From: Phaeodactylibacter luteus
GTDB lineage: Bacteria; Bacteroidota; Bacteroidia; Chitinophagales; Saprospiraceae
Length of the DNA: 47,449 bases
Reading direction: 5' to 3'
Assembly: GCF_007993045.1 (NCBI RefSeq)
Contig: NZ_VOOR01000043.1
Location: 1-47,449 of the forward strand
Both the position numbers and the translations under genes were made by a program. Shown here in pieces: positions 1-47,449 of the stretch (position 1 is its first letter; the number at the start of each line of letters is the position of its first letter). The notes under the pieces were generated by a model that saw only the letters and a list, made by a program, of their open reading frames with translations, did no database searches and was not told the DNA's origin.

Positions 1-390
1 AAAAATTATTATTTTGTAGAAGCTACGTTAATAATAAATGGTGAAGCATCATCTAATTTTAATTTTTGGTTGCCCGGTAAATCCGATTTTTCCGCTGACC
101 CTTGCCAAACGGACGAGTTTTTTTTTCCCGATGATTGCTTCAATGGTCAAAACTATTCTTTAAAGTTGGGAATGGAAACGAAATCATTAGACCAAGAAAT
201 TGCCCAAGATGTTGAAATTTCAGTCAAAGGTATTTCACAAGATTATTATGAGTATCTAAAAAGTAACCGCCCTCAACCGGAAGGATTTGAAGTTCCGTTT
301 ACAGAACCCAATTTCATCTTCTCAAATATCAAAAATGGATATGGCATATTTGGAGGGTTCTCAGAAAATAAAATAATTATTGAAATATAG
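1..390 (+). CDS. DUF4249 family lipoprotein, C-terminal part (5' end outside window)
   Basis: An open frame runs from base 1 to the TAG at 388-390 with no stop, so the gene starts before the window. The visible 129 residues end in a pattern typical of DUF4249: a Tyr-Tyr-x-Tyr-Leu-Lys segment, then an FTEP-type segment and SNIKNGYGIFGGFS shortly before the stop. DUF4249 proteins of Bacteroidota are usually outer-membrane lipoproteins of about 270-400 residues encoded beside TonB-dependent receptors, so a receptor gene may lie just upstream; this is inference from the family. A start at the TTG at 70 is possible on paper, but the frame is open and looks protein-like before it (VEATLIINGEAS), so I treat the gene as partial. 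Base composition is more AT-rich than in the genes to the right, which could mean a different origin. Confidence 0.8.
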   Translation, partial: KNYYFVEATLIINGEASSNFNFWLPGKSDFSADPCQTDEFFFPDDCFNGQNYSLKLGMETKSLDQEIAQDVEISVKGISQDYYEYLKSNRPQPEGFEVPFTEPNFIFSNIKNGYGIFGGFSENKIIIEI

Positions 391-396
391 GGAGAA

Positions 397-738
397 GTCG
401 AGTAGGTAAGGGGGAATTTCACCCCCAAACCTCTCACAGAACCATACGTGAACCTCTCGATTCATACGGCTCTTCAGGACTAGAAGGTGATTAGGGGGTA
501 TAGCCGTATTTCCAATGCTCGAACAGGTTAGGAAAGTCGCTGGAGATTTCCTTCAACTTCTGCCAAGCTTGGTATTTACGCCTTCGGAATGATTTGTACT
601 TGTTCGTGATCCAACGCAACAGCCGAGCGTTCAATACCGAAAATACCTCTCTCAAAGCTGATGGGCAAAATGGAGAGAAATACCTGATCCAGCCACGCTG
701 TTTGGGGGCGGCTGGTTTGCCCCCCTTTTTCCAAACCA
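397..738 (-). mobile_element. Group II intron 3' remnant (end of reverse transcriptase/maturase plus RNA domains V-VI)
   Basis: On the minus strand the frame at 491-697 encodes about 68 residues matching the C-terminus of group II intron maturases: GWIRYFSPFCPSALREV, then a leucine-rich stretch, RW..KYKSFRRRK and a final PNLFEHW-like segment before a TAA. Downstream, 439-472 reads on the minus strand as a 34-nt hairpin of domain V type: it starts GAGCCGTATG, has a GAGA loop and ends CGTATGGTTC. It is followed by a domain VI-like stem and CTACTCGAC near 397-405, a usual intron 3' end. The catalytic reverse transcriptase domain, domains I-III and the intron 5' end are missing. A stop sits in frame at 749-751, and homology fades above about 700. 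It is therefore a 5'-truncated, dead intron just after the DUF4249 stop codon. Confidence 0.8.
439..472 (-). ncRNA. Group II intron domain V hairpin
   Basis: Minus-strand hairpin with the domain V hallmarks: AGC near its 5' base, a GNRA-type tetraloop (GAGA) and 3' arm CGTATGGTTC pairing with GAGCCGTATG. It belongs to the intron remnant described for 397-738. Without the other RNA domains it cannot splice alone. Confidence 0.75.
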
Positions 739-750
739 CTGCACATCCTT

Positions 751-930
751 ATGAAAGAAAAGCTTTTACGTTCTGCCATATTCCTGTTCACCGCTGCACT
801 GATCTGGCACGTACTGCTGCCGGGCCCGGCAGCAGTACGTGCCCCTCAATTGTTCTTCCATACCGGCCGCGCCTTGCTTATCGGTTGAGTGGTAGCTTAT
901 GCCTCGGCATGGGCGTTCAAGCAGCGATAA
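751..930 (+). pseudogene. Small two-helix membrane protein ORF with in-frame TGA (broken or spurious)
   Basis: From ATG 751 the frame reads 45 codons, meets TGA at 886-888, then stays open for 13 more codons to TAA at 928-930. Residues 5-24 (LLRSAIFLFTAALIWHVLL) and the region across the TGA (RALLIG-stop-VVAYASAWAF) are both hydrophobic and end in KQR. The whole reads like a 59-residue double-spanning protein in which a Trp codon TGG became TGA. No family is recognised. No strong ribosome site is visible, which is normal in Bacteroidota. A perfect 38-bp palindrome (806-843) lies inside the frame. The ORF ends 3 bp from the convergent DUF5686 gene. It could be a decayed gene, a sequencing error at the TGA, or chance. 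Confidence 0.35.
806..843. repeat. Perfect 38-bp palindrome without loop
   Basis: Bases 806-824 and 825-843 are exact reverse complements (arm begins GGCACGTACTGC, centre GGGCCC). It lies downstream of the minus-strand DUF5686 gene and inside the small ORF 751-930. It has no T-run on either side, so it is not a canonical intrinsic terminator, although it could act as a transcript end or protein-binding site. Confidence 0.8.
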
Positions 931-932
931 AA

Positions 933-3554
933 CTACTGTACAGTCAGGCTAAAGCTGCCATCGCTGCCAGTGCTGATGCCGGTGGCGACCCCCATCAAAA
1001 TACCCCAGTCGCGGTAGCCCTGCTCATCGAAGGAGAAAGCCAGCTCTATGCGGAACAAGCGCAGCACGTTGTCGAGGGAGTAGCCTACCTCGTAATAAGA
1101 GCCAAAGGAAGGGGTAATGAGGTAATCCGCAAAGACATTTTCCTTGATGCCGAGCATTTGTACACGAGAGAACTGCGTAGCCAGCAGCTTGCGGAACTGA
1201 TACTGTACTGCAGCGCTCAGGTAGCGGTCGCGGGTGCTAGCTATATAGTAAGGCAGCAGGCGGTAGCTCTCTGTGCCAGCAGCCAGCGTCAGGTTGAGCT
1301 GATTGGCAGCAAAGTGGCGGTAATCCGCAAAGCCGGCATAGCGGTCGTGCAGGAAGAGCCCAGCGTCCACCCGGAAATCAAGGCGGCCGCGCGCGCCGAT
1401 ATCGATTTGCTGCTTTACGCCTGCTTCGAGCAGGGCGTAGTCGGTTTGGCTATCAAAAACACCGCTCAGCCCTTGCCGGTAGCGGAGCGTCAGCGTAGGC
1501 GAGGTGCCAGCTATGGGCTGCCGCTCCCCATTGTATGCCCGGTATTTCTGCCAGGGGCGGGCCTCCACAGCAGCCTGTACGATCATGGCGCGCTCCGTTT
1601 CCGGCAGCCCCTCTGCCGAGCTGATGAGCTCTAGGCTCTGTGGGGTATTAGATGCATAAGAGCGGTCGTCATAATTTACCCATACCTGCCGGGTGATGTT
1701 CTCCAGGCGGTAGCGCCTTGCCCATTCAGCAGAGACATCGATGCTCCAGTTGTCGTGCAAGGTATGCCGGTGGGAAAGCTTGAGGTAGTCTTTTTCAAAG
1801 ATCCGGATAAAGTTGCGGTCAGTGAAGAGGTTGACATAAGTGTTAAAAAAGAAATCGATAGCCTGCTCACCATTATAGCGGTGCACATAGCGGCCGCCTT
1901 CCAGGGCAGTGCGGTGCTGCCCATTGCCCCCATAGCTCAGCCCCAGCTCCCCTTTTCCCGTAAGGGCCTTTCGGCCAAACGCATATCGGGGGGTAGCCGT
2001 AGCAGAAAAACGGGTATTGCCCCGGTTCAGAGCGTAGGAAAGGTCGGTGTGGAGGCTAAAGCCCTCCACCTGGTTGAACAAGGTGCGGCTCCAAAGGGCG
2101 CTGTGGGCAAACACCTGCCCTTCCCCCAGTTTGTAGCTGCTGCCGCCGATGAGGCCGCCAACAAAACCGAGCCCAAAATCATTGCCCTCCAGCTCTAGGG
2201 AATCAAGCCCGGCGATAGAGTCCTTGGCTTCGCTAAGGCTGTCGAGGCGCGCGTAGCTGCGCACTTCGATCGGGGTAAGGGGCACCGGGCGCACTTCGGC
2301 CCAATAGTCAGCGTCTTTGCGGTAAGCGGTGGAGTCGATCTCATAGTAGCGCTCTTCTACCACTTCCGGCTCATCCTGCTCCTTGCGGGCCTCCTTTTCG
2401 TACTCCCGCATCAGCTTGCGCAGCTCTTTCCGGGAAAGCTCCTGCCCCAGCTCCAGCCGCTCCTGCGGGCTTTTGCCGGGCGCGCGCGTTGCGGGCTCAG
2501 GCTCTAAGTCTTCGTCTATGACCGTAAAGGTGACATCAAGGTCCGGGTTGAGGGTAATGTCGTAGCCGCTCACGGTAGCCAGATATTTATATTCGAAAAT
2601 AAAGCCCAACACACTGCCGACGGCCTCAAACTGATGGCTAACGGGCAGCCAGGCTTTAGCTTCTACAGGCGCATACACCTGATTGATGTCTACCGTAAAG
2701 CCCGAACGCTGAGTCTGCATATCGAGGCTGTAAATGCTCCACAGGTCTTCGATGATGTAGATCTCCCCCTCAAACACCCGATCGCCGGGGCTGCGCGGGA
2801 TCACTTTTATTTTGTTGACGCCAAAACCGCGGTCCAGGAAAAAGCCGGCATGCTCAAAGCGGTAATAGGCAAATGCCCTTGGGGAAAGGGGGGAGACGGC
2901 CTCTCCGATCTCGGGCTCGTAAAAACTGCCATTGATAAAAGCCGCAGGAGAAGTGGAGTTGTCGTTGCCCGTGCTGTAAACAGAAATGACACGCTCCCGG
3001 AATACCCCAGGGTGTTCATAGGCAATCTCGCTTACCGACTCCGTGGTGAAGGCGAAGGAGGAGTCGATCCCTTCCTCCTCCATAGTGGAGCGCAGCAAGG
3101 CCGGTGCTTTCAGCAGGCGGCCAGTGCCCTTGATGTAGACCTCTGCGGTGTAGCTGCTCAGCTGTTGCCGGTGGTAGCTCGCTTTGGCAATCGCCTTGCG
3201 CATGACCGTGTAGGCAGGGTTTTCCTCCCCGTCCACCACTTCCACTTCTTCCAGCTGCAAAGCCTGTGGCTTTAAGCTTACGTTGAGCTGCTCAAAGCGG
3301 CTGCCAACGCGCACCTCCCGGGAGGCGGTTTCGTAGCCGAGGAACTGAAAAACCAAAGTATAGCTTCCTGGCTGTAGGCGGATCTCGTACCGGCCCTCTT
3401 CGTTGGTAGTCGCCCCGCTGCCCGTCTCTTTGACGAAGATGGTGGCAAAAGAAAGGGGCGCGCCATCTGTATCGGTCACTTGCCCGGAGAGCCCGGCTTG
3501 CGCAATGAGGCAAAAGGGGGCGGCAAATAAGGCAAAAAGCAGGATATACTTCAT
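933..3554 (-). CDS. DUF5686 / carboxypeptidase-regulatory-like domain outer-membrane protein
   Basis: The predicted protein has 873 residues and begins with a signal peptide (MKYILLFALFAAPFCLIAQA). I chose this ATG at 3554 rather than the frame's first start ten codons upstream because the signal peptide begins there. Residues about 20-105 form a CarboxypepD_reg-like beta-sandwich (GLSGQVTDTDGAPLSFATIF, then TTNEEGRYEI and FLGYE), as in TonB-receptor plug extensions. The rest fits DUF5686, a Bacteroidota family predicted to end in an outer-membrane beta-barrel. A Glu/Arg/Lys-rich stretch lies near residues 385-420. The molecular role is not established; a part in outer-membrane transport or envelope maintenance is inference. 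It is transcribed alone, convergent with the small ORF before it. Confidence 0.85.
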   Translation of the reverse strand: MKYILLFALFAAPFCLIAQAGLSGQVTDTDGAPLSFATIFVKETGSGATTNEEGRYEIRLQPGSYTLVFQFLGYETASREVRVGSRFEQLNVSLKPQALQLEEVEVVDGEENPAYTVMRKAIAKASYHRQQLSSYTAEVYIKGTGRLLKAPALLRSTMEEEGIDSSFAFTTESVSEIAYEHPGVFRERVISVYSTGNDNSTSPAAFINGSFYEPEIGEAVSPLSPRAFAYYRFEHAGFFLDRGFGVNKIKVIPRSPGDRVFEGEIYIIEDLWSIYSLDMQTQRSGFTVDINQVYAPVEAKAWLPVSHQFEAVGSVLGFIFEYKYLATVSGYDITLNPDLDVTFTVIDEDLEPEPATRAPGKSPQERLELGQELSRKELRKLMREYEKEARKEQDEPEVVEERYYEIDSTAYRKDADYWAEVRPVPLTPIEVRSYARLDSLSEAKDSIAGLDSLELEGNDFGLGFVGGLIGGSSYKLGEGQVFAHSALWSRTLFNQVEGFSLHTDLSYALNRGNTRFSATATPRYAFGRKALTGKGELGLSYGGNGQHRTALEGGRYVHRYNGEQAIDFFFNTYVNLFTDRNFIRIFEKDYLKLSHRHTLHDNWSIDVSAEWARRYRLENITRQVWVNYDDRSYASNTPQSLELISSAEGLPETERAMIVQAAVEARPWQKYRAYNGERQPIAGTSPTLTLRYRQGLSGVFDSQTDYALLEAGVKQQIDIGARGRLDFRVDAGLFLHDRYAGFADYRHFAANQLNLTLAAGTESYRLLPYYIASTRDRYLSAAVQYQFRKLLATQFSRVQMLGIKENVFADYLITPSFGSYYEVGYSLDNVLRLFRIELAFSFDEQGYRDWGILMGVATGISTGSDGSFSLTVQ

Positions 3555-3746
3555 AATGTTTAGGGTGGTTAGGCCTTTCGGCAAAGGCTAAAAATAGAGG
3601 ATTTGCCTAGAGCAGGACGCCACAAATGGACAAAATGGCTGCGCCAAAAACGAGGTTTCGGCCATCTGCTTGTATGGTGCGGCCAATAAACGACATGCCT
3701 AGGCCAGAAGACTGCCATGGGCGCCAACCAGATTGTCGTTTTTTTT

Positions 3747-3903
3747 GGGGGGCCTGCCCCTGCCGTGAGGGCAGGTGCCGCTATGCTACGGGGCTCGCTC
3801 TTCGCTCGGCCTTATCAGGCCTGCCGCCCCTTCGCAGCGCTAGGCCAATGCCAGGCTAGAGCCCCAAAAGCATAAACGCCTGCGACATTTTGGTTCACGC
3901 CCA
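3747..3903 (+). repeat. Dispersed intergenic repeat, copy 1
   Basis: Copy in plus orientation of the family found eight times in this window. It starts with a GC stem (GGGGCCTGCCCCTGCC ... GGCAGGTGCCGC), continues TATGCTACGGGGCTCGCTC, TTCGCTCGGCC, then CCCCTTCGCAGCGCTAGGCC. It ends with the optional tail GCATAAACGCCTGCGACATT and TTTGGTTCACGCC. It occupies the gap between the DUF5686 gene and the small membrane protein gene. No open frame is conserved among copies. Confidence 0.85.
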
Positions 3904-4026
3904 CTGCCATCTGCTGGCCACAACTGCCCAGGTATAACCATTTGAGTACGCACCTTGTTATAATTTTTCATAACTTGGGTCTGGCCTTTGCCTTTTGGCA
4001 GGCCCCCTTAACCGTATTTTACAATT

Positions 4027-4350
4027 ATGGCCTTTATCCGATTTTCAAAGCTGCCCAAGCACCAGCAATATCAGTACAAGCCCCGATATTGGAACCCCGA
4101 GAAAGAAGACCTTGAGGAGCGGCTCAAGCGTGTCGAAGAAGTGAAAGCAGGCAAAGCAGACGGCGTGAAAGCCCGCTTGTCCGGCAGTTTCCGCAGGGGG
4201 TACCAAAAAGCGGAGGACAACCGCTTCCGCAGCCGGCAGGTCCGGAAGTCCAACCTCGTACTGCTGAGCATCATCGTACTGCTGCTGCTGTTCTCGTATA
4301 TGTTCATCAGTGTATACCTGCCGGAGATTGCAGCTTCGATTGGAGGGTAA
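4027..4350 (+). CDS. Conserved small membrane-anchored protein (hypothetical)
   Basis: The product has 107 residues. The N-terminal 75 are highly charged, with a Tyr-rich start (QYQYKPRYWNPEKEDLEERL) and a probable helix of Lys/Glu/Arg. Residues about 77-98 (LVLLSIIVLLLLFSYMFIS) form one transmembrane helix near the C-terminus, so the charged part likely faces the cytoplasm in a tail-anchored manner. I know similar small proteins in Bacteroidota near mutL and rhomboid genes, but no function is established. The ATG at 4027 follows an AT-rich stretch. The gene is 144 bp upstream of mutL on the same strand and may share its transcript. Confidence 0.75.
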   Translation: MAFIRFSKLPKHQQYQYKPRYWNPEKEDLEERLKRVEEVKAGKADGVKARLSGSFRRGYQKAEDNRFRSRQVRKSNLVLLSIIVLLLLFSYMFISVYLPEIAASIGG

Positions 4351-4494
4351 GCGTATGCGTGGAGCTCGCCCCTATTGCAGATCAATGCTTTACAAGCCTG
4401 GCTTCCTCGCTAAAATTTCATGACAAAACCGAGCCAAACAAGCGCTAAGGCGCAGAATTTGAACCAGAACTTATCTACAAAATAAACATCCAAT

Positions 4495-6387
4495 ATGGCT
4501 GATATCATTCAGCTGTTGCCCGATGCCATAGCTAATCAGATTGCCGCAGGCGAGGTGATTCAGCGTCCGGCATCAGCCGTGAAAGAGCTAATTGAAAATG
4601 CCATCGATGCCGGTGCTACGAGCATCAAGCTGGTGGTGAAAGATGCCGGCAAAGCGCTCATCCAAGTGATCGATAACGGCTGCGGCATGTCGCCTACCGA
4701 TGCGCGCATGGCTTTCGAGCGCCACGCTACTTCCAAAATCCGGCAGGCAGACGACCTGTTCTCCATACGCACTATGGGGTTCAGGGGCGAAGCCTTGGCT
4801 TCCATCGCTGCGGTAGCACAAGTGGAGATCAAAACCCGCCGGCACAGCGACGAGCTGGGGACACGCCTCGTCATAGAGGGCACGGAGGTGAAAGTGCAGG
4901 AGCCCTGTCAGTGCCCTGCCGGCACGACGTTCTCCATCAAGAACCTCTTCTTCAATGTGCCCGCCCGGCGGAATTTCCTCAAGTCGGCTACCGTAGAGAT
5001 GCGCCACATCATCGATGAGTTTCAGCGCATCGCTATTGCCAATGCAGATGTATTCCTTTCGCTGCACCACAATGGCTCCGAGCTGTTCCACTTGCCCGCA
5101 GGCAAGCTGCGGCAGCGGCTCATCGGCGTTTTCGGCAGCGCGGCCAACAAAAAACTGGTGCCGGTGAACGAGGAGACCGATGTGCTGAAGCTTTCTGGCT
5201 ATGTGGGCAAGCCTGAGTTTGCCAAGAAGACGAGGGGCGAGCAGTATTTTTTCGTCAACAACCGTTTTATCAAGAGCGCTTACCTCAATCATGCCCTGGT
5301 AGCCGCCTATGAAGACCTTTTGCCGGAAGGCACCTATCCGCTCTACGTTATTTTCATAGACTTGGACCCCAAACGGATAGACATCAATGTGCACCCGACT
5401 AAACAAGAGATCAAGTTTGAAGACGAGCGCCTGGTCTACAACTACCTGCGGGTAACGGTGCGGCATGCGCTGGGGCAGTACAATATCATGCCTACCCTCG
5501 ATTTTGAACAGGACCCGGCTTTTGCGCAACTGCCTGCGGTCTCCCGGCCGGCAGCAGAGCGTGAGGGTGCCGCTGCATCGGGTAGCGCTGCCCTGAGCGG
5601 AGGCGTAAAGCGGCCTCTCCCTGGGGAAGAGGCCAAGCGGCAGGCCAGCAACCTCCGCAATTGGGAGAAAGCCTATGAGGGCTTGGATGCCTTTGACCAG
5701 GAAGGCTCAGGAGGAGGCCCGGCCCCGGCAGCGCCCAAAGCGCTCACTTTGGAAAGCGACTGGCAGGATGACCAAGAAACCGATGACGCCCGCCCGGCTG
5801 AAACGAGGCAAGGGCAGGAAGTTCGGAAATCGCCTCAGCAACTGCACAATACCTACATCCTTACACAGATCAAGTCGGGCGTGATGATACTCGATCAGCA
5901 GGCAGCACACGAGCGCATCCTGTTCGAGCGCTACCTGCACGTGCTACAACAGCAGAAGCAAAGCACACAGAAGCAGCTGTTCCCCCGCACGCTTACGCTC
6001 TCCCCAGCTGATGCGGCCCTGCTCAAGGATCTGCTGCAGCCCATCAACCAATTGGGCTTTGACCTGCAGGAATTTGGGGCCAACACTTTTGTGGTCAACG
6101 GCATACCGGCAGAGCTTTCTGGCAAACAGGATGAGCTCGCCCTGCTTGAAGGGCTGCTGGAGCAGTACAAGGGCAACCAGGATATGAAGCTTGATGTACA
6201 GGAGCGCATTGCGCGGGCAATGGCTAGGAGTGCAGCGGTCAAAGCAGGACAGATGCTTGATGAACGGGAGATGCAGACCCTCATCGATCAGCTTTTTGCC
6301 TGTGAGGTCCCTTTTCAGAGCCCGTCAGGCAAACGGTGCTTTATTACCATGGACCTCGATGAGCTGGCTGGCCGCTTTCAGAGATAG
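4495..6387 (+). CDS. mutL: DNA mismatch repair protein MutL
   Basis: A 630-residue MutL. The GHKL ATPase part (about 1-330) carries all motifs: IAAGEVIQRPASAVKELIEN (the catalytic Glu lies in KELIEN), DNGCGM, RHATSKI and GFRGEALASI, then the DPKRIDINVHPTKQEI segment of the transducer domain. A low-complexity linker (about 350-445) joins the C-terminal dimerisation domain. At about residue 460 the endonuclease-type motif reads DQQAAHERILFE, so the His of DQHA is Gln here. The later CPHGRP motif is replaced by SPSGKR, as in many Bacteroidota. Nicking activity is therefore doubtful. The protein couples MutS mismatch recognition to strand removal. It is probably co-transcribed with the small gene before it. 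Confidence 0.97.
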   Translation: MADIIQLLPDAIANQIAAGEVIQRPASAVKELIENAIDAGATSIKLVVKDAGKALIQVIDNGCGMSPTDARMAFERHATSKIRQADDLFSIRTMGFRGEALASIAAVAQVEIKTRRHSDELGTRLVIEGTEVKVQEPCQCPAGTTFSIKNLFFNVPARRNFLKSATVEMRHIIDEFQRIAIANADVFLSLHHNGSELFHLPAGKLRQRLIGVFGSAANKKLVPVNEETDVLKLSGYVGKPEFAKKTRGEQYFFVNNRFIKSAYLNHALVAAYEDLLPEGTYPLYVIFIDLDPKRIDINVHPTKQEIKFEDERLVYNYLRVTVRHALGQYNIMPTLDFEQDPAFAQLPAVSRPAAEREGAAASGSAALSGGVKRPLPGEEAKRQASNLRNWEKAYEGLDAFDQEGSGGGPAPAAPKALTLESDWQDDQETDDARPAETRQGQEVRKSPQQLHNTYILTQIKSGVMILDQQAAHERILFERYLHVLQQQKQSTQKQLFPRTLTLSPADAALLKDLLQPINQLGFDLQEFGANTFVVNGIPAELSGKQDELALLEGLLEQYKGNQDMKLDVQERIARAMARSAAVKAGQMLDEREMQTLIDQLFACEVPFQSPSGKRCFITMDLDELAGRFQR

Positions 6388-6781
6388 CAGCCCAGCCTGC
6401 AGCCGTCTGAGGGCAAGCGGTATTGGCCCTGAAAACCTGGACGTCCGTAAAAATTAAACCTTACACCGCAAACAAACACCCGCGGCTATGGCTTTTAATG
6501 AGGCTTATTGCGTGCCACAGCACATACTTGCGGCGTTGGCGGTCTCCAGCTTGCTACCTCGGCTGAATGCCCGAAGGGCAAGTTTGCTTTAGGAAAAAAG
6601 GGGGTGCCCTTATTCTCAGGAGTATCGAGCTGTCAGGCTGTGCCAGCACTGATTGCCAGTGGGGGAGCAGAAAAGAACCTGCAGCAGCTACTTTCCCCGC
6701 CTATGCAGGTACTGTAGCGGGCCGTTGCCCAATAAGCGCGCAATTATCCAACAAACTTGCTGCCGAACCACGATTGAAGCT
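6388..6781. other. Intergenic stretch without recognisable gene
   Basis: About 390 bp lie between mutL and the first rhomboid gene. Frames reading through it show no protein-like composition. Only a short segment (CCAGCTTGCTACCTCGG, near 6547) recalls the 5' flank of the dispersed repeat copies near 30428 and 45326. I see no promoter with a good -33/-7 pair. Confidence 0.5.
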
Positions 6782-7453
6782 ATGTTCAGAGTCACAGAAG
6801 TCGTCAAGCACCTACTCTTCATCAACATCCTCATGTATTTGGGCACTATGCTCTTGGGAGACCCCGGCCCGGGCGTGATGAACGACCTGGTGAATGAGCG
6901 CATGACCGACTTTTCCAACTGGGGCCGTTTCCGGCTGGCCATGTTCTACCCTACATCCGATTACTTCCGCCCCTATCAGCTGGTCAGCCATATGTTTATG
7001 CACAGCGACCTGAGGCACCTGTTTTTTAATATGTTCGCCATTTTTATGTTTGCCCCCCCTTTAGAGGCCACCTGGGGGCCGAAGCGCTTCCTGTTCTATT
7101 ACCTGTTCACTGGTTTTGGTGCAGCCCTATTGCATACGCTGGTACGCGCTATCGATTTGGGAGGGGCGGATACCTCTGCTTTTATGGCCAATGTGCCCGT
7201 ACTGGGCGCATCGGGCTCCGTCTTTGGCGTGCTGATCGGTTATGGCATGCTATTCCCGGAGAGCCGCATCATGCTCCTCATTCCGCCCATCCCGCTGAAG
7301 GCAAAGTACTTTGTACTCATCTATGCTGGGATTGAACTATTCATGGGGCTGGGCAATTTTAATACCGGAGTAGCGCATTACGCCCACTTAGGGGGGGCGC
7401 TGTTCGGCTTCCTGCTCATCTTGTACTGGCGCCGCTATGGCTCTCGCCTTTAG
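6782..7453 (+). CDS. Rhomboid family intramembrane serine protease (1)
   Basis: A 223-residue polytopic protein starting at ATG 6782 (MFRVTEVVKHLLFINILMYL). The longer open frame upstream is not protein-like. Rhomboid signatures are present: HMFMHSDLRHLFFNMFAIFM in helix 2, the nucleophile Ser in GASGSVFGV, and the catalytic His in HYAHLGGALFGF in the last helix. Rhomboids cut transmembrane segments of substrate proteins within the membrane; the substrate here is unknown. It is followed 77 bp later by a second rhomboid gene, a tandem pair seen in many Bacteroidota, and the two are probably one transcription unit. This copy lacks the cytoplasmic C-terminal extension present in its neighbour. 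Confidence 0.93.
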   Translation: MFRVTEVVKHLLFINILMYLGTMLLGDPGPGVMNDLVNERMTDFSNWGRFRLAMFYPTSDYFRPYQLVSHMFMHSDLRHLFFNMFAIFMFAPPLEATWGPKRFLFYYLFTGFGAALLHTLVRAIDLGGADTSAFMANVPVLGASGSVFGVLIGYGMLFPESRIMLLIPPIPLKAKYFVLIYAGIELFMGLGNFNTGVAHYAHLGGALFGFLLILYWRRYGSRL

Positions 7454-7530
7454 CGCTGCTGGAGAATTTGGCGCAAAGCCATTAACTTGCAGTGCAGGCC
7501 ATTGAAAACTTCATTTGAACCAAAGAACCT

Positions 7531-8463
7531 ATGCTACAGTCTATCTGGGATGACGTAAAACGGGAGCTCAGCCGGGGTAATATGATCACTCAGCTGATCA
7601 TTATCAACGTAGCCGTTTTCGTACTGATCAACTTGGTGCAGTTGTTCCTCTACCTGGGCAATGCCGGCGTGGTGCCTGGCCTGTACCATACGATACTGCA
7701 CTTCTTTTGCATGTCCTCGGACTGGACATTCTTTCTGACCCACCCCTGGGGGCTCTTCACTAGTATTTTCCTGCACGAAGGTTTTTTCCACATCTTGTGG
7801 AATATGCTGTTCCTGTACTGGTTTGGGCGTATTGTAGGGGACTTCATAGGCGATCAGCGCATCCTTCCGCTTTATCTGTTGGGCGGCATAGCCGGCGGCA
7901 TCGTCTTTTTCATTTCTGCCAATCTTTTGCCCTACGGCGCGGGCGGGCGCTTTGCGCTCGGCGCTTCTGCGGGCGTCATGGCCATCGTTGTGGCTGCTGG
8001 CAGCATAGCGCCAGACTACATCATGCGCCTGCTTTTCCTTGGAGATGTGAAGCTGAAATACATTGTAGCCGTGCTGGTCTTTTTAGATTTGATCTTCATC
8101 CCGCAGGGCGGCAACACAGGCGGGCATTTTGCCCACTTGGGCGGTGCAGCCTTCGGCTGGCTGTTCGTGGCGCAGCTCCGGCAAGGCAATGATTTTGCAG
8201 AGCCGGTCAACCGGGTGCTGGAGAAGGTACAGGGCTTTTTCAACCGGCTCTTTTCCGGACAGGGCGGCCGCAAAGGCCCTAAGGTGGTTTACCGCAACCC
8301 CGAGCGCAAAAGCACAGGGCGGGGGCAGGCGGCTCCTGATGGCCCACAGAGCACAGCCTATCAGGAGAAGCTAGATGCCATTTTGGACAAGATCAAGGAC
8401 GCTGGCTACGATAGCCTGAGCAAGGAGGAGAAGGAGTTTCTGTTCAATGCCAGCAAGAAGTAG
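7531..8463 (+). CDS. Rhomboid family intramembrane serine protease (2) with C-terminal DUF6576-like tail
   Basis: A 310-residue rhomboid. Helix 2 carries FLHEGFFHILWNMLFLYWFG, the nucleophile is in GASAGVMAI and the catalytic His is in HFAHLGGAAFGWLF. Unlike the upstream paralogue, it continues for about 95 residues after the last helix. That tail is basic and low-complexity, ending in a small helical domain (KLDAILDKIKDAGYDSLSKE and FLFNASKK), which resembles the DUF6576 tail of Bacteroidota rhomboids. The tail may bind a partner on the cytoplasmic side (inference). The gene lies between the first rhomboid and an EEP-family gene, all on the same strand with gaps under 80 bp. Confidence 0.93.
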   Translation: MLQSIWDDVKRELSRGNMITQLIIINVAVFVLINLVQLFLYLGNAGVVPGLYHTILHFFCMSSDWTFFLTHPWGLFTSIFLHEGFFHILWNMLFLYWFGRIVGDFIGDQRILPLYLLGGIAGGIVFFISANLLPYGAGGRFALGASAGVMAIVVAAGSIAPDYIMRLLFLGDVKLKYIVAVLVFLDLIFIPQGGNTGGHFAHLGGAAFGWLFVAQLRQGNDFAEPVNRVLEKVQGFFNRLFSGQGGRKGPKVVYRNPERKSTGRGQAAPDGPQSTAYQEKLDAILDKIKDAGYDSLSKEEKEFLFNASKK

Positions 8464-8532
8464 GCCGCTGCGGAGCTGCCTTGCCATAGGGCGAGCACCT
8501 TGTTTACCTGCACCCGATAAAACGCAACCTTC

Positions 8533-9573
8533 ATGAAAGTATTCAGGTGGCTCAACATCATTTGGGCGCTGCTCACGCTGTTGTGCTACCTGTCGCCTTA
8601 CGTCAGCCCGGCCCGTTTCTGGCCGATGGCTTTTTTCAGCCTGCTTTTCCCTGGCCTTTTCGTGGGCCACTTGCTGTTTATAATAACCTGGGCTGCGCTG
8701 CGCCGCTATCAGGTGCTGCTTTCCCTGGGCTGCCTCTTGGCAGGCTGGCCTCATGTCACAGGTTTCGTAGGGCTGAACTTCCCGCCCGGCAGCCCTGAGG
8801 CGAGCATTACGGTCAAGTCTTTCAACGCATACGGCTTCCGGGTCTCCGGGGGCGGGCAGCGTTATGATACAGGCACTTTAGAGCAGGTGTTCCCAGTAAA
8901 TGAGGAGGTTGATGTGCTGTGCTTTCAGGAGTTCCCTGCGCTGAAACAGGACAACCCCTTTGTGCGGCATTTCCAGAAACAAACCGGATTGCCGTACGCA
9001 GCCTACACGCCGGGCGGGGCATTGGCGCTGTTCAGCCGCTACCCCATAAAGCAAGCTCAAACCCACTTTTTCGTAAAGCAGTTCAATGGCTACCAATGGG
9101 CCGACATCGTGCTGCCGGCAGGGCAGACGGTGCGGGTGTTCAACCTCCACCTGCAGTCGAACGGGGTATCTGGCATGGCCGATGAGGTAGCGGCCAACGG
9201 CAACCTGCAGGAGCCACAGACTTGGGCGAACATCAAAGGCATTGCAGGCCGCTTCCGCCGGGCATCGCAGCGCCGGGCCCTTCAGGCAGAGGAAGTGGCG
9301 CAGGCCATACGCCAAAGCCCCTATCCCTCCCTTGTGGCCGGAGACTTCAATGCCCTGCCGCAGTCTTATGCCTACCGTACTGTATCTGCCGGGCTTTCAG
9401 ACGCTTTCCGGGAGGCGGGCACAGGTCTGGGCACCACTTATGGAGGGCGTATCCCTGCACTCCGCATCGATTATGTGCTGCACAGCCGGCATTGGCGGGC
9501 GCTCGGCTTTCAAGTAAAAAAAGAGCATTTGTCTGACCATTACTCTGTAACAGCCCGGCTTCAGTTGGAATAA
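8533..9573 (+). CDS. Endonuclease/exonuclease/phosphatase (EEP) family membrane protein
   Basis: The 346-residue protein starts with three hydrophobic helices (about 5-75), followed by an EEP-fold catalytic domain. Its motifs are the metal-binding Glu in CFQEFPAL, an HLQSN segment, GDFNALPQSYAY, RIDYVLHS and the final LSDHYSV with the catalytic His. EEP enzymes hydrolyse phosphodiester bonds in nucleic acids, inositol phosphates or sphingomyelin; the substrate cannot be read here. The membrane-anchored form following rhomboid genes is common in Bacteroidota. The domain probably faces the periplasm (inference). The ATG at 8533 is 69 bp after the rhomboid stop, so the gene is likely the last of that operon. 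Confidence 0.9.
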   Translation: MKVFRWLNIIWALLTLLCYLSPYVSPARFWPMAFFSLLFPGLFVGHLLFIITWAALRRYQVLLSLGCLLAGWPHVTGFVGLNFPPGSPEASITVKSFNAYGFRVSGGGQRYDTGTLEQVFPVNEEVDVLCFQEFPALKQDNPFVRHFQKQTGLPYAAYTPGGALALFSRYPIKQAQTHFFVKQFNGYQWADIVLPAGQTVRVFNLHLQSNGVSGMADEVAANGNLQEPQTWANIKGIAGRFRRASQRRALQAEEVAQAIRQSPYPSLVAGDFNALPQSYAYRTVSAGLSDAFREAGTGLGTTYGGRIPALRIDYVLHSRHWRALGFQVKKEHLSDHYSVTARLQLE

Positions 9574-9597
9574 CCGCTTCATTATCTTCTGCCCGGC

Positions 9598-9628
9598 TTG
9601 ACATCCGCCGCCGGGCTTCTTATTTTTG
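9598..9628 (+). promoter_or_regulatory. Bacteroidota-type promoter for cysS
   Basis: TTG at 9598-9600 and TATTTTTG at 9621-9628 are spaced by 20 nt, matching the -33/-7 form TTG-N19-21-TAnnTTTG recognised by the Bacteroidota primary sigma factor. The start codon of cysS follows 22 bp later. Confidence 0.65.
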
Positions 9629-9650
9629 CGCGATCAAAAATCATCCCTGA

Positions 9651-11153
9651 ATGGAAAATACGCTTAAGATTTACAACAGCCTGACCCGCGAAAAAGAAAG
9701 TTTTACGCCCCTCACAGAGGGGTACGTCGGCATGTACGTTTGCGGGCCTACCGTGTACAGCGATGTCCATTTGGGGAACTGCCGCACTTTTACCAGCTTC
9801 GACGTCATCTACCGCTACCTGATGTACTTGGGGTATAAGGTGCGCTATGTGCGCAATATCACGGATGTAGGCCACCTGGAAGGGGATGCAGATACCAATG
9901 CGGAGGATAAAATTTCCAAAAAAGCCCGGCTCGAAGCGCTTGAGCCCATGGAGATCGCACAAAAGTATGCTAATGGCTTCCACGATATGATGCGGGTTTT
10001 CAATACACTACCGCCGAGCATCGAGCCTCGTGCTACCGGGCATATACCGGAGCAGATCAAAATGGTGCAAGACATCCTGGACAACGGCTTCGCCTACGTA
10101 GCCAATGGGTCGGTCTATTTCGATACCCTGAAATTTATAGAGGAGACCAAAGCCTACGGGCAGCTGTCTGGCAGAAAGGTCGAAGATCTCCTCTCAGAAT
10201 CCCGCGACAACCTCAAGAATCAGGGCGAGAAGCGCCACCCTGCCGACTTTGCAATATGGATGAAAGCGGCTCCCGAGCACCTAATGCGGTGGTCGTCGCC
10301 TTGGTCGGAAGGCTTCCCCGGATGGCATTTAGAGTGCTCTGCTATGAGCACCAAATACCTGGGCGAAACCTTTGACATACACGGCGGGGGGAACGACCTA
10401 AAATTCCCCCACCACGAAAATGAGATTGCCCAGAATATGGGGTCCTGCAACTGCAGTGGCGCCCGCTATTGGATGCACACCAACATGCTGCTGATGAACG
10501 GCCGTAAAATGTCCAAGAGCGATGGCAATACCATTACGCCCACACAACTGTTTACTGGCGATAGCCCGCACGTTTCCAAAGGCTACAGCCCTATGGTCGT
10601 AAAGTTTTTCATGCTGCAGTCTCATTACCGCAGTACGCTCGACCTGACAGACGAAGCCCTGCAAGCTGCAGAAAAGGGTTACAAACGCCTCATGGAGGGC
10701 AATAAGCTGCTACAGCAAATGGCTCATCCTGGCAACGGCAGCCCTGCTGCACTCGATGAAGAGGTCAAGGCCTTGATTGCACAGGTACATGCTGAAATGA
10801 ACGACGACTTCAACACGCCCAAAGCGCTTGCCGTCTTGTTTGAGGCCGTGACCAAAATCAATAGCCTGAATGCTGGACACCTGAGCCTGAACGACTTGGC
10901 GCCTGCTACGCTGGCACAGCTCAAAGAGACCTTCAGCCACTTCATCTACGACGTCTTTGCACTGACCGACGAGGAAGGGGCAGGCGAGGGCGCCGGCCCA
11001 ATCGATAGCCTGATGGACCTGATCATCGATATCCGTCAGGAAGCCCGCGCCAACAAAGACTGGGGCACCTCTGATAAAATCAGGGATGCCCTTCAGGCGG
11101 CAGGCATCGTCCTCAAAGACAGCAAGGAGGGCACATCTTGGGCGAAAGCCTGA
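9651..11153 (+). CDS. cysS: Cysteine--tRNA ligase
   Basis: A 500-residue class I aminoacyl-tRNA synthetase charging tRNA-Cys. Visible signatures are [19 protein letters not shown] (Zn ligand Cys31 and the HIGH-equivalent HLGN at 40-43), WHLECSAMS with a second Zn Cys, [17 protein letters not shown] with Zn-binding His, and KMSKSDGNT near residue 286. The C-terminal helical domain ends with [20 protein letters not shown], the usual cysS ending. Length fits the family. It has its own promoter at 9598 and an intrinsic terminator at 11191, so it is monocistronic. Confidence 0.98.
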
Positions 11154-11190
11154 TAAGAAGAGAAGGGCTGCAGAGCCCCCGGCAAGGGAG

Positions 11191-11228
11191 AGGGCTTTTA
11201 GTGCCGCTTGCACTGAAAGCCCTTTTTT
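11191..11228 (+). terminator. Intrinsic terminator of cysS
   Basis: A 14-bp stem, AGGGCTTTTAGTGC pairing with GCACTGAAAGCCCT with one G-U, has a 5-nt loop and is followed by a run of seven T. It lies 38 bp after the cysS stop. Confidence 0.85.
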
Positions 11229-11302
11229 TGGTGCGCTATGCCTGGCGCATCACTTCAAAGCCCCCTTTAATATTGCTCAAATTTGTTTGAACTTAAGACT
11301 TA

Positions 11303-11494
11303 GCGCGTGTTGGGATTTTGGTCTTCTAGTCGGAAACTAGCAATTTTTTGATCAAACGAGACCCGAAAACTGGAGTTTAGCCAAGTCCCGCTTTTGATGC
11401 ACAAAAGCGGGAAGGGTTTTCGGGGCGAAGTATAAGCAAAAAAATGTCCCGCTGTCTAGCGGGACAGACCGATTACTAAAGTCCCAACACGCTC
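11303..11494. mobile_element. MITE-like element, 192 bp, TTA target duplication
   Basis: The two ends are inverted repeats matching at 17 of the first 20 positions (left GCGCGTGTTGGGATTTTGGT, right GAGCGTGTTGGGACTTTAGT on the minus strand). They are flanked by direct TTA repeats at 11300-11302 and 11495-11497. No ORF is inside. Two internal hairpins are visible: CCCGCTTTT/AAAAGCGGG and GTCCCGCT/AGCGGGAC. TTA duplications with such ends recall IS5-family (IS1031-like) elements, so this is probably a non-autonomous derivative mobilised in trans; that assignment is inference. A diverged copy lies at 36259-36447 in the opposite orientation. Confidence 0.7.
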
Positions 11495-11570
11495 TTAATC
11501 CGGTCTAGTCGCACTAGGGCTCCGGTGGACACCAACCGTAATGCCGCAAACTTCAGTGCCATGATGATGC

Positions 11571-11638
11571 CGGCCTAGCGCTGCGGAGGGGTGGGAAGCC
11601 CGAAGAGCATAAACGCCTGCGGCATTTTGGTTTACGCC
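11571..11638. repeat. Dispersed intergenic repeat, copy 2 (rearranged fragment)
   Basis: It contains GGCCTAGCGCTGCGGAGGGG in minus orientation, followed directly by the tail GCATAAACGCCTGCGGCATT and TTTGGTTTACGCC in plus orientation. This copy is shortened and internally rearranged relative to copies 1 and 8. Confidence 0.65.
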
Positions 11639-11698
11639 ACTCCCTGACCGACCTGCTTGCGGTGTTTTGAAAATCACTGTTGCCGTCCCAATGGCATT

Positions 11699-13126
11699 CT
11701 ACCTGTGCCCCGCAGGGGGTTGCTGCCCGGTAGCCTGAAGCGGGCGGTAGGGGCCAGGTGGCAAGGGGAAGTAACGTGGGCTCAGTGCGCTGTCGGGGTA
11801 AGTTTGGAAAGGCGTAACGAAGCGGTGGCCGTCCTGCAGGCTATTCTCAAAAGGTGCCAGGTCGGGGTGTACGAGCAAGGTTTTGGCTTCCCCCATGCGC
11901 ACCTTGGAGATGATGAGGCTTTCATAAGGCATGCCCCAGCTCATGAGGAGGGTGTCCATAGGGGCCTGCCCCTCCTTCAAATAAAACCGGCTGCCGCCCT
12001 CCTGTGCTTGCAGCTGCCGTTCGATCCATTGCCAACGCTCCCGGAACGGCTCGTGGTGAGCGCCGATCAGGAACAGCCGCAGGGCAATGAGCAGGCCGAG
12101 CCCCCAGAGCAGGCGCTTTTCTGGTATTGCGGGGGCTACATCAAAGAGGAAAGGGACGCCTGTGAAAATAGCCAGTGCCATATAGTTGACCTCTACGTAA
12201 AACCGGTGCTCCGACTCCGGGGAGCCGATGTGGAGCAGGAGGAGGTAGCCTAGACAGCTCACCCAGACGAGCAGCAGCTTGAGCCATTTTTTGCGGTAAG
12301 CATAAAAAATGGTGACTATGCCGAGCAACAGTGGGAAGCCCCACCAAATGGTAAAGGCGTGCTGCAGGAATTTGCTGTGTGCTGGCAAGCTGAGGTAATT
12401 GGGGAAGAGGGCCACGAGGTTGTCGGAGAAAGAGCTGTACTTGGCCGCATCGTACCAGTTGGCCGAAAGCCAGCTTTTGGCACCCAGCACCGCCGCCATG
12501 CCGCCAGCCAAGAGCAGGTAAGCCTGCCCTATGATGGCCCGCCCAAAGTGGAGCGCAAAAAATGCCCAAAGGAAATAGAAAGACAAAAAAATCAAGGGGT
12601 GGTAATAAGCCAGGGCGACCACTCCCAAGGCGCTCACCCCCCACATCCAGGGCTTCTCCTGTACCGGGAACCGGAGCCAATAGGCAAAGAAGGCCAAGGC
12701 TGCGCCCAGCCCCTGCTGCTGCTCTGAGGTGGCCCAGTAGAAGGCATCATAGACGACGAGGGTGTACAGCAGCACAATCGCCCAGCCGAGCAGGTCGTTG
12801 CGCAGCACTTTTACCGTAAGGGCGTAAAAGCCCAGGTAAAGCAGGGGGAAGGAAGCGGAGTACAACATGGAAACGACGGGCAGGGGCGCCCCGGCCCGGA
12901 TAGCGCCCAGCGGGAGCAGCTGTACCAGCGCTGAGCCAAAACGGTTGACCATGACCTGCAGGCTGCCTTCATTAGCCATGAGGAAAGTCTGAAAAGCAAT
13001 ATCCAATATCCAGGTGCGCTCCCTGTAGAACAGCAGGGCCAGGGCGAGCAGGCCAAGCATGAAAGCATAGCCGAGCCGCCGGAAGGCAGGGGAGGCAAAC
13101 TGATAAACGGGGCGTGGGTGTGTCAT
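11699..13126 (-). CDS. Polytopic integral membrane protein, glycosyltransferase C-like (unknown)
   Basis: A 475-residue protein with about ten to twelve hydrophobic helices up to residue 360, then a soluble C-terminal part of about 110 residues. The layout (many helices, aromatic-rich loops such as ATSEQQQGLG after helix 4) resembles GT-C-fold glycosyltransferases or O-antigen/exopolysaccharide membrane proteins, but I do not see a decisive catalytic motif. It is best called a conserved membrane protein with possible transfer of lipid-linked sugars. A CAAAGGTA box (TACCTTTG on its strand) lies at 13131-13138, only a few bases before the ATG, without a clear -33 partner. It is divergent from the SLC12 cotransporter gene and has no near partner downstream. 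Confidence 0.6.
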   Translation of the reverse strand: MTHPRPVYQFASPAFRRLGYAFMLGLLALALLFYRERTWILDIAFQTFLMANEGSLQVMVNRFGSALVQLLPLGAIRAGAPLPVVSMLYSASFPLLYLGFYALTVKVLRNDLLGWAIVLLYTLVVYDAFYWATSEQQQGLGAALAFFAYWLRFPVQEKPWMWGVSALGVVALAYYHPLIFLSFYFLWAFFALHFGRAIIGQAYLLLAGGMAAVLGAKSWLSANWYDAAKYSSFSDNLVALFPNYLSLPAHSKFLQHAFTIWWGFPLLLGIVTIFYAYRKKWLKLLLVWVSCLGYLLLLHIGSPESEHRFYVEVNYMALAIFTGVPFLFDVAPAIPEKRLLWGLGLLIALRLFLIGAHHEPFRERWQWIERQLQAQEGGSRFYLKEGQAPMDTLLMSWGMPYESLIISKVRMGEAKTLLVHPDLAPFENSLQDGHRFVTPFQTYPDSALSPRYFPLPPGPYRPLQATGQQPPAGHR

Positions 13127-13245
13127 AGCACAAAGGTATCGCCTTTATCTGATTTCCCATTGCACAGCAAGGGTTATCGTGGGCTGGAAAAGGGGCAGGC
13201 TTGCATAAGGCTGCAGGAAAAGCGACTGCCCAGAAGGCGCCCCTC

Positions 13246-13276
13246 TTGGCAGGGCGCTTCAACTTCCCTATCTTGC
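13246..13276 (+). promoter_or_regulatory. Probable promoter of the SLC12-type cotransporter gene
   Basis: TTG (13246-13248) and TATCTTGC (13269-13276) are spaced by 20 nt. The -7 box has one mismatch to TAnnTTTG. It lies 23 bp before the chosen ATG at 13300 and supports that start over the longer frame beginning at 13201. Confidence 0.45.
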
Positions 13277-13299
13277 CCGGGCTAGCAAACACCATCCGT

Positions 13300-15705
13300 A
13301 TGAGCAATTCTGCCCGCAAGTTCGGCACAGCCCCTGTTTTCTTCACCGCCATATCTACTATCCTTGGCGCTGTGATGTTCCTGCGCTTTGGTTTCGCCGT
13401 AGGGCAGGTGGGGCTGTTGGGCACCATACTGATCATAATGATCGGGCATGCCGTGACCATACCCACAGCTATGGCCATAGCTGAAATTGCGACCAACCAG
13501 AAAGTAGAAGGCGGAGGCGAGTATTACATCATATCCCGCTCCTTTGGCCTTGTTATCGGTTCTTCTATCGGCATAGCCCTCTATTTCTCCCAGGCCATCA
13601 GCGTAGCCTTCTACATCATTGCCTTTGCAGAAGCCTTCACGCCTCTGCTCGATTTCCTGCAGGCCAATTATACCTTCCATCCTGCTGTAGCCTGGCTGTT
13701 GGAGCAAAAACAGACGGTGAGTATCCCCGCGCTCATCTTGCTGACCGTCATTGTGCTGGCCAAAGGGGCCGACCTTGGCGTCAAGACGCTCTACTTTGTT
13801 GTCGCCACCCTTTTTATCGCTCTTATTGCCTTTTTTGCCGGGCAGACAGAATACGGGCGGACGCACAGCCTCGACCCCTTCGCCAATATCCAAAACGTGC
13901 AGGAGGAAGCGCGTGCTGCGGGAACAGGTGCCCTGCCCGATACGGTGGCCCGCTTTGGGCAGCCTGCCGCAGATGAGGCCGCGCCCAGCTCGAACCCCAA
14001 TATCGAAGAACTGCGGCCGGCGCCGCCCGCAACGGCTGCCGGAGGGGCTGCCCTGCCTATTGCCGCCCTGAGCTTCTTCAGCGTATTTGCCATCATTTTC
14101 CCCGCTTTCACCGGCATGACGGCCGGGGTAGGTCTATCGGGGGATTTGAAAAACCCGGGCAAATCTATACCATTGGGCACCTTGGCCGGCACCCTGACCG
14201 GCATGATTGTCTACTTGTTCATTGCTTATAAGCTGGCTTCCTCTGCCAGCCCGGAAGACTTGGCTGACACTAGCCGGCTCGTTATGGGCGAGATTGCCTG
14301 GCAAGGATGGTGGCTCATTCCGGTTGGGCTGGCCGCAGCGACCATCTCTTCTGCTATCGGCTCCATCCTCGTGGCACCCCGTACCTTGCAGGCCATTGCC
14401 CGCGATCAGCTCATCCCTTCCCGGGTGGTCAACTATTGGCTGTCTAGGGGGCGGGGGAAGAACGACGAGCCCTTCAACGCCACCGTGGTCACGGTGGGGC
14501 TGGCATTTGTATTTATCATGATGGGCGGGCTAGACGCTGTTGCGGAAATCATCTCTATGTTTTTCATGGTCACCTACGGCTCGCTCTGCCTCATTTCCTT
14601 CCTGCAGCACTTTGCCGCCGATCCTTCCTACCGCCCCACGTTCCGATCGAGGTGGTACATTTCCCTTTTTGGCGCTATCGCCTGTTTCGGGCTTATGTTC
14701 TTTATGAACGCCGGCTACGCCATCATGGCGCTGCTGTTTATGGTCGGTATCTACGTGCTCGTCAGCCGCTTCAACCCGGACAAGAAGAACATTGCCATCA
14801 TTTTCCAAGGGGTGATTTTCCAGATCAGCCGGCAGCTGCAGGTCTTCCTCCAAAAAGCAGATAAAGAACAGACAGGCAGCTGGCGCCCTTCTGCGGTCTG
14901 CATTTCGGAGCACTCCTTCGACCGCCTGGCTGCGTTTGATATGCTGCGCTGGATCGCACAGCGCTACGGCTTCGGCACTTATATACACAAAATCAATGGC
15001 TACCTTTCCCGCTCGACTTATCAGGAGGCGACAGCCTCCAAAGACCGCCTCATCAAAATGGCAGAAGCCAGCCATTCCAATATCTACATTGATACCCTCA
15101 TCAGCCCCTCTTACACCTCTGCCGTAGCGCAGGTCATTCAGCTGCCCGGCATATCCGGCACGGAGAACAACCTCCTGCTCGTGGAGTTCAGCAAAATGCA
15201 GCCGCAAAACCTGGAGGATATTGTCGATAACTTCAAGCTGATCAAATCGGTAGATTTTGACCTGGCGATATTGGGCAGCACCGAGCGGGGCTACGGGCTC
15301 AAACAGAGCATACATATTTGGATTACTTCCAATGACTATGAGAACGCCAACCTGATGATCCTTCTGGGGTATATCATCCTCGGCCACCGAGAATGGGGCC
15401 AAGGGTATATCAAGATCTTCGCCATCTACCCCGAAGATACCTGCGACTTAGAGCGGAACCGCCTCTTCAGCTTGATAGAGGCCGGCCAGCTGCCCATCTC
15501 GCAGCACAATATCGAGGTCATCCCCCGCAAGCAAGACATCGACCCTACCTCCATCATCTGCGAGAAATCTAAGGATGCAGACCTGACGATAGTCGGGTTC
15601 AGAGACGGGCCCCTCAAGCATCAGGGGGCAGCGCTCTTCAAAGGGTATGAAGGGATTGGCAATACCCTCTTCGTGAATGCTGCTGCGCAGATCCGCATCA
15701 AATAA
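13300..15705 (+). CDS. Cation-chloride cotransporter-like APC-superfamily permease (SLC12 type)
   Basis: The 801-residue protein has an N-terminal transport domain (about 1-500) starting TAPVFFTAISTILGAVMFLR, which matches the first helix of Na-K-Cl/K-Cl cotransporter homologues. It also contains GGGEYYIISRSFGL and FTGMTAGVGLSGDLKNPGKS, the conserved core of the amino acid/polyamine/organocation superfamily. A Pro/Ala-rich loop with many acidic residues (about 195-245) interrupts the transport domain. The cytoplasmic C-terminus of about 290 residues resembles the SLC12 regulatory domain, ending DADLTIVGFRDGPLKHQG. Likely role: coupled movement of cations and chloride for ion or volume balance; the ion set cannot be read from sequence. 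Monocistronic, with a promoter at 13246. Confidence 0.85.
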   Translation: MSNSARKFGTAPVFFTAISTILGAVMFLRFGFAVGQVGLLGTILIIMIGHAVTIPTAMAIAEIATNQKVEGGGEYYIISRSFGLVIGSSIGIALYFSQAISVAFYIIAFAEAFTPLLDFLQANYTFHPAVAWLLEQKQTVSIPALILLTVIVLAKGADLGVKTLYFVVATLFIALIAFFAGQTEYGRTHSLDPFANIQNVQEEARAAGTGALPDTVARFGQPAADEAAPSSNPNIEELRPAPPATAAGGAALPIAALSFFSVFAIIFPAFTGMTAGVGLSGDLKNPGKSIPLGTLAGTLTGMIVYLFIAYKLASSASPEDLADTSRLVMGEIAWQGWWLIPVGLAAATISSAIGSILVAPRTLQAIARDQLIPSRVVNYWLSRGRGKNDEPFNATVVTVGLAFVFIMMGGLDAVAEIISMFFMVTYGSLCLISFLQHFAADPSYRPTFRSRWYISLFGAIACFGLMFFMNAGYAIMALLFMVGIYVLVSRFNPDKKNIAIIFQGVIFQISRQLQVFLQKADKEQTGSWRPSAVCISEHSFDRLAAFDMLRWIAQRYGFGTYIHKINGYLSRSTYQEATASKDRLIKMAEASHSNIYIDTLISPSYTSAVAQVIQLPGISGTENNLLLVEFSKMQPQNLEDIVDNFKLIKSVDFDLAILGSTERGYGLKQSIHIWITSNDYENANLMILLGYIILGHREWGQGYIKIFAIYPEDTCDLERNRLFSLIEAGQLPISQHNIEVIPRKQDIDPTSIICEKSKDADLTIVGFRDGPLKHQGAALFKGYEGIGNTLFVNAAAQIRIK

Positions 15706-15730
15706 GGTGGGGCAAAGCGCCGCAGGTTGA

Positions 15731-15856
15731 TGGGCTTGGCCATGGCATCGGGCTAGCGATGCGCAGGGGTGGCCAGCCCGTTAGGGCCGAGCGGGTAGCG
15801 AGCCCCGGAGCGTAGCGCCCCCTGCCGCCGGGCAGGGGGAGCCCCCAAGAAAACAC
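15731..15856 (-). repeat. Dispersed intergenic repeat, copy 3
   Basis: Minus orientation: GGGCTAGCGATGCGCAGGGG, TGGCCAGCCCGTTAGGGCC, GAGCCCCGGAGCGTAGCGCC, then the GC stem CCTGCCGCCGGGCAGGGGG. It starts about 25 bp after the cotransporter stop. The rest of the gap to hemA (15857-16230) holds a small hairpin (CAACACCC at 15938 with GGGTGTTG at 15961) and the palindrome TGACAATTGTCA (16145-16156), but no gene. Confidence 0.85.
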
Positions 15857-16233
15857 CACGCTTTGGCCTGGTGCGAACATGCACAGCATACGCCCTCCTC
15901 TCCTCCTCAACAGGATCCGCACACATCGGCAAGGGCCCAACACCCCTCAACAAAAAGGAAGGGTGTTGAGCAATATGACAAAAGCCTGACAACGGAAAAA
16001 ATCCAGACAGTGTATTTATTCCGGAGTTAAAAGCAGGCGCTCCAACTCCCGGGAATCAAGGGCTGGCAAGGCGTACAGCCTGGTTCAACCGAAAAGCTCA
16101 CCTACGCAAGGATTGTCATTTTTGCGTAAGCTGTTCAGGGTCAGTGACAATTGTCATACCTGCGTTTTTGTGCTCCCGGTAGTTTTGTTGAACCTTGTTG
16201 CAGTTCCGTGACATTAAACCCGGCACCGCAATC

Positions 16234-16241
16234 TATTTTTG
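16234..16241 (+). promoter_or_regulatory. Candidate -7 box of hemA
   Basis: TATTTTTG fits TAnnTTTG exactly and lies 24 bp before the hemA ATG, but no TTG stands at the expected distance upstream. The palindrome TGACAATTGTCA at 16145-16156 lies about 80 bp further up and could be a regulator site, without further support. Confidence 0.4.
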
Positions 16242-16265
16242 TAACCGAACACTGAATTAGGCTGT

Positions 16266-17498
16266 ATGCTGGCGAATTATAACATCCTCACTGTTACTCA
16301 CAAGAAGACCAACCTGAAGGAAATCGGCGATTTCGTGCTGAAAGCGCCCGATCAGGAGGCTGTGCGCCTACAGCTCGAAGCCCTCAAGCAGCAGTTCCAC
16401 ATCAAGGAGCTGCTGTACCTGCCGACCTGCAACCGGGTCATGTACTTTTTTACTACATCCGAAGAGGTGGACGAGCGCTTCATCTCTCACTTCTTTCAGC
16501 GGGTCAACCCGGATATGCCGCTGGACATCCTCAACAGCCTGGACGAGACGGTCTACCACTATCAGGGGCAAGACGCCCTGTCGCACCTGTTTGATGTGGC
16601 TGCTTCTATCGACTCGCTGGTCATTGGCGAGCGGCAGATCTTGAGGCAGCTGCGCGAAGCTTACGAACAATCGCAGGAGCAGGGCCTGACCGGCGAGTAC
16701 ATCCGCCTCGCTTTTCAGCAGGCCGTAGTAGCGGCTAAAGCGGTTTACAACAAGACGCGCATAGGCGATAAGCCGGTATCTGTCGTCTCTCTTGCTTTTC
16801 AGCAAATGCTGCGGGCGCATGTCCATAAGGACGGCCGCGTCCTGCTCGTAGGTGCGGGGCAGACCAATCAGTTGGTTGGGAAGTTCTTGTCCAAGTATGG
16901 CTTTTCCAATGTGACGGTCTTCAACCGTTCTGTCGGAAAGGCGGAGCAGCTGGCTGCTACCCTTGGCGGCAAGGCTTTGCCGCTCGCTGACATCCGGGAG
17001 TACCGGGAAGGCTTCGACTGCCTGGTGGTCTGCACTGGAGCTACGGAGCCGGTCATTACCAATGAGGTCTACAGCTCTTTGCTCAATGGCGAGGCTGGGC
17101 ACAAGGTGGTCATCGACCTTTCTATCCCCAATAACGTAGACGAGGCCACCGTGGCAGCCTTTGATTTTGAGTACATCGAAATTGAGGGGCTGCGCAACCT
17201 GGCCAAACAGAACCTTGCCTTCCGTGAGCGCGAGATCGAAAGGGCCCACAAAGTTATTGCCGATTTTCTAGCGGAAATGCCGGCTTTGCTGCAGCAGCGG
17301 CAGATAGAGCTGGCTATGCGCACCGTGCCGGTAGAGATCAAGGCCGTCAAAGACCGGGCGCTGAACGAAGTTTTCCACAAAGAAGTAGCACTCCTAGATG
17401 AGCCGACCAAGGCACTGATGGAGAAGATGCTCGCTTATATGGAGAAGAAGTGCATTGGCATCCCCATGAAAGCTGCCCGGGAAGCAGTGCTCCGCTAA
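16266..17498 (+). CDS. hemA: Glutamyl-tRNA reductase
   Basis: The 410-residue enzyme makes glutamate-1-semialdehyde from glutamyl-tRNA with NADPH, the first committed step of C5-route tetrapyrrole synthesis. The catalytic Cys55 lies in YLPTCNRVMYFF. The helix after SLVIGERQILRQLREAYEQS is characteristic, and the NADPH-binding loop is VLLVGAGQTNQLVGKFL. The C-terminal dimerisation helix spans about 305-410. The length is near the family norm. No other heme gene is adjacent. The next gene, 104 bp on, is an unrelated conserved hypothetical. Confidence 0.97.
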   Translation: MLANYNILTVTHKKTNLKEIGDFVLKAPDQEAVRLQLEALKQQFHIKELLYLPTCNRVMYFFTTSEEVDERFISHFFQRVNPDMPLDILNSLDETVYHYQGQDALSHLFDVAASIDSLVIGERQILRQLREAYEQSQEQGLTGEYIRLAFQQAVVAAKAVYNKTRIGDKPVSVVSLAFQQMLRAHVHKDGRVLLVGAGQTNQLVGKFLSKYGFSNVTVFNRSVGKAEQLAATLGGKALPLADIREYREGFDCLVVCTGATEPVITNEVYSSLLNGEAGHKVVIDLSIPNNVDEATVAAFDFEYIEIEGLRNLAKQNLAFREREIERAHKVIADFLAEMPALLQQRQIELAMRTVPVEIKAVKDRALNEVFHKEVALLDEPTKALMEKMLAYMEKKCIGIPMKAAREAVLR

Positions 17499-17602
17499 CT
17501 TGCCTTTTGTAGCCCCGTACTTTTACAGTTGTGCTAAATTCACACGCCTGCTTTGCCCTAAAAGTCAGGCATACTTTCTATTTTATGCTCAAAACCTAAC
17601 CA

Positions 17603-18148
17603 ATGGAAATTGAGCTTCACAACCTTAAACGGAAAGTCAGGCAGTACGAAGAAGTGCTGCAGAACACCCTCAACTACCGGGAACAATGGCAGAGCGAGAC
17701 GCGAGGGCAGATCAAGGATACCTTGCAGCACATGATCGACGCTACGGGCCTGCCCGCCCGTATCGAGCTGCACCAGGATATTGAAAACCTGGAAGCGGTA
17801 GTGCTGACGCTGGGGCAGGCCAAAAGCGGCATGTTTCAGCGTGTGAGCGAGGATATACAGCGCCACCTGATCAAGCATAATGGCTCGCTCGTGTACCAGC
17901 AGCTGTTCAATGGTAAGATTATCGTCTTGCTCAATTACCCCTTCATCGAAAACTACGGCAAGCCCAGCCCGCCCAAGACCATCGCGATCTACCGCCCGGA
18001 GGAGCTGCGCGAGCCCTACTTTGTGCGCCACATGGAGGAATTTGTACAGGAGGTTGCCAACTGGGAAGACTACGACGATGACGAGCCCAATAAGCGTATC
18101 GGGTTTCAGCTCAACTTTGGTGCCAATGGGGGAGAAACGCCGGAATAG
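17603..18148 (+). CDS. Conserved Bacteroidota hypothetical protein
   Basis: A 181-residue soluble protein without signal peptide or membrane helix. It opens with a basic amphipathic helix (MEIELHNLKRKVRQYEEVLQ), continues with a mixed alpha/beta core (LVYQQLFNGKIIVLLNYPFI) and a Pro-rich GKPSPPKTIAIYRPEEL turn, and ends in an acidic tail (VANWEDYDDDEPNKR). Similar proteins of this length occur in other Bacteroidota without assigned function. It follows hemA on the same strand with a 104-bp gap; no clear promoter or terminator separates them, so co-transcription is possible. I cannot name a biochemical role. Confidence 0.7.
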   Translation: MEIELHNLKRKVRQYEEVLQNTLNYREQWQSETRGQIKDTLQHMIDATGLPARIELHQDIENLEAVVLTLGQAKSGMFQRVSEDIQRHLIKHNGSLVYQQLFNGKIIVLLNYPFIENYGKPSPPKTIAIYRPEELREPYFVRHMEEFVQEVANWEDYDDDEPNKRIGFQLNFGANGGETPE

Positions 18149-18170
18149 CTGCCCTCCCCTGCACGTGTGA

Positions 18171-18273
18171 GGGGGGCCTGCCCCTGCCTGAGGGCAGGAG
18201 CCGCTATGCTACGGGGCTCGCTCTTCGCTCGGCCCTATCGGGCTTGCCACCCCTCCGCAGCGCTAGGCCAGTA
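18171..18273 (+). repeat. Dispersed intergenic repeat, copy 4
   Basis: Plus orientation: GGGGGGCCTGCCCCTGCC, AGGGCAGGAGCCGC, TATGCTACGGGGCTCGCTC, TTCGCTCGGCCCTATCGGGC, CCCCTCCGCAGCGCTAGGCC. It fills the gap between the convergent conserved hypothetical and the purine nucleoside phosphorylase gene, where it could also end transcription. Confidence 0.85.
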
Positions 18274-18311
18274 TCAAGCTTGTCCTATTGCATGCTGTAA
18301 GTGGTAGTGCG

Positions 18312-19151
18312 TTAGGCGCCCGGCAGCAGATCTGGCAGCAAGGCTGACAAAATCTGCCTCATCTTAGGCTCTGCCCCTTGGGCTACCGCAATGACCTCAT
18401 CCACCGTAGTTTCTGTGAGCTCTTCGATCGGGTAGCATTTGTTGGTCGCTACGCTCATGACGAGGACCGGGAGCTCCATATGACGGGCCACGAGCACTTC
18501 TGGTATGGTAGACATGCCCACCAGATCGGCCCCGATGATATGGGCAAATCGGTACTCTGCCGGGGTCTCCAGGTTGGGGCCCTGCAGCCCAAGGTATACC
18601 CCCTCATGCGCACGTATGCCCAATGCTGCAGCCGCTTTCAGCCCTACGGCATTGAGCTGACGGTCGTAGGCCTGCAGCATATCCGGGAAACGCGGCCCGA
18701 GGCGCTCATCGTTTTCGCCACGTAGCGGATTTTCCGGGTGGAGGTTGATGTGGTCACGGACAAAAACGATATCTCCGGCTTCGATGTGCGGGTTCACACT
18801 CCCCGCAGCATTGGAGATGACCAAGCGCTGGACACCGAGCGCATGCAGCACCCTGACAGGGAAAGTGATCTGTCTGGCAGAGTACCCTTCATAATAATGG
18901 AAACGGCCAGCCATCGCCACTACTGCTTTGCCCTCGAAATACCCGAATACCAGCTTGCCTTTGTGGCTTTGCACAGTGGAGGCTGGGAAATGAGGGATAT
19001 CCGTGTAGGCGATTTCAGCAGCGGTCTCGATGTGGCCGGCCAGATCGCTCAGGCCAGTGCCCAAGATGATGCCCAGCTCGGGCTTGAAGCCGGTCCGGGC
19101 GCGGATACTGCTAAGGGCTTCTTGTATTTGGTCGAAGAGCGGTTGAGCCAT
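18312..19151 (-). CDS. Purine-nucleoside phosphorylase (trimeric, PNP/MTAP family)
   Basis: A 279-residue enzyme that splits purine (deoxy)nucleosides with phosphate into base and (deoxy)ribose-1-phosphate for salvage. Family signatures are GIILGTGLSDLA (phosphate loop), FPASTVQSHKGKLVFG, GRFHYYEGY, LVISNAAGSVNP, FVRDHINL, VYLGLQGPNLETPAE and DLVGMSTIPEV. The final SVATNKCYP segment holds the base-contacting Asn. Length and motifs fit the homotrimeric type rather than hexameric DeoD. The gene stands alone on the minus strand. The ATG at 19151 begins MAQPLFDQIQEAL, a normal N-terminus for the family. Confidence 0.95.
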   Translation of the reverse strand: MAQPLFDQIQEALSSIRARTGFKPELGIILGTGLSDLAGHIETAAEIAYTDIPHFPASTVQSHKGKLVFGYFEGKAVVAMAGRFHYYEGYSARQITFPVRVLHALGVQRLVISNAAGSVNPHIEAGDIVFVRDHINLHPENPLRGENDERLGPRFPDMLQAYDRQLNAVGLKAAAALGIRAHEGVYLGLQGPNLETPAEYRFAHIIGADLVGMSTIPEVLVARHMELPVLVMSVATNKCYPIEELTETTVDEVIAVAQGAEPKMRQILSALLPDLLPGA

Positions 19152-19240
19152 GTGCTTTTAGCTGCAAGATAATTTAAAAATTGGGGCCGCCCGGCAAAGC
19201 TGCGTGAAATAAAAACCCAGAGCAAAATAGCAATGTGAGT

Positions 19241-19271
19241 TTGTACAGTGCAGCATGATTTTTTACTTTAG
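19241..19271 (+). promoter_or_regulatory. Possible promoter upstream of the secreted protein gene
   Basis: TTG (19241-19243) and TACTTTAG (19264-19271) are 20 nt apart; the -7 box ends AG rather than TG. It lies about 190 bp before the ATG at 19459, so the leader would be long. The remaining bases of this 307-bp gap (19152-19458) show no gene. Confidence 0.3.
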
Positions 19272-19458
19272 CAGCTTATTCATCAGACTTTGGTGTGCTG
19301 GGCAGAGCAAAGCGGGAAGCATGCTGTTTCCAGGCCACGCGCAGGCTTTTATCACGCTCTCAATAGCTGGAAAAAGGCCCAGCGTGGGAAGGAAAGCGCC
19401 ATTTCAACCTTACAATGCCCCCCTACGCCAAGGCCATCACTCAGACACATAACACCCT

Positions 19459-21051
19459 ATGCAATTACTACGCCTAACCCTACTGCTTTCTTTTTTTGCC
19501 ATAGTACAGCAAGCCGCTGCCCAAGATCGTTGGGAGCATACGGAAGGGGAAACGTACACAGTCGACTCCCCCCGCAGCGAAGCGGCGGTGGCCAATGGGT
19601 ATCATTACACCATGGACTACCTGTCGTACAACTGGCCAAGAGACCGGAATACGCCCGTACAACTCACCAAGCGCGACGGGGATGCCCAACAAATCGCAGT
19701 GCGGAGCTACAAACGGAGCGATATCGGGCACGACTTCAAGGCCAAGACGCTGATTGTGCTGAAAGAGCGGCTTTATTTTGTCTATTTTATTTACAAAGAC
19801 GAAGAAGAGCAGCATGAACTCTACGCGGTAGAGCTGGACCAGGAAACGCTCGAGTTCGCAGCAGAGCCGGTGCAGCTCCTTAAAGCTAAAGCGAGTTGGA
19901 TAGGCCACACCTACCTGGCCCATATCAAAGTTGCGCCCGGGCAGGAGTTCTTTACGGTCCGCAGCGCATCGGGCATGTATAGCCAAGAGCTGGCAAGAGG
20001 GGGAGTTGTCCGGTATTTTGATGCCCAGCTGCAACTCCTGCAAGCCGTGGAGGTGGACGTGCCTGAGGGCATGAGCAGAGGGCTAAAGCAGAGGGAGGAG
20101 GCGCTTTTCGACAACGGCGCCCACGTCCTCGTTTACACAAAAGACGGCTCGGAGGCCACTGTTGCGTTCCGGGTCTCGATGAAGGGCAGCCCAGAAGGCA
20201 AGTGGTGCAGCATCTCCCATGAGCCCGGGGCTTTTTACCCCAAAACTGTATCCGTAGCCCCTGCAGGAGAAGGCCTTGTTGTAGGCGGGGTATATTCTGA
20301 GGAGAACACCAAATACGAAACGGCAAAAGGCTTTTTTACGGCGGCAATAGCCCTCCCAACAGGGGAGGTATCTGCTTTTTACAAAACGCCCTTCAAGCCG
20401 GGCACCCTCCGCAAAGCTATGCCAGAGGACATCCGCGATGAGATAGAGGAAGACGAAAACCTCCTGGAGATTGATGGGCTGAGGGCACAGTACGTACAGA
20501 GCTGGGGCGAGCATGGCACGATCGTTGCGGCAGAGCATTGGCGCAACATTACCATCGGCAAAGAAAGGTTGTTCCTGAAGCGGAGGATCAATAAAGGGAG
20601 AAAGGATGCCTACGAAGGCAAGGCGTACCAGTATTCGGATTCTGGCCAACGGTTCAGTAAAGAAAGAGATTGGTACATCGGCTTGGTGAGCCCATCAGGA
20701 GAACTGAAGTGGACGGTGCACGTAGATGCGATCAATACGTTCAGCCATTACTTGAACCAAACTGGCATAACATGGGCAAGCCCGGAGCATTTCCACCTGT
20801 TGCACTGGGGGGATACGGTAGACGAATTCGAGTTTACAAGCCTTTTCCATGTCATGATCACCCCGGATGGGGCCTTCAGCAACTCTATCATTTACCAAGA
20901 TGTGGATTGGGGCTACTTCCTCCCTTATTTTGATGACACAGTGCGGCAGGTGTCAGCAGAAGGGCAGGCTGCTGTGTTTTATATCGCTTCTGTTGCTTCC
21001 GCATTGAGCAAGCGGCGAAAGCTGGTCATCCTGCGCTGGAATGCAGAATAA
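19459..21051 (+). CDS. Secreted protein of unknown function
   Basis: The 530-residue product has a clear signal peptide (MQLLRLTLLLSFFAIVQQAA, cut after AAA before Gln). The mature part is rich in short beta-like segments alternating with acidic and aromatic residues, for example LYFVYFIYKDEEEQHELYAV, and looks like a beta-propeller or all-beta fold; this is an impression, not a match. No catalytic motif, lipobox, C-terminal sorting domain or membrane helix is visible. It probably sits in the periplasm. Its neighbours (PNP and mqnC, both on the other strand) give no functional hint. I do not recognise the family. Confidence 0.6.
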   Translation: MQLLRLTLLLSFFAIVQQAAAQDRWEHTEGETYTVDSPRSEAAVANGYHYTMDYLSYNWPRDRNTPVQLTKRDGDAQQIAVRSYKRSDIGHDFKAKTLIVLKERLYFVYFIYKDEEEQHELYAVELDQETLEFAAEPVQLLKAKASWIGHTYLAHIKVAPGQEFFTVRSASGMYSQELARGGVVRYFDAQLQLLQAVEVDVPEGMSRGLKQREEALFDNGAHVLVYTKDGSEATVAFRVSMKGSPEGKWCSISHEPGAFYPKTVSVAPAGEGLVVGGVYSEENTKYETAKGFFTAAIALPTGEVSAFYKTPFKPGTLRKAMPEDIRDEIEEDENLLEIDGLRAQYVQSWGEHGTIVAAEHWRNITIGKERLFLKRRINKGRKDAYEGKAYQYSDSGQRFSKERDWYIGLVSPSGELKWTVHVDAINTFSHYLNQTGITWASPEHFHLLHWGDTVDEFEFTSLFHVMITPDGAFSNSIIYQDVDWGYFLPYFDDTVRQVSAEGQAAVFYIASVASALSKRRKLVILRWNAE

Positions 21052-21133
21052 GGGGCTCAGCAAGCGCCCGTTGGCGCATAGGGGCAACAGCAGCTGAGGT
21101 GAACCCCCAAAATGCAAAGCCCACTGTGCCCGC

Positions 21134-22276
21134 TTAGTCCACGATCATTTCTTGCGTATCGAGCTCCTGTTGGCGGATATTCTCCGGGAGGTCGATGAAT
21201 TCATACTCCTGATTGCGCAATTGCGGCACGTAGCCTGCCTCGCGTATTGCTTCCTGTATGCCGTTGGCGGTAAAGCGGAAGCGGGCCCCTGCAGCCGACA
21301 CCACGTTCTCCTCGATCATGATAGAGCCGAAGTCATTGGCGCCGGCGTGGAGGCAAAGCTGTGCTACCTGTTTGCCCACGGTGAGCCAGGAAGCCTGTAT
21401 GTTGGTGATATTGGGCAGCATAATCCGGCTCATGGCGATCATGCGCACGTACTCGTCCCCTGTACAAGTATTGCGCGCCCGTTTGAGGCGGCGCAGGATG
21501 GTGTCTTCATCTTGGAAAGGCCAGGGGATAAATGCAATGAACCCCTTGGCCCCCTGCGGCCGCATATCCTGTACTTCCCGGATGCGCACCAGGTGGTCCA
21601 TGCGCTCAAGATTAGTCTCTATATGGCCAAACATCATAGTGGCTGAGGTGGTCAGGCCTACCTTATGGGCAGCGTGCATGACGTCGAGCCATTCTTGCCC
21701 TCCGCATTTGCCCTTAGAGATCAGCCGGCGCACCCGGTCGCTCAGGATTTCGGCCCCTGCGCCAGGCAGGGAATCGAGCCCGGCCTCTTTCAGCGCCCGG
21801 AGCACTTCTTCGTGGCTCTGGCTTTCGAGCTGAGCAATGTGGGCAATTTCTGGCGGGCCGAGGGCATGCAGCTTCAGGTCGGGGTAGAGCCCCTTCAGCT
21901 GCCGGAACAAGTCGGTGTAGAAAGCCAGCCCAAGGTCGGGGTGGTGCCCACCTTGCAGCAGCAGCTGCCGCCCACCGAAAGCATACAGCTCGTCAATTTT
22001 CTTTTTGTACTCCTCTATGCTAGTCGTGTAAGACTCCTCGTGGCCTGGCCGCCGGTAAAAGTTGCAGAACTTGCAGTTGGCAATGCAGACATTGGTCGTA
22101 TTGGAGTTGCGGTCGATGATCCAGCTTACCTTGTTGTGCGGCACTTGGCGCTGCCGGAGCTGATGCCCCACATGCATAAGCTCGGCAGTGGTAGCATTTT
22201 CAAAAAGGAAGACCCCCTCTTCAGCAGCGAGGTGTTCCAGGTTGAGGGCACGGTGTAGAAGCTGATCGACATTCAT
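21134..22276 (-). CDS. mqnC: Cyclic dehypoxanthinyl futalosine synthase (radical SAM)
   Basis: A 380-residue radical SAM enzyme of the futalosine pathway to menaquinone; it closes dehypoxanthine futalosine to the cyclic form. The Fe-S cluster Cys are C64, C68 and C71 in NVCIANCKFCNFYR. Other family marks are LLQGGHHPDLGLAFY, SLPGAGAEILSDRVR, TTSATMMFGHIE, FIPWPFQDEDT and GANDFGSIMIEENVVSAAG. It implies menaquinone-based respiration. Other mqn genes are not in the window, which is usual because they are scattered in Bacteroidota. Minus-strand TATATTTG (22306-22313) could be its -7 box, 30 bp before the ATG, but the -33 part is unclear. Confidence 0.96.
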   Translation of the reverse strand: MNVDQLLHRALNLEHLAAEEGVFLFENATTAELMHVGHQLRQRQVPHNKVSWIIDRNSNTTNVCIANCKFCNFYRRPGHEESYTTSIEEYKKKIDELYAFGGRQLLLQGGHHPDLGLAFYTDLFRQLKGLYPDLKLHALGPPEIAHIAQLESQSHEEVLRALKEAGLDSLPGAGAEILSDRVRRLISKGKCGGQEWLDVMHAAHKVGLTTSATMMFGHIETNLERMDHLVRIREVQDMRPQGAKGFIAFIPWPFQDEDTILRRLKRARNTCTGDEYVRMIAMSRIMLPNITNIQASWLTVGKQVAQLCLHAGANDFGSIMIEENVVSAAGARFRFTANGIQEAIREAGYVPQLRNQEYEFIDLPENIRQQELDTQEMIVD

Positions 22277-22396
22277 CGGTTATCTTTTTTCATTTTTTCA
22301 GGGAACAAATATACAGCCGCCTGGTTTGCCAGCCCCCCTCAGTTCGTTCAAAATGATTTGAAAGCAGGGCTTTGCAACGGCCAAATCCACAGCAGC

Positions 22397-22427
22397 TTGC
22401 TTTTCAGCAAATAAGCCCTTATATTTG
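22397..22427 (+). promoter_or_regulatory. Promoter of the rimP-nusA(-infB) cluster
   Basis: TTG (22397-22399), 20 nt, TATATTTG (22420-22427) is a full match to the Bacteroidota promoter form. The predicted transcript starts near 22433 and has a leader of about 100 nt containing the hairpin at 22444-22475. Confidence 0.7.
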
Positions 22428-22443
22428 CGCCAGAGCACTGAAC

Positions 22444-22475
22444 TAAGCAAAGAGGGAACGTTGACGCGTTCCCTC
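22444..22475 (+). promoter_or_regulatory. rimP leader hairpin (possible autoregulatory element)
   Basis: A perfect 14-bp stem (GCAAAGAGGGAACG with CGTTCCCTCTTTGC; coordinates approximate to a few bases) closes a short loop about 60 nt before the rimP GTG. No T-run follows, so it is not a simple terminator. It would be the first structure in the rimP-nusA mRNA. RNA structures before rimP-nusA clusters are known in other bacteria; a role in autoregulation here is inference. Confidence 0.55.
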
Positions 22476-22533
22476 TTTGCGTTGTATGCCTTGCCCGACG
22501 AAAAGAAGTTTTTGATCAACGATTCTGAAAATT

Positions 22534-23007
22534 GTGGTAGAAGAAAAAATTACAGACCTGCTGGAGGAGAAGTTCCGGGAAGATGCTTTCTCGGAATGCT
22601 TCCTAGTAGACCTCAAGCTGCACGCCAACAACAAACTGGAGGTTTTTGTGGACAGCGACTTTGGCATTACGTTCGAAACCTGCCAAAAGCTGAGCCGCTA
22701 CCTCGAGCAATACCTCGATGAGGAGAAGTGGCTGGGCGAGCGCTACACCCTCGAAGTGTCTTCCCCTGGCGTAGGCCGGCCGCTCAAACTCTTGCGGCAG
22801 TACCCCAACAACGTAGGGCGAAAGCTGGAAGTGAAGCTGACCGATGGGGAAAAGCGCTCGGGCATCCTCAAGGAAGTGCAGGAAAGCGGTATCGTATTGG
22901 AAGAAAAAGTAAGGGTCAAAGACGGCAAACGGAATAAAACAGAAATTGCCGAAATCGAGATTGCCTTTGGCAGTATCGCTGAGGCCAGAGTGAAAGTCAC
23001 CTTTTAG
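22534..23007 (+). CDS. rimP: Ribosome maturation factor RimP
   Basis: A 157-residue protein needed for 30S subunit maturation. The N-terminal domain holds LLVDLKL-like strands with VFVDSDFGITFETCQKLSRY, and the RimP signature is YTLEVSSPGVGRPLKLLRQY. A C-terminal SH3-like domain follows (VKLTDGEKRSGILKEVQE). I take GTG 22534 as start (VEEKITDLLEEKF); no ATG lies in frame upstream within the leader. Gene order rimP-nusA-infB is conserved in most bacteria. Confidence 0.95.
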   Translation: MVEEKITDLLEEKFREDAFSECFLVDLKLHANNKLEVFVDSDFGITFETCQKLSRYLEQYLDEEKWLGERYTLEVSSPGVGRPLKLLRQYPNNVGRKLEVKLTDGEKRSGILKEVQESGIVLEEKVRVKDGKRNKTEIAEIEIAFGSIAEARVKVTF

Positions 23008-23164
23008 CGCTTGTTGGGAGCGGCTTCTTCAGGAAAACTTAGCGAGGAGGCCTAGCCCCTAAAGTGTTGATTTGCAATAGGGACGAGCACTAAACATGCT
23101 TTGGGTTAAATACAATCAATCAACCTGCCCCTGTAGGGGCAGGCTTAAATAGACTAGCAGAACC

Positions 23165-24406
23165 ATGATGAACCTGGTGGAAACCTTCTCGGAGTTCAAG
23201 TCCGGGAAGAATATTGACCGGCCGACGATGGTAAGGGTACTGGAAGATGTCTTCCGTACGCTGATCCGGAAAAAGTTCGGCACCGATGAAAACTTTGACG
23301 TGATCGTCAATACGACAAAGGGGGACCTTGAGCTGTGGCGCGTCCGCGAGATTGTGCCCGATGGCGAAGTGACCGACGACCGCAGCCAAATTTCCATCTC
23401 TGAAGCCCTCTCTATCGATGAGGACTATGAAATCGGGGAAGAGTGCTATGAGCAGCTGCACCTGGAGGACTTTGGGCGGCGTGCCATTATGGCTGCCCGC
23501 CAAACCCTCATCTCCAGGATTATGGAGCTGGAAAAGGATGAGATCTACAAGCGCTACAGCGAGCGCATTGGCGAAGTCATCGTTGGCGAGGTACACCAAA
23601 TCCTCAAGCGGGAGTTCTTAGTACTGGACGATGCCACCGGCAATGAGCTGGTGCTGCCCCGCAGTGAGACTATCCGTGGCGACTTTTTCCGCAAGGGCGA
23701 TATGGTGCGCGGGGTGATCAAAGCCGTAGAAATGCGGAACAACAACCCTGCTGTGATCATGTCCCGTACAGATGCTCTCTTCCTCGAGAAACTGCTCGAG
23801 CAGGAAGTGCCTGAAATCGAGGACGGGCTGATTACCATTCAGCGCATTGAGCGCATCCCCGGCGACCGGGCGAAAGTAGCGGTAGAGTCTTACGACGACC
23901 GCATCGACCCCGTAGGGGCTTGTGTGGGCATGAAGGGGTCCCGCATTCATGGTATCGTGCGCGAGCTGCGCAACGAGAACATTGATATCGTCAATTATAC
24001 GAACAACGACAGCCTTTTCATACAGCGTGCCCTTACGCCCGCCAAAATCAGCCGTATCGACCTCAACCAGGAAACTATGCGGGCGGAGGTATTCCTCGAG
24101 CCCGATCAGGTGTCTTTGGCTATCGGCAAAGGCGGCACCAATATCAAGCTGGCCAGCCGCCTGACCGGCTACGAAATCGACGTATTCCGCAATACCGTAC
24201 AGGAAATTGAAATCGACGATGTCGATCTGGACGAATTTGCAGATGAAATCGACAGCTGGGTCATTGATGCCTTCAAGGCTATCGGCTGCGATACCGCCCG
24301 TTCTGTGCTCGAGCTGAGCAAGGATGAGCTCCTGCGCCGTACAGACTTGGAGGAGGAAACCATCGACGATGTGATGGGGATCTTGGCTGCTGAGTTTGAA
24401 GATTAA
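23165..24406 (+). CDS. nusA: Transcription termination/antitermination factor NusA
   Basis: The 413-residue NusA has an N-terminal RNA-polymerase-binding domain (MNLVETFSEFKSGKNIDRPT), an S1 domain (about 130-200, GEVIVGEVHQILKREFLVLD) and two KH domains (CVGMKGSRIHGIVRELRNEN and SLAIGKGGTNIKLASRLTGY). A short acidic C-terminal helical region follows (LLRRTDLEEETIDDVMG). The acidic repeats of the E. coli protein are absent, as usual in this phylum. It modulates pausing, termination and rRNA antitermination. It starts 157 bp after rimP; the gap holds a small GC hairpin (CTGCCCCTGTAGGGGCAG near 23125). Confidence 0.97.
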   Translation: MMNLVETFSEFKSGKNIDRPTMVRVLEDVFRTLIRKKFGTDENFDVIVNTTKGDLELWRVREIVPDGEVTDDRSQISISEALSIDEDYEIGEECYEQLHLEDFGRRAIMAARQTLISRIMELEKDEIYKRYSERIGEVIVGEVHQILKREFLVLDDATGNELVLPRSETIRGDFFRKGDMVRGVIKAVEMRNNNPAVIMSRTDALFLEKLLEQEVPEIEDGLITIQRIERIPGDRAKVAVESYDDRIDPVGACVGMKGSRIHGIVRELRNENIDIVNYTNNDSLFIQRALTPAKISRIDLNQETMRAEVFLEPDQVSLAIGKGGTNIKLASRLTGYEIDVFRNTVQEIEIDDVDLDEFADEIDSWVIDAFKAIGCDTARSVLELSKDELLRRTDLEEETIDDVMGILAAEFED

Positions 24407-24439
24407 GCAGAGCGGTAGTTGGCTAGCCCTGGCTTCAAT

Positions 24440-24546
24440 AGGGCATCGGGCTAGCGCTGCGGAGGGGTGGCCAGCCCGATAGGGCCGAGCGAAGAGCGAG
24501 CCCCGCAGCATAGCGGCTCCTGCCGTGGGGCAGGGGAAGCCCCCTA
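24440..24546 (-). repeat. Dispersed intergenic repeat, copy 5
   Basis: Minus orientation: GGGCATCGGGCTAGCGCTGC, GGAGGGGTGGCCAGCCCGAT, AGGGCCGAGCGAAGAGCGAG, CCCCGCAGCATAGCGGC, then the stem CCTGCCGTGGGGCAGGGG. It separates nusA from infB and makes this cluster looser than usual. Confidence 0.85.
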
Positions 24547-24594
24547 AAAACAGCGCTCTGGTTTGTGCCCATAGCTTCAATGCTAAATAATAAG

Positions 24595-24634
24595 GCTCCC
24601 GGCCTGCCCGTGTATGCATAGGCGGGCCGGGAGA
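24595..24634 (+). terminator. GC-rich hairpin after nusA (possible terminator)
   Basis: CTCCCGGCCTGCC pairs with GGCGGGCCGGGAG (one G-U) across a loop of about 13 nt. Only an A-rich stretch follows, so termination is uncertain. Confidence 0.4.
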
Positions 24635-24786
24635 AATAAGCCCGGCGGGAACAAAAAAAGAAATGGGCGAACTCTTTAAGGCCACTTTGCGTTGGCTGCA
24701 GGAGAGCCTTGAGTCATGAAAGTGCTCATAATTAGGATTTTCAGGGTTTTTGCCCTGTAGATTTACGGATTAGACCGTAATCGTCT

Positions 24787-24794
24787 TATCTTTG
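24787..24794 (+). promoter_or_regulatory. Candidate -7 box of an infB promoter
   Basis: TATCTTTG matches TAnnTTTG. The -33 region is weak (GATTTACGG about 22 nt upstream) and overlaps the inverted repeat TTACGG-N6-CCGTAA. The leader to the infB ATG would be about 180 nt. An own promoter fits the 573-bp gap after nusA. Confidence 0.4.
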
Positions 24795-24979
24795 TGGCCG
24801 TGCTGCAAATTTTCTGGGAAAGACGGAAAGCACGCCACTTCAATAAGCATGATAGGCCATAGCTGATTTTTAAGTGCCATCTTCTATTTTATTCATCCAA
24901 ACAAGATTAATAAGATATGTAAAGGACTGAGCGAAGCTGATGCCTATCTGCCAACGTTGCAAAGTAGTAAAACTTCATA

Positions 24980-27900
24980 ATGGCGAAACGTTTAGTAAAG
25001 ATAGCTAAGGAATTGAACGTAGGTACCTCTACCATCGTAGACCACCTCACGAAGAGTGGGTTCGATATAGAGAACAAGCCTACGGCTAAAATCTCTGATG
25101 AGATGTATACCGAGCTCCTGAAGGAATTTCAGAAGTCGATAGCTATCAAAGAGAAAGCCGATCAGTTGGTGATCGGCAGCCGCCCTGCCGCTGAAAATGA
25201 AAAGCCCAAAGCCGAGCAAGACTCGAACGGGCTTCCTCCTCTCCCCAAAGTCCCCCCTGCAGCAGAAGCTCCCCAAAAAGAGGCCCCTCCGAAGCCTAAG
25301 CCGCTTATCCCGGATCAGGAAAAGCCTGCCGCGCAAAAGCCTGCCGTGGAGCAGCCTGCCGCAGCCGAGAAAGAGCCTGAGCCTAAGAAGGCTGAGGAGC
25401 CTGCTAAGCGCGGCCCTAAAATCTTGGGCAAGATTGATCTTGACGCCCGGGATAAATCAGGCCGCTTAAAGCAGAAGCCTGTGGTGGAAGAAACGCCTCC
25501 TGCTGCCCAAGAGCCGCAGAAAACAGAACAGCCAGAAACGCCCGCTGCCCAAGAGCCGCAGAAAACAGAAAAGGCGGAAACGCCAAAGCCTGAGGCCAAG
25601 GATCTGGAAGAGAAAAAAGAGCTGGCCAAGCCGGCTGAAGCAGAAGATAAGAAAACAGCCAAGCCGGCACCGTCCGAAACGGAAGCGCCGGCTGCTCCTG
25701 CTGCCAACGAGGATAAGCCTGCCGCCGGACAGCCTAAAACCGAACAGCCTGCTGCAAAAGCCCCTGCTGCGGAAGAAGGGCAAAAGGCGGAGCCTAAATC
25801 TGATGCGCCTGCTGATGCAGGTGCTGCGGAAAAAGCTGCTGCCAACCCCGGTGTTTTCAAAGCCGAAGCCCCCGAGCTGCGCGGGCTGAAGATATTGGGC
25901 AAAATCGACGTTGATAAAGTTGATCGTTCGGGCCGTGGCAAAAAGAAGAAAAAGGACGAAAAGAAGGATGCCCCAAGCGCAACCCCCGCAGCGGGCAATA
26001 ATGACGAGCCTCGTAAAAAGCGCAAGCGCAAGCGCAAAAAGGTAGCGCCTACAGAGACGGCCGGGCAGCGCAGCACTGCTGCCGGAGGAGGCAAAGCCCG
26101 CAAGCGCGGCAACCGCAAAGAGGATGAAGTCAAAGAGGTTTCCCAAAAGGAAATTGAAGATAAGATCAAGGCCACTATGGCCCGCATTTCTGGTGGCGGA
26201 AAACGCAAGCGCCAAAAATTGCGCCGCGATAACCGGGAGCGCCTGCGGGAACGGCAGGAAGAGCGGGAAATGGAAATGGAATCCAAATTCCTGGAAGTCA
26301 CTGAATTTATTTCAGTGCAGGAATTGGCCAACCTCATGGACGTGCCGGTCACGGATGTCATCATGACCTGTATGAACTTGGGGGTCATTGTATCGATCAA
26401 TCAACGCCTCGATGCTGAAATCATTGAGCTCGTAGCCGAAGAGTTTGAGCATGAAGTCAAATTCATTGATGCTGGCGAACAGGATGACGAGGAGGAAGAG
26501 ATCGTAGATGACCCTGAAGACCTGCAGCCCCGTGCGCCTATCGTTACGGTCATGGGCCACGTTGACCACGGTAAGACCTCTCTGCTCGACCACATCCGTA
26601 AGGCGAAGGTTGCTGATGCAGAGGCCGGTGGTATTACACAGCACATCGGTGCTTATGAAGTCAATGTAGGAGCAGATGATAAACGGATCACCTTCCTCGA
26701 TACCCCTGGCCACGAAGCTTTTACGGCTATGCGTGCCCGTGGTGCTAAGGTGACCGATATCGCCATCATTATCATTGCGGCGGACGACAACATCATGCCG
26801 CAGACTAAAGAAGCCATCAGCCACGCTCAGGCGGCGGGTGTGCCTATGGTGTTTGCCATCAATAAGGTGGATAAGCCGGGGGCGCAGCCTGAACGCATCA
26901 AACAGGAGCTGGCTTCTATGGACTTCCTCGTGGAAGAATGGGGCGGCAAATACCAATCCCAGGATATCTCCGCCAAAACGGGGCAGGGCATCGATGAGCT
27001 ATTGGAGAAAATCCTGCTGGAAGCCGAAATCCTGGAGCTGCAGGCCAACCCTGACCGTTTTGCCAGCGGTACGGTCATCGAGGCTTCTTTGGACAAGGGG
27101 CGGGGCTATGTCACCAAGCTTTTGGTGCAGACTGGCACCCTGCAAGTCGGCGACCCTATGGTGGCCGGTGAGCACTCTGGCAAAGTGAAGGCCATGTTCA
27201 ACGAATTTGGCAAGCGGGTCAAAGAGGCGGGGCCGTCTACTCCTGTCCTCGTACTGGGCTTGGGCGGCGCGCCACAAGCCGGCGAGCGCTTCCGTGTCCT
27301 AGAGTCTGAACAGGAAACCCGCCAACTGGCAACTAAGCGGGCGCAGATTGCAAGGGAGCAGGCCAACCGGGCAACCAAACGGATCAGCCTCGATGAAATC
27401 GGGCGCCGTCTGGCACTGGGCAGCTTTAAAGAGCTCAACCTCATTGTCAAAGGTGATGTGGATGGATCGGTCGAAGCCCTTTCTGACTCTCTCATCAAGC
27501 AGTCTATCGAAAGCGTACAGGTCAATGTCATCCACAAAGCTGTCGGGCAGATTATCGAATCTGATGTCCTCTTGGCTTCTGCTTCTGATGCTATTATCAT
27601 TGGTTTCCAGGTGCGCCCATCATTGGGGGCCCGCAAACTGGCTGAGCGCGAAGGTGTAGAGATCAATACTTACTCCATCATTTACGAAGCGATTGAGGAA
27701 ATCCGCTCGGCTATCGAGGGCATGCTCGAACCGACTAAGGAAGAGAAAATCGTTGCTCAGGTGGAAGTGCGCGAGGTGTTCAAAATCAGCAAAGTGGGCA
27801 CAGTTGCCGGCTGCTACGTGCAGGAAGGCAAAATTACCCGCAATACGCTGGTCCGCGTTATCCGGGACGGCATCGTGATCTACCCGACCAAAGAAGGGCA

Positions 27901-28060
27901 GACGGCAGAGCTCTCTTCCCTCAAGCGTTTCAAAGACGATGTGCGCGAGGTGAAAGCTGGGTTTGAATGCGGCCTTTCGGTAAACAATTACAACGATATC
28001 AAGGTGGGCGATACCATCGAAGGTTATGAGATTGTTGAAATCAAACAGACCCTTGATTAG
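24980..28060 (+). CDS. infB: Translation initiation factor IF-2
   Basis: A 1026-residue IF2 that brings initiator tRNA to the 30S subunit and drives subunit joining. The N-terminus ([20 protein letters not shown]) is an IF2_N module. Residues 70-430 are a long Ala/Pro/Glu/Lys linker that becomes strongly basic (KKRKRKRKK near 346-354) before the second IF2_N-like module ([20 protein letters not shown]). The linker repeats one motif, [16 protein letters not shown] at 147-162 and [16 protein letters not shown] at 304-319. The GTPase domain has G1 GHVDHGKT (526-533), DTPGHEAF and NKVDKPGA. Domains II-IV follow to the normal C-terminus. The total length is above the usual 890 because of the linker. 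Confidence 0.98.
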
Positions 28061-28084
28061 GCTTCTGCCACTCGGTGAATAAGG

Positions 28085-28125
28085 AAAAAAGGGCATTGGC
28101 TGTATAAAGCCGGTGCCCTTTTTTA
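28085..28125 (+). terminator. Intrinsic terminator of infB
   Basis: A 16-bp stem, AAAAAAGGGCATTGGC with GCCGGTGCCCTTTTTT (two G-U), has a loop of 8 nt and ends in six T. It starts 25 bp after the infB stop. Confidence 0.85.
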
Positions 28126-28128
28126 GCA

Positions 28129-28169
28129 CAAAGCCCCGCTGTTCCCGATAAGGGGGCAGCGGGGCTTTG
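28129..28169. terminator. Hairpin between convergent infB and S9 peptidase genes
   Basis: CAAAGCCCCGCTG pairs perfectly with CAGCGGGGCTTTG across 15 nt. It stands next to the infB terminator and may end the minus-strand peptidase transcript, although only short T-runs flank it. Confidence 0.55.
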
Positions 28170-28223
28170 TGTTCAATCAACGACAACGCTTGGTGGGCCT
28201 TTCCCCGGAAGGTGGAGGCTTTG

Positions 28224-30314
28224 CTACATGCCAAGCTGCCGCATCATGAAGCGGTAACGGAATTCATAATAGTCGATCAGCTGATCTGTCGACTGTCCTG
28301 ATCCGTGGCCGCTGTCGTAGTTGATGTACAATAGGATAGGGTTTTTCTGCCCTAGGTTGTTCTGTAGGGCTGCTGCAAACTTCTTAGCGTGCAGGGGGTC
28401 TACCCGCGAGTCGTTTTCTCCCGCTGTGATGAGGGTAGCCGGGTGGTCTATGCCCATGCGGATATTGTGGTAAGGTGAATACGTGAGGATGTTCTGGAAA
28501 TCCTCTTTTTTATCGGGGTCACCGTATTCAGGTATCCAATAGCGGGCGATGAGGAATTTGTGGAAGCGTACCATATCGAGCAAGGGCACCCCGCAGATGG
28601 CTGCCTTGAACAGGTCTGGGCGCTGCGTAATGACGGCCCCGACCAGGAGCCCGCCATTGCTCCCCCCTTCTATGCCAAGTTTGCCGGTATTGGTATAACC
28701 TTCCCGGATGAGGTATTCCCCCGCTGCTATAAAGTCATCAAAAGTATTTTGTTTGTTCATCAGCATACCATCCTCATGCCAGCTTTCGCCATATTCGTCC
28801 CCGCCCCTCAGGCCGGCATGAGCATACACGCCCCCCCGATTGATGAATGCAGCCCGAAGGCCTACAAAACTTGGGGAAATGCCAATGTTGAACCCCCCAT
28901 ATCCGTATAGCAAGGTGGGGTTGTTGCCGTCCAGCTTGAGCCCCTTCTTGTGTACAATGAAAAGGGGCACCTTCACGCCATCCTTGGAAGGGTAAAAGAC
29001 GATTTTGGCTTCCAGCTCATCCGTATCGATAGGGGCGTCCTGCTCATAGTACAGCTCCCAGTCCAGTTTCTGGGATTCCAGCTGAGCAGGGTCCAACCGG
29101 AAAATCTTGTAAGGGCTGGTGAAGGTGCTCAGCCCTACAAAAAGGGCATCGACATCTCGGTTGTAGCTGGCCGAGGCAATATTGCCGACTTCAGGCGCTT
29201 CTATCTCTTTGATTATCGTGCCGTCGAGTTGGCGGAGGACCATCCGGCTCAGCACGTCCTTTTTTTCTACCGTGATCAGGTAATCATCGGTAATCGTATA
29301 GCTTTCGAGCACGACATCTTCCCGTTCGGGGACAAGCTCTTTCCAATGTTCAAAGCCCGGCCGCTTTTTGTCGGCTACCATGAGCTTAAAGTTGGGCGCT
29401 TCGTGGTTGGTGTAGAAGTAGATTTTTTCCCCAATGGCATAAGGGCTGGCCCGGTACTTTTGGTTGGCATAAATCTCCTGCGGATTGTCATTGCTGCCTG
29501 TACGCTTCATGCGCAGGGAATGCGTGGCGTAGAAGTCGCCTTCGCTAAAGAAAGTCAGATCGCTGTAGCGGGCGTCAAACACACTGCCCGTATTTTTTGC
29601 ATCTTCAGGCACCAGCAGGGTCTGATCAGTAGCCCGGGCGCTGCCAATCTTGTGCAGGCGGATCTCAATAGGTTGCTGAGCGTTGATCATTTCCTGTGTC
29701 CTCACCCAGATGTAGGCATGCGCCTCATCATCGGTCCAGGCAAAGCCCCTCAACCCTTCAATTGGGTCGCCCAATATTTTCCCCGTACGGGTATCAACGA
29801 TATAATAGGTGTTGATCTCTGCACCTTTAGACTGTATGCCCACTGCCACCCGGCTTCCATCTTTGGTGAAGCTGCGGCCAGAGAGGGCAGATTTCCCAGA
29901 GGGGTCTATCTGCTCCGGGTCAAAAAGGAGCAGGTCTTTGCCATCTAGGCGGGTATAAAGCTTTGACTGCTTATCGCCTTTACGGCGGAGGGTGTAAAAC
30001 TGCCGGTCGGCTACCAGTTGCATGGGGCTCTCCACATCACGGTCTATATAAGCTTGTATCTCTGCCCTCAGCCCAGGAATGTCGTCAAACTGCGTATTCA
30101 CAAAGTGGAGCGTAGCGTCGTGCTGCGCTTGCGTCCAAGCTTTCACCTCCGGGTCATCCTTGTCTTCCAGCCAACGGTAGGGGTCGGTCAAGGTGTAGCC
30201 ATGTAAGGTATCTGTAACCGGCCGGGCCGGCGTGTTCGGGAAAAAGTATTGAGCAAGTCCTGTATTCATGCCTGCAAAAATAAGCAGAATGAATAGGTTG
30301 AAGCGGTACATCAT
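28224..30314 (-). CDS. Prolyl oligopeptidase family serine peptidase (S9A), secreted
   Basis: The 696-residue protein has a signal peptide (MYRFNLFILLIFAGMNTGLA). The family N-terminus DPYRWLEDKDDPEVKAWTQA follows, then a seven-bladed propeller region (about 75-420) and the alpha/beta-hydrolase domain. The catalytic triad is Ser552 (EGGSNGGLL), Asp639 (SRVDPLHAKKF) and His670 (DSGHGSG). It cleaves after proline in short peptides, here in the periplasm or envelope, presumably for peptide use. Start: the frame has two adjacent Met codons; either fits. It is monocistronic on the minus strand, divergent from the repeat-filled gap 30315-31013. Confidence 0.95.
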   Translation of the reverse strand: MMYRFNLFILLIFAGMNTGLAQYFFPNTPARPVTDTLHGYTLTDPYRWLEDKDDPEVKAWTQAQHDATLHFVNTQFDDIPGLRAEIQAYIDRDVESPMQLVADRQFYTLRRKGDKQSKLYTRLDGKDLLLFDPEQIDPSGKSALSGRSFTKDGSRVAVGIQSKGAEINTYYIVDTRTGKILGDPIEGLRGFAWTDDEAHAYIWVRTQEMINAQQPIEIRLHKIGSARATDQTLLVPEDAKNTGSVFDARYSDLTFFSEGDFYATHSLRMKRTGSNDNPQEIYANQKYRASPYAIGEKIYFYTNHEAPNFKLMVADKKRPGFEHWKELVPEREDVVLESYTITDDYLITVEKKDVLSRMVLRQLDGTIIKEIEAPEVGNIASASYNRDVDALFVGLSTFTSPYKIFRLDPAQLESQKLDWELYYEQDAPIDTDELEAKIVFYPSKDGVKVPLFIVHKKGLKLDGNNPTLLYGYGGFNIGISPSFVGLRAAFINRGGVYAHAGLRGGDEYGESWHEDGMLMNKQNTFDDFIAAGEYLIREGYTNTGKLGIEGGSNGGLLVGAVITQRPDLFKAAICGVPLLDMVRFHKFLIARYWIPEYGDPDKKEDFQNILTYSPYHNIRMGIDHPATLITAGENDSRVDPLHAKKFAAALQNNLGQKNPILLYINYDSGHGSGQSTDQLIDYYEFRYRFMMRQLGM

Positions 30315-30424
30315 AAGTCATATTGGTTTAATAATTCGATTAGGTTTCCAGTTTGCAGGGCAAGTGCAGGGCTCCTCCCCTACCGTGGCCCCATGTGTTG
30401 GGGCATCTGCTGTCAGGCTTGGGG

Positions 30425-30545
30425 CCTCCAGCTTGCTGCGCGTGATGGGCCTGCCCCCTCCGAAAGGATTGGGGCCTGCCCCTGCCCAACAGGCAGGTGC
30501 CGCTATGCTACGGGGCTCGCTCTTCGCTCGGCCCTGTCGGGCTTA
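30425..30545 (+). repeat. Dispersed intergenic repeat, copy 6, left part (interrupted)
   Basis: Plus orientation with the optional 5' flank (CCAGCTTGCTGCGCGTGATG), the GC stem, then TATGCTACGGGGCTCGCTC and TTCGCTCGGCCCTGTCGGGC. It breaks at TTA (30543-30545), where a MITE is inserted, and resumes at 30734. Confidence 0.85.
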
Positions 30546-30733
30546 GAGCTGTTCAGATTTTGCTTTTGGAGCGAACGCAGCCAAATTTTGCCCTGATCGA
30601 GGCGTTTTATATTCAAGAATGGGACAAAGGGCCCCATTCTTGAATCCAATAGCCTAGCTACGTGACCGAAAAACAACGAAGAGCAGGACAAAAGTTGGCA
30701 AGAGCAGCCCGAAGGGTAAAATCCGAACAGCTC
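30546..30733. mobile_element. MITE-like element, 188 bp, nested in a dispersed repeat
   Basis: The ends are inverted repeats (left GAGCTGTTCAGATTTTGC, right GAGCTGTTCGGATTTTAC read on the minus strand: 16 of 18 match), flanked by TTA at 30543-30545 and 30734-30736. Removing the element and one TTA restores an uninterrupted repeat copy, so the insertion site is directly visible. It contains no ORF but has a perfect 13-bp internal hairpin (ATTCAAGAATGGG at 30611 with CCCATTCTTGAAT at 30633). Size, TTA duplication and end pattern resemble the element at 11303, though the end sequences differ. It is probably moved by an IS5-family transposase encoded elsewhere (inference). Confidence 0.8.
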
Positions 30734-30776
30734 TTAAACCCCTTCGCAGCGCTAGGCCGGCGCTATCCTAAAGCTA
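30734..30776 (+). repeat. Dispersed intergenic repeat, copy 6, right part
   Basis: Continuation after the inserted element: TTA, then CCCCTTCGCAGCGCTAGGCC and GGCGCTATCC. From about 30777 to 31013 (237 bp) I see no gene, promoter or repeat. Confidence 0.8.
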
Positions 30777-31013
30777 GGGCCTGCAATATGCTGGCTTCCG
30801 CCCGTTGCATTTCCAACCTCCGGGCTGTTCTTGCCCAATTTCATGCTCTAAGATAGCCTCAAGTAAGGAGTACCAAGCCCAGACGAAAACGTTCAGATTG
30901 GCATCAAGGTGGCCTATGCATTTCAGATGTGGCCTTGCAGCCTCCCCACAAATAGGCTGCTATTGGCCCGTGTATCTCCAAGGCTTAGCCCCCTTCCACT
31001 ATTGTGGGCGCCC

Positions 31014-31928
31014 TTAGCGGTCAGCTACCAGCATAGCGGCACCGAACACCCCTGCGCTGTCTCCCAGCTCTGGAGCCAGAAAACGGGTATCGAGCCGGTG
31101 ATTGAAAGTAAAGTGCCGTGCAGCCTCAACCCCTTCCGTATACAATTGGGGGATGTTGCCCAGGCCGCCGCCGAGCACGATCGCATCGGGGTCGAGCACA
31201 TTGATGACGGAGGCGATGCCTTTCCCAAAGAAATGCAGCAGCCGGTCTAGCGTAGCCCGTGCAGCCTTATCATTCTCCAGGCGGGCCATGATCTCCTTGA
31301 GGCTGCGCTTTTGCCCGGCCTCTTTTTCATAAAACCGCTCCAAGGCCGGGCCCGAAATCACCGTCTCCACACAGCCCGAGAGCCCACAATAGCAGGGGCC
31401 GCCCGAATCATCGAGGAAGTTGTGCCCCCACTCGCCGGCTATGCCCTGCCGGCCATTGCGCACCTGCCCGTTGATGACAACACCCCCGCCTACGCCTGTG
31501 CCCATAATGACCCCAAACACGACCTGTGCATTGGGCGCTTCTCGGGGCACTTTGCCCAGGCGTGCCTCGGCTATCGCAAAACAGTTGGCGTCATTGGCCA
31601 TAGCGACAGGGATGCCCAAACGGGCTTCCAAGTCTTTATGCAGAGGCTTGCCGTTGAGCACCACGGCGTTTGCATTTTTGATCAGGCCGGAGTCGGGGTC
31701 GGTAGTGCCCGGGGTGCCAATCCCTATAGCATCAGGCCTTTCGCCACAGTCGTCGATGAGCAGGCGGATGACTTTTTCAATTTGCCCGATAATATGCTCG
31801 TAGCCTTTTTCTTTTTCCGTCGGCACGCGCAGGCGCGAACGCACTTTCAACGGGCTGATGCTTTCGATAATAGCGCCTTCAATTTTTGTCCCTCCAAGGT
31901 CTATGCCCCAGAGCAGTTGGTTTTTCAT
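31014..31928 (-). CDS. ROK family sugar kinase
   Basis: The 304-residue protein has the ROK/ASKHA fold. The phosphate-1 motif is GIDLGGTK (8-15), followed by GIGTPGTTDP and NDANCFAIAEA with the catalytic Asp, then GVIMGTGVGGGVV and GEWGH. The zinc motif is CYCGLSGCVE, and the adenosine loop is LGGGLGNIP. ROK kinases phosphorylate glucose, N-acetylglucosamine or related sugars; there is no DNA-binding N-terminal domain, so it is an enzyme rather than a repressor. The specific sugar is not readable, with glucose or N-acetyl-hexosamine most common. Start: MKNQLLWGIDLGG at 31928; the frame extends seven codons further, but the shorter start gives the usual spacing. It is divergent from the esterase gene. 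Confidence 0.93.
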   Translation of the reverse strand: MKNQLLWGIDLGGTKIEGAIIESISPLKVRSRLRVPTEKEKGYEHIIGQIEKVIRLLIDDCGERPDAIGIGTPGTTDPDSGLIKNANAVVLNGKPLHKDLEARLGIPVAMANDANCFAIAEARLGKVPREAPNAQVVFGVIMGTGVGGGVVINGQVRNGRQGIAGEWGHNFLDDSGGPCYCGLSGCVETVISGPALERFYEKEAGQKRSLKEIMARLENDKAARATLDRLLHFFGKGIASVINVLDPDAIVLGGGLGNIPQLYTEGVEAARHFTFNHRLDTRFLAPELGDSAGVFGAAMLVADR

Positions 31929-31951
31929 ATCCCGAATTTTATTGGTCACCC

Positions 31952-31982
31952 TGAAACTACAAGAGTCTGTGCATTATTTTTG
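31952..31982 (+). promoter_or_regulatory. Promoter of the esterase-aminopeptidase pair
   Basis: TTG (31952-31954), 20 nt, TATTTTTG (31975-31982): a full match to the Bacteroidota form. It lies 90 bp before the esterase ATG at 32073 and only 24 bp from the divergent ROK start. Confidence 0.65.
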
Positions 31983-32072
31983 TACTTTTACGCAATTTTT
32001 TAAGTGCTTCATCCGCTGCCGGGAACACCCCGGCAAGCCTGCGAGCTGCACAACTTTACACCATCCAAATTT

Positions 32073-33209
32073 ATGACAGCAGGTGATTCATCCGCACAGG
32101 AACATCAGCCCGGAGCGGGCACAGGGCTGAGGCTGGCCCTGACAGCCCCTGAGGATGGCACGGGCAGGCCCGTGTACGTAGCGGGCAACTTCAACAGCTG
32201 GCGCGTCTCTGATGAGGCCTACCGCATGCAAGAAACCGCCCCTGGGCAGTTTGCCTTTGAGTTCCCGGCTGGCGAGCTACTGCCAGAAGTGCTGGAGTAC
32301 AAATACCATAGAGGCGGGTGGGAGCAAGTGGAGATCGACCGCTTTGGCAACGCCATTTCCAACCGCCAATGGAGGGCTGCAGAAAGGCCCGGCCCTGAAG
32401 ACCGCGTAGAACGCTGGATGGTAGATGGGCTGTACTACAATCCTGCCTTCTTGCCGAAAATTGTAGACCTGAGCGCCGACTTCAAAGTGCCTAAGCTCAT
32501 CAAGACCCGGCGCATCACTGCGCTGCTGCCGTACGACTATGATGCGAGCGGAAAGCGCTACCCGGTGCTCTATCTGCAGGATGGGCAGAACCTTTTTGAC
32601 GAGTATGCCCCTTTCGGAAACTGGGGCGTCAACAAACGCCTGGCCATGATGGCAGAGCAAGGCTTTGGCGACATCATCGTTATTGCTATTGACCACGCAG
32701 AAAAAGACCGCATTGCGGAATATACCCCCTCCTTCCGTACACAGCTGGGCTCTGGCAATGGCAAGAAGTACGTACGCGCCCTGGCCGACCGGCTCAAGCC
32801 TTTCGTGGATGAGCACTTCCGGACGCGCCCTGAGCGGGAGCATACCGGCATTGGCGGCAGCTCAATGGGCGGGCTCATCAGTATTTATGGCGGGCTCATC
32901 TACCCGGAAGTATATGGCAAGCTCATGATATTCTCCCCTTCTCTCTGGGTGAGCCCCAATATCCACTTCCATTATATGAACTTTTTCGACCCTCGGGATA
33001 TGAGGGTTTACGTTTATGCCGGCGAAGGCGAAAGTGCGAACATGGTGCCCAATATCCGCCGTTTCATTAATGCATCCGAACAGCAAACCGAAGCCTCATT
33101 TACCTTTGAGCTTTCTCTGGACCCCGACGGGGCCCACAACGAAGCTCGCTGGGGACAAGAGTTCCCCCGTGCCGTGGAGTGGCTTTTTTTCCAAACCACT
33201 AAAGATTAA
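32073..33209 (+). CDS. Esterase family alpha/beta hydrolase with N-terminal CBM48-like domain
   Basis: A 378-residue protein. Residues about 15-105 form an early-set/CBM48-type beta-sandwich (VYVAGNFNSWRVSDEAYRM, then ALEYKYHRGGWEQVE-like strands), as in glycogen-binding modules. The C-terminal domain is of the esterase D/enterochelin-esterase type: ITALLPYDYDASGKRYPVLY, LQDGQNLFDE, the nucleophile Ser264 in GGSSMGGLIS, and HNEARWGQEFPRAVEWL with the probable catalytic His. No signal peptide is seen with the chosen ATG. Substrates in this family range from acyl-carbohydrates to siderophores. It overlaps functionally with the aminopeptidase gene starting 12 bp after its stop, so both are one operon. 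Confidence 0.88.
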   Translation: MTAGDSSAQEHQPGAGTGLRLALTAPEDGTGRPVYVAGNFNSWRVSDEAYRMQETAPGQFAFEFPAGELLPEVLEYKYHRGGWEQVEIDRFGNAISNRQWRAAERPGPEDRVERWMVDGLYYNPAFLPKIVDLSADFKVPKLIKTRRITALLPYDYDASGKRYPVLYLQDGQNLFDEYAPFGNWGVNKRLAMMAEQGFGDIIVIAIDHAEKDRIAEYTPSFRTQLGSGNGKKYVRALADRLKPFVDEHFRTRPEREHTGIGGSSMGGLISIYGGLIYPEVYGKLMIFSPSLWVSPNIHFHYMNFFDPRDMRVYVYAGEGESANMVPNIRRFINASEQQTEASFTFELSLDPDGAHNEARWGQEFPRAVEWLFFQTTKD

Positions 33210-33221
33210 AGTACCCTGCTC

Positions 33222-34697
33222 ATGATGGAGATCTCATCCCAAAACACCATTGAAAAATCAATATCCTGCCTGCTATTCCCCATTGCCAAGACTGATGCTG
33301 TGAAGGATCAGCTGGCCAAAGCCGCCCGGCTGGCCGGACAGGGCAGTGAGCTGTTGTCTGCTGATTTTACCGGGGCGGCAGGCGAGAAAACGACCCTGTA
33401 TGGCAATGGCCTGAAAATCCATCTGATCGGGCTGGGCGAGCCCAAAAATTGGGCAGACCTCATCAAGCCTTTCCGGTCCTTTTCTCACAAGCAGGCTGCA
33501 CAGCTGTCTGCCGCTACAGGCGTATGGCTAGGTGGGCTGACGTCAGCACAGGCCCTGCGCAGGGCCGAAGCAGCTGCACACGGCTTGCTGTTGGGCACGT
33601 ATCAGTTGGGGCGTTTCCGGCAGGAGCCGGCAGGGCAGGAGCACCCTTTGGCTCAAGAAGGTGCTCAGCTTATGTTTTTTGGCGAAAGCCTCTCGGCGGA
33701 AGAGGTGACGGCCGCGGGGCAAAAGGGGCTGCACCTGGCAGCTACTCAGATGCAGATGATGGACCTTGTCAACGCTCCTAGCAATTACAAAACCCCCGAA
33801 ATGCTCGCCTCATGGGCTTTGGCCTCCGGAGAAGCCCACGGATATAGCGTGAAGGTGCTCGATAAAGCTGCTATACAGCAGGAGGGGCTGCACGCTCTAC
33901 TGGCGGTGAACCGCGGCAGCGAGGTAGAGCCCCGTTTCATCATCATGGAGTATCAAGGACAGGGGGGCAACCTGCCCAAAATAGGCTTAGTCGGCAAGGG
34001 CGTCACCTTCGATACGGGAGGCGTCTCTATCAAGCCCTCTACCAATATGCACTACATGAAGAGCGATATGGGAGGGGCTGCTGCTGTCTTAGGCACTATG
34101 GAGGCTGCCGCCAAATTGCGCCTGCCTGTGCACTTGATCGGGATTGTGCCAGCGACAGACAACTGCGTAGATGCCAATGCCATCAAGCCAGGCGATGTTA
34201 TCGGATCTTACAGCGGCAAAACCATAGAGGTAACGGATACGGATGCGGAGGGCCGCCTGATACTGGCCGATGGCATTGCCTATATGCTGAAGCATTACGC
34301 ACCAGATACCCTTATCGACCTGGCTACACTGACGGGCAGCGCCGTGCGCACCTTCGGGTACCATGCCGCCGCGCTGTTCAGTAGCTCGGAAAGCCTGCAG
34401 CAGCAGCTGATGGCATTGGGCGAAGCAGCTGGGGAGCGGGTTTGGCCTTTGCCCCTTTGGGAGGTATACGAGGAAGACCTCAAGTCTGATACTGCTGATG
34501 TGCGCAACTTCAGCGGGCGCCCAATGGCCGGCGCGATCAATGCCGCCAAATTCCTTGAGTTTTTTACCCATCAGCACCCCAACTGGGCCCACCTGGATAT
34601 TGCAGGGGTTGCATTTGGCGACAATGAGTTCTCTGTGCAGAAAAGCGCATCTGGCTATGGGCTCAGGCTGCTGACTGCGTTTTTGGAAACCTTTTAA
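33222..34697 (+). CDS. Leucyl aminopeptidase family (M17) metallopeptidase
   Basis: The 491-residue cytosolic aminopeptidase has an N-terminal macro-like domain (1-165) and a C-terminal catalytic domain. The two-metal site motifs are visible: VGKGVTFDTGGVSIKP, MKSDMGGAAAV and DTDAEGRLILAD, followed by DLATLTGSAV. The hallmark NTDAEGRL reads DTDAEGRL, so the first Asn is Asp; the metal-binding Asp and Glu are kept. It removes N-terminal residues, often Leu, from peptides. The frame has tandem Met codons at the start (33222 and 33225). It is the second gene of the operon led by the esterase. Confidence 0.95.
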   Translation: MMEISSQNTIEKSISCLLFPIAKTDAVKDQLAKAARLAGQGSELLSADFTGAAGEKTTLYGNGLKIHLIGLGEPKNWADLIKPFRSFSHKQAAQLSAATGVWLGGLTSAQALRRAEAAAHGLLLGTYQLGRFRQEPAGQEHPLAQEGAQLMFFGESLSAEEVTAAGQKGLHLAATQMQMMDLVNAPSNYKTPEMLASWALASGEAHGYSVKVLDKAAIQQEGLHALLAVNRGSEVEPRFIIMEYQGQGGNLPKIGLVGKGVTFDTGGVSIKPSTNMHYMKSDMGGAAAVLGTMEAAAKLRLPVHLIGIVPATDNCVDANAIKPGDVIGSYSGKTIEVTDTDAEGRLILADGIAYMLKHYAPDTLIDLATLTGSAVRTFGYHAAALFSSSESLQQQLMALGEAAGERVWPLPLWEVYEEDLKSDTADVRNFSGRPMAGAINAAKFLEFFTHQHPNWAHLDIAGVAFGDNEFSVQKSASGYGLRLLTAFLETF

Positions 34698-34807
34698 GCG
34701 ATAAAATATCAGCGGCAGGCGCGCAAAAGCAGGGGGATTGATTATCTTTCGATGTGGCAGTACGATCGGCTGCTGCTATATTTCTTCCACCCACAGATGT
34801 TGAACCA

Positions 34808-36022
34808 ATGGACAGACCCCTGACATTCCTCTGCGTGACCTGCTACTTCAAAGGCAGTGATTTTCTGAAGGCCTGCAAAGCTGCCGGCAATACGGTTTAC
34901 CTGCTTACCGCAAAAAAGCTGGAGCATGCAGACTGGCCACGAGAAGCGGTAGATGAGTTTTTCTACCTCGATACGGATGAGAATACTCCGGAGAACTATG
35001 CCAACATGGAGAAAGGGCTGGCCTGGCTGATGCGCAATAAGCCAGTGGACCGCGTCGTCGCCCTTGATGACTTCGATGTGGAGAAAGGGGCCTTCCTAAG
35101 GGAAGCCTTCCGGATACCTGGAATGGGCCAAACGACGGCACGCTATTTCCGGGACAAGCTGGCCATGCGCATGAAAGCAGCAGACGCAGGTATCCCTGTC
35201 CCTCCTTTCAGTTCGCTGTTCAGCGATGCTGCCGTCAATGCATTTATCGAAGAAACAGCAGCCCCATGGGTCGTCAAGCCTCGGTCTGAAGCTTCTGCCA
35301 CTGGCATACGCAAAGTGCACAATGGCGATGAGCTCTGGGCGGTCATCCACAGTTTGGGGGACGAGCGCCACCAATACTTGGTAGAGCAGTTCAAGCCCGG
35401 CGATGTTTACCATGTAGATGCCCTGACAGTAGACGGGCAGGTCGGCTTCAGCCGGGTGTCCCGCTATCTGAACACGCCTTTTGAAGTGGCGCATGGAGGG
35501 GGGATATTCCGTTCTGCCACCGTCCCTTTCGGAGGGGAGGAAGACGAAGCACTACAAGCGGTCAATGCTCGTGTCATGGAAGCCTTTGGCATGCAGTTCA
35601 GTGCTTCCCACACCGAGTTTATCCGGTCCAAAGAGGATGGGCAATACTATTTCCTGGAGACGAGCTCCCGGGTCGGTGGTGCCCACCTTGCCGAGATGGT
35701 ATATTACTCTTCGGGGGTCAACCTCTGGGCAGAATGGGCTCGGCTGGAAACCGCAATGGCCAAAGGCCTGCCTTATACGGCTCCTGAAGCCCGTCAGGAC
35801 CACGCGGGCATAGTGGTCTCCCTAGCCCGGTACGAACACCCAGACCAAAGTGTATTCAATGAACCGGAAGTGGTGTGGAAGCTGGACAAAGCCTATCATG
35901 TCGGCGCTATTGTGCAGTCGCCTTCGCGCGATCGTGTACTGGAGCTGCTTGATGGCTACGCCGAGCGTATCCACCAGGATTTTCACGCAAGTGCACCGGT
36001 GCCAGACAAACCGCTTGATTAG
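34808..36022 (+). CDS. ATP-grasp domain carboxylate-amine ligase-like protein
   Basis: A 404-residue protein with a Rossmann-like N-terminus (TFLCVTCYFKGSDFLKACKA, VDRVVALDDFDVEKGAFLRE), then the ATP-grasp fold. The fold shows FRDKLAMRMKAADAGIPVPP, the Lys of PWVVKPRSEASATGI, LVEQFKPGDVYHVDALTVDG and YFLETSSRVGGAHLAEM with metal ligands. These enzymes activate a carboxylate with ATP and join it to an amine or thiol; substrates cannot be told from sequence. Start: ATG 34808 (MDRPLTFLCVTCY) gives the strand that opens the fold; a longer frame begins at 34754. It stands alone after the M17 gene, 110 bp apart, so co-regulation is possible. No biosynthetic cluster surrounds it. Confidence 0.85.
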   Translation: MDRPLTFLCVTCYFKGSDFLKACKAAGNTVYLLTAKKLEHADWPREAVDEFFYLDTDENTPENYANMEKGLAWLMRNKPVDRVVALDDFDVEKGAFLREAFRIPGMGQTTARYFRDKLAMRMKAADAGIPVPPFSSLFSDAAVNAFIEETAAPWVVKPRSEASATGIRKVHNGDELWAVIHSLGDERHQYLVEQFKPGDVYHVDALTVDGQVGFSRVSRYLNTPFEVAHGGGIFRSATVPFGGEEDEALQAVNARVMEAFGMQFSASHTEFIRSKEDGQYYFLETSSRVGGAHLAEMVYYSSGVNLWAEWARLETAMAKGLPYTAPEARQDHAGIVVSLARYEHPDQSVFNEPEVVWKLDKAYHVGAIVQSPSRDRVLELLDGYAERIHQDFHASAPVPDKPLD

Positions 36023-36092
36023 CAGTTGTTTTGCCTGGGGCATTCGCCCAATTGGCCAAGGGCAACTTTGCGCCTGTTTGGACGGGCGTGAG

Positions 36093-36240
36093 CTTAAATG
36101 TCGCAGGCGTTTATGCTTTCCGGGCTATAGGCTGGCATTGGCCTAGCGCTGCGAAGGGGTGCAAGCCCGATAGGGCCGAGCGGACAGCGAGCCCCGCAGC
36201 ATAGCGGCACCTGCCCGATGGCAGGGGCAGGCCCCCAAAA
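36093..36240 (-). repeat. Dispersed intergenic repeat, copy 7
   Basis: Minus orientation and nearly complete: tail AATGTCGCAGGCGTTTATGC, then GGCCTAGCGCTGCGAAGGGG, CAAGCCCGATAGGGCCGAGC, GCGAGCCCCGCAGCATAGCG and the stem CCTGCCCGATGGCAGGGGC. It follows the ATP-grasp gene and lies about 20 bp from the old MITE-like element at 36259. Confidence 0.85.
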
Positions 36241-36258
36241 AAAACGGCCATCTGGTTG

Positions 36259-36447
36259 GCACCTGTTTAGGCTTTAGCAATCGGGCTATCCCGCTAGACA
36301 GGGGGACACTTTTTGCTTATATCCCGTTTCGAAGATCCTTCCCAGTTGTTATAAAGTAAAAAGCGAGACTTGGCTAAACTCCGGTTTTCGTGCCTTGCCT
36401 AACCCCAAACTGCCAGTTTTCGCCTAGAAGGGCAAAACCCAAACCGG
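36259..36447. mobile_element. Diverged copy of the 11303 MITE-like element
   Basis: Read on the plus strand it aligns over its whole length (about 189 bp) with the reverse complement of 11303-11494. Shared blocks include TCCCGCTAGACAG, CTTTTTGCTTATA, GACTTGGCTAAACTCC and CTAGAAG near the far end. The terminal repeats are degraded (CACCTGTTTAGGCTTTAG against GAGCGTGTTGGGACTTTAG), and no target duplication is left. It ends within a few bases of the prfC stop codon. It is an old, inactive insertion. Confidence 0.65.
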
Positions 36448-36450
36448 CCC

Positions 36451-38034
36451 TTAGAAATCGCTTTTGAAGTGGAATTCAATCTCTGGATGGTTCTCCTGTG
36501 CCATTTTGAGGGACCAAGCCGACTCTGCGAGGTAGACCAACTGCCCGTGCTTGTCGCGGGCCAAGTCCCGTTTCCTGCGCTGTATAAACTCTTTCAGCGC
36601 TTTCTCGTCTTTGGCCGTTACCCAGCAAGCCTTGTGCAAGTTGAGCCCTTCATAGGTACAGCGGGCGCCGTACTCATGCTCTAGGCGGTACTGTATCACG
36701 TCAAATTGCAGCGCACCAACAGTGCCAATAATTTTGCGGCCGTTGTCCTCTTTGACAAAAAGCTGGGCGACCCCTTCGTCCATGAGCTGTTCAAGCCCTT
36801 TATCCAGCTGTTTGTACTTCATGGGGTCTGCGTTGTTGACATAGCGGAACTGCTCAGGGGAGAAGCTTGGGATACCTTTGAAGTGGAGCTCCTCCCCTTC
36901 GGTGAGGGTATCGCCAATTTTGAAGTTGCCGCTATCGTACAGGCCGATCACATCACCCGGGAAGGCCTCGTCCACCACCATTTTTTTCTCCGCCATAAAA
37001 CTGGTAGGGTTGGGGAACTTCATCTTCCGGTTTTGGCGTACGTGGAGGTAATTGGTGTTGCGCTCGAAGGTGCCCGAACAAATACGCATGAACGCAATGC
37101 GGTCGCGGTGCTTGGGGTCCATATTGGCGTGTATTTTGAAGACGAAGCCGGAGAAGCTGCCCTCTTCCGGCTTGACCTCCCGCTCCTCTGCCGGGCGGGA
37201 AAGTGGCGGAGGCGCCACCTCTACAAAACAGTCGAGCAGTTCCCGGACCCCAAAATTATTGATGGCACTGCCGAAGAATACCGGGGAGAGCTCTCCTCTA
37301 AGGTAAGCCTCCCGGTCAAATTTAGGATAGACCGACTCCACCATGTGGACCTCTTCGCGCAGTTCATCAGCAGCAGCTGTCCCTACCAGCTCGTCCAGGC
37401 GCCCATCAGATAAGTCCGTGATTTCGACCACGTCCTCCTCATCCTGCTTGCCATGTGGGCGGAAGAGGATGATCTTCTGTTCGTAAAGGTTGTACACCCC
37501 TTTGAAGCGCTGCCCCATGCCGATCGGCCAGCTCAAAGGTCGGACCGTCAGGCCCAGCTTTTGCTCCAGTTCATCGAGCAGGTCAAAACCATCGAGCCCC
37601 TCCCGGTCCAATTTGTTGATAAAAACCATGATAGGCGTGTTGCGCATCCGGCAGACATTGACGAGTTTCTCCGTTTGGGCCTCCACCCCTTTGGCTACGT
37701 CGATGACGACAATAACGCTATCCACAGCGGTCAGGGTACGGTAGGTGTCCTCTTGGAAATCTTGGTGGCCAGGCGTATCGAGGATGTTGATTTTCAGGTT
37801 GCGGTAATCAAAAGCCATGACAGAAGTGGCGACGGAGATCCCCCGCTGCCGTTCAATCTCCATGAAGTCGGAAGTTGCACTGCGCTTAATTTTATTGGAC
37901 TTCACTGCGCCAGCCACCTGAATGGCGCCACCGAAGAGCAGGAGTTTTTCGGTGAGGGTAGTCTTGCCGGCATCAGGGTGACTGATGATGCCGAATGTGC
38001 GGCGGCGTTTGAGCTCTTTGAGGTTGACAGACAT
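36451..38034 (-). CDS. prfC: Peptide chain release factor 3
   Basis: The 527-residue GTPase removes RF1/RF2 from the ribosome after termination. G motifs: SHPDAGKTT (19-27), [23 protein letters not shown] and NKLDREGLD. Domain II and the RF3-specific C-terminal part follow ([34 protein letters not shown]). Start: ATG 38034 ([20 protein letters not shown]). The frame stays open for 122 more codons upstream, but that part is not protein-like. TACCTTTG on the minus strand (38093-38100) could be a -7 box, without a good -33. Its end abuts an old MITE-like insertion. Confidence 0.96.
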
Positions 38035-38458
38035 AAATGCTATTATGAATGGGCGGCTAATGGCAGCACCCTGCAAGTTGTTTTCAAAACGGCAAAGGTA
38101 ATGATTTCGTGCCAATGAGGCGCGCCCTCTGTTGCCGAAGCCTGCTTTCCCGGAAGGCACTTCTGCGGCGGTTAGAACCAAGCGAGCGGCAGAGGGGTTT
38201 AAAGTAGGGAGCAATACTGTGGAGCAGCAGGTATATTTTATTAACTTGTAAGCGCCGCAGGTGGCAGCTGCCGACAGGTATGTGAAGGGGAAGAGCCTCG
38301 ATTGCAACACCCCTCCAAGCACCCTTGACCCATGCAGTTGCTGTAGCGCGCTATTTCCAAATCCGCTATCACTGGTCACGCACAACCTTCCCGCCGCCAC
38401 CGAGCACCGCGAGAGGGCGGGGCAGGCCCTGATTAAAAACGAACATCAACAAAAGCCA
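38035..38458. other. Divergent intergenic region between prfC and the antiporter gene
   Basis: A 424-bp gap. Beyond the weak TACCTTTG box for prfC (38093-38100, minus) and an AT-rich patch (TATATTTTATTAACTTG near 38232), I see no promoter pair, RNA, repeat or gene. Open frames crossing it have no protein-like composition. Confidence 0.5.
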
Positions 38459-40336
38459 ATGGTAGAACTCGCAGGAATCATCGTATTGGGCATTATGGCT
38501 CAGTGGCTGGCATGGCGCATCAAGGTGCCGGCCATCCTACCCCTTATCATCACAGGGCTGGCCGTAGGCCCAATCTCGACTTTCTTCACACACGATGGGC
38601 AGAAACTCCTTGAGCCCTTGCTGATTGAAAGTGGAGAAGGGGGGAGCTATGGCATATTTCCAGACAAATACCTGTTTTCCTTTGTGTCCCTGGCCATTGG
38701 CATCATCCTTTTTGAGGGAGGGCTTACGTTGAAGCGCAAAGAAATTGCTGGTGTGGGGCCGGCTATCCTCAAGATGATCACGGTCGGTTCCCTCGTCACC
38801 TTTATCGGCGCAGGGCTGGCGTCCCATTTCATTATGGACCTCAATTGGGCGATTTCCTTTCTTTTTGCCGGGCTTGTCATCGTGACCGGGCCTACCGTGA
38901 TCGCTCCTATCTTGCAGAACATACCTCTCAACCGCAACGTGAGCACAGTGCTCAAGTGGGAAGGCATCCTTATCGATCCGGTAGGGGCATTGGTAGCGGT
39001 TTTGGTGTTCGAGTTCATCCGGTCGGCAGAGGGCGGGGTAGAATTTACCTCGCATGCCCTGGTAACGTTTTTCCAGATCCTGCTCATTGGCTTGGCCTTG
39101 GGCAGCCTCGCGGCTTTTGCGTTATACCACCTGATCAAGCGCGATCTTATCCCGCATTACCTGCTCAATGTCTTTACCCTGGCCTTTGTGCTGCTCGTCT
39201 TTGTATTTTCTGACCTGCTCGCACATGAGGCCGGCCTGCTTTCTGTCGTCATCATGGGGCTGGTGCTGGGCAATACTGATGTGCCAAGGCTCAAGGAGAT
39301 TTTATCCTTCAAGGAGTCCCTTAGTGTACTGCTCATTTCTATACTCTTCATCATCCTCTCTGCGCTTATTAATGTAGAGGATATTTACATCATCATCAGC
39401 GACTGGCGGGCGCTCGGGCTTTTCCTGACGGTTACGCTGGTGCTCCGCCCTTTGGGCGTATTCCTGAGCACCAACCGGTCAGACCTCAACTTTCGGGAAA
39501 AAGTTTTCATTTCCTGGGTAGGGCCAAGGGGCATCGTGGCTGCTGGCATTGCATCGCTCTTCGGCCTGACCCTTACCTCTGGCGACCCCCAAGTGGAGGA
39601 CGCAGAGTACCTCGTGCCCTTGGTTTTTATGATTGTGCTGGGCACCGTTTTGATCAATGCCACAACGGCCCGTGCAGTGGCCCGTTTGCTCAAGGTAACC
39701 CTTGATGGCTCCGAGGGCATACTGCTGGTAGGCGCTAATGGGGCTTCCCGTATCATCGGGCAATACCTCGAAGGACAGAACCGGCACGTTGTTTTGGTGG
39801 ACAATAGCGAGAGCAGTGTCAAAAAAGCAAAAGAGGCCGGGCTGGAAGCTTACACGGCCAATATTTATACCGAAGACCTAAGCGATCAGTTCGAACTGCT
39901 AGACATGGGGTATATGATCGCTATGACAAGCAGCCCCGATGTCAACCAATATGCTGTGAGGGCTTACCAGAAAATTTTTGGTGAAAACGGCTCCTTCCGC
40001 CTCATCAACCCGGATGAGCTGAAACAAGACCGGGAAGATCTGCCCCAGCACGGCATCTTTTCTTACACCGATGACTTCCTGAACCTCAATGAGGTTGCGC
40101 GGGATTACCCAGAAATACATGAGCTGGAGGTTAGGAGCCGGGAAGAGCTGGAGCGGATGATCGACCGCACCGCAGTCAACAATCATACTGCGCCGCTGTT
40201 CCTGAAATTCCCGGATGGCAGCCTGGAGCCCATCCCCCCTACGCTGCAAGAGCTGGATTTTGAAGAAGGCATCATGCTGGTCTACTTGGGGCGGGAGTTG
40301 GAAAAAGCGAGCATAGAGGAAGTGCTGGGCGAGTAG
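38459..40336 (+). CDS. Cation:proton antiporter (CPA1-like) with C-terminal TrkA-N/RCK domain
   Basis: A 625-residue protein. About twelve helices (1-420) form the Na+/H+ exchanger fold: LAWRIKVPAILPLIITGLAV, ILFEGGLTL, VIVTGPTVIAPIL, KWEGILIDPVGALVAVLVFE (acidic ion-binding site) and WVGPRGIVAAGIASLFGLTL. A Rossmann TrkA-N domain (about 425-540, GILLVGANGASRIIGQYL, VVLVDNSE) probably senses NAD(H) or nucleotides, and a small C-terminal domain follows. It likely exports Na+ or K+ in exchange for protons. Start: ATG 38459 (MVELAGIIVLGI); the frame is open 66 codons upstream without signal-like sequence. The neighbouring CBS-domain gene is convergent. Confidence 0.92.
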   Translation: MVELAGIIVLGIMAQWLAWRIKVPAILPLIITGLAVGPISTFFTHDGQKLLEPLLIESGEGGSYGIFPDKYLFSFVSLAIGIILFEGGLTLKRKEIAGVGPAILKMITVGSLVTFIGAGLASHFIMDLNWAISFLFAGLVIVTGPTVIAPILQNIPLNRNVSTVLKWEGILIDPVGALVAVLVFEFIRSAEGGVEFTSHALVTFFQILLIGLALGSLAAFALYHLIKRDLIPHYLLNVFTLAFVLLVFVFSDLLAHEAGLLSVVIMGLVLGNTDVPRLKEILSFKESLSVLLISILFIILSALINVEDIYIIISDWRALGLFLTVTLVLRPLGVFLSTNRSDLNFREKVFISWVGPRGIVAAGIASLFGLTLTSGDPQVEDAEYLVPLVFMIVLGTVLINATTARAVARLLKVTLDGSEGILLVGANGASRIIGQYLEGQNRHVVLVDNSESSVKKAKEAGLEAYTANIYTEDLSDQFELLDMGYMIAMTSSPDVNQYAVRAYQKIFGENGSFRLINPDELKQDREDLPQHGIFSYTDDFLNLNEVARDYPEIHELEVRSREELERMIDRTAVNNHTAPLFLKFPDGSLEPIPPTLQELDFEEGIMLVYLGRELEKASIEEVLGE

Positions 40337-40402
40337 GGCTACAAGAGCAAGGGCGTTGCGTGCTTTAGCCGCAATGCCCTTGCTCAATTGGAAAGCACTT
40401 TC

Positions 40403-40831
40403 CTATTCGTTCAAGAGGTCAATGATATCATGAGTGGTCACGATGCCTGCAATTGCCTGCTCTGATGTGGTTACAGGCAGTGCTTGATAGCGGTTCTGTG
40501 CCAGTAGGCGCACGGCATCCTGTACAGTAGCCGTATCTGGCAAGGTTTCCACTTCCGTCTGCATCAGCTCAAGTACTTTAAACGCCCTTAGCTTAGCCAT
40601 TTCGCGAAAGCGGTCGCTCTCGTGGTGGGTATACCCTCTCAGCAGGTACAGAAAGTCTGATTTGCTTACAATCCCAACAACCTTGCCGTCTTCATCCACT
40701 ACAGGCACATGGTGGATGCGGTTTTCCCGGAACAGGGTGTCGAGCTCGGAGGCCGGGCTGTCCACTTTTACGGTTTTGGGGGATGAGGTCATGATGCGGG
40801 TGACAGGGATTTTGAGGTCAATCATAGCCAT
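40403..40831 (-). CDS. CBS domain pair protein
   Basis: A 142-residue protein made almost wholly of two CBS domains. The first is about 8-65 (VTRIMTSSPKTVKVDSPASE, HHVPVVDEDGKVVGIVSKSD) and the second about 85-140 (TLPDTATVQDAVRLLAQNRY, QALPVTTSEQAIAGIVTTHD). CBS pairs bind AMP/ATP or related ligands and switch partner activity. Being stand-alone, it probably regulates a partner in trans; the partner is unknown. I chose the second Met (MAMIDLKIPVTRIM); the frame starts 14 codons earlier. The TACTTTTG-type box on the minus strand at 40909-40916 could be its -7 element. Confidence 0.88.
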   Translation of the reverse strand: MAMIDLKIPVTRIMTSSPKTVKVDSPASELDTLFRENRIHHVPVVDEDGKVVGIVSKSDFLYLLRGYTHHESDRFREMAKLRAFKVLELMQTEVETLPDTATVQDAVRLLAQNRYQALPVTTSEQAIAGIVTTHDIIDLLNE

Positions 40832-40948
40832 TCCTGGTTTGAGCTGCGGAAAGCCCGCAGCGTTGTGAGTCAATTAGTGAGGTATGGTATTTGGCAGGGC
40901 TGATGCTACAAAAGTAGCAGGCCCATAAGGCAAAAGCAGTGACAATAA

Positions 40949-41503
40949 TCAGTCGGTGAGCTGAAATTCAGACAATTGGTATCTCCAGATGATGCCGCGC
41001 AGCTTTTGAGCGTATTCGGGGTCGGTAGCATAGCCGCCTTGCTGTATGGCCTCGGCCCACCCCTGATAGTCCCAAACCGAAAGCCCTTGCGTAGCCTGGT
41101 AGTTTTTGCGGGCAGTAATGAACCTCCCAAAATCTTGGTAGCTCCTCCGGATAAGGGGGTACTTTCGGAAGCAGGCGGTCTCTTGATAAGCATCCAGCCC
41201 GCTGAACTCTTGAGTCTGCTTACAATACTGCAGCCCTCGCCATTCCGGCTTGACCTTCAAGCCAAAGTGGTTGTTGGCATGCCGGGCCAGCTCGCTGCGC
41301 CCCCAATCGCTCTCCAGCCCGGCCACGGCCAAGATAAACGGCACAGGGATGCCCGTTTCCAAATGTAGCTCTTTGGCCAGATAAAGGTGGCTCTGTATGT
41401 AAGCCGTGACTTTCCATGGGCGGGCGTTGCTGTAGGGAGCACCTGCGGAAAGCAACAGCACAGCAGGCAAAAGCAACAAAATTCTTATAATAGCAGACCT
41501 CAT
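40949..41503 (-). CDS. Secreted glucosaminidase (GH73 family, FlgJ/LytG-like)
   Basis: A 184-residue protein with a signal peptide (MRSAIIRILLLLPAVLLLSA, cut near residue 21-28) and one GH73 domain: TGIPVPFILAVAGLESDWGR with the catalytic Glu64, NNHFGLKVKPEW, CFRKYPLIRRSYQDFGRFI and WAEAIQQGGYATDPEYAQKL. It hydrolyses the beta-1,4 bond after N-acetylglucosamine in peptidoglycan for wall remodelling. No SH3, LysM or flagellar part is attached. It is divergent from the MATE gene and has no visible operon partner. Confidence 0.92.
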   Translation of the reverse strand: MRSAIIRILLLLPAVLLLSAGAPYSNARPWKVTAYIQSHLYLAKELHLETGIPVPFILAVAGLESDWGRSELARHANNHFGLKVKPEWRGLQYCKQTQEFSGLDAYQETACFRKYPLIRRSYQDFGRFITARKNYQATQGLSVWDYQGWAEAIQQGGYATDPEYAQKLRGIIWRYQLSEFQLTD

Positions 41504-41637
41504 GATGTATTAAACCTGGATGAAGAGATGGGTTGTCTCCCCAAAGAAAAAAAATTCCGGCCACAGCCCCAACCCCGAGATCTGCCACATTGGAATGAAT
41601 ACGGCAAAGTAGCGGCTAAATACCCGCGGCCAGGTGC

Positions 41638-41666
41638 TTGTTATGCCCTGCCGGGGCTTACCTTTG
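41638..41666 (+). promoter_or_regulatory. Probable promoter of the MATE gene
   Basis: TTG (41638-41640) and TACCTTTG (41659-41666) are separated by 18 nt. The -7 box is a full match, and the ATG follows 23 bp later. Confidence 0.5.
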
Positions 41667-41688
41667 CGGCGCAAACCATGATCAGACT

Positions 41689-43035
41689 ATGTGGCAGGAA
41701 GTAAAAAAGACACTTATCCTAGGCTGGCCCATCATTCTGGGCAATATGACCCAAATAGCGCTGGGCATTATTGATAGCGCTATGGTGGGCGCTATACACA
41801 GCTCTCAGCTGGCTGCTGCTGCTTTTGTCAACAACCTGATTGCCCTGCCCCTGATCTTGGCCATAGGCCTGACTACCGCCATCTCTCCTTTGGTCGCTTC
41901 TGCCCTAGGCGAAAAGGACGAAGTGAAGCCCCTGCGCATCCTCTTCAATGGGGGGCTGATCGTAACGGCCATGGCGCTGCTCTTCGCCATAGGTATACAC
42001 TTTGGGGCAGATATGGTCTACTACTTCGGGCAAGACGAAATTGTGGCTGAGCTGTCGCGCCCATATCTGATATGGATGGGCTGGGGAATGATACCCATGG
42101 CTGCCTTTATGGCGATGAAACAGTTTGCCGACGGCTTGGGCCGCACCCGCGTGCCCATGTACCTTGCGCTGCTGTCTATACCCATTAATGTCCTGGTCAA
42201 CTACGCCTTCATTTTTGGAGAATGGGGCGCGCCGCGCATGGAGCTCGAAGGTGCTGGCGTGGGCACACTGGCTTCTCGTATAGTCGTGATGATTGCCATT
42301 TTCTGGCTTATTGCCAAAGGTGAGCATTTTGCCCCCTACCGGCAGCATCTGTCGGATCAGCTGCAGTTCCGCTATAAGCGTTTTAGAGACATCTTCCGGA
42401 TTGGCATACCGGCCAGCCTGCAGTACGGTATGGAAACGGCCGCTTTTGCCTTATCGGGCATTATGGCAGGGTGGCTGGGCTATGTACAGCAGGCCGCGCA
42501 CCAGATTGCCATCAGCATAGCTTCCTTCACATTCATGGTCTCAGTGGGCATCAGCGCGGCGGGCAGTATACGCGTGGGCTATGCCTATGGCCGGCAAGAT
42601 TGGGCGCATGCACGGCAGGTCGGGCAATCGACGCTGCTTATTGCCATCGCCTACGGTGTGCTATGTGCTGTGTTCTTCGTGCTAGGCCGGCATCAGCTCC
42701 CCTTGCTCTTCAATGATGAAGCAAAGGTGGTAACCTACGCTGCTGTCCTCTTATTCCTGACCGCTGTGTTCCAGATTTCAGATGCCGTGCAGGCCATTGG
42801 CGTGGGGCTGCTGCGCGGGCTTCAGGACGTCAGGGTGCCTACCCTGTTCGTATTCCTGGCATACTGGGCTATTGGGATCCCTTCTGGCTATGCCCTGGCA
42901 TTTTGGTATGGCATGGATGTTGGCGGTATTTGGATCGGGCTGGTCATTGGGCTCAGTGCCAGTGCTATCTTACTGACGCTGCGCTTTTTGCGGCTTACCG
43001 CCAAAAACCAAGGGAGTGCTCGCCGGCTGGGCTGA
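41689..43035 (+). CDS. MATE family multidrug efflux transporter
   Basis: A 448-residue protein with twelve predicted helices in two similar halves. The N-terminal half opens LILGWPIILGNMTQIALGII, DSAMVGAIHSSQLAAAAFVN, and the second half has IGIPASLQYGMETAAFALSG, QQAAHQIAISIASFTFMVSV. It exchanges Na+ or H+ for organic cations or drugs; the true substrate is unknown. Start: ATG 41689 (MWQEVKKTLILGWP) follows the promoter. It is a stand-alone gene 93 bp before aat on the same strand. Confidence 0.93.
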   Translation: MWQEVKKTLILGWPIILGNMTQIALGIIDSAMVGAIHSSQLAAAAFVNNLIALPLILAIGLTTAISPLVASALGEKDEVKPLRILFNGGLIVTAMALLFAIGIHFGADMVYYFGQDEIVAELSRPYLIWMGWGMIPMAAFMAMKQFADGLGRTRVPMYLALLSIPINVLVNYAFIFGEWGAPRMELEGAGVGTLASRIVVMIAIFWLIAKGEHFAPYRQHLSDQLQFRYKRFRDIFRIGIPASLQYGMETAAFALSGIMAGWLGYVQQAAHQIAISIASFTFMVSVGISAAGSIRVGYAYGRQDWAHARQVGQSTLLIAIAYGVLCAVFFVLGRHQLPLLFNDEAKVVTYAAVLLFLTAVFQISDAVQAIGVGLLRGLQDVRVPTLFVFLAYWAIGIPSGYALAFWYGMDVGGIWIGLVIGLSASAILLTLRFLRLTAKNQGSARRLG

Positions 43036-43127
43036 ACAGCCCGCCAAGTTGCCCAGCCGAGTCAAAATTATGCACCGGACCGGTCTAATGCGTACCTTGC
43101 GTATCGTCTGACTCAAACCCAACAAAT

Positions 43128-43835
43128 ATGCCTGTTTTTTGGCTAGACCCCTCGGACAATAGATTCCCTCACCCATCTGAAGCCAACCCTGATGGCCTGC
43201 TCGCTATAGGCGGAGACCTATCGGCAGAGCGGCTGCTGTCTGCGTATCAGCTTGGCATATTCCCCTGGTACAACCCAGGAGAGCTGCCCCTTTGGTGGTG
43301 CCCCGACCCCCGGTTTGTCCTCTTTCCCGAACAGCTGAAGGTGTCCAAGAGCATGCGCCCTTATTTCAACCAACAGAAGTTTACGGTCAGTTATGACACA
43401 TGTTTTGCGGAAGTCGTAAAAGCTTGTGCCAAGGCTCCGAGGCAGGGGCAGGAGGGTACTTGGATCAGCAATGAAATCATTACTGGTTATACAGCGCTCC
43501 ACCAAAAGGGCTTTGCCCATTCTGTGGAGGTATGGGAGGCCGGGCAATTGGTGGGCGGGCTGTACGGGGTAGCCCTCGGCAAAGTCTTTTTTGGCGAGTC
43601 TATGTTCGCCAGGAGGTCTAATGCCTCGAAATTCGGCTTCATAGCTCTAGTACGAGCGCTTCGGAGCCGAGGCTTTACCCTGATCGACTGCCAACAGGAA
43701 ACCAACCACCTGCGCAGCTTGGGCGCAGAGCTGATCAGCCGGGAAGCCTTCCTCCGTTTGCTGGGCGAAAATGAGGAAAAACATCCGCCAGCGCCAGCGC
43801 ATTGGGCGGATTGGGGCCAGGCAGAGCAGGGCTGA
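43128..43835 (+). CDS. aat: Leucyl/phenylalanyl-tRNA--protein transferase
   Basis: A 235-residue enzyme that adds Leu or Phe from aminoacyl-tRNA to N-terminal Arg/Lys of proteins, marking them for ClpAP/ClpS degradation (N-degron pathway). Characteristic segments: FPHPSEANPDGLLAIGGDLS, YQLGIFPWYNPGELPLWWCP, DPRFVLFP, GTWISNEIITGYTALHQKG, HSVEVWEAGQLVGGLYGVAL, GESMFARRSNASKFGFIAL and DCQQETNHLRSLGAE. Length fits the family. clpS/clpA are not in the window. Confidence 0.97.
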   Translation: MPVFWLDPSDNRFPHPSEANPDGLLAIGGDLSAERLLSAYQLGIFPWYNPGELPLWWCPDPRFVLFPEQLKVSKSMRPYFNQQKFTVSYDTCFAEVVKACAKAPRQGQEGTWISNEIITGYTALHQKGFAHSVEVWEAGQLVGGLYGVALGKVFFGESMFARRSNASKFGFIALVRALRSRGFTLIDCQQETNHLRSLGAELISREAFLRLLGENEEKHPPAPAHWADWGQAEQG

Positions 43836-43872
43836 AGCATACCGACAAAGGGATGATGCCTCAGCCCTGCCC
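43825..43872. terminator. Hairpin between convergent aat and pirin genes
   Basis: GCAGGGCTGA (near 43827) pairs with TCAGCCCTGC (43861-43870) and can extend through GCAT/ATGC. It overlaps the aat stop and may end both converging transcripts; T-runs are lacking. Confidence 0.45.
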
Positions 43873-43888
43873 TGCTCTGTGCTAGCGC

Positions 43889-44608
43889 CTAGGCTGTTGC
43901 CTCCATAGGTACCTCAATGAGGAGAAACTGTGCTTTGGCCCCCGCCTTGACCGCCACTTCCGCTGTACCCCACAAGCCTATGGCATCACGCCGGCCCAAT
44001 GTTTCCCCAGCCACTTCTACTTCGCCTTCCAAAACGAAGAGATAGGCCCCCTGCCCAGGCTGATGCAAGTGGTAGCTGACGGATTGGCCCGCATCAAAAT
44101 CCCCCAAAGAGAACCACGCATCTTGGTTGATCTTCAAAGCGCCCGCTTCGTCAGGGGCCACTACCGTCAGCAGCTGATTGCGCCGGTCTTCTGGGCGGTA
44201 TACCCGCTGCTCATATCGGGGCGCTATATTGCGGGCCTTGGGGAATACCCAGATCTGCAGGAACTTCACGCCCTCCTCCTTGGAGTGGTTGTACTCAGAA
44301 TGCCGGACGCCAGTACCTGCCGACATGATCTGCACTTCATTTTCGCGTATGATGGTTTTGTTGCCCATGCTGTCTTGGTGTTCAAGCGCGCCCGACAAAG
44401 GAATGGATACGATCTCCATATTGTCGTGCGGGTGGGTCCCAAACCCCATGCCGGGTGCCACTTCATCATCATTTAGGACCCTCAGCAGCCCAAACCCCAT
44501 GCGCTCAGGGTTGTACCAGCTGGCAAAGCTAAAGGAATGGTGGCTATTGAGCCAGCCGTGGTTGGCGTGGCCGCGGGTGCCAGCCCTATGAATGGTCTTT
44601 TGCATCAT
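43889..44608 (-). CDS. Pirin family protein
   Basis: A 239-residue bicupin. The N-terminal cupin keeps the metal ligands: GFGTHPHDNMEIVSIPLSGA (His-x-His) and GVRHSEYNHSKEEGVKFLQI (His and the usual Glu region), after the family opening HGWLNSHHSFSFASWYNPER. Bacterial pirins bind Fe; some show quercetin 2,3-dioxygenase activity and others regulate metabolism or redox response. The role here is unknown. TATTTTTG lies on the minus strand at 44639-44646 as a likely -7 box, 31 bp before the ATG. It is divergent from bcp, a peroxide-defence gene, which would fit a redox link (inference). Confidence 0.92.
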   Translation of the reverse strand: MMQKTIHRAGTRGHANHGWLNSHHSFSFASWYNPERMGFGLLRVLNDDEVAPGMGFGTHPHDNMEIVSIPLSGALEHQDSMGNKTIIRENEVQIMSAGTGVRHSEYNHSKEEGVKFLQIWVFPKARNIAPRYEQRVYRPEDRRNQLLTVVAPDEAGALKINQDAWFSLGDFDAGQSVSYHLHQPGQGAYLFVLEGEVEVAGETLGRRDAIGLWGTAEVAVKAGAKAQFLLIEVPMEATA

Positions 44609-44818
44609 TTGCTGTGTTTTAAGTCATAATAACTGTTGCAAAAATACGGGGGCTGACAGCCCGTGTAAAGGTCCCAAGCCGGGATGTTATGGTCAAAATC
44701 CGGGGTGTAGCCTTTTTTAAACCTGTACCGTATCCGTTTGTTCCACAGGGAAAGCATTCGGCTCGCTTTTGGGCGAATGCCAACAGAATATCCAACATTC
44801 CAAAAAACAGAACGAGAC

Positions 44819-45283
44819 ATGACTACACTTCAAAAAGGCGACAAGGCCCCAGATTTCAGCGGCATTGACCAAAACGGGGAAACTGTTTCCCTGGCAGATT
44901 TCAAAGGGAAGAAGCTGATCCTGTTTTTCTACCCCAAAGACAATACACCGGGCTGTACAGCAGAGGCTTGCAACCTAAGGGACAACTACAGCATCCTGCA
45001 GGAGAAAGGGTATGCGTTATTGGGCGTAAGCCCAGACAGTGCGAAAAAGCACCAGAATTTCATCAGCAAGCATGAGCTGCCTTTCCCCTTGCTGGCCGAT
45101 ACCGAAAAGGAGGTGCTCAATGCCTATGGCGTATGGGGGCTGAAAAAGTTCATGGGCCGGGAGTACGACGGCGTCCACCGCACTACGTTCATCATCAACG
45201 AGGAAGGCGTCATCGCAGAAGTTATTGCCAAAGTGAAGACCAAGGCACACTCGGAGCAGATCCTAGAAGCAATGGAAGGCTGA
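44819..45283 (+). CDS. bcp: Thioredoxin-dependent thiol peroxidase (Bcp/PrxQ)
   Basis: A 154-residue peroxiredoxin reducing H2O2 and organic hydroperoxides with thioredoxin. The peroxidatic Cys46 and resolving Cys51 stand in FFYPKDNTPGCTAEACNLRD, five residues apart, as in the alpha2-helix 2-Cys PrxQ type. The second active-site region is VSPDSAKKHQNFISKHELPF, and the Arg in VHRTTFIINEEG is kept. Start: ATG 44819 (MTTLQKGDKAPDFSG), not the longer frame from 44738. It is monocistronic. Confidence 0.96.
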   Translation: MTTLQKGDKAPDFSGIDQNGETVSLADFKGKKLILFFYPKDNTPGCTAEACNLRDNYSILQEKGYALLGVSPDSAKKHQNFISKHELPFPLLADTEKEVLNAYGVWGLKKFMGREYDGVHRTTFIINEEGVIAEVIAKVKTKAHSEQILEAMEG

Positions 45284-45324
45284 ACAGCGCGCCAGCCAGA
45301 TTGCCTCTTTTTTGGAGCTTGCCC

Positions 45325-45494
45325 AGCTTGCTTCGAGTGATGGGGCCTGCCCCTGCCTAACGGCAGGTGCCGCTATGCTCCGGGGCTCGCTATCCGCTCG
45401 GCCCTAGCGGGCTTGCCCCCCTCCGCAGCGCTAGGCCGGCGCTATGCTGTAGCCCGTCAGGCTTAAGCCCTTTCGGCATTTTGGTTTGCGCCCA
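45325..45494 (+). repeat. Dispersed intergenic repeat, copy 8
   Basis: Plus orientation and nearly full length: 5' flank CCAGCTTGCTTCGAGTGATG, stem GGGGCCTGCCCCTGCC, TATGCTCCGGGGCTCGC, CCCCTCCGCAGCGCTAGGCC and tail CGGCATTTTGGTTTGCGCCC. It lies between bcp and the shared terminator before the PfkB gene. Confidence 0.85.
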
Positions 45495-45516
45495 GCTAAA
45501 CAATCCCCCCCAACAT

Positions 45517-45558
45517 CAAGAAGCCCCGCGCAGTGCAGCACTGCGCGGGGCTTCTTGT
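45517..45558. terminator. Bidirectional terminator between bcp and PfkB kinase genes
   Basis: An almost uninterrupted 20-bp stem (AAGAAGCCCCGCGCAGTGC and its complement) has a minimal loop and T-rich 3' flanks on both strands (CTTCTTGTTTG on plus). It stands between converging genes. Confidence 0.8.
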
Positions 45559-45577
45559 TTGAACCGCCAATGAGCTA

Positions 45578-46504
45578 TTAAAGCTCGATGTCGGCGTCGA
45601 AGTTGACCAGCTCTACAAATTGTGAAATACGCTTGTTGATCTCTTTGTTAGACAGCTCTTTGAGGCGCTCAATGCTAAACTTCTCTACACAGAAGGAAGC
45701 CATGGCTGAGCCGTAAATGACCGCCCGCTTCATATTCTCGAAAGAGAGGTCGCCAGTGCGCGCAATGTAGCCCATGAAGCCGCCCGCGAAAGTGTCCCCT
45801 GCCCCAGTAGGGTCATAGACTTCTGCCAGTGGCAGTGCCGGGGCAAAGAAAACCTTGCCGCCTTCAAAGAGCAGCGCCCCGTGCTCACCTTTCTTGATGA
45901 CGAGGTGGCGTGGCCCTAGCGCATGGATTTTTTCAGCGGCCTTTACCAGAGAGTGTTCCCCAGACAGCTGACGGGCTTCTTCATCATTGATGATGAGGGC
46001 ATCGATGTGCTGAAGCACATCGAGCAGGCTGTCCATAGCCGTATCCATCCAGAAGTTCATCGTATCCAGCGCGATAAACTTGGGGCGCTTATTGAGCTGG
46101 CCGATGACCTCTTTCTGTACGGCAGGCGTCAGGTTGCCCAGCATAAGGAAATCGGTATCTTTATAGCTGGCAGGCAACACAGGCTTGAAGTCCGCCAATA
46201 CGTTGAGTTGAGTGTCCAGCGTATCGCGTTCATTAAGGTTATCATGGTATTTGCCTGCCCAGAAGAAGGACTTTTCTCCGGTTTTTACCTGAAGCCCTTC
46301 AAGGTCGATACCCCTGGATTTCATATAGGACAGTTCATCTTCGGGGAAGTCGTCCCCAATCACAGAGACGATTTTCAGGTTGTCTGTAAAATAGGAGGCC
46401 GCGAGGGTGATGTAAGTAGCGGCTCCGCCTACCACCTTTTCAGCACGGCCGAAAGGGGTTTCGATATCGTCAAATGCTACAGTTCCAACAGCTAAGAGGC
46501 TCAT
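45578..46504 (-). CDS. PfkB family sugar/nucleoside kinase
   Basis: A 308-residue ribokinase-like enzyme. The N-terminal substrate part is AVGTVAFDDIETPFGRAEKV with VGGAATYITLAASYF. The anion-hole and catalytic motif is DPTGAGDTFAGGFMGY, with the base Asp237. It phosphorylates a sugar or nucleoside with ATP; the exact substrate is unclear. Similar proteins in Bacteroidota are commonly annotated as sugar kinase without proof. It is a single gene on the minus strand, starting about 35 bp from the promoter of the divergent tRNA-Asn. Confidence 0.92.
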   Translation of the reverse strand: MSLLAVGTVAFDDIETPFGRAEKVVGGAATYITLAASYFTDNLKIVSVIGDDFPEDELSYMKSRGIDLEGLQVKTGEKSFFWAGKYHDNLNERDTLDTQLNVLADFKPVLPASYKDTDFLMLGNLTPAVQKEVIGQLNKRPKFIALDTMNFWMDTAMDSLLDVLQHIDALIINDEEARQLSGEHSLVKAAEKIHALGPRHLVIKKGEHGALLFEGGKVFFAPALPLAEVYDPTGAGDTFAGGFMGYIARTGDLSFENMKRAVIYGSAMASFCVEKFSIERLKELSNKEINKRISQFVELVNFDADIEL

Positions 46505-46538
46505 GTCTTATTTTTTAAAATTTTTTCTGCTACAAATA

Positions 46539-46569
46539 TTGCACATTTATTCGGGATGGTATAAATTTG
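46539..46569 (+). promoter_or_regulatory. Promoter of tRNA-Asn (and of the array behind it)
   Basis: TTG (46539-46541), 20 nt, TAAATTTG (46562-46569): a full match to the Bacteroidota promoter form, 36 bp before the tRNA 5' end. No comparable promoter is seen inside the repeat units, so any nuclease mRNA would come from read-through of this promoter or from an unseen signal. Confidence 0.7.
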
Positions 46570-46605
46570 CACTCGCCTTTTAAAGGAAAGGTTATTTTAA
46601 GAGTT

Positions 46606-46679
46606 GCCTCAGTAGCTCAGCTGGTTAGAGCGGCGGACTGTTAATCCGTAGGTCCAAGGTTCAAGTCCTTGCTGAGGCG
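46606..46679 (+). tRNA. tRNA-Asn (anticodon GTT)
   Basis: 74 nt with a complete cloverleaf. Acceptor GCCTCAG pairs with CTGAGGC, with discriminator G at 46679. The D arm is GCTC...GAGC with loop AGCTGGTTA. The anticodon stem GCGGA/TCCGT encloses loop CTGTTAA with anticodon GTT at 46640-46642. The T arm is CAAGG/CCTTG with TTCAAGT. CCA is not encoded. It has its own promoter and a strong terminator directly behind. Its 3' part is repeated three times downstream. Confidence 0.96.
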
Positions 46680-46681
46680 CT

Positions 46682-46711
46682 AAGCCCTGATGTCTTCATC
46701 AGGGCTTTTTT
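46682..46711 (+). terminator. Terminator behind tRNA-Asn (array copy 0)
   Basis: AAGCCCTGATG pairs with CATCAGGGCTT over a TCTT loop, followed by a T-run. The same terminator recurs behind each tRNA remnant. Confidence 0.9.
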
Positions 46712-46733
46712 AATACCCCAACACATCAGGGCC

Positions 46734-46760
46734 ATGTTCTGCACCTACATCCTTATATGA
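46734..46760 (+). pseudogene. Nuclease gene stub 1 (9 codons)
   Basis: ATG, six codons almost identical to the start of the GIY-YIG gene at 47032 (MFCTYIL against MFYTYIL), then ATA and TGA. The TGA touches the following tRNA remnant exactly as the stop codon of the full-length gene does, so the stub keeps both ends of the gene and lacks the middle. Confidence 0.75.
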
Positions 46761-46828
46761 GGTTAGAGCGGTCCCGCAGGATTGCGGGATTAATCCGTAG
46801 GTCCAAGGTTCAAGTCCTTGCTGAGGCG
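46761..46828 (+). pseudogene. tRNA-Asn 3' remnant 1 with replaced anticodon arm
   Basis: 68 bp: GGTTAGAGCGG of the D arm, then an 18-nt hairpin (TCCCGCAGGATTGCGGGA) in place of CGGACTG, then TTAATCCGTAGG through the T arm to the discriminator G. The 5' acceptor strand and half of the D arm are missing, so it cannot make a tRNA. Confidence 0.85.
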
Positions 46829-46830
46829 CT

Positions 46831-46860
46831 AAGCCCTGATGTCTTCATCAGGGCTTTTTT
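46831..46860 (+). terminator. Array terminator copy 1
   Basis: Same hairpin and T-run as behind the intact tRNA, exactly 149 bp further on. Confidence 0.88.
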
Positions 46861-46882
46861 AATACCCCAACACATCAGGGAC

Positions 46883-46909
46883 ATGTTCTACACCTACATC
46901 CTTATATGA
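46883..46909 (+). pseudogene. Nuclease gene stub 2 (9 codons)
   Basis: ATG plus MFYTYIL codons identical to the first 21 nt of the full gene at 47032, then ATA TGA. It lies 149 bp after stub 1. The base before the ATG region differs (GGGACATG instead of GGGCCATG). Confidence 0.75.
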
Positions 46910-46977
46910 GGTTAGAGCGGTCCCGCAGGATTGCGGGATTAATCCGTAGGCCCAAGGTTCAAGTCCTTGCTGAGGCG
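46910..46977 (+). pseudogene. tRNA-Asn 3' remnant 2 with replaced anticodon arm
   Basis: The same 68-bp sequence as remnant 1 with one change (T to C in TAGGTCC, giving TAGGCCC). The replaced anticodon arm is identical. Confidence 0.85.
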
Positions 46978-46979
46978 CT

Positions 46980-47009
46980 AAGCCCTGATGTCTTCATCAG
47001 GGCTTTTTT
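46980..47009 (+). terminator. Array terminator copy 2
   Basis: Identical hairpin and T-run, 149 bp after copy 1. It directly precedes the leader of the full-length nuclease gene. Confidence 0.88.
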
Positions 47010-47031
47010 AATACCCCAACACTTCAGGGCC

Positions 47032-47316
47032 ATGTTCTACACCTACATCCTTTATTCCCCCTCGGCCGACAGATATTACATAGGACATACGCAGGACTTG
47101 GCGCTCCGCCTTCGCTTTCACAATGAGCTAGGCGAAGGCACCTATACCTCGAAGCACCGCCCCTGGGAATTGTCGTGCACCGTCGAGCTGCAGAGCCGTT
47201 CCGCGGCATTCCGCCTGGAGCAGTACATCAAGCAGCGCAAAAGCCGTGCTTTCATTGAGCAGTTCATCTCTGTATCGTCATACCGGTCGTACATAGTTGA
47301 AAAAATCTGCCTTTGA
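47032..47316 (+). CDS. GIY-YIG endonuclease of the tRNA-Asn array
   Basis: A 94-residue single-domain GIY-YIG nuclease. The GIY equivalent is YTYILYS (3-9) and the YIG is RYYIGHT (14-20). The catalytic Arg is in LALRLRFHN (23-31) and the metal-binding Glu63 in RLEQYIKQRKSRAF. It matches the UvrC-N/YhbQ-like small nucleases common in Bacteroidota, with no added DNA-binding domain. The start ATG 47032 lies 22 bp after the terminator T-run, and the first 21 nt recur in each neighbouring unit. The TGA at 47314 abuts the next tRNA remnant. Typical roles in the family are DNA repair, homing or structure-specific cutting; the link to a tRNA gene and its duplicated 3' half suggests homing-type behaviour (inference). 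A longer frame beginning at 46906 crosses a tRNA remnant and the terminator and is not the gene. Confidence 0.88.
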   Translation: MFYTYILYSPSADRYYIGHTQDLALRLRFHNELGEGTYTSKHRPWELSCTVELQSRSAAFRLEQYIKQRKSRAFIEQFISVSSYRSYIVEKICL

Positions 47317-47384
47317 GGTTAGAGCGGTCCCGCAGGATTGCGGGATTAATCCGTAGGTCCAAGGTTCAAGTCCTTGCTGAGGCG
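47317..47384 (+). pseudogene. tRNA-Asn 3' remnant 3 with replaced anticodon arm
   Basis: 68 bp identical to remnant 1. It starts directly after the stop codon of the full-length nuclease gene, showing that the remnant marks the 3' boundary of every unit. Confidence 0.85.
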
Positions 47385-47386
47385 CA

Positions 47387-47416
47387 AAGCCCTGATGTCT
47401 TCATCAGGGCTTTTTT
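47387..47416 (+). terminator. Array terminator copy 3
   Basis: The same hairpin and T-run as copies 0-2; the base before it is A instead of T (GCGCAAAGCCC). Confidence 0.88.
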
Positions 47417-47438
47417 AATACCCCAACACATCAGGGCC

Positions 47439-47449
47439 ATGTTCTACAC
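47439..47449 (+). CDS. Start of a further GIY-YIG gene or stub (cut by window end)
   Basis: ATGTTCTACAC, identical to the first 11 nt of the gene at 47032, stands 122 bp after the start of remnant 3, the same spacing as in all other units. Whether it continues as a full gene or a stub lies outside the window. Confidence 0.6.

Follow-up and report, generated by a model that had tools for sequence, protein, structure and literature searches.

The closest known analogue of the locus described here is SegB, a free-standing GIY-YIG homing endonuclease that is encoded in a tRNA gene cluster of phages T4 and T6 and cuts inside tRNA genes, according to the available passages of two reports (PMC13096335, PMC2988022). 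In the same passages, microhomology recombination between the 5' region of a tRNA gene and the 3' end of segB is held to yield tandem tRNA-segB repeats (PMC13096335, PMC2988022). As far as these passages go, a GIY-YIG gene adjoins tRNA genes in both systems, and the 3' end of the Bacteroidota nuclease gene can also run into tRNA-derived sequence. Whereas SegB is a phage enzyme, the Bacteroidota family is chromosomal, phylum-wide and isotype-specific by clade, and its proteins of 80 to 100 residues are Slx1/UPF0213-like. It is also accompanied by tRNA copies in which one arm has been swapped, a feature that the SegB passages do not describe (PMC13096335, PMC2988022).

The UPF0213/YhbQ and Slx1 families have domain, fold and active site in common with the Bacteroidota nuclease. 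In contrast to the Bacteroidota loci, however, a 16-kb stretch around the gene for E. coli YhbQ contains no annotated tRNA, and neither family is known to us to have tRNA copies or hairpin arrays. At tRNA genes, integrative elements and islands carry a tRNA part that keeps the target functional while the original part is displaced, and our cassettes would resemble them in both respects. They differ from islands in having a single gene of 80 to 100 codons, an arm-replacing hairpin, tandem units and both 5' and 3' forms; the unit studied here lacks an integrase gene and has, besides the GIY-YIG ORF, just small ORFs due to chance. Mobile palindromes such as those of REP/RAYT systems pair a nuclease gene of one domain with small adjoining palindromes and also have nuclease-free copies, as is the case here, but the present nuclease is a GIY-YIG enzyme in place of an HUH transposase (the Pfam matches of the unit's protein are GIY-YIG and T5orf172 only, with no HUH [Y1] transposase), and the palindrome is not free-standing but takes the place of a tRNA arm. 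GIY-YIG genes are also found in group I introns of tRNA anticodon loops; these introns share a site and an enzyme type with our cassettes, yet the tRNA-Asn gene next to our array is uninterrupted (ARAGORN). Type III toxin-antitoxin systems, in which RNA repeats neutralize an RNase toxin, have a similar arrangement. In titles and abstract openings of the CC-licensed PMC literature, we found no description of tRNA-linked GIY-YIG cassettes in Bacteroidota among the matches listed.

The window, by which we mean the whole stretch of DNA analyzed, is a complete contig of 47,449 bases (G000:C240). Its sole tRNA by ARAGORN, a tRNA-Asn(GTT), is followed by head-to-tail units that run off the contig end, which falls inside the next unit (Table 1). 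This is the array that the original prediction had described, with units of 149, 149 and 407 bp as measured between successive ATGs and, as it had also stated, a constant 122 bp from the start of a remnant to the following ATG in all three units. Its claim that the cassette leaves the anchor tRNA intact is borne out by the continuous tRNA-Asn gene. The three remnant-bearing copies are 98 to 99% identical to the reference, and the intact-tRNA stretch is 79% identical. Upstream of the tRNA, TAAATTTG fits the Bacteroidota -7 promoter element TAnnTTTG, which we presume to be its function.

Table 1 Features of the tRNA-Asn array at the end of the window
Feature	Position	Strand	Remarks
TAAATTTG, putative promoter element	46562..46569	+	36 bp 5' of tRNA-Asn; pattern scan
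Intact tRNA-Asn(GTT)	46606..46680	+	ARAGORN; Rfam tRNA 73.9 bits
Intrinsic terminator behind intact tRNA-Asn	46682..46711	+	Copies at 46831, 46980, 47387
GIY-YIG gene stub 1	46734..46760	+	8 codons, MFCTYILI*
tRNA remnant 1	46761..46829	+	D-arm piece 46761-46771, hairpin 46772-46789, tRNA nt 36-75 at 46790-46829
Foreign hairpin TCCCGCAGGATTGCGGGA in remnant 1	46772..46789	.	In place of tRNA nt 29-35
Terminator copy 2	46831..46860	+	
GIY-YIG gene stub 2	46883..46909	+	8-codon ORF, MFYTYILI*
tRNA remnant 2	46910..46978	+	Hairpin 46921-46938
Terminator copy 3	46980..47009	+	
Full GIY-YIG nuclease gene	47032..47316	+	94 aa, Slx1/UPF0213-like
tRNA remnant 3	47317..47385	+	Hairpin 47328-47345
Terminator copy 4	47387..47416	+	
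Start of further GIY-YIG gene or stub	47439..47449	+	Cut by contig end

The remnants had been taken for 68-bp copies of the tRNA 3' part, a description that needs revision. They are no plain copies but join an 11-nt D-arm piece, GGTTAGAGCGG (tRNA nt 18 to 28), to the 18-nt perfect palindrome TCCCGCAGGATTGCGGGA, which takes the place of tRNA nt 29 to 35 (CGGACTG) and is followed by tRNA nt 36 to 75. Across loci, a hairpin, most commonly TCCCG...CGGGA, typically stands in for one arm (anticodon, T or D) of the tRNA copy 3' of the nuclease gene. Automatic detection returned 135 arm-swap junctions in 80 loci, 115 of them with a perfect stem of at least 6 bp; false junction rows (L102, L136, L206, L214 and L216) are retained in the junction and stem counts and in the first arm test below, and were taken out for the re-run of that test. 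Perfect stems of at least 6 bp occur in 86 of the 132 inserts of at least 12 nt, against 3% of shuffles, an excess that rules out a chance palindrome. The inner pair 6 of the stem is complementary in 61 of 61 cases, with all four pair types present. Displaced copies mostly lack one acceptor strand. Outside the swapped arm, intact and displaced halves are mostly identical, and a recoded, cut-resistant rescue tRNA is not supported; the T-stem difference between the window and its congeners can be vertical because the more distant loci L109 and L058 share the window's form. Nor is the hairpin exclusive to tRNA/nuclease loci: TCCCG hairpins are also found away from tRNAs, even in a genome without a family match at the cut-off used. 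Observations beyond the original prediction are the arm-replacing hairpin, arrays on the upstream (5') side, short arrays that lack a nuclease, and the way nuclease clade, isotype and altered arm are connected.

A homologue of the nuclease is present in 135 of 197 sampled Bacteroidia genomes. The prediction that homologues would lie behind tRNA genes agrees with what we observed: by ARAGORN, which counts some arm-swapped copies as tRNAs (the sole call at L086 is one of these), 106 of 134 loci have a tRNA on the same strand no more than 450 bp away, upstream in 100 and only downstream in 6. Set by set, the fractions are 58/77, 22/29 and 26/28, whereas the background is 3 tRNAs in about 282 kb of flanks beyond 1 kb. 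Of the 28 loci without a tRNA call, 18 have less than 450 bp of sequence upstream; at L080, a tRNA lies nearby on the opposite strand. The tRNA-associated loci span many families and several phyla, and single-gene loci are common. The loci used for anatomy and for the tree below are mostly best-scoring search matches rather than a random draw.

Both the isotype of the associated tRNA and the arm that bears the hairpin follow nuclease lineage. On a nuclease tree of 117 rows, in which few branches are strongly supported (7 starred of 114), isotype requires 38 changes against a shuffled mean of 83.7 (0 of 200 shuffles as low). Five isotype labels (L023, L126, L129, L213 and L235) were corrected by hand before the tree was made, and a re-run with a sixth corrected (L204, labeled Phe but really Ala) gave 37 changes against 83.5. 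The tree leaves out 8 loci that duplicate another place, loci without an assigned tRNA and proteins shorter than 60 aa. When shuffled within isotype, the hairpin-bearing arm requires 9 changes against 14.4 (0 of 200), and 7 against 10.7 (0 of 500) with the false rows out and stems of at least 6 bp. At pfkB-linked tRNA-Asn genes, for example, the window has anticodon-arm hairpins, and G245 has T-region hairpins together with a T-clade nuclease.

The loci in many Bacteroidota have the appearance of a probably selfish element, so far undescribed, that spreads at tRNA genes and multiplies there. With moderate confidence, we favor a minimal homing-type cassette specialized on tRNA genes, for which we infer cleavage and mobility. 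In its favor are the proximity to tRNAs, the arm-swapped copies, isotype and arm tracking, conservation and selection of the nuclease, the differing array states within genera and the loci with unlike terminators. Such a cassette would consist of one nuclease gene of 80 to 100 residues and pieces of its target tRNA gene. If the target is written as A-x-B, where x would lie in one of three arms (anticodon, T or D), the downstream form, which is the common one, would read A-x-B' / terminator / nuclease / (A')-hairpin-B / terminator. A fresh tRNA half B' would come with the cassette, keeping the tRNA functional, and the displaced original half B would sit behind the nuclease gene with arm x swapped for a hairpin. 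An upstream (5') form also occurs, and in this mirror arrangement A would be kept and B displaced. In a cassette-free cell, the nuclease may cut the tRNA gene at x, and a cassette-bearing copy would serve as the repair template, through homology to the tRNA on either side of the break. At x, the presumed cut site, the hairpin would render the displaced copy both resistant and non-functional. The repeated tRNA parts would let units multiply, shrink or lose the nuclease gene, giving rise to tandem and nuclease-free short arrays. A difficulty for this reading is that the intact tRNA beside the cassette retains the anticodon, T and D sequences, be they lost from the displaced copy or still present in it, so an enzyme cutting these would cut its own chromosome.

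The 94-aa window protein is predicted to be a Slx1/UPF0213-type GIY-YIG nuclease (Pfam GIY-YIG over residues 1 to 72, E 1.8e-16). Its nearest solved relatives by sequence, 1zg2 (4.9e-13) and 7cq2 (2.1e-6), are of this type, and Foldseek places 6seh (9.7e-4) and 1zg2 (1.2e-3) nearby, with I-TevI at rank 31 (E 2.3). Two features count against the homing reading, namely that the nuclease has no added DNA-recognition domain and that these solved relatives are Slx1 and UPF0213 rather than I-TevI. The kinship with Slx1 and UPF0213 in sequence and fold would fit a structure-driven amplifier, in which the substrate of a Slx1-like enzyme is DNA in hairpin or cruciform form, offered by the swapped hairpin or by tRNA arms, and not a new target allele. 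Array expansion and contraction would then be driven by breaks at the repeats, possibly tuning tRNA or nuclease dosage, with no homing into other chromosomes. The preservation of hairpin stems by covariation despite varying sequence, and tandem arrays such as the ten copies in G150 and five in G274, would also fit. We nevertheless regard this as unlikely: isotype and arm tracking demand recognition of the tRNA and not just of a common hairpin, a hairpin break repaired from the intact tRNA should erase the hairpin, and single-gene loci are common.

The nuclease genes are under purifying selection, with a pN/pS of 0.18 between array copies (37 non-independent pairs). Active-site residues are near-invariant (Y16, R26 and E63 in 145/145; Y5, G18 and H30 in 144/145). 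Such strong selection, together with isotype specificity, the tRNA-like parts kept in the remnants and the terminator that separates repeats from gene, would suit an RNA-level conflict resembling a type III toxin-antitoxin system or tRNA decoy, in which the protein would act against the tRNA, while the arm-swapped copies, transcribed from the promoter of the tRNA, would serve as RNA antitoxins or decoys. We consider this very unlikely, given that the nearest solved relatives are DNA nucleases, as is known of Slx1/UPF0213 proteins, that hairpin arrays without a nuclease exist and that most displaced copies have lost an acceptor strand.

Members of the SegB family are longer proteins with a DNA-binding part. 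The window protein (P0001) does not fall among them: it has only 94 aa, with the GIY-YIG domain over residues 1 to 72, and at an E-value cut-off of 0.001 it matches no PHROG and, by tblastn, no phage record. PADLOC returned no match. P0001, the sole query and one that reaches close relatives only, found no relatives in plasmid or phage records; in viral contigs there were 4 matches, 3 of them weak and 1 at a contig end (L283, IMG/VR). Duplicated tRNA 3' ends are typical of integrase-type elements and phages that use them as attachment sites, and the IMG/VR contig that ends at such a locus could be taken to mean that the loci are scars of these. This explanation is extremely improbable: the window unit has no integrase-like ORF beside its GIY-YIG gene, neither arm-replacing hairpins nor duplications on the 5' side match it, and selection acts on the nuclease.

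Array states vary among close relatives, as had been expected for unit number. The pfkB/tRNA-Asn site in three congeners is empty, contains only a downstream gene stub, or contains a full unit with the same stub and flank. Four states occur at the trxB/tRNA-Pro site of a Flavobacterium-like genus: no element, a remnant alone, a single copy and a five-copy array. Presence and absence at one site are thus found in close relatives, with differing downstream flanks, and these states fit the proposed growth and shrinkage by recombination between repeated tRNA parts. An assembly artifact is an unlikely source of the arrangement because arrays are present in the single-contig genome G274 (five full genes and as many remnants, spaced 350 bp apart) and in the few-contig genomes G150 (20 contigs; ten genes at 457-bp spacing) and G233.

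Terminators bear on whether the cassettes inserted. In downstream-type loci, the terminator behind the intact tRNA is unlike that behind the last remnant in 24 of 73 and alike in 49, as plain tandem duplication would also give, with a cut-off between alike and unlike of our own choosing. At L220, L242 and L246, one terminator is common to the inner units and only that of the last remnant differs. The remnant terminator of L073 resembles the one that follows the intact tRNA-Thr in L128, another Algoriphagus. This is the one suggestive pair for exact insertion via a native terminator, those of the G218 and G245 genera being too variable, and genome pairs with both flanks kept gave no proof of exact insertion. 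The 49 loci with like terminators would also be expected from a passive coincidence, in which a tRNA is tandemly duplicated, the copy that can be spared receives a mobile palindrome, and the repeat happens to enclose a UPF0213 repair gene with a housekeeping role. TCCCG palindromes do occur in a MITE-like repeat of the window's genome and exceed the control in 10 of 12 genomes tested. Against this, a tRNA adjoins 106 loci in many families and several phyla, the altered arm follows nuclease clade, 24 loci have unlike terminators and the gene for E. coli YhbQ, a UPF0213 protein, lies in the 16-kb stretch noted above, which is free of annotated tRNAs, and we judge the coincidence quite unlikely.

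The broader proposal, which we put forward only tentatively, is that the homing-type cassettes are mobile elements of a new class, each living at a tRNA gene with one gene in about 400 bp and its own tRNA rescue part, in which the attacked arm becomes a standard hairpin, nuclease lineage dictates isotype and arm, and nuclease-free derivatives of 50 to 130 bp multiply as tandem arrays, amounting to natural cleave-and-rescue at essential tRNA genes. If so, about two-thirds of Bacteroidia genomes, going by the homologue count, would carry an unnoticed element that attacks and repairs essential tRNA genes. Such an element would be a compact equivalent, in bacteria, of engineered cleave-and-rescue drives and would offer tRNA-specific nucleases from nature. 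Isotype and arm tracking makes target reading by a small GIY-YIG domain testable across many natural enzymes. The element would also help to explain assembly breaks at tRNA genes and odd extra tRNAs reported by tRNA finders. At the end of another contig, C224, a truncated 5' piece of the window's GIY-YIG gene is fused to unrelated sequence.

At the end of the window, an intact tRNA-Asn(GTT) gene is followed by head-to-tail units, as the original prediction had it, and the ATG spacing gives unit lengths of 149, 149, and 407 bp. The copies bearing remnants are 98-99% identical when their sequences are compared within the window, and the predicted constant distance of 122 bp from remnant start to following ATG was confirmed for each unit. 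The remnant itself had been described as a plain 68-bp copy of the tRNA 3' part. We found it instead to be composite: a piece of the D arm (tRNA nt 18-28), an 18-nt perfect palindrome, TCCCGCAGGATTGCGGGA, replacing nt 29-35, and then nt 36-75. The full gene encodes a 94-aa product with a GIY-YIG domain. The window is the entire contig, whose end falls within the following unit; a second contig end in the same genome carries a truncated nuclease gene copy fused to unique sequence and possibly represents the opposite end of the array.

Features of the tRNA-Asn array in the window
Feature	Position	Remark
Intact tRNA-Asn(GTT)	46606-46680	ARAGORN call; head-to-tail units behind
ATGs of successive units	46734, 46883, 47032, 47439	

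Profile searches matched the nuclease to the UPF0213 structure 1zg2 (4.9e-13) and to Slx1 structures. The best fold matches of its AlphaFold2 model (mean pLDDT 94.5, confident) were likewise Slx1 and UPF0213, with I-TevI far down the list. Residues Y16, R26, and E63 are invariant in all 145 sequences, Y5, G18, and H30 are present in 144, and pN/pS between array copies is 0.18 over 37 non-independent pairs, 21 of them from the single array L243. Conservation on this scale indicates that the enzyme is kept active by selection. At three loci (L018, L019, and L014), the nuclease reading frame extends into the tRNA-derived remnant, where tRNA sequence and hairpin thus code for the C-terminal residues. 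At the same pfkB/tRNA-Asn site in another Phaeodactylibacter (L109, 3001-3272), the nuclease match is in two pieces; the gene is apparently split over two frames, consistent with a decaying copy. A putative viral contig from IMG/VR (L283, 1-420) terminates at a nuclease-remnant unit, perhaps the edge of a provirus at a tRNA gene.

The nuclease was matched in 35 genomes among 59 relatives, and a profile built from 16 relatives matched 135 of the 197 class-level genomes, spanning 89 of 121 genera (E<=1e-8), from which the best 29 loci and 18 fetched regions were inspected closely. A scan of GTDB genome contigs confirmed 197 loci, of which the best 80 were retained; these are mostly from Bacteroidota, with others from Ignavibacteriota, Chlorobiota, Cloacimonadota, and Neomarinimicrobiota, one Chitinispirillaceae record, and one Candidatus Terrybacteria record. 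The expectation that homologues lie behind tRNA genes was borne out. With four rows duplicating another place left out, a same-strand ARAGORN tRNA lies within 450 bp at 58/77, 22/29, and 26/28 loci in three sets, or 106/134 overall (100 upstream, 6 downstream only), against 3 tRNAs in about 282 kb of flanks more than 1 kb from the nuclease. The nearby tRNA is on the opposite strand at one locus (L080). Among the 28 loci without a tRNA call, the upstream sequence is shorter than 450 bp in 18, and many have a T-arm, D-arm, or hairpin motif adjoining the gene. As a single control, E. coli YhbQ, a canonical UPF0213 relative (profile E 3.1e-9), has no annotated tRNA in a 16-kb stretch around it.

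The tRNA copies follow a common plan. Downstream copies retain the 3' end of the tRNA and mostly have no 5' acceptor strand, a few being near full length (L058 and L124); upstream copies retain the 5' end and have lost the 3' acceptor strand. An automatic search returned 135 distinct junctions at 80 loci, 115 with a perfect stem of at least 6 bp, placed in the anticodon arm (80), the T arm or variable region (28), or the D arm (7). Of 132 inserts of at least 12 nt, 86 contain their own perfect stem of at least 6 bp, versus 3.0% of dinucleotide shuffles. The motif TCCCG...CGGGA is present in 68 of the 135 junctions; in 61 such hairpins, complementarity extends to the next pair in every case and to the following pair in 51, and the inner pairs include all four pair types (58 distinct inner sequences, 45 loci). 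This comparison indicates that the hairpin structure is maintained despite sequence drift. Two arms are swapped within a single copy at L058, L064, L109, L121, L123, and L124. ARAGORN calls some arm-swapped copies as tRNAs of other or unknown isotype (L023 1733-1814, L126 3224-3299, L129 3216-3311, L136 3227-3303, and L204), and such copies are likely to cause tRNA misannotation. Six tandem hairpin-bearing 5' copies of ~81 bp stand upstream of a tRNA-His (L175, G058:C8 near 73268-73692), with no nuclease seen within the stretch inspected.

Nuclease relationships follow both the tRNA and the arm. On a 117-protein tree, weakly resolved (7/114 inner branches starred) and on which close kinship also clusters labels, tRNA isotype changes 38 times versus a shuffled mean of 83.7, with 0/200 shuffles as low (37 versus 83.5 with one label corrected). 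Cloacimonadota and Ignavibacteriota come together in a group of five Asp rows; the Terrybacteria record belongs to a Met pair. The state of having hairpins in the T region only changes 9 times over 78 labelled rows, versus 17.1 under free and 14.4 under within-isotype shuffling (0/200 as low under either). A re-test on 73 rows, with false junction rows taken out and stems of at least 6 bp required, gave 7 changes versus 13.8 and 10.7, respectively (0/500 as low). These counts indicate that nuclease lineage predicts tRNA isotype and arm. The pfkB-linked tRNA-Asn has anticodon-arm hairpins in the window, whereas in G245, a genome of another family whose pfkB was identified from reading its start, it has a T-clade enzyme, and its hairpins lie between tRNA nt 45 and 51. 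Of all the observations, this contrast hints most strongly that the enzyme would act where the hairpin sits.

Orthologous sites record gain and loss. At the pfkB/tRNA-Asn site in the window's genus, G002 has no remnant and no gene, G004 has an upstream remnant on a contig that stops after the tRNA, G001 combines two upstream remnants with a ~56-bp gene stub downstream, and G003 has a full unit plus a stub and flank matching G001. In G005, the contig stops before the tRNA and a different contig begins with a hairpin remnant. Downstream flanks are unlike between the window's genome, G002, and G001/G003. The window enzyme has 49% identity with the enzyme of its congener G003 and 55% with that of L058, versus pfkB identities of 88.7% and 71.8%; thus, the cassette evolves much faster than its neighbor or was replaced. 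In a Flavobacterium-like genus, a motif search placed trxB upstream of 14 of 30 tRNA-Pro loci. Three of the 14 have the gene: L253 has one copy, L280 has one truncated by the contig end, and L266/L302, in a single-contig genome, has five full genes and five remnants. A hairpin remnant without a gene is clear by eye in L278 and L282 and doubtful in L265, L260 has a short 3' match and nothing more, and seven loci have no element trace. Arrays had been expected to grow and shrink, and unit number does vary within this one genus, from empty through remnant-only and single to five-copy. In the genus of G245, five of seven genomes matched. Nuclease units are present in one of them; in two others there are hairpin units but no nuclease match in the stretch covered (in G179, the contig end follows), and in two the site looks empty, one of them without pfkB context. 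G150 holds ten copies, spaced at 457 bp.

One possibility is that the displaced tRNA halves come from plain tandem duplication. By an alignment cut-off of our choosing, 49 of 73 downstream-type loci have a terminator behind the last remnant that is like the one behind the intact tRNA; at the other 24 the two are unlike. Plain duplication would not yield the likeness between an Algoriphagus remnant terminator (L073) and that behind the intact tRNA-Thr of L128, nor the acceptor strand of the displaced half at L068, which differs from that of the intact tRNA. At L220, L242, and L246, the inner units have a common cassette terminator and the last remnant alone differs, as expected if units were inserted in front of the native tRNA end.

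We favor reading the cassette as a tRNA-specific homing element that would regenerate its target, with cleavage and transfer presumed. The displaced tRNA half would be left with a hairpin, whose origin we infer, marking the presumed cut site, and the repeats would recombine afterwards into arrays. Self-protection is the main gap in this homing reading, because the intact tRNA retains the presumed target. According to excerpts of a T6 study, SegB cleaves inside tRNA genes, the tandem arrays probably arise when the tRNA 5' region recombines with the 3' end of segB, and self-avoidance is left open (PMC13096335). As described there, SegB is the closest known behavior to that of the cassette; the two nucleases belong to different sequence families. 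Among the titles and opening lines of abstracts listed from CC-licensed PMC papers, none gives an account of such cassettes. We would place the cassette with homing-type elements, with a genuine possibility that it merits a separate class.

Elsewhere in the window's genome, the exact hairpin of the array has three occurrences, every one inside this array, and two one-mismatch versions lie within partial tRNA copies adjoining intact tRNAs. Four tandem 52-bp 5' copies precede a tRNA-Gly(GCC) (L042 1430-1950, G000:C2 near 111860) and one further unit precedes a second tRNA-Gly copy there, the D loop being swapped for a hairpin; a tRNA-Leu(TAG) (L043 1490-1560, G000:C212 near 42038) has a 3' copy behind it whose T arm carries a hairpin. 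These Gly and Leu loci yielded no nuclease gene, and therefore nuclease-free short units exist. A scan for copies within 700 bp of 29 of the genome's 35 tRNA matches plus the Leu locus, blind to copies matching over fewer than 10 nt, saw hairpin-bearing copies at the Asn, Gly, and Leu loci only. Hairpins of the form TCCCGC...GCGGGA also occur inside a dispersed, MITE-like repeat (window about 11303-11497 and L044-L057) whose inverted ends are GAGCGTGTTGGGA...TCCCAACACGCTC; an extra inserted hairpin is present in some copies and absent from others. Sites matching TCCCGCN2-12GCGGGA number 76 in the genome, versus 14 for the reversed pattern.
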